Assembly (NCBI GenBank): GCA_016788285.1
Contig: JAEUSW010000140.1
Location: 1-47,206, forward strand
Origin: Flavobacteriales bacterium
GTDB taxonomy: Bacteria > Bacteroidota > Bacteroidia > Flavobacteriales_F > PHOS-HE28
Direction: 5' to 3'
Length of the DNA stretch: 47,206 bases
Shown here: in pieces, positions 1 to 47,206 of the stretch
Numbering within the stretch: the first letter of the stretch is position 1
Layout: every line of letters starts with the position of its first letter
Notes under the pieces: generated by a model
What the model saw: the letters and a program-made list of their open reading frames with translations, nothing else
The model's database searches: none
Told to the model about the DNA's origin: nothing
Made by a program: the position numbers and the translations under genes

Positions 1-1061
1 GCGACGGCATCGCGGACCTGCTGATCACCACCCGAACGATCCACATCGCCGATCCACAGCAACCCGGCTACCTGGGCAAGCACCTGGTGGGCGTGCGCAC
101 GCTCAGTGGCAACGCCATCCTGATGTGGAACACACCCAGCAACCAGCGCTGGTACACATTGGAGGAGAGCACACGGCTGGACACCGGCCTGCTGGCGGCA
201 CGCATCCACTTCAAGCAACTGAGCTGGACCGATGAGGACCACCTCACGGAGTTCTGGCTGCTGGAGCGTCCGTTCGGTCCGGCGATCACGAAGGACCAGG
301 ACGGTTGGTACGGTACGGGCGATCATCATGACGGGCACGCCCTGGTGCTGCGCAGCGCGAACCACCGCGGCACGAGCGTCGCGGCCTTCGCGTTCGAACT
401 GCCGTATCCCTATGGCCGGGTGGTGCTGAGGACGAAGCATGTGGTGCGTGTGCCGAACGGCTATGGCGAGGAAGGTGATCCGCTTCCGCCGAAGCCTGTG
501 GTCCGAGATCCGCTCTTCGACTTCGGGCATGAGCCCGCGGCACCGCAGGTGAAGGTGCCGCCGGGCATTCCGCCGGATGAACGCGTGGACCTGAACGGCG
601 ATGATGTGGATGACCTGGTGATCACCGGCCAGGTGGACCTCACCATCGACCAAGAGCACAATGGTCACTACGTGCGTGGCCTCTCGCCCTTGCCCGGCAC
701 GCAGATCCTCATGACCCGCGAGCGATGGGGGGTGCTCGGCTTCTTCCGCTTGCGCGACGGGGAGGTGCTGACGCCGGAGCGATTGGCGGTCGGACTGAGC
801 TCGAACGTGTACGTATGGGCCGATGCGGGAACGGAGCCCGTGCTCATCCATGTTCTTCGCCATCCGGCGGGGTTGCCGGGCACACCGCAGGGGTGGTCAC
901 TCGTGGACGGAGCGATCGATGGTGCATTGGTTTACCGGACCAAGGCGCACGAGCACCATCTCCTTGGCGCTCTCGAGATCATCGCGGATACACCCGGAGG
1001 CGAGGTCGGCGTAAGGCCACGGACCTGGGTGGAGGAGGGACAGGTGCTCGGCGACCCGTGA
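1..1061 (+). CDS. secreted/repeat protein with duplicated calcium-loop-like modules, 5' end outside window
   Basis: The reading frame is open from the first complete codon at base 3 and ends at TGA 1059-1061, so this is the C-terminal ~352 residues of a longer protein. Two similar modules are visible. The first begins at the window edge with DGIADLLITT. The second begins near base 588 with DLNGDDVDDLVIT. Both continue into a similar segment with a Gly-(T/N)-x-I-L-M motif (GNAILM, GTQILM). The Asp/Asn-Gly-Asp pattern resembles calcium-binding loops of FG-GAP, dockerin or thrombospondin type 3 repeats. No signal peptide or sorting tail can be seen because the N-terminus is missing and the C-terminus lacks a recognisable T9SS domain. 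It converges with the minus-strand gene ending at 1111. An internal GTG at 87 is in frame but is not the true start. Function is unknown; a surface or secreted location is inference. Confidence 0.75.
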   Translation, partial: DGIADLLITTRTIHIADPQQPGYLGKHLVGVRTLSGNAILMWNTPSNQRWYTLEESTRLDTGLLAARIHFKQLSWTDEDHLTEFWLLERPFGPAITKDQDGWYGTGDHHDGHALVLRSANHRGTSVAAFAFELPYPYGRVVLRTKHVVRVPNGYGEEGDPLPPKPVVRDPLFDFGHEPAAPQVKVPPGIPPDERVDLNGDDVDDLVITGQVDLTIDQEHNGHYVRGLSPLPGTQILMTRERWGVLGFFRLRDGEVLTPERLAVGLSSNVYVWADAGTEPVLIHVLRHPAGLPGTPQGWSLVDGAIDGALVYRTKAHEHHLLGALEIIADTPGGEVGVRPRTWVEEGQVLGDP

Positions 1062-1110
1062 ACATCGCCATGGACGCACGAACGCCGGGGCCGTGGCGAC
1101 CGGGCCAGGC

Positions 1111-3042
1111 TCAGGGCAACTGGGCGTTCTTCACCGCGGTGGGGACGACACCGCCGAGCGTTTGCAGCACACGGTCCCGGTCGTTGTCCGTTCCGGCGTA
1201 CTTCACGGTGCCGTCCAGGTTCACGTCCTCGGCAAAGTAGCCCTGCACCGTATTGGTCGGCACCAGACCGCCGATCCGCACCAGGATGGCATCGCGGTCG
1301 TTGCCGGCCCCCGCGTACTTCACCTGGCCGTTGAAGGTGGCATCGCCGCACCACAGCGTCATCACCGGGCCCACCGACCGCCGCGCGTTCGTGCCGTACG
1401 TGGACGTGCCGGCCTGCGTGAGGTCCACGGTGGTGGAGGTCCCGTTCAGCGCGACCGGGACGGCGGTCATGCAGCCCAGGTGGTTGCGATGGCGCACGGC
1501 CAGGAAGTAGTCACCGGCCGGTGCTGCGATCCCCACCGGGCTCACCCCGTCCACGTCCACCACATCGCCATCCCGCTGCAGCAAGGCGGTGCGCGAGGCC
1601 AGCACCTGCGTGTTGTCCGCATCGTCGCGCAGTTCCACCAGCACATGGTCCACGATGGCGTTCGGTCCGGTGACGGAGAGGACGGAAGCGTTCGTGGAGG
1701 GCGATGGAGGCCCCGTGTGCACGTAGCCCATCGCCGGGTAAGGATCCGCCAGAGGGAGCAGCCCGGCCGCGCGCGCGCCGTCGCTCATCAGGCCGGTGCC
1801 GCTCACGTATGGTCCATCGAGCAGCACCCGCGGTGCCACGAGCACGCCCGGGACCGGTTGCGCCAGACGGGCCGTGCCACCGCCGGTGACGTACACCGCG
1901 TGGTCGTTGCCCAACGCAAAGCCGTTCGAATAACTGCTCGGTGTGGTGACGTACCATCCCGTGGTGCCATCGCTGTTCACCTTGCAGATGCCCATGGCGA
2001 ACAGGGTGCCCGCGCAGAGGTAGGCGTTGTCGTAGGGGTCCATCATCATCTGGGCATGGAGCAGGAACCCGTTGTTGGGTCCATCGGCATCGTTGTTCAC
2101 CCACAGCTGGGCACCGGCCGGGTCGACCTTCAGGAAGGCGGCGCCCACCCCACCACCGGCCGGATAGCCGCTCAGCACCGGAGCCTGATCCGCCCCCACT
2201 TCCACCCGGTAGGCGGTGATGGGATACGTGTTCTGCCAGATGAGCGCTCCTGAGGGCGAGACCTTGCGCAGGACAGCGCTGCTCTGGTCCTGCGGCATGG
2301 TATGGACCAGATAACTGTTCCCGGCCGCGTCACCGGCCACATCGCCGATGGTGGTGCTGCTGGCGAAGTAGTTCCAGATCGTGGTCCCGCTCGTGCGGTC
2401 CAGTTTGGTGTAGCCATCGGTGGTCGAACCACGATGTGCGATCACCAGGGCACTGTCCGGTGTGAACTTGATGTTCTGCGGGCCGCCGATCCCCACATCG
2501 AACCAGGTCCAGACCGTGCCCCCCGATGGAGAGAACTTCCTTACCGTGGTGACAAGCCCGGTGCCGCTCTGGCCAAGTCCGAGCACATAGGTGAAGCCCG
2601 CCTTGTCGACGACGCACTTGCGCGTGTAGGACCCATCGAAGAAGCTCCCGTACACCTGGCGCCACAGCATCTGCCCGGTCGGGCTGAACTTCATGAGCAG
2701 GCTGTTCGCGGGCACCGGGTTCTGAAAGGAACCGCCGTACACCGTTCCGCTCACCAACGCGTTCCCCTGCGGGTCCGTGGCCACCCAGGTCGCGCGATCG
2801 TGCAGGGTGGTGCTCGTCTGATCGAAGAAGGTGCTCCAGGCCAGTGCTCCCGTGGACGCGCGCTTCGTCAGGATGATGTCCGTGCCGGCCCCCTGGGTGG
2901 AGAACACCGTGTAGAGGTTGTTCTGCTGGTCCAAGGCGATCGCATACCCCGTCTCGCTGATGTTCCAGTCCACACTGACCTGGGCGGGAAGACTTACCGC
3001 GATCCCGCTGACGGCGCAAAGGAGAAGGGTCCTGGTGTTCAT
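1111..3042 (-). CDS. secreted beta-propeller-like protein with paired dockerin-like C-terminal repeats
   Basis: A 643-residue protein with a clear signal peptide (basic MNTR, hydrophobic core, cleavage near LPAQ). Residues ~25-390 consist of repeated ~50-residue blades of the type 'D..GN.Y..G....G.....K....G...W', typical of SBBP/NHL-like beta-propellers in Bacteroidota secreted proteins. An Ig-like stretch follows. The C-terminal ~75 residues hold two copies of a motif with core NGxVKYAGxxNDRDxxL..(I/L)GG.VPT. Its D-x-N-x-D-G loops resemble paired dockerin calcium loops. There is no standard type A T9SS tail, so the dockerin-like pair occupies the place where a sorting signal is usually found. 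The ATG at 3042 directly precedes the signal peptide. No perfect TAnnTTTG element is visible upstream. The biological role is unknown; cell-surface exposure is likely. Confidence 0.8.
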   Translation of the reverse strand: MNTRTLLLCAVSGIAVSLPAQVSVDWNISETGYAIALDQQNNLYTVFSTQGAGTDIILTKRASTGALAWSTFFDQTSTTLHDRATWVATDPQGNALVSGTVYGGSFQNPVPANSLLMKFSPTGQMLWRQVYGSFFDGSYTRKCVVDKAGFTYVLGLGQSGTGLVTTVRKFSPSGGTVWTWFDVGIGGPQNIKFTPDSALVIAHRGSTTDGYTKLDRTSGTTIWNYFASSTTIGDVAGDAAGNSYLVHTMPQDQSSAVLRKVSPSGALIWQNTYPITAYRVEVGADQAPVLSGYPAGGGVGAAFLKVDPAGAQLWVNNDADGPNNGFLLHAQMMMDPYDNAYLCAGTLFAMGICKVNSDGTTGWYVTTPSSYSNGFALGNDHAVYVTGGGTARLAQPVPGVLVAPRVLLDGPYVSGTGLMSDGARAAGLLPLADPYPAMGYVHTGPPSPSTNASVLSVTGPNAIVDHVLVELRDDADNTQVLASRTALLQRDGDVVDVDGVSPVGIAAPAGDYFLAVRHRNHLGCMTAVPVALNGTSTTVDLTQAGTSTYGTNARRSVGPVMTLWCGDATFNGQVKYAGAGNDRDAILVRIGGLVPTNTVQGYFAEDVNLDGTVKYAGTDNDRDRVLQTLGGVVPTAVKNAQLP

Positions 3043-3094
3043 GGTGATACGCTGATCGATGGGCCAAAGCTGCGCCCCGGATCAACGCGCTCGC

Positions 3095-3108
3095 GTGACG
3101 TTCGTCAC
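3095..3108. promoter_or_regulatory. 14-bp dyad, possible operator
   Basis: GTGACG-TT-CGTCAC is a perfect 6-bp inverted repeat with a 2-base spacer. It lies in the divergent spacer between the genes starting at 3042 (minus) and 3211 (plus). The position suits a regulator-binding site, but no regulator gene is nearby and the assignment is speculative. The rest of 3043-3210 shows nothing else recognisable. Confidence 0.25.
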
Positions 3109-3210
3109 TTCCGGCGACGGGCAGGGACCGAACACCACCGGACCGGTCAAAGCGGGCGACGGAGCGGGCACGCAACGCCGGCGTCCCTTCACGCCACCGA
3201 TCTTCGGCCC

Positions 3211-3498
3211 ATGAACGACCCGGAACTGGCGCGCGCCCTTCGCTCCTTGGGCCGCACCCTACAGATGCTGGAGACCGAATTGCGGCACGGGTGTTTGGAC
3301 GAGGGACTGCTCGCCGACATCGAATCCCACATGGAACGTGGGATCGCCGGCGACGGCCGGTGCATCGTCCTGGTGACCGGTGTGGACAACCTGCGCGAGA
3401 ACACCCTGACGCCGCGGCCGGAGCGCATCGCGGACACCATCCGCGCCTGCGAGAAGCTGAAGGATGCCATCGAAGGCGTCACCGCCATGCTGGGGTGA
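3211..3498 (+). CDS. small hypothetical protein (95 aa)
   Basis: The protein starts MNDPELARALRSLGRTLQM and is rich in Leu, Glu and Arg, with no signal peptide or membrane segment. It is predicted soluble and mainly helical (residues ~4-40 and ~65-90). The open frame extends far upstream, but only as the complement of the minus-strand propeller gene. The ATG at 3211 is the first start in the divergent spacer and begins protein-like composition. A degenerate -7-like sequence, GATCTTCG, ends four bases before the ATG. I do not recognise a family. It is followed by a 131-base spacer (3499-3629) in which I see no convincing signal. Confidence 0.6.
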   Translation: MNDPELARALRSLGRTLQMLETELRHGCLDEGLLADIESHMERGIAGDGRCIVLVTGVDNLRENTLTPRPERIADTIRACEKLKDAIEGVTAMLG

Positions 3499-3629
3499 CA
3501 GGGAGCGGCGCTGCCACGGGTCTTTGACCGTCGCGGAAAGGACCTGTTCTTGGACCGCTTCACCACCTTTGCCCGCAGCCACCTCGCACGTCCGAGGTGA
3601 TCGAGCATCCCTGACGCACACCACGCCCC

Positions 3630-4361
3630 ATGTCCTGGAAGGTCGCTCTCCTGGTCGCCCTGCTGAACGGCATCGTCACCGCCATGGTCACCGTGCCCGT
3701 GTCCGACCATGTGACCAAGCGGATGGGCGTAAGCGACTTCGAGGGCAAACGGGGCTTCGCCATCGCGTTCATCTTCATCCCGGCGGGCTTTGTCGGCGGG
3801 TTCCTGGCCGGACTGTTGGGCACCCGACTGGCCGGCGCGGTGGATTGGTCCGGCTTCTGGAAGGCCGCGGCGCTGGCGGTCCTTGTGGCCCAGGGCGGTC
3901 TGTTCTCCATCGCCGGCCTCGGCCTGCTGTCCGTTCCGCGGCCTCCCCAGCTCCATGGCGAGGCCCTTGCGCTGGAGGTGGAGGTCCGTTTACCGCTCTC
4001 CCTGGTGGGCCCGCGCACCCGCGAACCGGACCAGGTCCGGATGAGCCTGTACGCCGGCGACCAGGACAACCACTACGCGCGCATCGACCGTGACCGCTTC
4101 CGCGAGGCGGAGGGCCATCTGCTGGTGACCGCCGTGGCCGACCTGAACTCGCGATCGGCCCGTCGCATCCTCAGCCTGGGCATCGAGGACCACACCTGGC
4201 TGGCGTTCGACCTTGACGACCTGGCACCATCACCCACGGACAAGGACCTCGAATGGAGCGCGCCTGCACCGATGCGGCAGGCCCGGACCTCCGGCGAGCG
4301 CACCCAGCGAACGGCGGTGATGCTGCGGTATCGCGTGGTGCGGACCGGAGCCGCTGATTAG
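3630..4361 (+). CDS. membrane protein of unknown function (243 aa)
   Basis: The N-terminal half has about three hydrophobic segments: residues ~5-25, ~46-72 (AIAFIFIPAGFVGGF) and ~78-100. A hydrophilic C-terminal domain of ~140 residues follows, rich in Arg, Asp and Leu. The C-terminal domain contains a beta-rich stretch (LALEVEVRLPLSL) and may be an extracytoplasmic beta domain. No catalytic motif or known family is recognised. The ATG at 3630 sits directly before the first hydrophobic segment. It shares orientation with the small gene upstream and the TonB receptor downstream, but 131- and 74-base spacers argue against tight coupling. Confidence 0.65.
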   Translation: MSWKVALLVALLNGIVTAMVTVPVSDHVTKRMGVSDFEGKRGFAIAFIFIPAGFVGGFLAGLLGTRLAGAVDWSGFWKAAALAVLVAQGGLFSIAGLGLLSVPRPPQLHGEALALEVEVRLPLSLVGPRTREPDQVRMSLYAGDQDNHYARIDRDRFREAEGHLLVTAVADLNSRSARRILSLGIEDHTWLAFDLDDLAPSPTDKDLEWSAPAPMRQARTSGERTQRTAVMLRYRVVRTGAAD

Positions 4362-4435
4362 CCTCATCCCTCCTCCGCGGCACCGTACGGCTCCTTTCGC
4401 CCGGTGCTCCGCGGCCCGACCGGTACATTGGTGGC

Positions 4436-6667
4436 ATGCGCGGAACGCTGCTGATGACCGTCCTCCTGCACGGTATGTCGGCCGTGTCCCAATCCTGCCT
4501 GCGTGTGGTGGACAAGGCGACGGGCGCGCCGATCCAAAGTGCCGTCGCCTCCTGCAGCGACGGCACCCCGGCCGGCCTGGCCGACCCCGGCGGCCTGCTC
4601 TGCCTTCGATCGGTCTGCGACACCCTCGTGATCCACGCCGAGACCTACCGGTCCGTCCGCATCGCGCGGAGCGCCGCCCTGGCTTCCGGTGCGGTTCGCT
4701 TGTCGGTCGAAGCGGAGGAACTGCCGCCGGCGCGGATCGTGCCGTGGCCCGGGCCGGACCACCGCCACGCCATGGCCGCTTTGGATGCGGTGGACAGCAC
4801 ACGCCTCCTGGGCTTCGAGCGTTCATCGCTGCGAAGCTCCGCCCTGCTCACCCCGGGCGTGCAGTGGGACCAACGCGGCCATGGCGGAAGCCAGCGCCTC
4901 AGCATCCGCGGAAGCCTCCTTCGCTCCCCGTTCGGTGTGCGTGGCGTCAAAGTGTACTGGGGACCGTTCCCGCTGACCCTCGCCGATGGCTCCTCCCCCC
5001 TGGAGCTGCTGGACCCGCTGCTCATCGGGACCTTGAGCGTGGTGCGCAACGTCGGTGACCCGGCCTACGGCAGTGCGCCGAGCGGTCTGCTGCTGACCAC
5101 CGCGCCGGGATCCCCTGCCCATGGCCTGGCCTCCATGGTCGAAGGCCTTGGGGGACCCTACGGGTTCTTCCGGACGGCGGCCCTTCTACGGGTGGCCGTG
5201 GGCACGCATGGCTTGGTCGCGGGCGCCGTGCGGCAGCGAAGCGATGGGTACAGGCGGCATGAATGGAGCGCACGCGACCAAGTGTTCATCGTTGGGCGGT
5301 TCCACCATGCCACGGGCCTCACCCGTGTGCACATCACCTGGCAGCACGCCTCCTGGGCGCTCCCCGGAAGCCTGGATAGCGCCACGGCGGCGCTCTCCCC
5401 GCGCGAGGCCCGCCCGTATTCCGCCGCCCTCAATGCCCATGTGGACAAACAACAGGTGATAGCCGGGGTCGCGCATGAGCGATCGCTCGGGCACCGGATG
5501 AGGCTGCACACCGCCGCCCATGGCCAGGTCATCGACAAGCTGAATCCCTATGGCACCGCTCCAACGTTCTGCGGCCACAAGGACGAAGGCATCCAGGCCC
5601 TGGGCGCCCGCTTCGGCCTCGCCGGTGATGCCGGAGGCCATCGGCAGCGTTGCACATGGGAGATCGGAGCGGAGGTGCTGCTCGAACGGGATGACTGGAA
5701 GGAGACCACCTTCGTGGACGCGCGGAAGGGGGACCTCAAGGTCGACGCGCTCACCGAGGGGATCAACGTGAACGCGTTCGCCACCACGACCACCCGCCTC
5801 TGGCGCAAGGCCAGCCTGGGTGCTTCGGTGGGTGCGGAACACACACGGCTGGACCACGACGACCGGCTTCTTTCCCGCAGGGAGGGCTACCGCAGCGGCA
5901 TGCGCCTGCTTCCCTGCATCGGCGTGGAGCAGGGCATCGGCGATGCCTGGCGGTTCCATCTGCGCTACACCGAGGCCGTGAGCCGGCCGACCATCTGGGA
6001 GCTGTTGGGGACCACCGGCCGGTTCAACGATGGGTTGCGCGGCGAACAAGTGTCCGAGTGGCAGGGCGGGGTGGCCCTCACGCCGGAGCGTGCCGCCGTC
6101 CACGGCTCGGCGCAAGTGTACTCGCGGCGGGTGGACGGGCTCATTCAGGAGGCCCCCATCGGCACCAGCGACGACCGTGGGTTCATCAACGCCGGACGGG
6201 CCCTCATCCAGGGCGCCGAGATGCAGGTGATCGCACGCACGCCGTCGGCCCGATCATGGCGGCTGCACCTCCTCACCAGCCTCGCGCTCCAGCGTGCGCG
6301 CATCGACCTCGACACCGCACGGGTGCATCACCTGCCCGGCAGCGAACCGTGGCGCCTCGTGGCCGTCCTACAGGCAAGCCATCGTTCAGGGACGGCGCTG
6401 GAGGTCGGCGTCCGCCGGCATGGACCCGTCCGGGCCGCCTTCACCGGTCCTTCCGTGGTGCCCGGCGCCACGCTGGTCCACCTGCGTCTGTCGGCCCAGG
6501 TCCGCATCGGCGGCCAGCGGGCGGAGCTCTTCGTTCATGTGGAGAACCTGTTGAACGTGCCGAGCACTTCCTGGGTCCAGGTGAACGACCCCGGGGGCCG
6601 CTACTTCAACCCCGCACCCGGGCGAGGCCTCTTCGCGGGAGCCCGGCTCTTCCTTGTGAGAACATGA
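4436..6667 (+). CDS. TonB-dependent outer-membrane receptor
   Basis: A 743-residue outer-membrane receptor for energy-dependent uptake of a ligand, probably a metal chelate or other small ligand; the substrate cannot be told from sequence. A signal peptide ends near AVSQS (residue ~19). Residues ~20-85 resemble the carboxypeptidase-regulatory-like domain common at the N-terminus of Bacteroidota receptors. The plug domain covers ~110-220 and includes the QRLSIRG and VRNVGDPAYG segments typical of plug strands. The remainder is a beta-barrel with the TEAVSRPTIWELLG type of late-barrel motif, ending in an aromatic/hydrophobic strand (GLFAGARLFLVRT). Length is normal for FecA-like receptors. No SusD, siderophore or heme genes are adjacent. 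A weak -7-like TACATTGG lies four bases before the ATG. Confidence 0.88.
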   Translation: MRGTLLMTVLLHGMSAVSQSCLRVVDKATGAPIQSAVASCSDGTPAGLADPGGLLCLRSVCDTLVIHAETYRSVRIARSAALASGAVRLSVEAEELPPARIVPWPGPDHRHAMAALDAVDSTRLLGFERSSLRSSALLTPGVQWDQRGHGGSQRLSIRGSLLRSPFGVRGVKVYWGPFPLTLADGSSPLELLDPLLIGTLSVVRNVGDPAYGSAPSGLLLTTAPGSPAHGLASMVEGLGGPYGFFRTAALLRVAVGTHGLVAGAVRQRSDGYRRHEWSARDQVFIVGRFHHATGLTRVHITWQHASWALPGSLDSATAALSPREARPYSAALNAHVDKQQVIAGVAHERSLGHRMRLHTAAHGQVIDKLNPYGTAPTFCGHKDEGIQALGARFGLAGDAGGHRQRCTWEIGAEVLLERDDWKETTFVDARKGDLKVDALTEGINVNAFATTTTRLWRKASLGASVGAEHTRLDHDDRLLSRREGYRSGMRLLPCIGVEQGIGDAWRFHLRYTEAVSRPTIWELLGTTGRFNDGLRGEQVSEWQGGVALTPERAAVHGSAQVYSRRVDGLIQEAPIGTSDDRGFINAGRALIQGAEMQVIARTPSARSWRLHLLTSLALQRARIDLDTARVHHLPGSEPWRLVAVLQASHRSGTALEVGVRRHGPVRAAFTGPSVVPGATLVHLRLSAQVRIGGQRAELFVHVENLLNVPSTSWVQVNDPGGRYFNPAPGRGLFAGARLFLVRT

Positions 6668-6754
6668 AGAACGCCGGCCCTCGCCCTCCCGCTCCTCCGA
6701 CCCGCGCATGGCCCGCTCCGGCCTGACGGACGTCCACCGGGCCCGTCATGCCGA

Positions 6755-7945
6755 TCAGAGGTTCTCCGGCAGCACCTTCACACGCAATGCCGCGTACCGC
6801 TCCGGGAACCAGCGCCGCAGGATGGCGACGAAGTAGTTGTACGGCTTGTGCTGGAAGAAGCCCGGGGCTTTGCGGTACAGCGCCTTGTTCAAGAAGACCC
6901 CGTTCGCATCGCGCGGGTTGGCCCGCATGATCGAATCGTTCGACAGGATGGTGCTGTCCCGCAGGATCAGTGGATAAGGGAACGGGTCCAGCAACACCCG
7001 TTCGGGCATCACCGCGTAGTTCATCTCGCTGCGGTAAGGCGGCAGCCGCACCTCGCCCACCGGCTTCGCGATGCGTTTCTCCACCGAGGCCGAGGTGTAC
7101 TGCGCCAGATCGCTGAGGGTCCCCCGGAACATGCGGAACAGCGCGCTCCGCGCCACGCTCCGCACATCGTAGCCCTCCTCGCCGGCCACCATCCCGTTGA
7201 GCGTGCCCGACGAGAAGATGCGGTGGTCGTGGTAGGCCAGCGGCATCCCGGGGACCGGGTCCTCCGGGTTGATGATGCTGAAGCTCGTGCCTGTGCTGCA
7301 GTAGGCCTCTCCATACCACTTCGCGAACGCGGCATTGCCCACCATGGGGTTGGCGAACGCGTAGGTACGGAAGCGCAGGCGGGCGGACACCCGGCTGCTG
7401 GGCAGGTGCTCGAGGTGCGCCCGGAGCAGGTGGGCCAATGCGCCACCCTGGCTGTGGCCGGTGATCACGATGTCATGCACCCCCTGTTGGTCCAGCAGCC
7501 GAAGCTGGTCCACCACATCATCGGCGAGGAAGGACACGCCCAGGGTGTAGCCGGCATGCACCGCCGCCGCGGTATCGTCCGTGAAGTGGTAGTCGAAGGG
7601 CCGCCCGTCCACGACCACCGTGCCTTTCGCGGGAAGCATCGCCGCATGGATGTTCTCCATCCAGCTCAACGGGTCGGCAGTGGACCCACGGACCTCGATG
7701 ATCCCCATCGCCCCCTTTCGGAACACCTGGAACAGGTTGTCCATGCCGCGGGGCGTGGACGTATGCACCAGCTCGTACCCCTCGGGCATGATCGCCGCGT
7801 CCGAACCATAAAGGTCGCGGAAGGTGTGCGTGGCGCACAAGGCGCTCAGGTCCCGGGCCAGGGCCGGATCGAAGTCGGCCGGCTGTGCGCTGCCGACCCC
7901 GTGGCAGAGGCACAGGACGCTGGCGACGATCATGCGGATGGACAT
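6755..7945 (-). CDS. exported lipase, class 3 family
   Basis: A predicted alpha/beta-hydrolase triacylglycerol lipase of 396 residues. The nucleophile elbow GHSQGG (in VITGHSQGGALAHLL) gives the catalytic Ser. The downstream PEDPVPGMPLAYHDHR segment carries plausible Asp and His of the triad. The ATG at 7945 was chosen because it starts a signal peptide (MSIRMIVASVLCLCHGVGSAQ); the open frame extends 35 codons further without protein-like character. The protein is therefore exported to the periplasm or beyond, but no T9SS tail is present. It converges with the TonB receptor (87-base spacer with nothing recognisable). The 156-base spacer upstream holds the terminator of the next gene. Confidence 0.83.
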   Translation of the reverse strand: MSIRMIVASVLCLCHGVGSAQPADFDPALARDLSALCATHTFRDLYGSDAAIMPEGYELVHTSTPRGMDNLFQVFRKGAMGIIEVRGSTADPLSWMENIHAAMLPAKGTVVVDGRPFDYHFTDDTAAAVHAGYTLGVSFLADDVVDQLRLLDQQGVHDIVITGHSQGGALAHLLRAHLEHLPSSRVSARLRFRTYAFANPMVGNAAFAKWYGEAYCSTGTSFSIINPEDPVPGMPLAYHDHRIFSSGTLNGMVAGEEGYDVRSVARSALFRMFRGTLSDLAQYTSASVEKRIAKPVGEVRLPPYRSEMNYAVMPERVLLDPFPYPLILRDSTILSNDSIMRANPRDANGVFLNKALYRKAPGFFQHKPYNYFVAILRRWFPERYAALRVKVLPENL

Positions 7946-8050
7946 ATGCGTGATGCTCGAACGCACCAAGGAATGAAAACCGTGTGCCGCGCTCCTGCGA
8001 ATTCCGGACCGATCGTCAACCGTCGATCGTGCACGAGGCCTGGAACGCAA

Positions 8051-8080
8051 GCGCCCCCGACCAGGCGTGGCCGGGGGCGC
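8051..8080 (-). terminator. GC-rich hairpin terminator of the Ig-repeat gene
   Basis: A perfect 9-bp inverted repeat, GCGCCCCCG / CGGGGGCGC, surrounds a 12-base loop that has an inner CCA/TGG pairing. It lies 21 bases past the stop codon of the minus-strand gene ending at 8102. There is only a weak T-rich tract on the minus strand after it, so termination efficiency is uncertain. Confidence 0.55.
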
Positions 8081-8101
8081 ATGGGGCCGGGGGACCGTCG
8101 G

Positions 8102-10408
8102 TCACTGACGCACGACGCGCAGCACCGCACCGATCTCGAGGCGGAGCTCATACAGGCCCGGTGCCAGCCCGCCGAGATCGACCAGCGCCGGACGGCCGGT
8201 GGCCAGGCCCTGCATCAGCAGGCGGCCGCTGGCATCCGTCACCGTGTACCGCTCGCCCTCCGCGCCATCCAGCCAGAGCTGTCCGGACGTGGGGTTGGGC
8301 CAAGCGCGCAGATGGGCACCACGCTCCGCCGCGACCGCGGTGAAGATGTACGTGTAGGGCTGTGAGGTGCTCGTGCATCCGTTCGCATCGACGATGGTCA
8401 CGGTATAGGCGCCGCTCGCCGTGGGCACGTACCAGGCGTCCGTGGCGCCGGGGATGACCTGTCCGTCCACCGACCACTGGAAGGTGCCGCTGCCGGAGGC
8501 GAAGAGCGTGTCCACCACCTGGGTGATCACCGGCTCGGCCGGTGGGGCGTTCACCACGACGGTCAGCGTATCGGCCGAGCTGCCGGTGCAACCGGAGCCG
8601 TCGGTGACCGAGACGGTGTAGCTTCCACCGGTGGTCACGTTGAGCTGTTCGGTGTCGGCGTTGGGGATCACCTGGCCGTCGACGCTCCACGTGTAGGTGA
8701 CACCCGGGATCAGGTCCGCCACCAGGATCACCGAGCCGCCATCACAGAACACCGTGGTGTCCGAGGCCAGGATGCCCGGCGCCACGGGAAGAGTGGCCAC
8801 GTCCACGACGATCGTGTCCGCCGAGGTGCTGCTGCAGCCCAGGAGGCTCGTGACCGTGACGGTGTAGCTGCCGGACGCTGTCGCCGTGAGCACTTCCGTA
8901 TCGGCATTGGGGATCACCACGCCATCGACGCTCCAAGTGTAGGTGACGCCCATCATCAGGTCGGCCGACAGGGTCACTGAGCCGCCGTCGCAGAAGGTGG
9001 TGGAGCCGTTGGCCACCACGGCCGGGGCCAGCGGGAGCTCATCCACGGTCACGGGCACCGGGTCCGAATCGTCCACGCCGCACGCGCTGGACACGATCAC
9101 CGTGTAGTTGCCCGGCGCATCGGCCACCAGGGTCGCGGACGTGGCGCCCGGGATGTCGGAACCGTCCAACTGCCATTGGTAGTCCAGACCACCTCCGGAG
9201 GTCCCGTCGAGGGTGACGCTTCCGCCCGCGCAGAAGGTCGTGGGGCCATTGGCGGTGACGACGGCCACCGGGGGCGTGTTGTCGATCGTGATGTCGAAGC
9301 CGTTGTCCGCTCCCGTGAAGGCCGGACTGGTGGACACGATCCGGATCCGATACCCGGTGCCGGGCGGTGTGTTCGCCGGGATCGTCACCGGGATGGTGCC
9401 CGCCGAGGTGGCCGTTACCTGCCCGATGTCCACGGCATTGGTGAAGTCACCCGTGGCATCGCTCAGCTGCACGATGAAGTCGTTCGCGTCGATGAGCAGG
9501 CCACCGCTGTTGAACACACCGGTCTCACTGTAGGTGATGTCCAGCGTGGAGCCGGGGCAGATGCTGGCAGCAAGCGGTTGTTCCACCGTGATGCTGCGCG
9601 GCACGTCGTAGAAATAGATGGCGGAAACCACCTCGAAGCCGAAGATCTCGGTGGTGTTCACCTGCAGCACCGGTACACGCAGACCCGGCGTGAGCCACTT
9701 GTACTCCCGGATCAGCGGACGCTCAATGGCGAACCCGAGGCCCAGGGTATCCACGTTGATCGTGTCGCGCCCGGCCAGCGTGGTCTTCACGCGCAACGCA
9801 TCAAAGCTGCCGGCCGGCGTGTTGATGGTGCCCCAGCCGTCCACCTCATTGGTGCGCGTCTGCTGGTAACCATAGTAGGCCAGGGTCGGCAGGCTCACGT
9901 TCCACGCCGAGTTGGACACGCTCGCATCGCCATAGTCCAACGGCAGCTCGTAGATCACATCCTGCTGGCTGAAGGTGATGGGCACCGGGATGCCCGCGAG
10001 CTCCGCACCGAACCCGACCTTCTTGTACTGGGTCGTGCTCCGGTAGAGGAACGTGTACGGGTCAGCGATGGGCAGCAGCTGGTAGAACGGGATGTCCACC
10101 CCGGCCGTGGCGTGGTTGGCCCGGTTCGGATTGAAGAAGATGTCCGCATAGACCAGCGCATAGACGATGTTGGTGGAGGCCACCGTCTGGTAGGTCGTGG
10201 TGTCCTCGTTCACCGCCTGCAGGTTGGTGTAGTTCCAGGTGAACCCCGCACCGGTCTGGGCGTAGTTGATGAAGAGGTTCAAATTAGCCTGGGTCAACCG
10301 CAGTTCGTCGCCGGCGGCGGGCATCTCGCTCAGCCCGATGGAGACCTGAGCGTGGACCGGGGCCGAGAGCAGGAAGGCGGGGACAAGTAGCGTAAGGAAC
10401 TTCTCCAT
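8102..10408 (-). CDS. T9SS-secreted protein with tandem Ig-like repeats
   Basis: A 768-residue secreted protein. The signal peptide starts MEKFLTLLVPAFLLSAPVHAQ-like (cleavage after HAQ). Residues ~20-290 form an N-terminal domain with no family that I recognise. Residues ~300-400 resemble a fibronectin/Ig-like domain. Three to four tandem ~82-residue Ig-like (PKD/SprB-like) modules follow, each with an FCxGGSVTL start and a W-(S/Q)-(V/L)-DG core. The last ~75 residues (AWPNPTSGQLWL ... GLAPGLYELRL) are a type A T9SS C-terminal sorting domain. In-frame ATGs also exist at 10429 and 10450. The -7 element at 10433-10440 rules out 10450 and would leave 10429 leaderless; 10408 gives a short leader and a canonical signal peptide. 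Function is probably adhesion or surface structure. Confidence 0.85.
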   Translation of the reverse strand: MEKFLTLLVPAFLLSAPVHAQVSIGLSEMPAAGDELRLTQANLNLFINYAQTGAGFTWNYTNLQAVNEDTTTYQTVASTNIVYALVYADIFFNPNRANHATAGVDIPFYQLLPIADPYTFLYRSTTQYKKVGFGAELAGIPVPITFSQQDVIYELPLDYGDASVSNSAWNVSLPTLAYYGYQQTRTNEVDGWGTINTPAGSFDALRVKTTLAGRDTINVDTLGLGFAIERPLIREYKWLTPGLRVPVLQVNTTEIFGFEVVSAIYFYDVPRSITVEQPLAASICPGSTLDITYSETGVFNSGGLLIDANDFIVQLSDATGDFTNAVDIGQVTATSAGTIPVTIPANTPPGTGYRIRIVSTSPAFTGADNGFDITIDNTPPVAVVTANGPTTFCAGGSVTLDGTSGGGLDYQWQLDGSDIPGATSATLVADAPGNYTVIVSSACGVDDSDPVPVTVDELPLAPAVVANGSTTFCDGGSVTLSADLMMGVTYTWSVDGVVIPNADTEVLTATASGSYTVTVTSLLGCSSTSADTIVVDVATLPVAPGILASDTTVFCDGGSVILVADLIPGVTYTWSVDGQVIPNADTEQLNVTTGGSYTVSVTDGSGCTGSSADTLTVVVNAPPAEPVITQVVDTLFASGSGTFQWSVDGQVIPGATDAWYVPTASGAYTVTIVDANGCTSTSQPYTYIFTAVAAERGAHLRAWPNPTSGQLWLDGAEGERYTVTDASGRLLMQGLATGRPALVDLGGLAPGLYELRLEIGAVLRVVRQ
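8530..9250 (-). repeat. tandem ~246-bp repeats encoding Ig-like modules
   Basis: Near-identical blocks recur inside the secreted Ig-repeat gene. For example, TTGGGGATCACC begins at 8661 and again at 8907, a period of 246 bases (82 codons), with long matching flanks. More diverged copies occur near 8450 and 9150. The repeats encode the WSVDG-(Q/V)-VIPNADTE core and could recombine to change module number. Confidence 0.7.
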
Positions 10409-10432
10409 GCGGGTGGATTTGGTGTTCATCGA

Positions 10433-10463
10433 CAAAACTAGACCGTTCATCGAACGTCGTCAA
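10433..10463 (-). promoter_or_regulatory. Bacteroidota-type promoter (TTG-N20-TAGTTTTG)
   Basis: On the minus strand a TTG (10463-10461) is followed after 20 bases by TAGTTTTG (10440-10433), a perfect match to the TAnnTTTG -7 element with a -33 TTG. The element ends three bases before ATG 10429 and 24 bases before ATG 10408. It drives the T9SS Ig-repeat gene. Confidence 0.7.
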
Positions 10464-10494
10464 CTTCTTTCGACCACCGCTGGAGGGTCAGGCC

Positions 10495-11658
10495 TCATTG
10501 GCCCTCGTCCCGGAAGAACTCCAGGGTGCTGAGGTCCACGAGGTGCACATCGCGGTAGTAGTGATGCAGGATGTCCATGAAGGGGATCCCGCGCCGGGCC
10601 ATTTCCATCGCCCCCTCCTGGCAGAGCCCCACGCCATGGCCGAAGCCGCGCCCGTCCAGCACCACCTGGTCACCGGCGGTGCGCACGGTGAAGTAGGTGC
10701 TGCGCAGCTTCCAATCCTCGCGCACCTGTTTCAGGGGCACGAGCGGCCTGGTGGTGTTGAGGTAAAGTCCCCGGCACTGCGGTTCGTGCGCGAGCACCTC
10801 GGCCCGCACGGCCGCATCGGCCACCCGGAGGCCATGCTTGCGTTCCATGTAGCCCAGCCATTCGGCCTTGGGGATGGAAAGGGTCCAGGTGGCGTGGGGC
10901 TGCGCGATGCAGAAACTGTCGGTGATGGCCTGAAGGTAGGGTTCGGACCTGCTCCAGATGTCCTCGGCGTTGAGCGTCTCCCCTCCGCAGTTGCTATGGA
11001 AGGTGGCATGGATGAGGCGGATCCCCGCATCCACCACCACCATGCCGCGGGTGACCTGCGCGGCCTCGGTGATCGGTCCATGGGTGGCTCTCCCCTTGTA
11101 TACCTGGCAATGCACCTGATCACAGAGCTCGAAGCCCTCCGGCGCATGCTTCCGCGCGTTGGCCAGCGCGTAGGTCCTGCAGCCCACCGCCTGCAGTTTG
11201 TAGTACTCCGGTGCCTGCTGGGCTCCCGCCTCGCTCTCCACCACGCCGGCCACGTACTCCTCCAGCTTCACCTCGTTCACGAAGCGGAGCTCGGCGCCGG
11301 CGCGGCGGATGTCGATGGACCCGCTGTACACGCGTTCGGCCAGCTTGGGCACCACCGCGCGCAGCCGAACCCCGCCCCCGGAGGCCGCGCGAAGCGTGAT
11401 CCGTTCGCGGGCCGTCCATGTCGCGCTCAGTGAGCGGCCCACGATGCGTCCATCCTCCAAGGCCACGCGCAGCCCGTCGTTGGGTGCGAGCTCCCCCACC
11501 TGCCGGCCATCGGCCAGCACGGCCATGGCCCCCCGGGTGCCCATCAGGGTGGCGCTGGTGACGCCTTTTCCATGGAGCACCGCCACCTGCACTTCCTGGA
11601 ACTGGGCAGCGACCCAGCCGGCCGCGACCAGTGCGCACGCAGTCAGGTGAAGGCGCAT
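10495..11658 (-). CDS. SpoIID/LytB-domain protein, probable peptidoglycan-acting enzyme
   Basis: A 387-residue exported protein of the SpoIID/LytB family. Known members include a lytic transglycosylase that acts on denuded glycan strands. A signal peptide covers residues 1-20 (LTACALVAAGWVAAQ). The central family signature is present: EEYVAGVVESEAG, with the Glu that aligns to the catalytic position, then YYKLQAVGCRTYAL. The C-terminal GRGFGHGVGLCQEGAMEMA block is the conserved SpoIID end motif. The open frame extends to 11979, but that part overlaps lpxB in antisense-like composition. ATG 11658 opens the signal peptide and follows a TACTTTCG element by five bases. It lies 32 bases downstream of lpxB on the same strand. 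The family is best known from sporulation; here a role in cell-wall remodelling or division is likely. Confidence 0.85.
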   Translation of the reverse strand: MRLHLTACALVAAGWVAAQFQEVQVAVLHGKGVTSATLMGTRGAMAVLADGRQVGELAPNDGLRVALEDGRIVGRSLSATWTARERITLRAASGGGVRLRAVVPKLAERVYSGSIDIRRAGAELRFVNEVKLEEYVAGVVESEAGAQQAPEYYKLQAVGCRTYALANARKHAPEGFELCDQVHCQVYKGRATHGPITEAAQVTRGMVVVDAGIRLIHATFHSNCGGETLNAEDIWSRSEPYLQAITDSFCIAQPHATWTLSIPKAEWLGYMERKHGLRVADAAVRAEVLAHEPQCRGLYLNTTRPLVPLKQVREDWKLRSTYFTVRTAGDQVVLDGRGFGHGVGLCQEGAMEMARRGIPFMDILHHYYRDVHLVDLSTLEFFRDEGQ

Positions 11659-11663
11659 GGCGG

Positions 11664-11671
11664 CGAAAGTA
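11664..11671 (-). promoter_or_regulatory. -7 element TACTTTCG
   Basis: TACTTTCG on the minus strand ends five bases before ATG 11658. It is a one-base variant of TAnnTTTG. No clear -33 TTG is seen. The short spacing implies an mRNA starting at or near the start codon. Confidence 0.5.
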
Positions 11672-11690
11672 CCCGCGCCCGACAGGGCGG

Positions 11691-12809
11691 TCAGGAGCGC
11701 TGCTCCAGAATTTTCCACAAGCGCGACGCCGCTTTCGCACTGGCCCCAGGACCGCCCAGGCGTTCGCGCAGCCGGGCCAGGTCGTCCAGCATCGCGGCCC
11801 GGTAGGGCGCATCGTGCAGAAGCCTCCGTACCTCGGCGTTCAGGGCGTTCGGCGTCAGATCCTGCTGGATCATCTCCCGCACCACCTCGCGCCCCATGAT
11901 CAGGTTCACCAGGGAGATGAACCGGACGTTCACCAAGCGCCGGGCGAGCCACACGTTCACGGCACTGCCCCCATAGCACACCACCTCCGGCACCCCGAAG
12001 AGGGCCGTCTCCAGCGTGGCCGTGCCGCTGGTGACCAAGGCCGCCCGGGCCTGGCGCAACAGGGCATAGGTGCGTTCGCGCACCACCAGCGCGGAGCTGT
12101 TCCGGAGGAACGGCGCGTACACCGCATCATCCAGCGCGGGCGCAGCGGCCACCACGCATTGATGGTCGGTGAAGCCGGCGGTGGCCTCCAGCATCACCGG
12201 CAGCATGCGCTCCACCTCCTGGCGGCGGCTGCCCGGGAGCAGGGCGACCACCGGTCGCCCGTCCGCACCCGGCAACGGCGTCGGCGGATGGGCGTTCTCC
12301 TCGGCGATGGCGTCCAGCAGCGGGTGCCCGACGAAGGTGACGGACATGCCCCGCTCGGCGTACCACTCCTGCTCGAAGGGCAGGATGACGCAGAGCTCGG
12401 TGACGTCGCGGCGGATGCGCTTCACCCGGCCGGCCTTCCAGGCCCACACCTGCGGGCTGATGTAATAGAACACGGGGATGCCGAGCGCTCGGGCATACGT
12501 GGCGATGCGCAGGTTGAAGCCGGGATAGTCCACCAGCACGATGGCATCGGGGCGCCAGGCGGCGATGTCCGCCTTGCAGGCCGCGATGTTGCCCAGGATG
12601 GTCCGCAGGTTCAGGAGCACTTCGGCGAAGCCCATGAAGGCCAGCTCCCGGATGTGCTTCACCACCTCCACCCCGGCCGCCGCCATGCGATCACCGCCCC
12701 AGCCGCGGAGCTCCACCTCCGGGTGCTCGCGACGAAGCGCCTTCACCAGGTTGGCCGCATGCAGGTCGCCGCTGGCCTCGCCGGCGATGAGGTACACGCG
12801 CCGGCTCAT
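11691..12809 (-). CDS. lpxB: lipid-A-disaccharide synthase
   Basis: LpxB (372 aa) is a GT-B glycosyltransferase that condenses UDP-2,3-diacylglucosamine with lipid X to give the lipid A disaccharide, at the cytoplasmic face of the inner membrane. Family motifs are present in order: LIAGEASGDLHAANL (N-terminal), FVGHPLLD near residue 190, LLPGSRRQEVERMLPV near 215, and TSGTATLETALFGVPEVVCY near 285. Length matches the family (~380). Its ATG overlaps the stop of the upstream small membrane gene by four bases (ATGA), so the two are probably translationally coupled. The surE-membrane protein-lpxB order forms a compact operon. No other lipid A gene is in the window. Confidence 0.95.
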   Translation of the reverse strand: MSRRVYLIAGEASGDLHAANLVKALRREHPEVELRGWGGDRMAAAGVEVVKHIRELAFMGFAEVLLNLRTILGNIAACKADIAAWRPDAIVLVDYPGFNLRIATYARALGIPVFYYISPQVWAWKAGRVKRIRRDVTELCVILPFEQEWYAERGMSVTFVGHPLLDAIAEENAHPPTPLPGADGRPVVALLPGSRRQEVERMLPVMLEATAGFTDHQCVVAAAPALDDAVYAPFLRNSSALVVRERTYALLRQARAALVTSGTATLETALFGVPEVVCYGGSAVNVWLARRLVNVRFISLVNLIMGREVVREMIQQDLTPNALNAEVRRLLHDAPYRAAMLDDLARLRERLGGPGASAKAASRLWKILEQRS

Positions 12810-13105
12810 ATCCAGAGGGCCACGATCACCGCACCGTGGATGAACAACGCCATCAGCACCCCGCGCATGGCCTCCACACGGCCCTGCCGGTCGAACCAGA
12901 AGAACAGCGGCACGTCGGCCAGCAGGGACAGGCTCAGCACTGGGGCCTGGTAGCGGCGGGTGCCCAGGAACAGGTCCTGCACGAACCAGCCCAGGTCGTT
13001 GTGGGGCCGGATCAGGTTGACGTAGATCAGGGCGTACACGAGGAACCCGGCCGCGGGCGCCAGCAACCCGCTCACCAGGCCGACCGTGCGGTCATTCCAG
13101 GCCAT
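12806..13105 (-). CDS. small membrane protein between surE and lpxB (99 aa)
   Basis: A 99-residue protein with about three hydrophobic segments: residues ~8-32 (GLVSGLLAPAAGFLVYALIY), ~55-70 and ~80-99. The C-terminus is hydrophobic to the last residue. It overlaps the end of surE by 14 bases and the start of lpxB by four bases (ATGA). That packing supports a real, co-translated gene. No family name or catalytic motif is recognised. A role in envelope or lipid A biology is suggested only by position. Confidence 0.75.
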   Translation of the reverse strand: MAWNDRTVGLVSGLLAPAAGFLVYALIYVNLIRPHNDLGWFVQDLFLGTRRYQAPVLSLSLLADVPLFFWFDRQGRVEAMRGVLMALFIHGAVIVALWI

Positions 13106-13871
13106 GGTCCCAGGTGTTCAGGTCGGCGATGGCGTGGTGCGCCGTCATGTCGAACTGGGTGGGCACGATGCTGACATAGCCGTTGTTCACGGCCCAGACG
13201 TCGGTGTCCTGTCCGTGGTCCTCGCTCTTGAACTCCCCCTTCAACCAGTAGTACTCGCGCTTGCCGGGATCGAGCCGTGTTTCGAACTCGTCCTCCCAAT
13301 TGGCGCGGGCCTGCCGGCACACCCGCATGCCCTTGAGGGCCTCGCCGCGGGTGCGGGGCACGTTCACATTGAGGCAAGCCCCCTGGGAAAGCCCATGGCG
13401 CAGGACGTTGGACACCACGCTCCGCACCACCGGCCGCACCGGTGCGAAGTCGGCCTCCATGCTGTGGTCCATCAGGCTGAATCCGATGCTCGGGATGCCT
13501 TCCATGGCGCCCTCCACCGCCGCGCTCATCGTGCCGCTGTACAGCACGTTGATGCTGATGTTCGCCCCGTGATTGATGCCGCTGACCAGCAGATCGGGCT
13601 TGCGCCCTTCCAGCAGCTTGTAGATGGCCAGCTTCACACAGTCCACCGGTGTACCGCTGCAGCTCCAGGCGTCCAGGTCGTCCAGGTAGGCCACCTTGTT
13701 CAGGCGCAGGAAGCTGTGGATGGTGATGGCGTGCCCCATGGCGCTCTGGGGCTTGTCCGGGGCCACCACCATCACGCGGCCGAACGCGCGCACCTCCTCC
13801 ACAAGGGCGCGGATGCCCGGGGCGAAGATGCCATCGTCGTTGGTGACCAGGATCAGGGGTCGGTGCTCCAT
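13092..13871 (-). CDS. surE: 5'-nucleotidase SurE
   Basis: SurE (259 aa) is a metal-dependent phosphatase acting on nucleoside 5'-monophosphates and polyphosphate. The N-terminal LVTNDDGIFAPGI motif carries the conserved Asp-Asp metal ligands. The SGINHGANI segment near residue 95 supplies the conserved Asn/Gly loop, and the GTPVDCVK motif precedes it. Length fits the family. The start at 13871 (MEHRPLILVTNDDG) is preferred over the longer frame to 13964 because TAGTTTCG ends six bases before it and the family begins just ahead of the DD motif. It heads the surE-membrane protein-lpxB run and lies 53 bases after the SGNH-like gene. Confidence 0.94.
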   Translation of the reverse strand: MEHRPLILVTNDDGIFAPGIRALVEEVRAFGRVMVVAPDKPQSAMGHAITIHSFLRLNKVAYLDDLDAWSCSGTPVDCVKLAIYKLLEGRKPDLLVSGINHGANISINVLYSGTMSAAVEGAMEGIPSIGFSLMDHSMEADFAPVRPVVRSVVSNVLRHGLSQGACLNVNVPRTRGEALKGMRVCRQARANWEDEFETRLDPGKREYYWLKGEFKSEDHGQDTDVWAVNNGYVSIVPTQFDMTAHHAIADLNTWDHGLE

Positions 13872-13877
13872 CGGCCG

Positions 13878-13885
13878 CGAAACTA
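13878..13885 (-). promoter_or_regulatory. -7 element TAGTTTCG upstream of surE
   Basis: TAGTTTCG on the minus strand, one base from the TAnnTTTG consensus, ends six bases before the surE ATG. No -33 TTG is evident. It suggests a separate, nearly leaderless transcript for the surE-lpxB run. Confidence 0.5.
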
Positions 13886-13923
13886 CCCATCCATGCGCTC
13901 GCGACCGCCGCGATGACCCGGGA

Positions 13924-14826
13924 TCACCAGCCCTTCGCCCGCAGCGAATCGGCCACCAGTGCACTGAAGTGCGCGGCCCCCTTGGCGTTCAAGTGGGTGC
14001 GGTTCATGAACAGCGTGGGGTCGCCCGTCCAGCTGAGGTCCACCGGCACCACGATCTCGGTCGCCCGGTCCAACCGCGGTTCCAGGGCGCGCAGGATCCA
14101 GAGGCTGTCCGAACCATGGAAGGGGGTCTCCACGAACGCCACGCGCGCATGGGGCCAATAGCGGCGGCGATGCGCGCGCAAGGCCTCGAGATAACCGTCC
14201 AGGCCGCTCAGCGCATCGGCCGGCAGGGTGACCTGGCGGGCACGCACGGGATCGAGCACCTCCGTGGAGGCCACGAAGCCCGCATGGACGTTCGTCACCG
14301 TGTCCAGGGTCGCGATCTTCAGCACGTACTCCGGGAATCCCGCGTACCGCGCCCAGGGAAGAAGGTCCAGCGGACGGAACCCGGTCTTGTGCCGCACGAT
14401 GTCCAGCACGGCGGGGTCGCGGATGTCATCCAGGAACTGCTCGTACTGGATGATGGTATCGCGGGCCAGCGGCCTCCACGACGCGGCGTCGACGTTCACC
14501 ACCACCAGCGCTGGCTCGGGCGCGTGCTCCAGGTAGTAGCGCAGCTTGCCCAACTGGTCCAGCAGCGGATACCCGATCATGCCCAGGTTGTAGCACGGGC
14601 GCCCCAGCCGCGCGGCGATCACCCGGGCATCGTAGTGGTACCGGGCACGCGAGTTGCCGATCACCACCACCTCCGCCGCCGCCTTGCCGGCGCGGATCAC
14701 GTGGAGGTCCGCGTAGCGCTCGAACTGACGGCCGGCGGCCCGCCAGGTCAGCGTCAGGTCCAGCACCACCGCCACCAGGGCGCAGAGCACGGCCGCCATC
14801 AGGGTCTTCCACAGGAACGGGCGCAT
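13924..14826 (-). CDS. SGNH-hydrolase-like partner of the MBOAT acyltransferase
   Basis: A 300-residue protein with an N-terminal membrane anchor (residues ~5-25, LMAAVLCALVAVVLDLTL) and an extracytoplasmic SGNH/GDSL-like domain. The block I serine lies in VVIGNSRARYHYD. The C-terminal NRTHLNAKGAAHFS resembles the catalytic block V His (usually DxxHLN; here the Asp position is not conserved in the usual form). ATG 14826 follows the MBOAT stop by two bases, so the genes are surely coupled. Pairs of MBOAT and SGNH-like proteins (AlgI with AlgJ/AlgX, DltB with DltD) transfer acyl groups to exported glycans. By analogy this pair probably O-acylates a surface polysaccharide; the acceptor is unknown. 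Confidence 0.75.
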   Translation of the reverse strand: MRPFLWKTLMAAVLCALVAVVLDLTLTWRAAGRQFERYADLHVIRAGKAAAEVVVIGNSRARYHYDARVIAARLGRPCYNLGMIGYPLLDQLGKLRYYLEHAPEPALVVVNVDAASWRPLARDTIIQYEQFLDDIRDPAVLDIVRHKTGFRPLDLLPWARYAGFPEYVLKIATLDTVTNVHAGFVASTEVLDPVRARQVTLPADALSGLDGYLEALRAHRRRYWPHARVAFVETPFHGSDSLWILRALEPRLDRATEIVVPVDLSWTGDPTLFMNRTHLNAKGAAHFSALVADSLRAKGW

Positions 14827-14828
14827 GG

Positions 14829-16229
14829 TCAGAACTGGAAGTAGATGAACTGCACGTCGTTCCGCCGGCTGAAGAGCACCACGGCCAGCACCAGGGTGAA
14901 GTACACGGCGTACCGGACCCACCGCTTCTGAAGCTGACCGAAGGGATCGCGCACGTGATGCCGGTTCACCAGGTCCAGCAGGACCATGACCCCCACGAAC
15001 GGAAGTCCGTCCAGCCGGTCGGGCACGCTGATGACATCCTGGGTGAACATGCCCTTCAGGTAGCCGAAGGCCTCACCGATGTTCCGGGCGCGGAAGAAGA
15101 CCCAGGCGAGGGTGACGCCGGCGAAGGTCAGGAGCGTGGACAGCAGAACGCGCGCCTGTCCGGCCGGTCGCACCGGCCCATCCCCCTTGCCGATCAGCGG
15201 GACGTACAGAAGCCCGTGGATCGCCCCCCAGGCCAGGAAGGTCCAGTTGGCGCCATGCCAGAACCCGCTGGCGATGAAGGTGACCAGGGTGTTGAACACG
15301 CGTCGCGGGCGGCTCACCCGGTTCCCCCCCAGCGGGATGTACAGGAAATCGCGGAACCAGGTGCTGAGGCTGATGTGCCAGCGTTTCCAGAAGTCGCCGA
15401 TGTCGCGGGCCAGATACGGCGTGCGGAAGTTGGTCATCAGTTCGATGCCGAAGAGCTTCGCCGAACCGATGGCAATGTCACTGTAGCCGCTGAAGTCGCC
15501 GTAGATCTGGAAGGCGAAATAGATCGCCCCCAACGCAAGGTCGGGCCCGGACTCCCAGGGATAGAGCCGGAACACCTGGTCCACCATGGGCGCCAGGCTG
15601 TCGGCGATGACCACCTTCTTGAAAAGGCCCTGCACGATGAGCCGCAGGCCGCTCACGCCGTTGGCATAGGTGAACCGCCGGGGCGCGGTCATCTGGGGCA
15701 GCAGGTCCACCGCGCGCATGATGGGCCCGGCCACCATGTGCGGGAAGAAGCTGACGAACGCGAGGTAGGCGATGGGATCGCGCACCGGTCGCATCTCACG
15801 CCGGTAGATCTCGATCGTATAGCTGATGCTCTGGAAGGTGTAAAAGCTCACCCCCACCGGTAGGATCACGTTCAGGGTGCCGATGTTGGCCTGCAGGCCG
15901 AGCGCGTGCAGGGCATCCACCGCCGAGGCAATGAAGAAGTTGCTGTACTTGAAGTAGGCCAGGATGCCCAGGTTGAACACCAGGCTCAGCACCAAGGCCC
16001 GCCTGCGGACCCCCGCATCGTCGCTCCGGTCGATCCACAGGCCCAGCCAGTAGTCGCTGAACGAGCTGATGAACAACAGGGCGAGGAAGCGCGGGTCCCA
16101 CCAGCCGTAGAACACGTAGCTGGCCACGATCAGCAGCATGTTCTGCGCACGCAGGCTCCGGAGCACGCCCCAGTAGAGCGCGAACACCGTGGGCAGGAAC
16201 CACAGGTAGTGGACCGAGTTGAACAGCAT
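14829..16229 (-). CDS. MBOAT-family O-acyltransferase (AlgI-like)
   Basis: A 466-residue polytopic membrane acyltransferase. The start MLFNSVHYLWFLPTVFALYWG is the classic AlgI/PatA-type N-terminus. Family motifs include YTFQSISYTIEIYRRE, FPHMVAGPI, RDIGDFWKRWHISLSTWFRDFLYIPLGGNR-type text around residues 280-320, and the conserved histidine in FLAWGAIHGLLY near 350. The open frame runs to 16529, but ATG 16229 is the family start and TAGTTTTG lies 14 bases upstream. It passes acyl groups across the inner membrane to the SGNH partner gene that begins two bases downstream. A link to the exopolysaccharide genes 6 kb away is plausible but unproven. Confidence 0.92.
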   Translation of the reverse strand: MLFNSVHYLWFLPTVFALYWGVLRSLRAQNMLLIVASYVFYGWWDPRFLALLFISSFSDYWLGLWIDRSDDAGVRRRALVLSLVFNLGILAYFKYSNFFIASAVDALHALGLQANIGTLNVILPVGVSFYTFQSISYTIEIYRREMRPVRDPIAYLAFVSFFPHMVAGPIMRAVDLLPQMTAPRRFTYANGVSGLRLIVQGLFKKVVIADSLAPMVDQVFRLYPWESGPDLALGAIYFAFQIYGDFSGYSDIAIGSAKLFGIELMTNFRTPYLARDIGDFWKRWHISLSTWFRDFLYIPLGGNRVSRPRRVFNTLVTFIASGFWHGANWTFLAWGAIHGLLYVPLIGKGDGPVRPAGQARVLLSTLLTFAGVTLAWVFFRARNIGEAFGYLKGMFTQDVISVPDRLDGLPFVGVMVLLDLVNRHHVRDPFGQLQKRWVRYAVYFTLVLAVVLFSRRNDVQFIYFQF

Positions 16230-16243
16230 GGACCGGCGGCGCG

Positions 16244-16251
16244 CAAAACTA
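16244..16251 (-). promoter_or_regulatory. -7 element TAGTTTTG upstream of the MBOAT gene
   Basis: A perfect TAnnTTTG match on the minus strand, 14 bases before ATG 16229. No TTG is seen at the expected -33 distance. It decides the start of the MBOAT gene, because longer starts lie upstream of it. Confidence 0.6.
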
Positions 16252-16319
16252 CCCGGCGTGCCCGCTCGATCGCCATCTTCGCATCCCATGGGCCCTTGCA
16301 CCCATGGACACCCGCCCAC

Positions 16320-16697
16320 ATGAAACAGCCCATCTTCCCGCCCAACGCCGCCAGACCGCTCGCCCCCTACACGCCAGCCATCCAGGCCGGCCCCACGCTT
16401 TACCTCAGCGGCCAGATCGCGCTGGACGAACAGGGCGACCTGCACACCGGCGACATCGCCACGGAAACGCGGAAGGTGATGGAGAACGTCGGCAACCTGC
16501 TGCGTGCCGCGGGTATGGGCTACGAGCACCTGGTGAAGGTCACCATCTTCATGGCCGACATGTCCCTGTACGGTGCCGTGAACGAGGTGTACGGCACCTA
16601 CTTCACCGATACGCCGCCCGCCCGCGAGGCCGTGGCCGTAAAGGGCCTTCCGCGCGGGGTGAACGTGGAGATCAGCGGGGTGGCCTGGAAGGGGTGA
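16320..16697 (+). CDS. RidA/YjgF/UK114-family enamine/imine deaminase
   Basis: A 125-residue protein of the RidA family, which hydrolyses reactive enamine/imine intermediates from PLP enzymes. Family features are clear: PAIQAGPTLYLSGQIALD at the N-terminus, the KVTIFMADM strand, and the C-terminal REAVAVKGLPRGVNVEISGVAW, where the second Arg and the Glu match active-site positions. Length is typical (~125-130). The ATG at 16320 gives the family start (MKQPIFPPNAARPLAPYTPA); earlier frame lies antisense to the divergent MBOAT gene. An imperfect -7-like CATCTTCG lies at 16274-16281 and a short CCATGGG/CCCATGG dyad at 16287-16308. It stands alone and converges with the esterase gene. Confidence 0.92.
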   Translation: MKQPIFPPNAARPLAPYTPAIQAGPTLYLSGQIALDEQGDLHTGDIATETRKVMENVGNLLRAAGMGYEHLVKVTIFMADMSLYGAVNEVYGTYFTDTPPAREAVAVKGLPRGVNVEISGVAWKG

Positions 16698-16702
16698 GCG
16701 GA

Positions 16703-16716
16703 GGTCGGGCCCGACC
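16703..16716. terminator. palindrome between convergent genes, possible weak terminator
   Basis: GGTCGGGCCCGACC is a perfect 14-bp palindrome in the 31-base spacer between the convergent ridA and esterase stops. It has no T tract, so it may form only a small hairpin or be chance in GC-rich DNA. Confidence 0.25.
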
Positions 16717-16728
16717 CGGCCCGGACGC

Positions 16729-17550
16729 TCACCGGTCCGTGCGCCATTGCAGCGCCTCCATCACCGCCTCGTGCAGGATGTTGGCGTGGTCCAGGTCGGT
16801 GATGCGGTGGAAGGCCACGCGGGACACATGCGCCTCGCGCGCGAGGACCGCGAGCCGGCGGGCCGGACCCACCATCTCCTTCCCTTCCTTGCCCACGGTG
16901 ATGTGCACCGAGGCCACGCCGATGTCGGGCGCGCTGAGGGCGTCCGCCGGGATGTCGAGGGTCGATCCATCGTCCCACCACAGGCTGGGGCTCACGATGA
17001 TGTAGTGCTGGAAGAGGTAGGGCATGCGCAACAACAGCTCTGCCGCAAAGAGCCCGCCGAGGCTCTGGCCGATGAGGGTGCGCTCCCGAGTGGTGCGGTA
17101 GTTGGCGTCCACGAAGGGAAGCACCTCCTTCGCGATGAACCGCATGAACGCGGCGCTCCCGCCCGAAGTGGGCAGTTCGGCCTTGTCCCTGGCGTTCCGC
17201 GTGGGTGACGTGAGGTCGCGCTTGCGGTCCACGTTGGCGATGCCCACTACGATGCTCGGCCTCACCCAGCCCACCCATGGGAACGAGGCGAACTGCACGG
17301 CACCGGCCACGTGGATGAGGTCCTCGTCCGCGCCACCGTCGAGCACCACGATCACCGGGTAACGCGCGGTGCTGTCCGGGTGGTAGCCCTGCGGCAGGGC
17401 GATGTTGAGCACGCGGTCCTCGCCGAGCGCGTTGCTGTGGACGGTCTCCACAACGCCGATGGTGAAGGGCGCAGGCAGTGCCGCCCGCTCCACCTGACCC
17501 TTGACGGTCGGGCCCAGGAGCACGCAGGCGACGGGGAGCAAGGCGCGCAT
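16729..17550 (-). CDS. exported esterase of the Fes/IroE/esterase D type (alpha/beta hydrolase)
   Basis: A 273-residue alpha/beta hydrolase with a signal peptide (MRALLPVACVLLGPTVKGQ). The elements of the putative-esterase family are present: an N-terminal YPVIVVLDGG strand, TLIGQSLGGLFAAELLLR with the nucleophile Ser in GQSLGG near residue 140, SPSLWWDDG about 30 residues later, and a late His in DLDHANILHEAV. Related proteins include IroE-like siderophore esterases and feruloyl or other carboxylesterases; the substrate is not predictable. ATG 17550 shares one base with the rhodanese stop (TGATG), indicating translational coupling. The longer frame to 17673 has no signal peptide. Confidence 0.83.
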   Translation of the reverse strand: MRALLPVACVLLGPTVKGQVERAALPAPFTIGVVETVHSNALGEDRVLNIALPQGYHPDSTARYPVIVVLDGGADEDLIHVAGAVQFASFPWVGWVRPSIVVGIANVDRKRDLTSPTRNARDKAELPTSGGSAAFMRFIAKEVLPFVDANYRTTRERTLIGQSLGGLFAAELLLRMPYLFQHYIIVSPSLWWDDGSTLDIPADALSAPDIGVASVHITVGKEGKEMVGPARRLAVLAREAHVSRVAFHRITDLDHANILHEAVMEALQWRTDR

Positions 17551-17948
17551 CAGGGAGCGGTGGTGATCGGCCCCGGCCACCGTTGCAAGCCGCCGTCGAG
17601 GTCCACCACACGACGAAAGCCCATGCGCTTCATGCGACGCGCCGCGAGCGGACTGCGGTGGCAGGTGTGGCAATAGAGCAGCACGAGCGTGGAGCGGTCG
17701 AGGTCACGCACCAGCCGGCCATAGCGGAACGAGAGATAGCTCCTGTTGATGGCGCCCGGCAGGTGACCTTTCGCATGCTCACCGGGGGTGCGCACGTCGA
17801 CGAGCACCCGGGCCGTGCTGTCCGCGAGCAGCCGCGCATAGGAGGCGGCGTCGACCCTGGTGTAGGTGAAGCTCCCGGTGCTTCGGACCGTGAAACAGCC
17901 CGCGAGCGTAGTACTCAGGAGGACAAAGATCGGCACCCCGGCACGCAC
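17550..17948 (-). CDS. rhodanese-like lipoprotein
   Basis: A 132-residue protein with a lipoprotein signal (LLSTTLAGC, lipobox Cys at residue 18) and one rhodanese domain. The domain includes VLVDVRTPGEHAKGHLPGAINR and an active-site loop LLYCHTCHRSPLAA, in which CHTCHR fits the C-x4-R pattern with a second Cys inside the loop. Single-domain rhodaneses move sulfane sulfur between thiols; here the enzyme would be periplasmic and membrane-anchored. The start is GTG at 17948, six bases after the upstream stop; a second in-frame GTG follows four codons later. The gene is coupled to the esterase. The pairing of a sulfurtransferase with an esterase has no obvious pathway. Confidence 0.82.
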   Translation of the reverse strand: MRAGVPIFVLLSTTLAGCFTVRSTGSFTYTRVDAASYARLLADSTARVLVDVRTPGEHAKGHLPGAINRSYLSFRYGRLVRDLDRSTLVLLYCHTCHRSPLAARRMKRMGFRRVVDLDGGLQRWPGPITTAP

Positions 17949-17954
17949 GGCCGA

Positions 17955-18449
17955 TCAGCTGAAGCGCTTCAACTGGCTGCCGTATAGGGCCACGAACCCC
18001 ACGGCCAGCAAGGGGCCGAAGAGGCCGAGGTACTTCCAGGGCAGCACCACATGCGGCACGAAGATGCCCACCACCTGGGCCACCGCGTACAGGTAGAAGC
18101 CCTGGCGGCGGCCGCGCCACATGTTGACCGCACCGATGAAGCGGGCGATGGTACGCAGCAGGAGAAGGCCCATCAGCAAGGCGCCGCCATGGTAGAACAG
18201 TGGCACGAGCTCCTCGAAGGCCGCGATGCCCTCCTCGCCCATCATCTCGCTCATGCCGGCCATCTGCTCGTTCATCTGCGCCATGAACTCGTCCTCGGGC
18301 ACGGACCGCAGACCCAGGGTGAAGAGCAGGCCCAGCCCGTAGATCAGCAGGAAGAGCCCGCAGTTGATGAAGCTCAGGATGCCGAGGCCCGTGAGCAGGT
18401 CAGGACGCTGGGTGGAGCCGGAATCGTCCGGCAGGAAGGTGGTGGCCAT
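17955..18449 (-). CDS. membrane protein of unknown function (164 aa)
   Basis: A 164-residue protein with a short soluble N-terminus and about four hydrophobic segments: residues ~20-48, ~86-100, ~118-135 and ~138-156. A Met/Glu-rich stretch (MAQMNEQMAGMSEMMGEEG) separates the first two segments. No family is recognised. It is the first gene of a minus-strand run with the rhodanese lipoprotein (six-base gap) and the esterase. A TACATTCG element ends five bases before its ATG. It diverges from lpd across a 93-base spacer that carries both promoters. Confidence 0.72.
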   Translation of the reverse strand: MATTFLPDDSGSTQRPDLLTGLGILSFINCGLFLLIYGLGLLFTLGLRSVPEDEFMAQMNEQMAGMSEMMGEEGIAAFEELVPLFYHGGALLMGLLLLRTIARFIGAVNMWRGRRQGFYLYAVAQVVGIFVPHVVLPWKYLGLFGPLLAVGFVALYGSQLKRFS

Positions 18450-18454
18450 GGAGG

Positions 18455-18462
18455 CGAATGTA
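18455..18462 (-). promoter_or_regulatory. -7 element TACATTCG
   Basis: TACATTCG on the minus strand ends five bases before ATG 18449, suggesting a leaderless or nearly leaderless message for the membrane protein-rhodanese-esterase run. It is a TAnnTTTG variant with C at position 7. Confidence 0.45.
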
Positions 18463-18510
18463 GGACCGGCGGGCGTGCCACCGTCACCGTCGCCGATCGG
18501 CCATGGCCCC

Positions 18511-18518
18511 TACCTTCG
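18511..18518 (+). promoter_or_regulatory. -7 element TACCTTCG upstream of lpd
   Basis: TACCTTCG lies 24 bases before the lpd ATG in the divergent spacer. It is a one-base variant of TAnnTTTG. A TTG at -33 is not evident. Confidence 0.45.
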
Positions 18519-18542
18519 CCCCCTCAACCCGCACCCTTCATC

Positions 18543-19931
18543 ATGAGCTATGATGTGATCGTCCTCGGCAGTGGCCCCGGAGGCTACGTGGCCGCCATCC
18601 GTGCCAGCCAACTGGGCCTGAAGACCGCCGTCGTGGAACGCGAGGCCCTCGGCGGCATCTGCCTCAACTGGGGCTGCATCCCCACCAAGGCCCTGCTGAA
18701 GAGCGCCCAGGTGTTCGAGTACATCAACCACGCCAAGGACTACGGCATCACCGTGAACGGTGGCTCGCCCGACATGAAGGCCATCGTGGCGCGGAGCAGG
18801 GACGTCGCGAAAGGAATGAGCAACGGCGTGCAGTTCCTGATGAAGAAGAACAAGATCGACGTGATCATGGGCACCGGCAAGCTGATGCCGGGCAAGAAGC
18901 TCGAGGTCACCGGCGCCGACGGCAAGAAGCAGGTGCTCGAGGGCAAGCACATCCTCATCGCCACCGGCGCGCGCAGCCGTGTGCTGCCCAACCTGCCCCA
19001 GGACGGCAAGAAGATCATCGGCTACCGCGAGGCCATGGTGCTCGCCGAGCAGCCCAAGAGCATGGTGGTGGTGGGCAGCGGCGCCATCGGCAGCGAGTTC
19101 GCCTACTTCTACAACGCCATCGGCACCAAGGTGACCCTGGTGGAGTTCATGCCCAACGTGGTGCCCGTGGAGGACGAGGAGGTGAGCAAGCAGCTCGAGA
19201 AGAGCTTCAAGAAGCAGGGCATCGAGGTGATGACCGGCGCCGAGGTGACCAAGGTGGACACCGCCGGCAAGGGCTGCAAGGTGACCGTGAAGAGCGCCAA
19301 GGGCGAACAGGTCATCGAGTGCGACATCGTGCTCAGCGCCGTGGGCATCGCCCCCAACATCGAGGGCATCGGGCTGGAGGAGGTGGGCATCGCCACCGAC
19401 AAGGGCCGCATCACGGTGAACGAATACTACCAGACCAACATCCCCGGCTACTACGCCATCGGCGACGTGACCCCCGGCCAGGCCCTGGCGCACGTGGCCA
19501 GCGCGGAAGGCATCATCTGCGTGGAGAAGATCGCCGGGCACCACCCCGAGGCGCTCGACTACGGCAACATCCCCGGCTGCACCTACTGCAGCCCTGAGGT
19601 GGCCAGCGTGGGCATGACCGAGAAGCAGTGCAAGGACAAGGGCCTCGCCATCAAGGTGGGCAAGTTCCCCTTCACCGCCAGCGGCAAGGCCAGCGCCGGC
19701 GGCAACAAGGACGGCTTCGTGAAGCTCATCTTCGACGCCAAGTACGGCGAGCTGCTGGGCGCGCACATGATCGGCGCCAACGTCACCGAGATGATCGCCG
19801 AGTGCGTGAGCATCCGCAAGCTCGAGACCACCGGCCACGAGATCATCAAGACGGTGCACCCGCACCCCACCATGAGCGAGGCCATCATGGAGGCGGCCGC
19901 CGCAGCGTACGGCGAGGTGATCCATCTGTGA
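18543..19931 (+). CDS. lpdA: dihydrolipoyl dehydrogenase (E3)
   Basis: A 462-residue flavoprotein disulfide reductase that reoxidises dihydrolipoamide in 2-oxoacid dehydrogenase and glycine-cleavage complexes. The FAD-binding GSGPGGYVAAIRA motif is at residues ~9-21. The redox-active disulfide is in GGICLNWGCIPTKAL. The NAD-binding VVVGSGAIGSEFAYF motif is near 178, and YYAIGDVTPGQALAH is the second FAD motif. The C-terminal catalytic HPHPTMSEAIMEA gives the His-Glu pair. Length is typical. The frame extends 164 codons upstream, but only ATG 18543 starts the family domain (MSYDVIVLGSG). No E1 or E2 genes flank it, so it probably serves complexes encoded elsewhere. Confidence 0.96.
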   Translation: MSYDVIVLGSGPGGYVAAIRASQLGLKTAVVEREALGGICLNWGCIPTKALLKSAQVFEYINHAKDYGITVNGGSPDMKAIVARSRDVAKGMSNGVQFLMKKNKIDVIMGTGKLMPGKKLEVTGADGKKQVLEGKHILIATGARSRVLPNLPQDGKKIIGYREAMVLAEQPKSMVVVGSGAIGSEFAYFYNAIGTKVTLVEFMPNVVPVEDEEVSKQLEKSFKKQGIEVMTGAEVTKVDTAGKGCKVTVKSAKGEQVIECDIVLSAVGIAPNIEGIGLEEVGIATDKGRITVNEYYQTNIPGYYAIGDVTPGQALAHVASAEGIICVEKIAGHHPEALDYGNIPGCTYCSPEVASVGMTEKQCKDKGLAIKVGKFPFTASGKASAGGNKDGFVKLIFDAKYGELLGAHMIGANVTEMIAECVSIRKLETTGHEIIKTVHPHPTMSEAIMEAAAAAYGEVIHL

Positions 19932-19946
19932 ATGGGAAACGTGAGA

Positions 19947-20004
19947 GCTGAGGGCTGAACGGGCGATCCTTTCGGCTTTCAGCTTTCGGCGTTCAACCTT
20001 CAGC
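19947..20004. repeat. large imperfect inverted repeat between lpd and asnB
   Basis: GCTGAGGGCTGAACG (19947-19961) and CGTTCAACCTTCAGC (19990-20004) are inverted copies with two mismatches. The 28-base loop contains further CTTTC/GGCTTTCAGCTTTCGG repeats. It fills most of the 81-base spacer. It may terminate lpd transcripts, fold in the asnB leader, or be a copy of the AGCTGAAAGC-like extragenic repeats that I recall from Bacteroidota genomes. Confidence 0.5.
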
Positions 20005-20012
20005 GTACTCCG

Positions 20013-21884
20013 ATGTGCGGCATCGCCGGATCCTACCAACTGGGCGGCGGGCCGGCCCGGGTGGATGAACGCATCCGCGCCGCACTGGCGTGCATCGCCC
20101 ATCGGGGACCGGACGACGAAGGCGTGCATCGCGGAGGGCGTGCCGTGCTCGGCCATCGTCGCCTCAGCATCATCGATACCTCGGCCGCCGGTCACCAGCC
20201 CTTCACCGACCTCGACGGGCGCTACACCATGGTCTTCAATGGCGAGGTGTTCAACTTCGCCGAGCTCCGCGCGAGGCTGGAGGCCCAGGGTCACCGCTTC
20301 AAGAGCCGCACCGACACCGAGGTTGTCCTGCGCCTGTTCGCCCTGAACGGCCCCTCCTTCCTGCACGACCTCAATGGCTTCTTCGCCCTGGCCATCCACG
20401 ATGCCCAGGAGGACACGCTTTTCCTGGCCCGCGACCGGTTCGGGGTGAAGCCCCTGCTGTGGTGCCTGCACGAGGACAGGATGATGTTCGCGAGCGAGCT
20501 GGGCGCCCTGCTGGCCCTGGGGGCTCCACGCCGGCTGGACCGCGTGTCGCTCCGCACCTATTTCACGCACTACTACATCCCTGCACCCCACACCATCCTG
20601 GAAGGCGTGCACAAGCTGCGGCCCGGCCACATGCTGCTGGTGGATGCGCAGGGCGCCCGTGCGGAACGGTGGTATGATGCGGAGGCCGAAGCGGCGAGGA
20701 CCACCGTGCCGTCGGACCCCGTGAAGCGGGTGCGCGAGCTGATGGACGATGCCGTGCGGATCCGACTGGTGAGCGACGTGCCGGTGGGCACCTTCCTCAG
20801 CGGTGGCCTGGACAGCAGCATCGTGAGCGCACTGGCCCGGCGGCACAAACCCGACCTGCGCACGTTCAGCATCGGCTACTCGGAGGCGTACTACGACGAG
20901 ACCCCCTTCGCCGAGGCCGTGGCGCGCCATCTGGGCACCGACCACACCACCTTCACCCTGGGGCACGACGACCTGGCCGCCAGCTACGACGGCCTGCTGG
21001 CCGCGCTGGACGAGCCCTTCGCGGACCAGAGCGCGCTTCCCAGCTACGTCCTGAACGCCCGTACGCGGCAGCAGGTGACCGTGGCCTTGAGCGGCGATGG
21101 CGCCGACGAGGTCTTCGGCGGCTACCGGAAGCACCAGGCCGAACTGCGGGTGCGCACCCCCGGAGCCCTGGAGCGCCTGGCCCTGCTGGGCGCACCCGCG
21201 TGGAGGGCCCTGCCCCGTTCGCGCAACCACCCGCTGGCCGACAAGGTGCGGCAGCTGGACCGCTTCGCCAGGAGCGCGGCGCTGAGCCCGCAGGAACGGT
21301 ACCTGCTCCTGGCCTCATGGGACGAGGAGCTCGATGCCGCCGCCCTCCTGGACCCCGCATCCGACGAAGGGACCTTCGCGCAGCGTCGGGCCGCGATCAC
21401 CGCCCCCCTGGCCGCGCACCGCGACCTCAACGGCCTGCTCTGGGCCGATGTGCACACCGTGCTGCCCGACGACATGCTGCGCAAGGTGGACCTGACCAGC
21501 ATGGCGCACGCCCTGGAGGTGCGCACCCCGTTCCTGGACCGCCGTGTGGTGGAGCTGGCCTTCGCCCTTCCGCCCCAGGCCAAGTTCCACAAGGGTTCCG
21601 GGAAGCATCTGCTGCGCGAGGCCTTCGGGGAGCTGCTGCCCCGGGGCACCTTGACCCGGGCCAAGCGCGGGTTCGAGGTGCCGCTGACCCCCCTGCTGAA
21701 GGGCCCCCTGGCGGATCGCGTGACCGTATGCACGGATACCGAGCTGCTGCGTGCCGCCGGCCTCGCGCCGGGTGCCGTCCGGCAGGTGCTCAACAGGTTC
21801 CACGGCCCTTCGCCCGGAAGTTCGCAGGCAACCGTGCATGCCATCATCGTCTATCTGACGTGGTGGCGGCGGTACATGGCCTGA
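20013..21884 (+). CDS. asnB: asparagine synthase (glutamine-hydrolysing), class II
   Basis: A 623-residue AsnB-type amidotransferase. The N-terminal Ntn glutaminase domain begins MCGIAGSYQ, with the nucleophile Cys2 exposed after Met removal, and includes CIAHRGPDDEG and FNGEVFNF. The synthetase domain carries the ATP-pyrophosphatase loop FLSGGLDSSIVSAL near residue 267 and ALSGDGADEVFGGYRKH near 355. The length and the 'TPFLDRRVVELAFALP' block fit the AsnB/WbpS-like group, members of which often sit in surface-polysaccharide clusters. It directly precedes the glycosyltransferase and export genes. It may therefore make asparagine or amidate a sugar acid in the polysaccharide; the sequence does not decide. 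Confidence 0.92.
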   Translation: MCGIAGSYQLGGGPARVDERIRAALACIAHRGPDDEGVHRGGRAVLGHRRLSIIDTSAAGHQPFTDLDGRYTMVFNGEVFNFAELRARLEAQGHRFKSRTDTEVVLRLFALNGPSFLHDLNGFFALAIHDAQEDTLFLARDRFGVKPLLWCLHEDRMMFASELGALLALGAPRRLDRVSLRTYFTHYYIPAPHTILEGVHKLRPGHMLLVDAQGARAERWYDAEAEAARTTVPSDPVKRVRELMDDAVRIRLVSDVPVGTFLSGGLDSSIVSALARRHKPDLRTFSIGYSEAYYDETPFAEAVARHLGTDHTTFTLGHDDLAASYDGLLAALDEPFADQSALPSYVLNARTRQQVTVALSGDGADEVFGGYRKHQAELRVRTPGALERLALLGAPAWRALPRSRNHPLADKVRQLDRFARSAALSPQERYLLLASWDEELDAAALLDPASDEGTFAQRRAAITAPLAAHRDLNGLLWADVHTVLPDDMLRKVDLTSMAHALEVRTPFLDRRVVELAFALPPQAKFHKGSGKHLLREAFGELLPRGTLTRAKRGFEVPLTPLLKGPLADRVTVCTDTELLRAAGLAPGAVRQVLNRFHGPSPGSSQATVHAIIVYLTWWRRYMA

Positions 21885-21904
21885 GCCCTTCCCGCGCCCC
21901 CCGT

Positions 21905-21912
21905 TACCTTTG
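21905..21912 (+). promoter_or_regulatory. -7 element TACCTTTG upstream of the GT4 gene
   Basis: A perfect TAnnTTTG match in the 38-base spacer after asnB, ending ten bases before ATG 21923. No -33 TTG is visible. Confidence 0.55.
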
Positions 21913-21922
21913 ACGCCGGCCC

Positions 21923-23149
21923 ATGCCCCGTATCCTCCGGATCATCAACCGCTTCAACCTCGGGGGGCCCACGCACAACGCCGCCTACCTGACCCGCTAT
22001 CTGCCCGGGGACTATGAGACCCTGCTCGTGGGGGGCAGCCAGGAGGCCACCGAGGAGGGCAGCCATCACATCTTGCGTTCCCTCGGGGTGGAGGCCATGA
22101 TCCTGCCCGAGCTGCAGCGCGAAGTGGCCCCGTGGCGCGACCGGGGCGCCTACCGCCGCATCAAACAGCTCATCCGTGAGTTCAAGCCGGACATCGTGCA
22201 CACCCATGCCGCGAAGGCCGGTGCGGTGGGCCGTATGGCGGCCGCGGACCTGGGCGTGAAGGCCATCGTGCACACCTTCCACGGCCACGTCTTCCACAGC
22301 TACTTCGGCCCGGTGCGCACCGCGCTCTACAAGAACATCGAACGGTTCCTCGCCCGCCGCTCCAGCCGGATCATCGCCATCAGCGAGAAGCAGAAGCACG
22401 AGCTGGTGGACGAGCACCGCATCTGCCCGGGGGACAAGGTGAGCGTGATCCCCTTGGGATTCGACCTGAGCCGGTTCCGGGAGGACCGCGCGCGCAAGCG
22501 GGCCTTCTTCCGAAGCGTCTACGGCGTGGCCGATGACGAGATCGCCATCGCCATCGTCGGCCGGCTCGTTCCGATCAAGAACCACGACCTCTTCCTGGAG
22601 GCCATGGCCGCGGTCGCCCGACGCACCCAACGGCGTGTGCGCGCGTTCATCGTGGGCGACGGAGAGGAGCGCGACCGCCTCGAAGGGCGGGTGAACGAGC
22701 TCGGGCTGAGCCACGCCGTGGGCCCCTACTTCAACGGACATGGCTTCGGCCACGGCGCCGGATCCGGTGCGGTGGTGCCCCCGGCCACCATCACCTTCAC
22801 CTCCTGGATCAAGGAGGTGGACATCGTCTACGCCGGCGTCGACCTTGTGGTCCTCACGTCGCTGAACGAGGGCACCCCGGTGAGCCTGATCGAGGCGCAG
22901 GCCTCGGACCGGCCGGTGGTGACCACCCGTGTGGGCGGCGTGGAGAACGTGGTCCTGCCCGACCGGTCGGCGTTGCTGAGCCCCTCGGGCGACCTCGCCA
23001 CGATGTCCGAGGCCATCCTGCGCGTGGTGGAGGACGATGCGCTCCGCGGCCGAATGGGCGAGCAGGGATGGGACTTCGTGCGCCAGCGCTACCATTACAC
23101 GCGCCTGGTGGACGATACCGCCCGTCTGTACGATGCCCTGCTGAACTGA
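21923..23149 (+). CDS. glycosyltransferase family 4
   Basis: A 408-residue GT-B glycosyltransferase. The N-terminal domain begins RILRIINRFNLGGPTHNAAYL and has DIVHTHAAKAGAVGR. The C-terminal nucleotide-sugar domain includes IAIVGRLVPIKNHDLFLEA near residue 210 and VVLTSLNEGTPVSLIEAQA near 310, which contains the E-x7-E motif. An unusual Gly/His-rich segment (FNGHGFGHGAGSGAVV, residues ~271-290) lies between the two and just before the FTSWIKEVD segment; relatives that I recall have a shorter linker. The enzyme probably adds one sugar during polysaccharide repeat-unit assembly at the inner membrane. It has its own promoter-like element and precedes the export lipoprotein by 29 bases. Confidence 0.9.
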   Translation: MPRILRIINRFNLGGPTHNAAYLTRYLPGDYETLLVGGSQEATEEGSHHILRSLGVEAMILPELQREVAPWRDRGAYRRIKQLIREFKPDIVHTHAAKAGAVGRMAAADLGVKAIVHTFHGHVFHSYFGPVRTALYKNIERFLARRSSRIIAISEKQKHELVDEHRICPGDKVSVIPLGFDLSRFREDRARKRAFFRSVYGVADDEIAIAIVGRLVPIKNHDLFLEAMAAVARRTQRRVRAFIVGDGEERDRLEGRVNELGLSHAVGPYFNGHGFGHGAGSGAVVPPATITFTSWIKEVDIVYAGVDLVVLTSLNEGTPVSLIEAQASDRPVVTTRVGGVENVVLPDRSALLSPSGDLATMSEAILRVVEDDALRGRMGEQGWDFVRQRYHYTRLVDDTARLYDALLN

Positions 23150-23166
23150 CCGTGGGGCGAGAACGC

Positions 23167-23174
23167 TACTTTTG
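23167..23174 (+). promoter_or_regulatory. -7 element TACTTTTG upstream of the export operon
   Basis: A perfect TAnnTTTG match ends four bases before ATG 23179. With the usual distance from this element to the transcript start, the message would begin at or next to the start codon. It is the likely promoter of the long polysaccharide operon. Confidence 0.6.
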
Positions 23175-23178
23175 CGCG

Positions 23179-23958
23179 ATGCGAACGGCACGTCTTGCGC
23201 CTTTGGTGGTGTTGGCGATGGTGGTGTTGATGGGCGGCGGTTGCACCATCAACCGGGACATCATGTTCAAGACACCGCTCGGCTACCAGTTCGACTCCGT
23301 CCCCGACACGGTGGACCTGGCCTTCAAGATCCAGCCGAACGATTACCTGCAGTTCCGGCTCTTCGCCAACGACGGGTTCAAGATGATCGACATGGTGTCC
23401 ATCGGCACCGGCGCGGACAACGCGCGGAACATGCAGCGCCTGCAGTTCAACTACCTGGTGGAGCCCGATGGCAACGTGAAACTGCCCCTGCTCGGCCGCG
23501 TCACCCTCTCCGGCAAGACCCTGCGGGAGGCGGAGACCTGGCTGGAACAGCGCTACATGGAGTTCTACAACCGGCCCTTCGTCCAGTTGAGCGTGACCAA
23601 CCGGCGCGTGGTCGTCTTCCCGGGCGGGGGCGGCGATGCCGTGGTGGTGCCGCTGGAGAACGCGAACACCACCCTGCTGGAGGTGCTGGCGAGCGCACGC
23701 GGCGTGGCGAAACGCGGCAACGCCCACAAGGTGAAGGTCTTCCGGCGCGATCCCGCCGGAGGCCGGCAGGTCTTCCAGTTCGACCTCACGGACATCGAGG
23801 GCCTGAAACATGCGGACATGGTCATGTTCTCCGACGACGTGGTCTACGTCGAACCGAACCCGGAGCTCGTGCGCGAGGTGCTCGCCGACATCACCCCGAT
23901 CATCACCCTGCTCACCAGCGTGGTGCTGGTGATCGGCATCATCCGGGGCTTCCAATAG
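23179..23958 (+). CDS. polysaccharide export lipoprotein (Wza-like)
   Basis: A 259-residue outer-membrane or periplasm-facing lipoprotein for export of capsule or exopolysaccharide. The signal peptide ends in lipobox MGGGC (Cys ~22). Residues ~50-135 form the polysaccharide export domain, with the family phrase VEPDGNVKLPLLGRVTLSGKTLREAE. A SLBB-like domain follows (~140-235). A hydrophobic C-terminal helix (IITLLTSVVLVIGIIRGF) ends the protein, as in Bacteroidota Wza relatives. The frame is open further upstream, but ATG 23179 gives the lipoprotein signal and follows the promoter. It precedes the Wzc-like kinase by seven bases. Confidence 0.93.
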   Translation: MRTARLAPLVVLAMVVLMGGGCTINRDIMFKTPLGYQFDSVPDTVDLAFKIQPNDYLQFRLFANDGFKMIDMVSIGTGADNARNMQRLQFNYLVEPDGNVKLPLLGRVTLSGKTLREAETWLEQRYMEFYNRPFVQLSVTNRRVVVFPGGGGDAVVVPLENANTTLLEVLASARGVAKRGNAHKVKVFRRDPAGGRQVFQFDLTDIEGLKHADMVMFSDDVVYVEPNPELVREVLADITPIITLLTSVVLVIGIIRGFQ

Positions 23959-23965
23959 CGGCAGC

Positions 23966-26446
23966 ATGCTGAACGAGGACGTCAGCCAGCGGAACATCAC
24001 CCTCGACAGCTATCGGGAGCGGATCACGAACTTCAGCAACGAGTTCGACCTCGGGCTGTTCCTCTACATCATCAAACGGTCGTCCGTCTGGATCATGCTC
24101 TGCATCATCCTGTCGGGCGCAGCGGCCTATCTCTACCTGCGCTACACCGCCCCCACCTTCAAGAGCGGCGCCATCCTGCAGATCCGCGAGAGCAACAACG
24201 CCCAGCTGGTGCTGGAGATGAACCAGTTCGTGGAGGACAAGAACCTGCTCGCCGACGTGGAGCTCCTCCGTTCGAAGTTCTTCATCGACAAGGTGCTGCG
24301 CAAGCTTCCGCTCGAGGTCAGCTACTTCTACAAGGGCCAGATCCTCACCAATGAGCTGTACACCGGCACCTTCTTCCGCATCGAGGATGTGGAGGTGCTC
24401 GATCCACGGGTGCGCGACCTGCCCATCTTCATCGACCTGAAGACCGAGGGCAAGGCCTCCTTGTCCTATGCCGTGGCGGGCCAGCCGCTCACCCTCACCT
24501 TCGACCTCAGCGAACGCATCACCACCCCTCACTTCCGGTGCAGCGTGTGGCTTGATGACGTGGCGATGATGGAGCGCATGGAGGCCGACGGCTCCACCTT
24601 CTTCCGCATCAACAGCCCATCGAGCCTGGTGGCCCAGTACTCCAGGCAGATCGATGCCCGCATCCTGGACAACGACGCCCGGACGGTGGCCATCGACTGC
24701 CGCGATGCCAACCCCGTGCTCGCACGCGACCTGGCCGAGGCCATGGCCGAGACCTACATCGGCTACGATGTGGAGCGCATGCGCGAGAGCGCCGAGAGCA
24801 TCCTCCGGTTCATCGAATCGCAGAAGGACACCGTGTTCGACAAGTTGCGCGAATCGGAGTACAGGATGCAGGCCTTCAAGATGGAGAACAAGGTGTCCGA
24901 CATGAGCGAACTGACACCGATCTACCTGAACCGCGTGCGTGAGTACGAGGACCGCATCGTCGAGGTGCAGGTGGAGATGGACCTGCTGGCCGCCATCGAG
25001 CAGTCCACCGACAAGGCCCTCGGCGACATCGACGTGTACAACCTGATGCCCCTGCTCGTGGGCACCACCTACGAACGCTCGCTCACCACCATGATCGAAT
25101 CGCTCCAGAAACTGCTCCTCGAACGCGAGGAGCTCTTCCTGGAGGCCACGCCCAGCAACCAGGCCGTGCGCGACGTGGAGCACCGCATCCAGGTGCAGAA
25201 GGGCCTCGTGGTGAACAGCATCCGGAGCCTGCGCTCGAGGCTCACCGACAAGGTGAAGGAATACGAGGACATCATCCTCCAGCACGAGGCCCGCTTCCTC
25301 ACCCTTCCGGAGAAGGAGCTCGAGTTCGCACGCATCGACCGCCTGTTCCAGATCAACGAGAAGTACTACACCCTCCTGCTGGAGAAGGACATCGAGTACC
25401 GGATCAGCAGGGCGGGCTTCGTGCCGGACAACAAGATCCTCGAGCGACCGGTGATCCCCGCGATGCCGATGGCGCCCAACCGCAACCTGGTCCTGTTCTC
25501 CTACCTGCTCACCGGGCTGGTGATCAGCTTCCTGATCGTGCTCGTGCGCTATGTGCTCCATGACAACATCACCTCGCTGAACGACATCGCCAAGACCTCC
25601 AGCGCGTCCATCGGCATCCTGGGCATGATCCCCAAGTACAAGAAGGAGATCCCCATCAGCCAGCTGCTCGTGGACAAGAACCCCAAGAGCCTCATCGCCG
25701 AGAGCTTCCGCACCGTGCGCACGAACATGCAGTTCGTGGACAACACCCCGGGGCCCAAGCTCATCGCCATCACCAGCACCATCAGCGGAGAGGGCAAGAC
25801 CTTCGTGGCCATCAACCTCGCCGGCATCATCGCCTTCAGCGGCAAACGCGTCATCGTGCTCGACCTCGACATGCGGAAACCCAAGATCCACCTGGGTTTC
25901 GGTGTGGACAACATCCGCGGCATGAGCACCCTGCTCATCAACAAGGACACGCTGGAGAACTGCATCCAGCAGAGCGCCCTCCAGAACCTGTACTTCATCA
26001 CCGCAGGCCCGATCCCGCCGAACCCGTCGGAGCTCGTGATCAGTGAGCGCATGAACCTCATCATCGAGGAGCTCAAGAGATCGTACGACGTCATCCTCAT
26101 CGACAACCCGCCCGTGGGCCTGGTCACCGACGGCATCGCCATGATCCAGCGAGCCGACTATCCCATCTATATCTTCCGTTCGGACTACAGCAAGAAGGCC
26201 TTCATCCACAACGTGGACCGCCTGATCAACGAGAACCGCATCTCCCGCATCACCACCATCCTGAACGGCGTGGACATCGACCGCAACAAGTACGGCTACA
26301 ACTACGGCTATGGCTACGGCTACGGCTATGGTTACGGCCACGGCTACGGCACGGGCTACGGGTATTACGAGGACCGCGGTGACCGGAAGGGCGGCAAGGG
26401 CGGACGCCGCAAGGGCTTCATGGGCAAACTCACCGGCCGGGCCTGA
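23966..26446 (+). CDS. Wzc-like chain-length regulator and BY-type tyrosine kinase
   Basis: An 826-residue inner-membrane protein that controls polymerisation and export of polysaccharide through tyrosine autophosphorylation. A Wzz domain is bounded by two membrane helices (residues ~38-57, WIMLCIILSGAAAYLYL; and ~508-530, FSYLLTGLVISFLIVLV), with a long periplasmic coiled-coil stretch between them. The cytoplasmic BY-kinase domain has Walker A ISGEGKT (606-612), Walker A' VIVLDLDMRKPK (~629) and Walker B VILIDNPPVG (~710). The C-terminal tail (776-801) has 12 Tyr in 26 residues in Gly-Tyr repeats, the expected phosphorylation cluster, followed by a Lys/Arg-rich end. It overlaps the next gene by one base (TGATG). 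Confidence 0.93.
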   Translation: MLNEDVSQRNITLDSYRERITNFSNEFDLGLFLYIIKRSSVWIMLCIILSGAAAYLYLRYTAPTFKSGAILQIRESNNAQLVLEMNQFVEDKNLLADVELLRSKFFIDKVLRKLPLEVSYFYKGQILTNELYTGTFFRIEDVEVLDPRVRDLPIFIDLKTEGKASLSYAVAGQPLTLTFDLSERITTPHFRCSVWLDDVAMMERMEADGSTFFRINSPSSLVAQYSRQIDARILDNDARTVAIDCRDANPVLARDLAEAMAETYIGYDVERMRESAESILRFIESQKDTVFDKLRESEYRMQAFKMENKVSDMSELTPIYLNRVREYEDRIVEVQVEMDLLAAIEQSTDKALGDIDVYNLMPLLVGTTYERSLTTMIESLQKLLLEREELFLEATPSNQAVRDVEHRIQVQKGLVVNSIRSLRSRLTDKVKEYEDIILQHEARFLTLPEKELEFARIDRLFQINEKYYTLLLEKDIEYRISRAGFVPDNKILERPVIPAMPMAPNRNLVLFSYLLTGLVISFLIVLVRYVLHDNITSLNDIAKTSSASIGILGMIPKYKKEIPISQLLVDKNPKSLIAESFRTVRTNMQFVDNTPGPKLIAITSTISGEGKTFVAINLAGIIAFSGKRVIVLDLDMRKPKIHLGFGVDNIRGMSTLLINKDTLENCIQQSALQNLYFITAGPIPPNPSELVISERMNLIIEELKRSYDVILIDNPPVGLVTDGIAMIQRADYPIYIFRSDYSKKAFIHNVDRLINENRISRITTILNGVDIDRNKYGYNYGYGYGYGYGYGHGYGTGYGYYEDRGDRKGGKGGRRKGFMGKLTGRA
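26291..26368 (+). repeat. Gly-Tyr hexanucleotide repeat in the kinase tail
   Basis: A run of (TAC/TAT)(GGC) codons encodes the alternating Tyr-Gly tail of the Wzc-like kinase. The near-perfect 6-base period (GGCTAC/GGCTAT) could change length by slippage in units of two codons without shifting the frame. Confidence 0.75.
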
Positions 26447-26994
26447 TGCGGATCGAGACGACCCCCCTTGAAGGTCTGCTGGTGCTGCGGCCGACCGTGC
26501 ACCGCGACGACCGGGGCCACTTCCTGGAGAGCTTCAACGAGCGGACCTTCGCCGCGGCCACAGGCCTGGACGTGCGCTTCGTGCAGGACAACGAGTCGGT
26601 ATCGCGCCGCAACGTGGTGCGCGGACTGCACCTGCAGGCGGGCGCCTCGGCCCAGGCCAAGCTCGTGCGCGTGGCGCGCGGCGCCGTGCTTGATGTGTGC
26701 GTGGACCTGCGTGCCGGCAGCCCCACGCAGGGCCGCCACTTCAGCATCCGGCTCGACGACAACGTTCCGGTGATGCTGTTCATCCCGGAAGGATTCGCGC
26801 ACGGCCTGGCGGTGCTGGAGGACAACACCCTCTTCCAGTACAAGTGCTCCCGGTATTGGGACCCGGCGGCCGAACGCACCCTTCTCTGGAACGACCCCGC
26901 CCTCGGGATCGACTGGGGGGTGACCGGCCCCATCGTGAACGCGAAGGACCAGGCGGGCCTTCCGCTGAAGGACCTGCTGCCCACGCTTGCCTAG
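26446..26994 (+). CDS. rfbC: dTDP-4-dehydrorhamnose 3,5-epimerase-like protein (RmlC family)
   Basis: A 182-residue cupin epimerase of the RmlC family, which epimerises C3 and C5 of dTDP-4-keto-6-deoxyglucose on the way to dTDP-L-rhamnose. The family phrases are present: HRDDRGHFLESFNE, FVQDNESVSRRNVVRGLHLQ with catalytic His62, RVARGAVLDVCVDLR, FIPEGFAHGLAVL and LLWNDPALGIDW. Length is typical. The third residue of the usual RGLHYQ is Leu rather than Tyr. Its ATG overlaps the kinase stop (TGATG). No rmlA, rmlB or rmlD is in the window, so rhamnose is likely but another deoxyhexose is possible. Confidence 0.9.
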   Translation: MRIETTPLEGLLVLRPTVHRDDRGHFLESFNERTFAAATGLDVRFVQDNESVSRRNVVRGLHLQAGASAQAKLVRVARGAVLDVCVDLRAGSPTQGRHFSIRLDDNVPVMLFIPEGFAHGLAVLEDNTLFQYKCSRYWDPAAERTLLWNDPALGIDWGVTGPIVNAKDQAGLPLKDLLPTLA

Positions 26995-27001
26995 CCCGGC
27001 C

Positions 27002-28099
27002 ATGTACACCCCGGCCCAGCTCTTCCTCATCTACTCCGGCCTCTTCTTCGCCGCGGTCCTCTTCTCGCTCCTGATCAACTCCCTGTTCATGCGGTTCGCC
27101 CGCACGCTGGGCTCGCGCGAGCACAACACGGACCTGGTCCGCTGGAGCGCCACGCATAAACCGGCCTTCGGCGGCATCGCCTTCTTCATCGTCTTCCTGG
27201 GCGCCTTCTCGGTGAACGGCGTCTTCTTCCCCGCCCTGGCCCCGCTGTGGCAACCCGGCCTCCTGGGCCTCATCGCCGCCACCTCGCTCGGCTTTCTGCT
27301 CGGCCTCGCCGACGATGCCTACAACACGCGGCCGGTCCTCAAGTTCCTGGCCCAGGTGGGCTGCGGCGCCCTGCTCGTCGCCTCGGGCAACGGCATCCGG
27401 TTCTTCCACGCGCCCTGGGCCGACATGCTCCTCACGATCGTGTGGGTCGTCGGCATCATGAACTCCATCAACATGCTGGACAACATGGACGCCATCACCA
27501 CCGTGGTCTCCATCTTCATCCTGCTGAACGGGCTCGTGGTGCACCTGATGCTCGGGCCGGTGGAGGGCGTCCACATGGTGCTGCTGGTGGGCACCATCGC
27601 CGCGCTGGCCGGCTTCCTGTTCTACAACTGGAACCCCAGCCGGATGTTCATGGGCGACACCGGCAGCCAGTTCCTGGGCGTCTACCTCGCCTACGTGGGC
27701 ATCCGTTGCTTCTGGAACGCCCCCTCCCCCGTCACCGGTGCGGACGAGCACTGGAGGCAGGCGATCATGACCCTTGTGGTGTTCCTGCTGCCCATCGTGG
27801 ACACGACCACCGTGACGATCAACCGCATCGGGCGTGGGCGAAGCCCGTTCGTCGGCGGCCGGGACCACACCACCCACCACCTGAGCTATCTGGGCCTCAG
27901 CGATGCGCAGGTGGCCCTCACCTTCGGGGCGCTGGGAGCCCTCAGCGTGTTCCTTAACTTTGCGGTCCTGCGCTTCGTGGGCGTGTGGCGGAACCTTCAC
28001 ACGGCGATCTTCGTTCTGTACGCCGTCGCGGTCTTCCTGCTGCTCTACCTGCCCACACGGCGACCACGACCCACCCCCCCCACCGGCCATGGCCACTGA
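27002..28099 (+). CDS. undecaprenyl-phosphate sugar-1-phosphate transferase (WecA/MraY family)
   Basis: A 365-residue polytopic membrane protein of the polyprenyl-phosphate N-acetylhexosamine-1-phosphate transferase family, which starts polysaccharide or peptidoglycan precursor synthesis on undecaprenyl phosphate. About ten hydrophobic segments are visible. Motifs are [23 protein letters not shown] (conserved Asp-Asp), [11 protein letters not shown] (conserved Asn-Asp) and [18 protein letters not shown], and [16 protein letters not shown] is the C-terminal His motif of the WecA/TagO type. ATG 27002 is preferred over TTG 26987, which lies inside the preceding gene. It overlaps the next gene by 11 bases. 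In this setting it is the probable initiating transferase of the polysaccharide. Confidence 0.92.
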
Positions 28100-29066
28100 A
28101 CCCCGCACACCGCTCGTCCATGCCCTGCGCATCGCCGGTGCGGGCACGCTTCTCCTGGCCGGTGTGCTGGTCGCCAACCTGTTCACCTACGCGGTGATCG
28201 AGGAGCACAACGACCTTGACCACCAGCGGCACTTCAACGACAGCTACAAGATCTTCTCCCTTACCCTGCCGAACGCCGTGGAGCTGTGCGGCGAACGCGT
28301 GCCCCTGGAGAAGCTCGACGTGCGCGAACGGCTGGACCGCGAGCTCCTGGTGAACACCTACTGGCAGAGCAATTCCATCCTGGCCCACAAACGGGCCGCG
28401 CGCTGGTTCCCCCTCATCGAGCAGGTGCTGCGTGAAGAGGGCGTGCCCGAGGACCTCAAGTACATCTCCCTCATCGAGAGCGGCTTCACCAACGCGGTGA
28501 GCCCCATGGGCGCAGCCGGGTTCTGGCAGTTCATGAAGGACACCGCCCCGCGGTACGGCCTGGAGGTGAACACCGAGGTGGACGAGCGCTACAACGTGGT
28601 GAAGAGCACCCGCGCCGCGGCCCGCTACCTCAAGGAGGCGTATGCGCGATACGGCTCCTGGGCGATGGCCATGGCCTCGTACAACCTGGGCATCGGCGGC
28701 CTCGACAAACAGATCGGCCGGCAGAACGCCAAGGACTACTATGACCTTCTGCTCCCGGAGGAGACCTCGCGCTATGTGTTCCGCGCCCTGGCGATGAAGG
28801 AGATCATGGCCGACCCGGGCCGCTACGGCTTCCACATCCGCTCCAAGGACCTGTACGCGCCCTACAAGGTGCGCACCCACGTGGTGGACGGGCCCGTGAA
28901 CGACCTGGCCGCCTTCGCGGCCGAACAGGGCACCTCCTACAAGGTGCTGAAGCTGTTGAACCCCTGGCTGCGCGAGACCCGCCTGTCCAACCCCGCAGGC
29001 CGGCGCTACGAGCTGCTGCTGCCTGCCGCCGATTTCGATGCCGCGGAAGGTGCCCAGGACGAGTGA
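28089..29066 (+). CDS. membrane-anchored lytic transglycosylase (SLT/MltD-like)
   Basis: A 325-residue enzyme that cleaves peptidoglycan glycan strands to 1,6-anhydro ends. One N-terminal hydrophobic segment (residues ~16-37, [20 protein letters not shown]) is an anchor or uncleaved signal. The SLT domain (~120-260) has [26 protein letters not shown]-type text with the catalytic Glu in LIESGF, then [11 protein letters not shown]. The C-terminal ~60 residues resemble one degenerate LysM-like module ([13 protein letters not shown]). The ATG lies 11 bases inside the preceding gene. It may open the cell wall for passage of the export machinery. Confidence 0.9.
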
Positions 29067-31926
29067 GGCGGCCGAACCCGTCAGCGCCCCCGCACCACCG
29101 ACCGGCGATGCCGCCATCGAGGTGCTGGGCGCCCGTGTCCACAACCTGAAGAACATCGACGTGGTCATCCCCCGCGACCAGCTCGTGGTGATCACGGGCC
29201 TGAGCGGAAGCGGCAAGAGCAGCCTGGCCTTCGACACCCTTCACGCCGAAGGGCAACGCCGCTACATCGAGACGTTCAATGCCTACGCCCGCCAGTTCCT
29301 GGGCGGCATCGAGCGCCCCGATGTGGACCTCATCACCGGGCTGAGCCCGGTGATCGCCATCGAGCAGAAGACCATCAGCCGCAACCCGCGCAGCACCGTG
29401 GGCACGGTGACGGAGATCTACGACCTCTTGCGCCTGCTCTATGCCCGGGCGGCGGATGCCTACTCCTACGTGACGGGCGAGCGCATGGTCCGCTACACCG
29501 ATGCCCGCATCGTGGACCTGCTGATGGAGGAGCACGCCGGCGGCGAACTGCTCGTCCTCGCCCCGGTGGTGCGCGGTCGGAAGGGTCACTACAAGGAGCT
29601 CTTCGAGCAGTTCCTGCGCCAGGGTTTCCTGCGCGCCCGCGTGGACGGCAAGGTGATCGACCTCACCACACGCCCCCGTCTGGACCGCTACAAGGTGCAC
29701 GACATCGAGGTGGTGATCGACCGGCTGAAGGTGCCGGCCGCCGGGCAGACCGGCGCCGGCCGGAAACGCCTGGCCGATGCCTGTGACCTGGCCCTGAAGC
29801 TCGGGAAGGGCAACCTGATGGCACTGCCTCCGGACGGCACGCGGCCCCGCTACCTCAGCCGGCACCTGATGTGCCCCACCAGCGGCATCGCCTACGAGGA
29901 GCCCGAGCCGAACCTCTTCAGCTTCAACAGCCCTTACGGCGCGTGCCCTCGGTGCAGTGGTCTCGGCCAGGTGACCGACGTGGCCATCGGCAAGATCATC
30001 CCGGACCGCGGCAAGAGCATCCGTCGCGGCGCAGTCCTGCCGCTGGGCAGCTACAAGAGCTCCTGGGTCTTCCGCCAGGTCGAGGCCGTGCTCGCGGGCT
30101 TCGGGCACGATCTGGACACACCCGTGGAGGAGATGGGCGACGATGTGGTGGCCGCGCTCCTCAACGGCCTGGACGAACCGCTCCGGGTGAGCAGCCAGGT
30201 GGGATTGAGCGACCGCACCGTACAGTTCGAGGGCATCATCCCCTTCATCCTGGAGCAGGCGAAGGACGGCGGGGCCCAGGCCCAGAAGTGGGCCGAGCAG
30301 TTCACCCACATGGTGACCTGCCCCGAGTGCATGGGCACCCGGCTGAAGCGCACCGCCCTGCACTTCCGCCTCGACGGGCTCAACATCCACGAGCTCGCCT
30401 CCCTGCCCCTGGACCGCCTTCATGCGCACACCGAGGGGCTGCTGGAGCGCCTCCAGGGACGCCAGGCCCTGATCGCCCGCGATGTGGTGAAGGAGATCAC
30501 CGCGCGGACCCGCTTCCTCCTCGATGTGGGCCTGGAGTACCTCACCCTCGACCGCAGCGCCCGCACCCTGAGCGGCGGTGAGGCCCAGCGCATCCGTCTG
30601 GCCACCCAGATCGGAAGCCAGCTCACCGGGGTCCTGTACATCCTGGACGAGCCCAGCATCGGGCTGCACCAGCGCGACGACCACCGGCTGATCGCCAGCC
30701 TCCGTCACCTGCGCGACGGCGGCAACAGCGTCATCGTGGTGGAGCACGACAAGGAGATGATGCTGCAGGCCGACCACCTGATCGACATCGGGCCCGGGGC
30801 CGGCGAGCATGGTGGCCGCATCGTGGCCCAGGGCACGCCCACGCAGGTCCGCACGGCCGACAGCCTCACCGGGCGCTATCTGCGCGACGAGCTGGCCATA
30901 GAGGTACCCCGCCAGCGCCGCGCCGGCAACGGCCACCGGCTGTCCGTGCTCGGTGCCTCGGGCCACAACCTGAAGGACGTGGACCTCGTGCTCCCGCTCG
31001 GCAGCTTCATCTGCGTCACGGGCGTCAGCGGCAGCGGCAAGAGCACGCTCATCGGCGACACGCTGTACCCCATCCTGGCGCGCCACTTCCACCGGGCCGA
31101 CACACGGCCGCTGCCCTACCGCAAGGTGGACGGGCTGGCGCACCTGGACAAGGTGATCGAAGTGGACCAGAGCCCGATCGGCCGCACCCCCCGGAGCAAT
31201 CCCGCCACCTACACCGGGCTGTTCGACGCCATCCGCCAGCTGTACACCCAGCTTCCCGGCGCGAAGGTGCGCGGCTACAAGGCGGGCCGCTTCTCGTTCA
31301 ACACCGCCGGCGGCCGCTGCGAGACCTGCAAGGGCGCCGGTGTGCGCACCATCGCCATGAACTTCCTGCCGGACGTGGACGTGCCCTGCGAAACCTGCCG
31401 CGGCAAACGGTACGACCGCGAGACGCTCGAAGTGCGCTTCAAGGGCCGGAGCATCGCCGACGTGCTGGACATGAGCGTGGAGGAAGCGCTGGAGCACTTC
31501 GCCGACCTGCCCCAGCTGGCCATGAAGCTGCGCACCCTCATGGACGTGGGCCTCGGCTACGTGACCCTCGGCCAGAGCAGCACCACCCTCAGCGGCGGTG
31601 AGGCGCAGCGCATCAAGCTCGCGAGCGAACTGGGGCGTCGCGGCACGGGCAGCACGCTGTACATCCTGGACGAGCCCACCACCGGCCTTCACTTCGAGGA
31701 CGTGCGGCAGCTGATCGCCGTGCTCGACCGGTTGGTCGACCAGGGGAACACCGTGCTCGTGGTGGAGCACAACATGGACATCATCAAGGTGGCCGACCAT
31801 GTGATCGACATGGGCCCCGAGGGCGGCGATGGCGGTGGACGCATCGTGGCCCGAGGCACGCCCGAGGAGGTCGTGCGCATGGGGCGAGGCCATACCGCCC
31901 GATACCTCAGCAACGAACTCCGATGA
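29038..31926 (+). CDS. uvrA: excinuclease ABC subunit A
   Basis: A 962-residue ABC-type ATPase that recognises DNA damage and loads UvrB. The first Walker A is in [21 protein letters not shown], and the second in [17 protein letters not shown] near residue 660. Both ABC signatures ([10 protein letters not shown]) are present. The second zinc module has intact CETC and CETC pairs ([11 protein letters not shown] ... [11 protein letters not shown]). The first zinc module reads CPTSG where many UvrA proteins have CxxC, followed by an intact CPRC. Length is slightly above E. coli UvrA. Its ATG lies 29 bases inside the transglycosylase gene and it overlaps the next gene by four bases, so it is embedded in the operon. 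The short N-terminal extension before [16 protein letters not shown] is uncertain. Confidence 0.96.
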
Positions 31927-32675
31927 AACGCACACCCAAGCCGGCCGCACCGGCACAGCACGCACAGGACGAGAGCGAACGCCGCATCCGGAAGGCCTTC
32001 AAGCGGAAGGGCTGGAGCGAGGTGAAGGCCAACGACAGCTGGGCCATCTTCAAGATCATGAGCGAGTTCGTGGAAGGCTTCGAGGCCATGCAGCGGATCC
32101 GGCCCTGCGTGAGCATCTTCGGCAGCGCCCGCACCGCACCGGAGCGCGCCGAGTACAAGCTCGCCGAGGAGATCGCCTACCTGCTCACCGGATACGGCTA
32201 TGGCGTGATCACCGGCGGAGGACCGGGCATCATGGAGGCGGCCAACAAGGGCGCGCAACGCGGCGGGGGCACCAGTGTGGGCCTCAACATCGAGCTCCCC
32301 TTCGAACAGGCCCCGAACCCCTACATCGACAAGGAGAAGAGCCTCCACTTCGACTACTTCTTCGTGCGAAAGGTGATGTTCACCAAGTACTCGCAGGGCT
32401 TCATCGTGCTGCCGGGCGGCTTCGGCACCCTCGACGAGCTCTTCGAGGCCCTCACCCTGATCCAGACGCAGAAGATCGGCCGCTTTCCGATCATCCTCGT
32501 GGGGCGCACCTACTGGAAGGGCCTGCTCGACTGGGTGAAGCAGACCATGGGCGAGCGGAACGCCTACATCAATCCCAACGACCTCGACCTGATCACCCTC
32601 GCGGACACGGCCCAGGAGGCGGTGGACGCCATCGATGCCTTCTACAGCAAGTACATGCTGAAGCCGAACTTCTAG
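31923..32675 (+). CDS. LOG-family protein (TIGR00730 type, cytokinin-riboside phosphoribohydrolase-like)
   Basis: A 250-residue Rossmann-fold protein of the LOG/YgdH group; characterised members cleave N-glycosidic bonds of nucleoside monophosphates. The nucleotide-binding phrase GYGVITGGGPGIMEAANKGA and the signature LPGGFGTLDELFE (PGGxGTxxE) are both present, so the catalytic Glu and Arg region is intact. It has a charged N-terminal extension of ~60 residues ahead of VSIFGSART, as in the larger LOG proteins. The ATG overlaps the uvrA stop by four bases (ATGA). It is the last gene of the long plus-strand operon; a 124-base spacer follows. Confidence 0.9.
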   Translation: MKRTPKPAAPAQHAQDESERRIRKAFKRKGWSEVKANDSWAIFKIMSEFVEGFEAMQRIRPCVSIFGSARTAPERAEYKLAEEIAYLLTGYGYGVITGGGPGIMEAANKGAQRGGGTSVGLNIELPFEQAPNPYIDKEKSLHFDYFFVRKVMFTKYSQGFIVLPGGFGTLDELFEALTLIQTQKIGRFPIILVGRTYWKGLLDWVKQTMGERNAYINPNDLDLITLADTAQEAVDAIDAFYSKYMLKPNF

Positions 32676-32730
32676 CGGCCCTCCCCCTTCTCAACACGGC
32701 GCTGTTCGCAACGGGCCGGTGTTCACCTCC

Positions 32731-32759
32731 TTGCGCCGCAAGGCCTCCGGGTAGTTTTG
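32731..32759 (+). promoter_or_regulatory. Bacteroidota-type promoter (TTG-N18-TAGTTTTG)
   Basis: TTG at 32731-32733 is followed after 18 bases by TAGTTTTG (32752-32759), a full match to the -33/-7 consensus. The gene start is 40 bases downstream, giving the longest leader seen in the window. Confidence 0.7.
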
Positions 32760-32799
32760 CTCAGGCCCACCGAAGGGCCGTGCAAACCGTTCCGGATCC

Positions 32800-34209
32800 A
32801 TGGCCCAATTGCTCATCCTCGTCGACCTCATCGGCGTCCTCCTCATCGAGCTCTTCCTCCTCGCCGACATCAAGATCACGCAGGATGCGCCCGCCACGGT
32901 GATGCCGGGGAGCGAGACCAAGGTGACCGTGACGGTCGAGAAGGGCGACCTCAGCGGGTTCGCCAAACTGCAGATCGACCTTCCCGAGGGATTCACCTGC
33001 ACGGCGGTCGAAACGAAAGGCGCATCCTTCACCTTCAGCGACCAGAAGGCCAAGTTCATCTGGATGTCCCTGCCCACGCAGCCGACGTTCAAAGTGTCCT
33101 ACAACCTGGTCGCCTCCGCTTCGGCCAGCGGCCAGATGCCCATCAACGGCCGCTTCAGCTACATCCTGGACAACGAACGGCGCACCTACGACCTGGCCAC
33201 CGCCATGGTGACCGTGATGGGTGATCCCGCCGTGGCCGCCGCCACTCCTGCCGCGGCACCCATCACCCAGCCCCTGGATGCTTCCAACGACATCGTGACC
33301 GCCGCAGGCGCCGTGCCGGTCCCCACCGAGGAGGCCCCAGCGGTGCCATCGGCCCCAGGCCAGGGTCCGGGCGGCGTCACCGTGGAACGGAAGGTGACCC
33401 TCGTCTCCGCCAGCGAACTGCTCGTGGAGGTGTTGGTCAAGAAGGGCGATATCCGCGGATTCGGCAAGCTGCAGGAGAACCTGCCTCCGGGGTTCACCGC
33501 GATGGAGAAGAGCAGCGCGCAGGCGATCTTCACCACCCAGGACCGCATCGCCAAGTTCGTGTGGCTCAATCTGCCCGCCGACCAGGAACTGAAAGTGGCC
33601 TACAAGCTGCGTGCGAACGGCCAGCCCGACGGCGACTACACGGTCTCCGGCGAATTCGGATACCTGCTGAACGACGAGACCCAGCGCGTGGCCGTGGGTG
33701 TCTCCACCTTCACCATCGGCGACATGGCCTTCAGCGCCCTGCAACAGGACCAGGCCCGCATGAACGCCACCGACGCACAGGACACCGGCCTCAACCTGCC
33801 CGCCAAGGAGACCCGGAGCGAGACCGCCCAGACGACGACGACCACCACCACCACCGGCACGGACAGCAAGCCGGCCACGACGAGACCGGCTCCATCCAAA
33901 GGGGTCCCTGCACCGGAGAAGGGCATCGCCTACAAGGTGCAGATCACCGCGGCGCACCGCGAAGTGGGACGCGAGTACTTCGCCGGCCGCCACCGGTTCA
34001 ACGAACCGTTCAGCATCGAGCGCCACGAGGGCTGGATCAAGTACACCACCGGCTCCTACAGCCAATACCGCGAGGCCAGGGACAAGCGCATCGCCCTGGT
34101 GGCCGCCGGACATGAGCTCCCGGGCCCCTTCGTGACGGCTTACAACAACGGTGAGCGCATCACCGTGCAGGAGGCCCTGATGCTCTCCAGCCAGACCTGG
34201 GTCCAATAG
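32800..34209 (+). CDS. envelope protein with two Ig-like modules and a C-terminal SPOR-like domain
   Basis: A 469-residue protein of unknown function. The N-terminus (residues 1-24, LLILVDLIGVLLIELFLLAD) is a hydrophobic anchor without a clear cleavage site. Two homologous ~110-residue beta modules follow (~27-140 and ~190-310). Each contains a K-G-(D)-(L/I)-(S/R)-GF-(A/G)-KLQ motif, an LP-(E/P)-GFT motif and a late YxLxxxxR strand. A Thr/Pro-rich linker with a run of Thr (~345-352) leads to a C-terminal domain from residue ~376, YKVQITAAHREV to YNNGERITVQEA, that resembles SPOR (peptidoglycan-binding) repeats. The same module recurs in the next gene 24 bases downstream. A structural or peptidoglycan-linked envelope role is inferred. 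Confidence 0.78.
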   Translation: MAQLLILVDLIGVLLIELFLLADIKITQDAPATVMPGSETKVTVTVEKGDLSGFAKLQIDLPEGFTCTAVETKGASFTFSDQKAKFIWMSLPTQPTFKVSYNLVASASASGQMPINGRFSYILDNERRTYDLATAMVTVMGDPAVAAATPAAAPITQPLDASNDIVTAAGAVPVPTEEAPAVPSAPGQGPGGVTVERKVTLVSASELLVEVLVKKGDIRGFGKLQENLPPGFTAMEKSSAQAIFTTQDRIAKFVWLNLPADQELKVAYKLRANGQPDGDYTVSGEFGYLLNDETQRVAVGVSTFTIGDMAFSALQQDQARMNATDAQDTGLNLPAKETRSETAQTTTTTTTTGTDSKPATTRPAPSKGVPAPEKGIAYKVQITAAHREVGREYFAGRHRFNEPFSIERHEGWIKYTTGSYSQYREARDKRIALVAAGHELPGPFVTAYNNGERITVQEALMLSSQTWVQ

Positions 34210-34220
34210 TCCGGGAAGGC

Positions 34221-34228
34221 TATCTTTC
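34221..34228 (+). promoter_or_regulatory. -7-like element TATCTTTC
   Basis: TATCTTTC ends five bases before ATG 34234; the last base differs from TAnnTTTG. It may give the second gene of the pair its own leaderless transcript, or be chance. Confidence 0.35.
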
Positions 34229-34233
34229 CCCGC

Positions 34234-36303
34234 ATGCTGACCCACCCTCGCCACCGGCCCGTCGTGCGTACGACACTTGCCTTGGCGCTCGGTGCTCTGC
34301 TTGGCGCGGCTTCCGGCCAGGCCGTCGCCCAGGAGGTGGACAGCAGCCGGTACAGCATCCGCCCCACGTTCGGTCTTGGCGTGGGCATGTTCGCCTTCCT
34401 CGGCGACATCGGGAACGGTCACAAAGGCTACAGCCCGTTGCTGACGCGTGTGGGCTATGAGCTGAGGGCCGGCACTCCGCTCACCCCCTGGCTCGATGTG
34501 GGGCTCTACGCCCTGCACGGCCGGATGGGCGCCAACGAACGCAGCCTCATCCGCAACCTCAACTTCGAATCCCGCATCACCACGGGCGGAGTGCAATTCA
34601 CCTACAACTTCCACCAGCTGCTGAACCCCGGCCGCCGGGTGGAGCCGTACCTCTCCATCGGCATCGAGGCCGTGGAGTTCCTGAGCAAGACGGACCGCCT
34701 CGACGCGGAGGGCCGGATGTACCACTACTGGAGCGATGGCACCATCCGCGACCTCGCCGAGAACGACCCGCAGGCCGGCGATGCCGTGCAGCTGCAGCGG
34801 GACTACAGTTACGAGAGCGATATCCGCGAACTGGACCTCGATGGATTCGGGAAATACCCGGAGCTCACCTGGGCCGTCCCGGTGGGCATTGGTGCGCGCA
34901 TGCACCTGGGCGGCCGGTTCGACCTGCGCATCGGCACCAGCATGCACTTCACCTCCACCGACCTCATCGACGGTGTGACGCAGGACAGCCGCGAGGAGCG
35001 TCAGGGTGACGCCCGCATGGACCGGTTCCTGTTCAGTTCGTTCTCCCTGAACTATGGCATCGGACAGCGAAAGCCGCGCGATCGCGAAGGGCCCACGCTC
35101 TCCAACGAAGAGATGGACCTGCTGGCCCTGGCCGACGACGAGGACGGGGACGGCGTCACCGATTGGAACGACCAATGCCCCGGAACACCGGCCGGGGTGC
35201 CCGTGGATGCCACCGGTTGTCCGCTGGACGGCGATGGCGACGGCGTGCCCGACCATATGGACCTGGAGCTGACCACCTCCCCGGGTGCTCCCGTGGATGC
35301 GGACGGCGTGACCCTCACCGATGACGCGTTGCTCAAAGCGTGGTTGAACTACAAGGACTCGGCCAACGTGAACATGGTGAGCTCCCGCGTCGAGTCCTTC
35401 GGCCCGCGCGGACGGACCGCTGCGGCCGCCAAGCGACGCACCTACGTGGTGAAGGTCGGGGAGCACATGGAAGGCATCCCCGAGGACCTGATCCAGAAGA
35501 TCCTGAGCATCCCGGATGTGCGCACGTTGGAGAAAGGCGACACCACCTTCTATGTGGTGGGCAACTACGATGCGCTGCCCGAGGCGTTGCGCCGCCAGCT
35601 CGCCTTGAGCGGCAAAGGCATCGACGGCCGTGTGATGGCCGAAGAGGACGGACGGCTCATCGACATCGACGACGAGGTGCGCCAGGCCGGCGCGGGGCTT
35701 GATGGCGCCGGAGGACCGGCCTCCGCCGAGGGCGTGGTGGTGCGCGTGCAATTGGGCGCCTTCCGCAACAAGCTCGCGAAGAACATCTTCACCGGCATCC
35801 CCGACCTGGTGGTGATCGAAGGCGAGGATGGCCTCACACGATACTACACCGGCAGCTTCACCGATGTGAACCCGGCCGCCAAGCACAAGGTGGACATGCT
35901 GCTGAAAGGCTTCAAGGGCGCCTTCCTGGTGGCCTTCAAGAACGGAAAGCGTGTGAGCCTCAAGGAGGCTGGAGCACGCCTCACCGGGCCCGAGGACCTG
36001 CGCAACACCCCGGTGGGCGGCATCGACAAGGACCGGATCCGCTACCGCGTGCAGGTGGGCACTTTCGCCGGCAACGTGCCGATGGACATCATGGACAAGT
36101 ACATCGAGATCGGCAACGTGGCACCGGTGCCCAGCGTGGATGCCGTGCGCTACTACCACGGCGATTTCCGCACCCGCGCCGAGGCCGAGGCCGCCAAGGA
36201 ACAACTGAAGGCGAAAGGCCTCACCGATGCCTTCACCGTGGGCGCCATGGGCGACCGCATCATCACCGCCGACGAGGCCGACCGGCTGATGGCGGAGCCC
36301 TGA
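34234..36303 (+). CDS. outer-membrane beta-barrel protein with thrombospondin-3-like loop and SPOR-like repeats
   Basis: A 689-residue exported protein. A long signal peptide ends near AVAQE (residue ~31). Residues ~35-280 look like an outer-membrane beta-barrel (alternating strands, TFGLGVGMFAFLGDIG, VGYELRAGTPL). Residues ~302-345 contain Asp-rich calcium-loop repeats of the thrombospondin type 3 kind (DEDGDGVTDWNDQCPGTP), as often follow barrels in OmpA-like proteins. The usual OmpA peptidoglycan domain is absent. Instead there is a degenerate module at ~402-480 (YVVKVGEHMEGIPEDL) and SPOR-like modules at ~501-590 (VRVQLGAFRNKL) and ~601-680 (YRVQVGTFAGNV). It probably ties the outer membrane to peptidoglycan. 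It follows the related envelope gene by 24 bases. Confidence 0.8.
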   Translation: MLTHPRHRPVVRTTLALALGALLGAASGQAVAQEVDSSRYSIRPTFGLGVGMFAFLGDIGNGHKGYSPLLTRVGYELRAGTPLTPWLDVGLYALHGRMGANERSLIRNLNFESRITTGGVQFTYNFHQLLNPGRRVEPYLSIGIEAVEFLSKTDRLDAEGRMYHYWSDGTIRDLAENDPQAGDAVQLQRDYSYESDIRELDLDGFGKYPELTWAVPVGIGARMHLGGRFDLRIGTSMHFTSTDLIDGVTQDSREERQGDARMDRFLFSSFSLNYGIGQRKPRDREGPTLSNEEMDLLALADDEDGDGVTDWNDQCPGTPAGVPVDATGCPLDGDGDGVPDHMDLELTTSPGAPVDADGVTLTDDALLKAWLNYKDSANVNMVSSRVESFGPRGRTAAAAKRRTYVVKVGEHMEGIPEDLIQKILSIPDVRTLEKGDTTFYVVGNYDALPEALRRQLALSGKGIDGRVMAEEDGRLIDIDDEVRQAGAGLDGAGGPASAEGVVVRVQLGAFRNKLAKNIFTGIPDLVVIEGEDGLTRYYTGSFTDVNPAAKHKVDMLLKGFKGAFLVAFKNGKRVSLKEAGARLTGPEDLRNTPVGGIDKDRIRYRVQVGTFAGNVPMDIMDKYIEIGNVAPVPSVDAVRYYHGDFRTRAEAEAAKEQLKAKGLTDAFTVGAMGDRIITADEADRLMAEP

Positions 36304-36326
36304 TCCCGGCAATTCCACAGAGCTTC

Positions 36327-36357
36327 TTGTCGTTGAGGCGATGGCGGCTACCTTTTG
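36327..36357 (+). promoter_or_regulatory. promoter of the macroglobulin gene (TTG-N19-TACCTTTTG)
   Basis: TTG (36327-36329) and TACCTTTTG (36349-36357) are separated by 19 bases. The -7 part has one extra T. It lies 17 bases before ATG 36375 and downstream of the alternative start at 36327, which it rules out. Confidence 0.6.
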
Positions 36358-36374
36358 CCGCACATCCCTGCACC

Positions 36375-39300
36375 ATGCTCCGTTCCCGGTCCTGGCCTGC
36401 GGCCCTTACCGTGGCCCTGCTCCTCGCCGCCTGCAGCCGCCCTCCGCTCCCCCGCCCCGACCCGGCCTTCGCCCCGTACATCACGGCCTTCACCGCCGGG
36501 GCAGTGTCGGCCTCCTCCCCGGTGCTCGTGCGGCTGGCGGAGGGCCTCACGCTCACCGACACCAGCGCCGGCAAGCTCGCCACCCTCTTCGAGCTCGAGC
36601 CCGCCGTGGAAGGCACCGTGCGCTGGCAGGATGTCCGCACGATCGCGTTCGTGCCCAACGAGGCGCTCCGGCCGGGTACGGACCATACGGTCACCTTTCA
36701 GCTCGGCGGCATCGTGCAGGTGCCCGGTCAGTTGTCCACCTTCCGCTTCGGGTTCCGGACCCTCGACCAGCACCTTGCCGTGGACCTGGCCGACGTGGCC
36801 CCGCTGGACGGCGAAGGCGGCGATCTGCACAGCATGACCTGGCAGGTGACCACAGCGGATCAGGCGCGGGCGGACCAGCTGGTGGCCTGCTTCAGCGCAC
36901 GGCAGGACGGCCGCGACGTGCCCTTGCGCATCACCAGCTCGCCGGACCGGGTGCGGCATGAGCTCGTGGCCGATAGCGTCCGAAGAGGCCCCGCCGCCAC
37001 GGTGGTGGACCTCATTTGGGACGGGAGCGCGATCGGCAGCGCGGACGAGGGCCGCACCAGCCTGGACCTGCCGGAGACGGGACGCTTCGCGCTGCTCACT
37101 GCCCGGGCCCTGCTCGATGGGGAACAACAGGTGCGCCTGCTCTTTTCCGAGCCGCCGGACCCCGCCCAGGACCTGACCGGCCTGGCCGGCATCTCCGGCG
37201 AACCACCGATGCGCATCGCCGCGGAGGGCAACACGCTGGTCCTTCATCCCGCCGAGCCGCAGCATGGCGAGCAGACCGTGTTCGTGGCCGCGGGCCTCCG
37301 GACAGCGACCGGCACCACCCTCGACCTGGACGTGACCACCCGGGTCCGCTTCCCCGAGCCGGGTCCGGCCGTCCGTTTCGTCGGCGATGGCGTTGTGCTA
37401 CCCACCTCCGGCGGCCGCAAGCTCCCCTTCGAGGCCGTCAACCTCCGCGCCGTGACCGTGCGGATCATCCGGGTGCATGCGGACAACATCCCGCAGTTCC
37501 TGCAGGTGAACGACCTGGCCGGTGGCGAGGAGCTGGCCCGCGTGGGGCGCCTGGTGGCCGAACAGGATGTGCCCCTCATCAGTACGGATGCCCCGGATCC
37601 CGGACGATGGAACCGGTATTTCCTCGACCTCGACAAGCTGATCTCCGCGGAACCCGGTGCCATCCACCGGGTGGAGCTCGGCTTCCGCCAGGACCAATCC
37701 GCATTCCCCTGCGGCGACGGCACCCCGCCCTCCCCCGAAGCGGGGCTGACCGGTCGCACCGAAGCGCCGACGCTGGACGACAGCGCCTTCGACCGTGCGG
37801 GCTACTACTACTACTATGATGAGTCCTGGTATCCGGATGACTATGACCATCGGGAACGGGACAACCCCTGCTCATCCAGCTACTACGGCAGCCGTCGCAA
37901 GACCAGCCGCAACGTGCTCTCCAGCGACCTCGGTCTGCTGGCCAAACGCGACGCGAACGGTGCGCTCCGGGTGGCGGTGAGCGACCTGCGGAGCGGCGCG
38001 GCCATCCCCGGAGCGGAGGTGGATGTGCTCGATCTGCAACTGCGCACCCTGGGCCACCTGACCACCGATGGTCAGGGCTTCGCCGCCTTGCCGGCCCCGG
38101 CGCACACCCCCTTCCTGGTGGTGGCCCGGTCCAAGGAGCAGCGCGGCTACCTGCGCGTGGATGACGGTTCGGCGCTCGACCTCAGCGCGTTCGATGTGGG
38201 CGGTGAGGCCCTTCCGCAGGGCCTGAAGGGCTTCCTCTATGGCGAGCGCGGCGTGTGGCGACCGGGCGACTCCCTTCACCTGGCCTTCATCCTGCACGAC
38301 CGGGACAAGGCCCTGCCCAAGGACCATCCGGTGGTGTTCGAGCTGATGGACCCGAACGGCCGGCTCGTGCACCGCGCCGTGCGCCGACAGGCGGTGGGTG
38401 ACCAGTACGGATTCCCGTGCGCCACCTCACCGGATGCGCCCACCGGCCTCTGGCTGGGGCGGGTGACCGTGGGTGATGCCACCTTCCATCGCTCGCTCCG
38501 CATCGAGACGGTGAAACCCAACCGGATGCGGATCGCGCTCGACCTGGGCTCCGGTCCGCTGCTGGCGGATCAACTTCCGCGGGCCACCCGGCTCGAGGCG
38601 GTCTGGTTGCACGGCGCTCCCGCCGTTCAGGCGCCGGTCGTGATCTCCGTGGGGCTCGCCCGGGCCGAGTTCAAGCCGAAAGGCCACGATGATCTCGTGT
38701 TCGACGACGTCGGCCATCAGCTCAGCGAGGGAGAGACCGTCGTGTTCGAGGGCCGCACCGACGCCCAGGGGCGCGCGCTCTTCCCCTTCGACCTGAAGCC
38801 ATCGGCAGGCGCACCCTCGGCACTGCGGCTCACGGTCGTCAGCCGCGTGAGCGATCCCGGCGGGGATGCCAGCACGGACCAGCAGGAGGTGGTGCTCCAC
38901 CCCTATCGCACCTACGTGGGTCTGCGGGCTCCCTCACCGGACGGGGCTTGGGACACCTACCTGGCCGGACGGCCGCACCGCTTCGAGCTGGTCAGCCTGG
39001 ACGGCGCGGGCAAGCCCGTGCCCGGTCACCCGCTGAAGGTGCAGGTGATGAAGGTGGACGAGGAGCGCTGGTGGCATGGCGCGATGGACGGCCCCACGAG
39101 CGGCCGCACCGGAGAAGGCCTGCGCGTGGTCTCCGCGCATGACGTGGTCACCGACGCCCGGGGCCGCGGTTCCCTGGATGTGCGTGTGGAAGCCGCAGCC
39201 ACTGGACGGTACCTGGTGCGTGCAGAGGATCCCTCCAGCGGCCATGTGGCCGTCGTCACCCTCCACTTCGGAGCGGACGGCGCGGCCGATGCGGCGGGCC

Positions 39301-41948
39301 GAGGCAAGGACCCGGCGGCCACCCGGCTGGCCATCGGCACGGCCAGGGAGCGGTATGCCCCTGGTGACGAGGTGGAGCTGACCATACCGTCCGCGCACAA
39401 GGGCACCGCGATCGTGAGCCTGGAGAACGGCCATCGCGTGTTGGAGATCACGCGCATCGCGCTGAACGAGGGCGGCACCACCCATCGCTTCAAGGCCACT
39501 GCCGCCATGATGCCCAACATCCACGCGCATGTCACCCTGCTGCAACCGCACGGTGAGGTCGCCAACGACCTGCCCATCCGCCTCTACGGCGTGGTCCCCA
39601 TCCTGGTGGAGGACCCGACCACCCGCTTGGAGCCGGTGATCCAAGCGCCGGCCGAGATCAAGCCCGGGCGCGAGTTCACCCTCACGGTGGCGGAGAAGAG
39701 CGGGCGCGCCATGCACTACATGCTCTATGCGGTGGACGAGGGGCTCCTCGACCTGACCCGATACCGGACACCCGACCCGTGGGCTCAGCTCTACGCGCGT
39801 GAAGCGCTCGGCGTGCACAGCTTCGACCTGTACGACCAGGTGATCGGCGCCTTCGGAGTGGAGGCCGGCCGCGTGCTGGCCGTCGGTGGCAGCGATGGTG
39901 GCGGGCCGGTCGATCCCTCCCGCATCGGGCGCTTCAAGCCCGTGGTGCTGCATGCCGGTCCGCTCTCCCTGGCGCCGGGCCAGCGAGGCACCCATCGGTT
40001 CACCATCGACAACTACGTGGGCCGTGTGCGGGTGATGGTGGTGGCCAGCCACCCCGACGGGGCCTATGGCCATGCCGAAAAAGCCGTGCCCGTCCGCCAG
40101 CCGCTCATGGTCCTGGCCACCCTGCCCCGTGTGCTCGGGCCTGACGAGACGGTCGAACTTCCCGTCACCGTGTTCGCCATGGACAAGGCGCCGGGCGAGG
40201 TCACCATCAAGGTCGACCTGTCCGGCGCGGTGATCGGCGAAGGCCCGCTCGAGCACGTGGTCCGCTTCGACCGGACCGGCGAGCACGTGATCCGGTTCCA
40301 GTTGCGCGCCCGGGACCGCACCGGTGCGGCGCAGGTGAACGTGACCGCCCAGGCGGGCACGGAGCGCGCCACCACGCGGATCGACATCGGCGTGCGCTCA
40401 CCCATGCTACCGATCACCCGATCGGAGGATGGGGTGGTGCGCGGGGGCGAACAGGTGGACCTCCCCGTGGCCCCCATCGGCGTCGGTGGCACCAATTCGG
40501 CCGTCATCGAGGTCACCAGCCTGCCTCCTCTGGGCCTTGAGCGACGCCTACAGGAACTGCTGGGCTATCCCCATGGATGCCTCGAACAGACCGTGTCCAA
40601 GGCCTTCCCGCAGCTCTACCTGGACGGCCTGGTGGACCTTTCGCCCTCCCTGAAGGACCAGGTGAACGCCGATGTGGGGGCCGCCATCCGCAAGCTGGCG
40701 TCGTTCCAGCGCGGCGATGGTCGCTTCAGCTACTGGCCGGGCGGGACGCATACGGATGACTGGAGCAGCATCTACGCCGGTCACTTCCTGCTGGAGGCCG
40801 CCCGACTGGGTCATGCCGTGCCCGGGTCCATGCGCACCGGATGGATCGCTTCGCAGCGCAACGCGGCCCGGGCGTGGTCACCGGCCACCGAAGGCCGTTC
40901 GGCGTTCGTGCAGGCCTACCGCCTGTTCGCCCTGGCGCTGGCCGGTGCCGCGGAACCCGCCGCCATGAACCGCCTCCGGTCGCTGCCCGCCCTCGAGCCC
41001 ATGGCCCGGTGGACCCTGGCCGCCGCCTACGCCGAGCTCGGCCGAACGGATGCGGCGAACGCCTTGACCACGGGCATCTCCGCCGGGATCACGGACTACG
41101 CCGAACTGAGCGGCACCTACGGGAGCGCGGTCCGCGATGAGGCCCTCATCGCCCTGACCCTTCTGCGCAGCGGACGCCTTTCCGAGGCCGGTCCCGTGGT
41201 CCTGCGCATCGCGGAGCGCCTCGGCAGCGACCAATGGCTCAGCACACAGAGCACGGCCTTCGCCCTGATGGCCGTGTCCCGCCACACCGCTGCGAACGGG
41301 CAGGGCCAGGGTCTCGACCTGACGGTCGCCATCGACGGCAAGCCCACCACCGTGCGGAGCGCCCGTTCTGCCTGGCGCATGTCCATGGAAGCGCCGGACC
41401 GCCCGCACACCGTGCAGGTGGTCAACAAAGGCACGGGCATGGTCTTCACCCGGATCACACGGCACGGCACGCCCGCCCAAGGGGTGGAGAACGCATCCTC
41501 CAACGGGCTCGCCATCCGGACCAGCTTCACCGGCACCAATGGAAGCACGCTGGACCCCGCGCTGCTCACGCAAGGCACCGATGTGCTCATGAAGGTGGAG
41601 GTGACCCACATGGGCACCGAGCCCCTCTACAGCAACCTGGCGCTCACCCAGGTCCTCCCGTCCGGCTGGGAGGTCCGGAACGCGCGCATGGAGGGTTTGG
41701 AGCATATCCACACGGACAGCCCGTACACATACCAGGATGTGCGCGACGACCGGGTGATGACCTACTTCGACCTGGCGCGCGGTCAGGTGGCCGTGTTCCA
41801 CCTGCGGGTGACCGCGGCGTACACCGGCCGGTACCACTTCCCCGGCGCCCATGTGGAGGCGATGTACGATGCGCGCATCCACGCCCGGACGAAGGGGGGG
41901 CCGGTGCAGGTGATCGCCCCGGGCGCGGAGCCACGGGCAGCCCGGTGA
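36375..41948 (+). CDS. bacterial alpha-2-macroglobulin lipoprotein
   Basis: A 1857-residue protein of the bacterial alpha-2-macroglobulin family (YfhM/ECAM-like). These are periplasmic lipoproteins thought to trap invading proteases through a reactive thioester. The signal peptide ends in lipobox LLAAC (Cys ~20). Many MG-type beta domains fill ~30-1280. A Tyr-rich loop (GYYYYYDESWYPDDYD) is near residue 475. The thioester motif C1402-LEQ in YPHGCLEQTVSKAFPQLYL matches the CLEQ of E. coli ECAM, so the reactive site is intact. An alpha-alpha toroid (~1400-1680) and a C-terminal receptor-like domain follow. The partner pbpC often found beside this gene is not seen. Length is near the upper end for the family. 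Confidence 0.93.
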   Translation: MLRSRSWPAALTVALLLAACSRPPLPRPDPAFAPYITAFTAGAVSASSPVLVRLAEGLTLTDTSAGKLATLFELEPAVEGTVRWQDVRTIAFVPNEALRPGTDHTVTFQLGGIVQVPGQLSTFRFGFRTLDQHLAVDLADVAPLDGEGGDLHSMTWQVTTADQARADQLVACFSARQDGRDVPLRITSSPDRVRHELVADSVRRGPAATVVDLIWDGSAIGSADEGRTSLDLPETGRFALLTARALLDGEQQVRLLFSEPPDPAQDLTGLAGISGEPPMRIAAEGNTLVLHPAEPQHGEQTVFVAAGLRTATGTTLDLDVTTRVRFPEPGPAVRFVGDGVVLPTSGGRKLPFEAVNLRAVTVRIIRVHADNIPQFLQVNDLAGGEELARVGRLVAEQDVPLISTDAPDPGRWNRYFLDLDKLISAEPGAIHRVELGFRQDQSAFPCGDGTPPSPEAGLTGRTEAPTLDDSAFDRAGYYYYYDESWYPDDYDHRERDNPCSSSYYGSRRKTSRNVLSSDLGLLAKRDANGALRVAVSDLRSGAAIPGAEVDVLDLQLRTLGHLTTDGQGFAALPAPAHTPFLVVARSKEQRGYLRVDDGSALDLSAFDVGGEALPQGLKGFLYGERGVWRPGDSLHLAFILHDRDKALPKDHPVVFELMDPNGRLVHRAVRRQAVGDQYGFPCATSPDAPTGLWLGRVTVGDATFHRSLRIETVKPNRMRIALDLGSGPLLADQLPRATRLEAVWLHGAPAVQAPVVISVGLARAEFKPKGHDDLVFDDVGHQLSEGETVVFEGRTDAQGRALFPFDLKPSAGAPSALRLTVVSRVSDPGGDASTDQQEVVLHPYRTYVGLRAPSPDGAWDTYLAGRPHRFELVSLDGAGKPVPGHPLKVQVMKVDEERWWHGAMDGPTSGRTGEGLRVVSAHDVVTDARGRGSLDVRVEAAATGRYLVRAEDPSSGHVAVVTLHFGADGAADAAGRGKDPAATRLAIGTARERYAPGDEVELTIPSAHKGTAIVSLENGHRVLEITRIALNEGGTTHRFKATAAMMPNIHAHVTLLQPHGEVANDLPIRLYGVVPILVEDPTTRLEPVIQAPAEIKPGREFTLTVAEKSGRAMHYMLYAVDEGLLDLTRYRTPDPWAQLYAREALGVHSFDLYDQVIGAFGVEAGRVLAVGGSDGGGPVDPSRIGRFKPVVLHAGPLSLAPGQRGTHRFTIDNYVGRVRVMVVASHPDGAYGHAEKAVPVRQPLMVLATLPRVLGPDETVELPVTVFAMDKAPGEVTIKVDLSGAVIGEGPLEHVVRFDRTGEHVIRFQLRARDRTGAAQVNVTAQAGTERATTRIDIGVRSPMLPITRSEDGVVRGGEQVDLPVAPIGVGGTNSAVIEVTSLPPLGLERRLQELLGYPHGCLEQTVSKAFPQLYLDGLVDLSPSLKDQVNADVGAAIRKLASFQRGDGRFSYWPGGTHTDDWSSIYAGHFLLEAARLGHAVPGSMRTGWIASQRNAARAWSPATEGRSAFVQAYRLFALALAGAAEPAAMNRLRSLPALEPMARWTLAAAYAELGRTDAANALTTGISAGITDYAELSGTYGSAVRDEALIALTLLRSGRLSEAGPVVLRIAERLGSDQWLSTQSTAFALMAVSRHTAANGQGQGLDLTVAIDGKPTTVRSARSAWRMSMEAPDRPHTVQVVNKGTGMVFTRITRHGTPAQGVENASSNGLAIRTSFTGTNGSTLDPALLTQGTDVLMKVEVTHMGTEPLYSNLALTQVLPSGWEVRNARMEGLEHIHTDSPYTYQDVRDDRVMTYFDLARGQVAVFHLRVTAAYTGRYHFPGAHVEAMYDARIHARTKGGPVQVIAPGAEPRAAR

Positions 41949-41964
41949 CGTTGCCGCCGTTGCG

Positions 41965-41972
41965 TATCATTG
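41965..41972 (+). promoter_or_regulatory. weak -7-like element TATCATTG
   Basis: TATCATTG differs from TAnnTTTG at one base and ends 19 bases before ATG 41992. No -33 TTG is at a suitable distance. Confidence 0.3.
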
Positions 41973-41991
41973 CACAAACGATCCCTGGCCC

Positions 41992-42309
41992 ATGATCCTC
42001 CGACGCCTTGCCCTTGCCGCCACCTGCGCCATCGTTGCCGTGGCCGCCCAGGCCCAGCAACCCGCCACAGCCGCCTTCCTCGTGGGTGAGGAGAAGGGCG
42101 GACGCGTGATCCTCTCGGAGGTGATCGCCGTGGACGCCGAGCTCTCGAACGATGCGGTGAAAGCGCGCTTCGGCAAGCTGCCCGCCACGGTGCCGGCCCA
42201 GCGCTGGCAGGTGGTGCGACACACCTCGGAAGCCGATGCCCGCAAGGCCCGCACCGAGATGGATGCCAAGTACCGCGCCAGCGGCCGCACCGTGAAGGAG
42301 CTCAAGTAG
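41992..42309 (+). CDS. small exported protein of unknown function (105 aa)
   Basis: A signal peptide covers residues 1-22 (LALAATCAIVAVAAQAQ), leaving a mature protein of ~83 residues. The mature part is Ala, Lys and Arg rich, with a central strand RWQVVRHTSEADARKARTEMDAKY that suggests a small alpha/beta fold. No family is recognised. It lies 43 bases after the macroglobulin gene and ends 25 bases before a strong terminator, so it may be the last gene of that transcription unit. Confidence 0.75.
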   Translation: MILRRLALAATCAIVAVAAQAQQPATAAFLVGEEKGGRVILSEVIAVDAELSNDAVKARFGKLPATVPAQRWQVVRHTSEADARKARTEMDAKYRASGRTVKELK

Positions 42310-42333
42310 GACCGGACGACCTCTTCCCGATCG

Positions 42334-42357
42334 AAAAGGCGCCAACAGGCGCCTTTT
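42334..42357. terminator. bidirectional rho-independent terminator
   Basis: AAAAGGCGCC-AACA-GGCGCCTTTT is a perfect 10-bp inverted repeat with a 4-base loop and T/A tracts on both sides. It sits between the convergent stops at 42309 and 42359, so it can serve both strands. It is the clearest terminator in the window. Confidence 0.92.
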
Positions 42358-42358
42358 C

Positions 42359-43966
42359 TCATGGCATCCCGACCAGGATCACGCGCTGTGATGCACGCCC
42401 ACCGGTCGCGCCGGTCCTGGTGAGCACATAGCTGCCTGCCGGCAGGTCACCCACCTCCATGGCCTCCCCGCTACGGATCCGCACGCGGCGCACCGGCTGC
42501 CCGGTCACCGACCAGAGCACCAGGTCCGCCGCTTCATCCGGCCCCTCCCACTCGACGACCAATCGGTCGTGCGCCGGAACGGGATGTACCTGAAGGTCTT
42601 CCGCGGTGAGCTCCGCGATGCCGATCGCGCAGGGTGATCGGGATCCGTCCAGGGCAAGCACCCCAAGGTCGAGCGGATCAAGCCATGCCTTGAGCTTCTG
42701 CGCGGCGGTGTTGGGGTTCTGCGTCCAGTGGAAGCTCATCTTCCCGTAGTAGTCCGGCTGGTCCGGGCCCGAACCGGGCAGTCCACAGCCGTCCGCGACG
42801 CAACAACTGGTGCCTCCGCTCAGCGTGCCGATCACCCGGCCGAAGGCATCCAACAGCGGTGCCCCGGACGAACCGGGCTCGGTGACCCCGTGCCCGTTGG
42901 CCGTGCCGGTCCACTTCACGAACCAGTGGCTGTAGGGCCCTCCGACGATCCACTGCGAGGTGAGGATGTTCATGGCGTAGGTGCTCACCTTCTTCTCGCT
43001 CCCTGCGGGATGATGGATGGTGACCCCGCTGCCGCTCGGCGCGCTGGATGCATCCCAGCCCGCCCAGAAGGGATCGAAACCGACCGGCACGCTGGTGTAT
43101 GCCTCAAGCAGCAGGAAGTCCGACCCGTTCAGGCCACCGTCGTTGCTGTCCGCCCGACGATGGCACCCCGTGATGTACTTGGTCTGGTCCGCCGGGCCGC
43201 TGCCGCAGCCGGTGCGCTGGTAGCCGAAGTAGAACTTGTAGTCCTGGAGATCGGACGCGGTGGAATTCAGACCACAGTGGAGCGCCGTGAGGATGAAGGG
43301 GCGGCAGTCCTGGGCGGTGTTGTTCATCAGGGTGCCCGAACACCAGATCAACGCCCCGTTCGCGCGCACGGCCACACGCACCACCGCATCCCGTTGGTCG
43401 GCATACGCCAGGCCTTCAGCGCAGTTCACGTCCACCTCGCACGGATCGGCCTTCTGCCACGACCCCTCCCGGAAGGTGTGGCCCACTTCGGCCACCGTGA
43501 AGGTCCCGGTCGGAGCTCCCTGGAGCGCGCCGACGATCTCGACGATGCAGCACGGGCCGAACGCCCGGGGAAGCGCCACGCGGCCGCTGGCAGGTACCTC
43601 GGTCCGGTCGATCCCGACCACCACGTCAAGCGTGCCCGCATCGCGCATGACAAGCCGCTCACCGGGACCAAGCCGCACATCCACCAGAAAGGGCTCGACG
43701 GCCAGGGCGCCGTCCGAGCAGATCCGCACCCTGCCGGTTCCCGTCCCGTTCCGCCCGGCGTTGTTCCGGTCCTCCACGGCAAGCACCACCCCATAGGCCG
43801 GGGGCTGCCCGATGGCCCGACCGGCGGAGTCCAGTGCCAAGGCCACCTCCTCCACGAACGGAGCCGAGCGCACGGTGGGGATCGAGCTGTCCTCCTGGGC
43901 GAACAGGCCAACGCCCCCGGCCACCATCCAGGCCCAGCCACCGATCGCCGTGCGTAGCGCGCGCAT
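42359..43966 (-). CDS. T9SS-secreted serine endopeptidase (lysyl-endopeptidase-like, S1 fold)
   Basis: A 535-residue secreted protease. The signal peptide ends near GLFAQ (residue ~24), followed by a ~150-residue propeptide-like region. The catalytic domain (~175-430) begins near ADPCEVDVNC. The triad is visible as His in FILTALHCG, Asp in GSDFLLLEA and Ser in EPGSSGAPLLD. The many Cys residues fit the disulfide-rich Achromobacter protease I/lysyl endopeptidase group. The C-terminal ~75 residues (VHPVPAHDRLVVEW ... LPAGSYVLTRTG) form a type A T9SS sorting domain, in which the usual PNP is PVP. ATG 43966 starts the signal peptide and follows TATTTTCG by six bases; the longer frame to 44218 lacks this. 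Confidence 0.88.
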   Translation of the reverse strand: MRALRTAIGGWAWMVAGGVGLFAQEDSSIPTVRSAPFVEEVALALDSAGRAIGQPPAYGVVLAVEDRNNAGRNGTGTGRVRICSDGALAVEPFLVDVRLGPGERLVMRDAGTLDVVVGIDRTEVPASGRVALPRAFGPCCIVEIVGALQGAPTGTFTVAEVGHTFREGSWQKADPCEVDVNCAEGLAYADQRDAVVRVAVRANGALIWCSGTLMNNTAQDCRPFILTALHCGLNSTASDLQDYKFYFGYQRTGCGSGPADQTKYITGCHRRADSNDGGLNGSDFLLLEAYTSVPVGFDPFWAGWDASSAPSGSGVTIHHPAGSEKKVSTYAMNILTSQWIVGGPYSHWFVKWTGTANGHGVTEPGSSGAPLLDAFGRVIGTLSGGTSCCVADGCGLPGSGPDQPDYYGKMSFHWTQNPNTAAQKLKAWLDPLDLGVLALDGSRSPCAIGIAELTAEDLQVHPVPAHDRLVVEWEGPDEAADLVLWSVTGQPVRRVRIRSGEAMEVGDLPAGSYVLTRTGATGGRASQRVILVGMP

Positions 43967-43972
43967 GCCGCA

Positions 43973-43980
43973 CGAAAATA
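43973..43980 (-). promoter_or_regulatory. -7 element TATTTTCG
   Basis: TATTTTCG on the minus strand ends six bases before ATG 43966. It is a one-base variant of TAnnTTTG and again implies a very short leader. Confidence 0.5.
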
Positions 43981-44010
43981 GACAGACCCGGGGACCGTGG
44001 CCCTGAAATG

Positions 44011-44036
44011 GCGAGGGGCCCGGCGGGGCCCCTCGC
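44011..44036 (-). terminator. hairpin terminator after the gliding-motility-type gene
   Basis: GCGAGGGGCCC-GGCG-GGGCCCCTCGC is a perfect 11-bp stem with a 4-base loop, 19 bases past the stop at 44056 on the minus strand. Only a short CATTTC tract follows, so it is T-poor like the other GC-rich hairpin at 8051. Confidence 0.7.
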
Positions 44037-44055
44037 ATTCCGAACCTCGGACCGA

Positions 44056-47000
44056 TCACCTCAGCAGGGTGACATGGCCCTGTTCCTTCACTTCGGAGCC
44101 GTCGTTGCCGACCCCGACGAACACCCAGTAGTACGTTCCCTCGGAGACGTTGGAGCTCGGCTTCCAGATCACTTTGTTGGTCGTGGTCTGCGGCACGGCG
44201 TACACCTTGGTGCCCCAACGGTCATAGATGGTCATCTCCACGCTCTTCCACCCGCGCAGATCGGCGTACTCGAACGCGTCGTTGTTGCCGTCACCGTTCG
44301 GGCTGAACACGTTGGGGATGATCACGATGGGGTCCGGAAGCACGATGACGGTATCCTGGTAGAAACCGGTGCAGCCCTGATCGCTCACCCCGTTCAGGGT
44401 GATGATGTAGACGCCCGGGTCGTTGAAGATGTACGTGGGTTCGAACTCGGTGGACGTTCCGGTGGTGTCACCGAAGCTCCAGTTGAACGACACCACGTTG
44501 CCCGATGACGTGTTGTCGAAGAACACCTCCAACGGGGCCACGCCCTCGTTGGGCTGCGGCACGAAGCTCACATCCGCCGGGGGATCCCAGGTCGTCGTCA
44601 CGGTGGCGGTGCCGAAGCAGCCCAGACCTGGGTCACCCACCGTCACGGTGTAGCTCGCCGGGGAGGTCACAGGCACCACATTGGTCACAGCGCCATCCGG
44701 ATCGGAAAGACCCACCGTGGGCGACCAGCTGTAGGTGAGCAGGTCCTCGTTGACCCCCGCGCACACCCGGAAACGCATGTTCGGGCGATCGGCGCTCTCC
44801 CCTTGGTTGAAGAAGGGCGGCGGGATGGTGTCGCACAGGTTGGCGCCATCCGTGAAGTTGTAGATCACCGAGGTGTAGCCCGTATTGGTGGCGAAGGTGG
44901 GCGAGTTCTGGGTGAAGCCGTTCGGGTAGTTGCTGAAGCAGAACTCCACCACCACATTGGAGACGCCATCCCAGTTGAATCCCGGGTTGAGCACGAAGTT
45001 GTTCCAGCCCACCGTGACGGGCACATCCGTGGGCCCGAACACGGGGAACAGCCCGGTGACGAAGCCCTGGTCGATGTTGAGCGAATCGAGGGTGGTGCAG
45101 CCCATGTGGATCTGCCAGTCCGGGTAGAGCGCCAGCCCGTTCACCGCAGCCACGTTCAAGGCCAGCTCATTGATGGTGCCGCCGGTGAAGCCCAGCGCCA
45201 GGAGCTCGCTGGCCCGGATCAGGACCTGGTGCTTGGTGCTGTTGTACCAGTTGCCGAACGGTGCGGGATACGAAGTGGTGGTGCCTTGCACCGTGCCCGT
45301 GCCCAGCTCAAAGTCCGCCACGATGCCCGAGGAACATCCTCCGAAGTTCTGTCCACAATAAATGGGCGGCGAGTTATCGATCTCGACCGTGAACGTGGTT
45401 CCCTGACCCTCGCAGAACGAATCGTCCGCGACCGTGACGGTGAAGTCGGGGACGAAGCCCGGAAGCACCACGAGCGAAAGCGTGGTATCCTGCTTGGTGC
45501 AGCCGTCGGGGCTGGTGATCTCCACGGTGTATTCGTAGCTCCCCGGCTGGCTGTACCCGGCGATGGGGTTGGCGATGTCATCGGCCGACAGACCGAGCGA
45601 GGGGGTCCACTCGAACGTGTAGCCGGGGATGGCCGGGTTCGTGGTCACGTTGATCTGGGCGGTCTCACCCAGGCACAGCGTATCATCGCTCTGCGTGACG
45701 CTGAAGCTGAAGTCGCTCACCACGAAGACCGTGATCGTATCCGAGTTGATGCAGGAGCCGGCCAGGTCGCTGACGACCACATAGGTGGTCGTGCCGTTCG
45801 GATCCGCGATCACCTGCGAGCAGAAGGGCGGGTCGAGGCAGATGAAGTTCTGCGGGGTGATCGGGTCGCCGCCGGGCAGGATGGACCACACGAAGTTGGC
45901 ACCGCCCTCGGCCTCGATGTTCGCCACCTGAGGTCCACAGATGGTCTGGTCAGGACCGACGGATGTCCGTTGAAGCACGTTCGTGTTGAACACGTAGGTC
46001 TGGAACGCACTGATCGGACAGTTCTGGTCCTCCACCGTGATGGTGAAGGGATAGAATCCACTGTTGCCGGGTTGGGCCGTCCAGCAAACGCTCACCGTCA
46101 CCGGGTTGGTGCCGGTCCACGAGATCGTGGAACCGGGAAGGTTCTGCTGGATGTTGCTCTCCACCACCAAGGTGTCGCCGAGGTCCGGGTCGCCGATGAC
46201 CACGTCAAAACAGAAGTTGTCCGACTCGCAGAGCTCGATCTCCGTGCAGCTCACCTGGACGGCGGTGCCGGAGAAGTTCCCGATGCAGTAAGCCGGATCG
46301 GGGGCCTGGTTGGTGCACGGGATCACCACGAACTGCATGTCCCGCATCACCGTGCCGATCACGTTGCCATCCTCATCCCATTGGGTCACCTCCACCACCA
46401 CCACGAAGTTGCCCTGGGCGTTGGGCGTGAAGGTCAGCAGGCCGGTCACCGGATCCAAGGTGATGCCCGTGATCGGTTCGTTCGCCGTGTAGGGGAACAC
46501 ATAGCCGATGGGCACACCACCAAAGTCCAGCGCGGGATGCAGCGCATAGCTCAGGCTGTCCCCATCGGGATCGTAGACCCCGTAGCTGTACAGCACCGGT
46601 TGGTTCAGGCACACGTAAGGGATCGGCGCGCTCGTGAACACCGGCGAGTCCTCACAGGGATAGTCGGCGTTGTTGAACGTGGTCTCGATGTAGCCGTCCA
46701 CGTTGCCGGGCTGCTGGAGGTTCACGATGGCGTCGTTGCGGCAGCACAACGACCAGGAGACCGTCCAGAAATCGCAGGGGGGCACGGTGGCCGTGCCCGT
46801 GAAGATGTACTGCTCCAAGCCGGGCAGAGTGCCGCCGTTGCAGGTGCTGTTCTGCAGCTCGTTCGGGCAGAGCTGGCTCACTTCGGTGAAGCTCTGCTGG
46901 GTGACCGTCACGTTCTGATTGCCGCAGGGGCTCTCCAACGTCAGGTCATACGAGGTGCCCAGTGTGGTCCCGAAACAGTCCCGGTAGATGATCAGAGTGA

Positions 47001-47121
47001 ACGCATATTCGCCGTTCCCCAGGCATTCGTAGATGATCTCACCACCTGATACGTGGGTGGCCTTCGCTTCATGCCAGGAGAGTGTGGCCAAGGCGGCCAG
47101 AGCCAGCAGTTTACGGTGCAT
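44056..47121 (-). CDS. gliding-motility-associated (CHU_C, type B T9SS) secreted protein with Ig/PKD repeats
   Basis: A 1021-residue secreted surface protein. The signal peptide (MHRKLLALAALATLSWHEAKA) is followed by THVSGGEIIYECLG, the standard start of this Bacteroidota family. Ig/PKD-like modules follow, each with a Cys-x-Gly opening and W-(S/T)-P core. The last ~95 residues (IPNVFSPNGDGNNDAFEY, YDRWGTKVY, GTYYWVF) are the type B T9SS C-terminal domain found in gliding-motility-associated proteins such as SprB relatives. Residues ~586-794 (44740-45365) are a separate domain, starting IYCGQNFGGCSSGIVADF, that interrupts one Ig-like module. A PKD module (FDNTSSGNVVSFNWSFGD) precedes the sorting domain. 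Function is probably adhesion. Confidence 0.9.
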   Translation of the reverse strand: MHRKLLALAALATLSWHEAKATHVSGGEIIYECLGNGEYAFTLIIYRDCFGTTLGTSYDLTLESPCGNQNVTVTQQSFTEVSQLCPNELQNSTCNGGTLPGLEQYIFTGTATVPPCDFWTVSWSLCCRNDAIVNLQQPGNVDGYIETTFNNADYPCEDSPVFTSAPIPYVCLNQPVLYSYGVYDPDGDSLSYALHPALDFGGVPIGYVFPYTANEPITGITLDPVTGLLTFTPNAQGNFVVVVEVTQWDEDGNVIGTVMRDMQFVVIPCTNQAPDPAYCIGNFSGTAVQVSCTEIELCESDNFCFDVVIGDPDLGDTLVVESNIQQNLPGSTISWTGTNPVTVSVCWTAQPGNSGFYPFTITVEDQNCPISAFQTYVFNTNVLQRTSVGPDQTICGPQVANIEAEGGANFVWSILPGGDPITPQNFICLDPPFCSQVIADPNGTTTYVVVSDLAGSCINSDTITVFVVSDFSFSVTQSDDTLCLGETAQINVTTNPAIPGYTFEWTPSLGLSADDIANPIAGYSQPGSYEYTVEITSPDGCTKQDTTLSLVVLPGFVPDFTVTVADDSFCEGQGTTFTVEIDNSPPIYCGQNFGGCSSGIVADFELGTGTVQGTTTSYPAPFGNWYNSTKHQVLIRASELLALGFTGGTINELALNVAAVNGLALYPDWQIHMGCTTLDSLNIDQGFVTGLFPVFGPTDVPVTVGWNNFVLNPGFNWDGVSNVVVEFCFSNYPNGFTQNSPTFATNTGYTSVIYNFTDGANLCDTIPPPFFNQGESADRPNMRFRVCAGVNEDLLTYSWSPTVGLSDPDGAVTNVVPVTSPASYTVTVGDPGLGCFGTATVTTTWDPPADVSFVPQPNEGVAPLEVFFDNTSSGNVVSFNWSFGDTTGTSTEFEPTYIFNDPGVYIITLNGVSDQGCTGFYQDTVIVLPDPIVIIPNVFSPNGDGNNDAFEYADLRGWKSVEMTIYDRWGTKVYAVPQTTTNKVIWKPSSNVSEGTYYWVFVGVGNDGSEVKEQGHVTLLR

Positions 47122-47140
47122 CGTGGTTCGTTAAGGCGGT

Positions 47141-47148
47141 CGAAGATA
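47141..47148 (-). promoter_or_regulatory. -7 element TATCTTCG
   Basis: TATCTTCG on the minus strand ends 19 bases before ATG 47121. It is a one-base variant of TAnnTTTG. The remaining bases to the window end show no other gene. Confidence 0.5.
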
Positions 47149-47206
47149 AGGTTCCCTCGGAACTCCGACGGATCTTCGGGCCCGACGTGTTCCAACCAGC
47201 ATGACG

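Follow-up and report, generated by a model that had tools for sequence, protein, structure and literature searches.

The last immunoglobulin (Ig)-like module of a T9SS type B surface protein was found to be interrupted by a segment of 208 residues. Judging from the sequence and the predicted structure, this segment is most probably an independently folding lectin-like (jelly-roll) domain that was inserted in the B-C loop of the stalk's final Ig module. The window analysed here is the whole stretch of 47,206 nucleotides, and the gene lies on its minus strand at positions 44056-47121. The original prediction had placed a domain of about 205 residues inside an Ig-like repeat of this protein. This proved correct, with 208 residues (587-794; 44740-45363, minus strand) lying between two complementary Ig halves, and all of the motifs that it had quoted were located where it had put them.

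The gene encodes a gliding-type protein of 1021 residues, in which the only matches over the cut-offs were PKD and CHU_C in Pfam and TIGR04131 in NCBIfam; both PF13585 and TIGR04131 identify a T9SS type B sorting domain at the C-terminus. Residues 1-21 resemble a Sec signal peptide by eye. The N-terminal third (residues 22-380; 45982-47058, minus strand, as for all features of this gene) is similar by eye to genus paralogues and has no Pfam name. Two intact Ig modules follow, at residues 386-468 (45718-45966; Ig profile positions 1-72, 58.9 bits) and, directly before the split module, at residues 476-548 (45478-45696; positions 3-68, 54.0 bits). The split module consists of a first half at residues 562-586, including C570-x-G572 (45364-45438; positions 2-20, 4.1 bits), and a second half at residues 795-844, starting from the YSWSP strand (44590-44739; positions 23-70, 23.8 bits), and the insert between them was delimited by motif positions, the Ig profile halves and homologues. 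The protein ends with a PKD_4 domain at residues 858-919 (44365-44550; PF18911, E 2.1e-12) and the CHU_C type IX secretion signal at residues 934-1018 (44068-44322; PF13585, E 5.9e-15, 55.6 bits against a cut-off of 27; TIGR04131, 37.2 bits against a cut-off of 35). No Pfam Ig family matched the Ig modules of this protein, and no Pfam or NCBIfam family matched the insert. Elsewhere in the window, positions 36327-41945 (plus strand) encode a bacterial alpha-2-macroglobulin (bMG3, A2M_BRD, MG2, bMG10 and A2M over the cut-off).

The interruption is visible in the spacing of the Ig motifs. In the preceding module, C483-L-G485 is followed by FEWTPSLGLS at residues 503-512, whereas in the split module the opening DSFCEGQGTTFTVEIDNSPP (567-586) and the core LTYSWSPTVGLSD (795-807) are separated by the 208 residues of the insert. 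Accordingly, the distance from C-x-G to the next [YFV]-x-W is 224 residues in the split module versus 17 in the preceding one, and it is 11-24 (median 13) in the intact modules of related proteins, 154 of 264 of which fit the pattern. An Ig profile trained on 264 modules, none of them with a nested domain, read the window protein as whole, whole, half (2-20), a gap of 214 residues, and half (23-70), with residues 562-580 forming the first half, which is weak by itself, and residues 795-844 the second. The segment is retained at 84-98% identity in five genus-mates; this conservation argues against a chance or assembly effect, which was rejected.

The same arrangement was observed in homologues, which comprised 130 domain hits in 119 ORFs from 162 loci. 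At least 556 stretches encoding a relative were found among GTDB species genomes, and the sample leans towards window-like copies because the best 80 of these were kept. An Ig half (≥18 bits) followed the nested domain in 84 of the 130 hits and started at model position 17-25 in all 84; an Ig half before the domain (≥3 bits, ending by position 27) was detected in 58 of these 84. When the flanks were joined in silico, they beat the second half alone in 58/84 cases (median gain 2.4 bits) and the swapped order in 69/84 (median gain 5.4 bits). In the window-type gene L033, for example, the joined flanks scored 33.3 bits versus 31.8 for the second half alone. The gain from joining the flanks is small. 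By themselves, first halves also score low in other proteins, with 2.2 and 2.3 bits in L053 and L028.

Two AlphaFold2 models were built, one of residues 471-850 from 20 sequences (pLDDT 85.4, pTM 0.72) and one of residues 555-855 from 81 sequences, i.e. the window protein and 80 nested homologues (pLDDT 92.2, pTM 0.81). In the second model, strands of the first Ig half were predicted at model positions 14-16 and 21-27 (residues 568-570 and 575-581), and single solved Ig/PKD domains aligned to both ends of the model (first residue 1-2, last residue 295-300) over 79-89 residues at 2.3-3.4 Å. The Ig-type matches around the insert included 9fls (Z 8.7), 3jz7 (Z 8.2), 1l6z (Z 8.2) and 2yrl (Z 7.7). 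On the first model, two-Ig chains aligned over about positions 1-376 with around 160 residues at high rmsd (5vst, 161 residues, 8.1 Å), as expected for two modules joined at a different angle. The original prediction had proposed structure prediction as a check for a split Ig fold, and the models bear it out by an indirect route: solved Ig domains span the insert, and the insert itself (model 43-235) aligns to other folds. Taken together, the profile halves and the predicted structure place the split at the B-C loop of the Ig module.

The core of the insert (model 43-235, residues 597-789; 44755-45333) is predicted to form a lectin-like beta-sandwich. Its fold matches included the Bxb1 tail tip (Z 10.3), the N-terminal domain of PVA esterase (9kqz, 9kr0, 9kr1; 9kr1 Z 10.1 over 155 residues at 3.2 Å), the Cwp84 lectin-like domain (4ci7, 4d59; 4d59 Z 10.1, 148 residues, 3.4 Å) and the CBM-like domain of PbeAcXE/FjoAcXE (7toh, 7tok; 7toh Z 10.0, 160 residues, 3.5 Å). 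The modelled fold is the same as that of the Cwp84 lectin-like and AcXE CBM-like domains, with Z 9.9-10.1 over 148-160 residues. The Cwp84, AcXE and PVA esterase domains differ from the insert in being enzyme parts that are not nested in Ig modules, they share 3-13% identity with it, and no sequence link to them was found. In the fold search, Z values of 7-8 are typical of models that match nothing clearly, and Z below 8 may reflect only a common arrangement; a Z near 10 on a beta-sandwich shows the fold class, not the function. Such sandwich folds are common, and sharing one reveals no function. The matches to phage tail proteins and to viral models are likewise at fold level only. By sequence, the insert matched nothing in the PDB beyond chance, the best E of the profile search being 0.3. 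In a Pfam scan of 34 members of the insert family, 12 families matched weakly, in at most 2 members each, with a best E of 0.0049. Weak Pfam names (COPI_C, MNNL, Decapeptide and others) were disregarded.

Homologues of the insert were present in 40 of the 58 genomes searched, the window's own included. Across the phylum, the insert profile matched 40/296 Bacteroidota genomes and 26/140 genera. The original prediction had mentioned similar segments in other Bacteroidota surface proteins, and the nested domain is a widespread Bacteroidota module. Of the 130 hits, 128 were classed, partly by hand, and 2 were dropped as too short. Most copies lie in an Ig B-C loop, either with the cysteine collar described below (75/128) or without a full collar (8/128); a further 8/128 sit with a collar in another Ig-like host, 4/128 in an FG-type loop, 1/128 in a PKD domain (L079), 1/128 loose between domains (L077) and 4/128 in other contexts. 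The remaining 27/128, mostly near the protein start, have no Ig half after the domain; these "signal-peptide" rows are a rest class defined by that lack. Seven of them were included in a Pfam scan, in which the domain was followed by PKD and GEVED in 3 (with a sorting tail over the cut-off in 2) and by PKD only, by CARDB and a beta-helix, by Ig and a beta-helix, or by nothing in one each. The segment was expected to occur in other contexts, and it does: behind signal peptides, within a PKD domain and in another type of Ig, where it occupies a different loop; it also stands loose between domains. The alignments indicate a domain family of its own with several kinds of host.

The FG-type hosts bring in a curated Ig model. 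Pfam Ig_7 (PF19081, "Ig-like domain CHU_C associated") has its best stretch in L140 broken off at profile position 65 of 84, and the domain starts nine residues further on. In this match the curated model itself would be seeing the same domain nested, in an FG-type loop rather than in the B-C loop of the window protein. In L136, an Ig_7-like module at residues about 480-690 holds what by eye is a different jelly-roll-like segment at an FG-type site, and the only Pfam match of that segment is a weak one to Ig_7; two sister modules hold the window's domain at that site. A plasmid or phage module was considered and rejected: tblastn of the segment at E 1e-5 gave no match in 72,556 plasmid records and none in 50,697 phage records. 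One IMG/VR contig filed as viral (L163, IMGVR_UViG_3300017917_001283) encodes a type B-like protein of 1737 residues that carries the nested domain; this contig is probably bacterial DNA, as the protein end looks type B-like by eye.

Nested copies share a cysteine collar, with C-G-(about 5)-C before the domain and a further Cys after it. In the window protein, the alignment columns assign the N-side of the collar to C589 ... C596 (45334-45357), the C-side to C787 (44761-44763) and an accompanying cysteine within the domain to C675 (45097-45099). The N-side collar was found in 75/75 Ig-nested collar rows and 1/27 signal-peptide rows, figures to be read with the collar having partly defined the row class. 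Cys in the C675 column occurred in 73/75 collar rows and in 8/8 collar rows of the other Ig-like host, versus 2/8 nested rows without a full collar, 0/27 signal-peptide rows and 0/4 FG-nested rows; C675 goes together with the collar. The C728 and C763 columns hold Cys in 122/128 rows each, and Q632 and W717 are conserved in 128/128. In nested members, the conserved C589, C596 and C787, together with C675 in the core, are placed by alignment and model where the two linkers enter and leave the domain. It is likely that they form two extra disulfides closing the base of the head, a pairing deduced from their co-occurrence.

The B-C loop is occupied by other domains as well, and the original prediction had not seen it as a general insertion site. 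We scanned 728 open frames for split Ig modules, admitting breaks up to position 66 and requiring more than 2 bits for the first half, so that breaks very near the start would be invisible. Results showed 28 split modules beside 435 whole ones; the window's domain accounted for 19 of the split modules and other inserts for 9, and all breaks fell at positions 17-23 of 73. In a second sample of 60 long type B proteins, taken from the TIGR04131 list regardless of the nested domain, there were 94 whole modules, one split module (break at position 21) and no copy of the window's domain. Nesting is uncommon in the phylum at large, given 1 split versus 94 whole modules in a sample not chosen by domain, yet its position is constant (17-23 of 73 in all 29 split modules of both scans) and its content varied.

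Pfam named 8 of the 10 other inserts over the cut-off, namely Reelin_subrepeat-B in 4 (L053, L057, L060, L061), LTD in 2 (L028, L070) and P_proprotein in 2 (L058, L215); the two left without a name are the L072 insert and a second one of L070. The insert of L073 is NIDO-like, under the Pfam cut-off, and those of L072, L100 and L070:7156-7467 have no Pfam name; the last is a segment of about 100 residues (C-Y-T-V ... D-G-W) between two Ig halves. When 20 segments lying, or presumed to lie, between Ig halves were scanned with Pfam, 11 matched PF21471 (Reelin_subrepeat-B; E 3e-33 to 6e-16), 2 PF00932 (LTD) and 2 PF01483 (P_proprotein), and 5 had no match over the cut-off. In genome G057, the second ORF of L070, a neighbouring paralogue, carries a Reelin segment in the corresponding (third) Ig module, and one of its later modules holds a lamin-tail segment. 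The window's own genome encodes three proteins with Reelin subrepeat-B (E 1e-27 to 6e-30) just before an Ig half that starts at model position 12-20, at the same loop: L166 (G000:C116:68760-69194), L167 (G000:C312:26508-26963) and L168 (G000:C312:21796-22239). Their first Ig half scored 7.1 bits in L167 and barely, at 1.2 bits, in L168, and was recognised by eye only in L166. A looser pattern search returned 90 candidate sockets, 58 with the window's domain; among 21 other candidates, several proved to be repeat arrays, GEVED or the end of a domain copy, and the list does not enter any of the counts given here.

The B-C loop is a preferred insertion site in this Ig module family, since related proteins hold unrelated domains there (Reelin subrepeat-B, LTD, P-domain), the Reelin type also within the same genome. 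That related proteins hold quite different domains in one loop suggests a modular mounting of heads on the stalk. Beyond this, type B surface proteins of Bacteroidota may well use the B-C loop of the CHU_C-associated Ig module as a standard socket. Four or more unrelated folded domains (the lectin-like family, Reelin subrepeat-B, LTD and P-domain, perhaps also the NIDO-like and the unnamed "DGW" segments) would be plugged into it, and heads would be exchanged between lineages, and even between paralogues of the same genome, on a constant stalk. The collar of the lectin-like domain would travel with the cassette and let the head dock.

Two other accounts of the arrangement have to be weighed. 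The protein could contain two ordinary consecutive domains, the C-x-G strand being part of the nested domain and the Ig domain starting at the YSWSP strand, an outcome that the original prediction had named as its refutation. The start of the post-domain Ig matches at model position 17-25 is compatible with such a short Ig, as is the low score of the first half by itself. However, the printed copies after signal peptides have no such strand in front (by eye), a C-x-G-like opener is enriched before Ig-followed inserts (loose form 83/84 versus 21/46 of the others; strict form 58/84 versus 4/46), solved Ig domains align across the insert at 2.3-3.4 Å, and unrelated inserts at the same site leave the same two Ig halves. 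Consecutive domains are contradicted by the two Ig halves of the window protein and were rejected as very improbable. The second account accepts the split and derives all B-C-nested copies from one ancient insertion, which would leave the domain not mobile in any useful sense. AU tests were run on a tree of 76 of the 128 rows, leaving out about two thirds of the B-C-collar rows and L003, L029, L069 and L030 (long or odd), and none of three groupings was rejected: all B-C-nested copies as one clade apart from the signal-peptide and FG copies (p 0.47), B-C and FG copies together against signal-peptide copies (p 0.105), and the four FG copies as one clade (p 0.316). With one clade unrejected, it cannot be claimed that this one domain entered the B-C loop several times independently; the case for repeated insertion is built on the unrelated plugs and the FG and PKD hosts instead of the tree. 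Against a single insertion, the domain must have moved again later to reach the PKD host (L079), the place of the loose copy (L077) and the FG-type hosts (L136, L140), and the B-C-collar label changes 9 times on the tree, 5 of them forced by starred branches, though these changes may be losses. We consider a single ancient insertion without later mobility unlikely. In a quick tree of all 128 rows, the collarless nested copies L120, L144 and L160 fell among the signal-peptide copies. No empty-site orthologue was found: with residues 358-586 as the probe, the ten strongest matches within the genus, the window protein included, all carry the domain, and paralogues lacking it (L063-L068, L078) have a different module order by eye. 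The nearest approach to an empty site is the second ORF of L070, in which the Reelin segment takes the place of the domain. No DNA-level sign of recent movement of the nested domain was seen.

The genome contains T9SS genes: two contigs have matches to SprA, and ten matches to the PorP/SprF family exceed the cut-off. No porP/sprF was seen next to the gene, the start of which is 85 bases away from the contig end; downstream, it is followed by an open frame that is trypsin-like, slightly below the Pfam cut-off. For type B substrates, an adjacent cognate porP/sprF gene is common, not universal (PMC12618676). In the proposed mechanism, the CHU_C signal would direct the protein to the T9SS for export to the cell surface, and there it may serve as an adhesin. 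The collar disulfides would staple the base of the nested domain, which would project laterally from the stalk, its two ends close to each other and its distal loops free. In an Ig fold, the B-C and FG loops are found at one pole. As they share this pole, both kinds of insertion would set the head at the stalk joint, pointing outward.

The head may bind a surface polymer or glycan. The "ligand-binding head" of the original prediction is something we infer from the fold shared with carbohydrate-binding modules, and the binding record of the fold relatives is mixed. According to PMC9105624, the CBM-like domain of PbeAcXE supplies residues touching a xylan fragment, without an open CBM1-like pocket, whereas in the Cwp84 lectin-like domain the usual sugar region appears to be absent (PMC4089489). 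The nested domain could instead be a spacer or rigidity element without any binding activity, which fills the B-C loop, is stapled by disulfides and in this way makes the joint of two Ig modules stiffer. Consistent with this, the collar cysteines and C675 are conserved, no catalytic motif was seen by eye in the alignment, the invariant Q632 and W717 could be purely structural, and the closest relatives keep the domain's place before PKD and the C-terminal signal. Unrelated folds in the same loop and the same domain after signal peptides elsewhere fit a displayed module better, and a mere spacer seems to us improbable.

A split Ig domain carrying a head is already known from RTX adhesins. The split Ig-like domains of FrhA and MpIBP carry heads set outward from the stalk (PMC10865825). 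Like these, the window protein is predicted to form one Ig sandwich from two sequence halves around an insert, and by analogy it would work like an RTX adhesin without being one. Unlike FrhA and MpIBP, it is a T9SS type B export substrate (CHU_C) without RTX repeats; none were found in the Pfam scan of the protein, and its C-terminus is the type IX signal. It further differs in its unnamed, different head family, its cysteine collar and the several unrelated heads at one loop. The grappling hook GhpA of Aureispira (9fls, 9flu, 9flw, 9g8b) has the same Ig fold, 9fls aligning over the split Ig with Z 8.7 (79 residues, 2.6 Å), and its chains were not matched by the insert profile at E up to 10. 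In structural comparison, the Ig modules of GhpA count among the best matches to those of the window protein. We found no description of nested domains in T9SS type B Ig modules in the literature searched, which excluded most subscription papers.

Many T9SS surface proteins are annotated by their C-terminal signal only, and linear domain calls miss nested domains, as they did in the window protein. A named head family together with a plug-in site at a fixed position would supply testable adhesin heads throughout Bacteroidota, as well as a natural scaffold that tolerates unrelated domains at one Ig loop.
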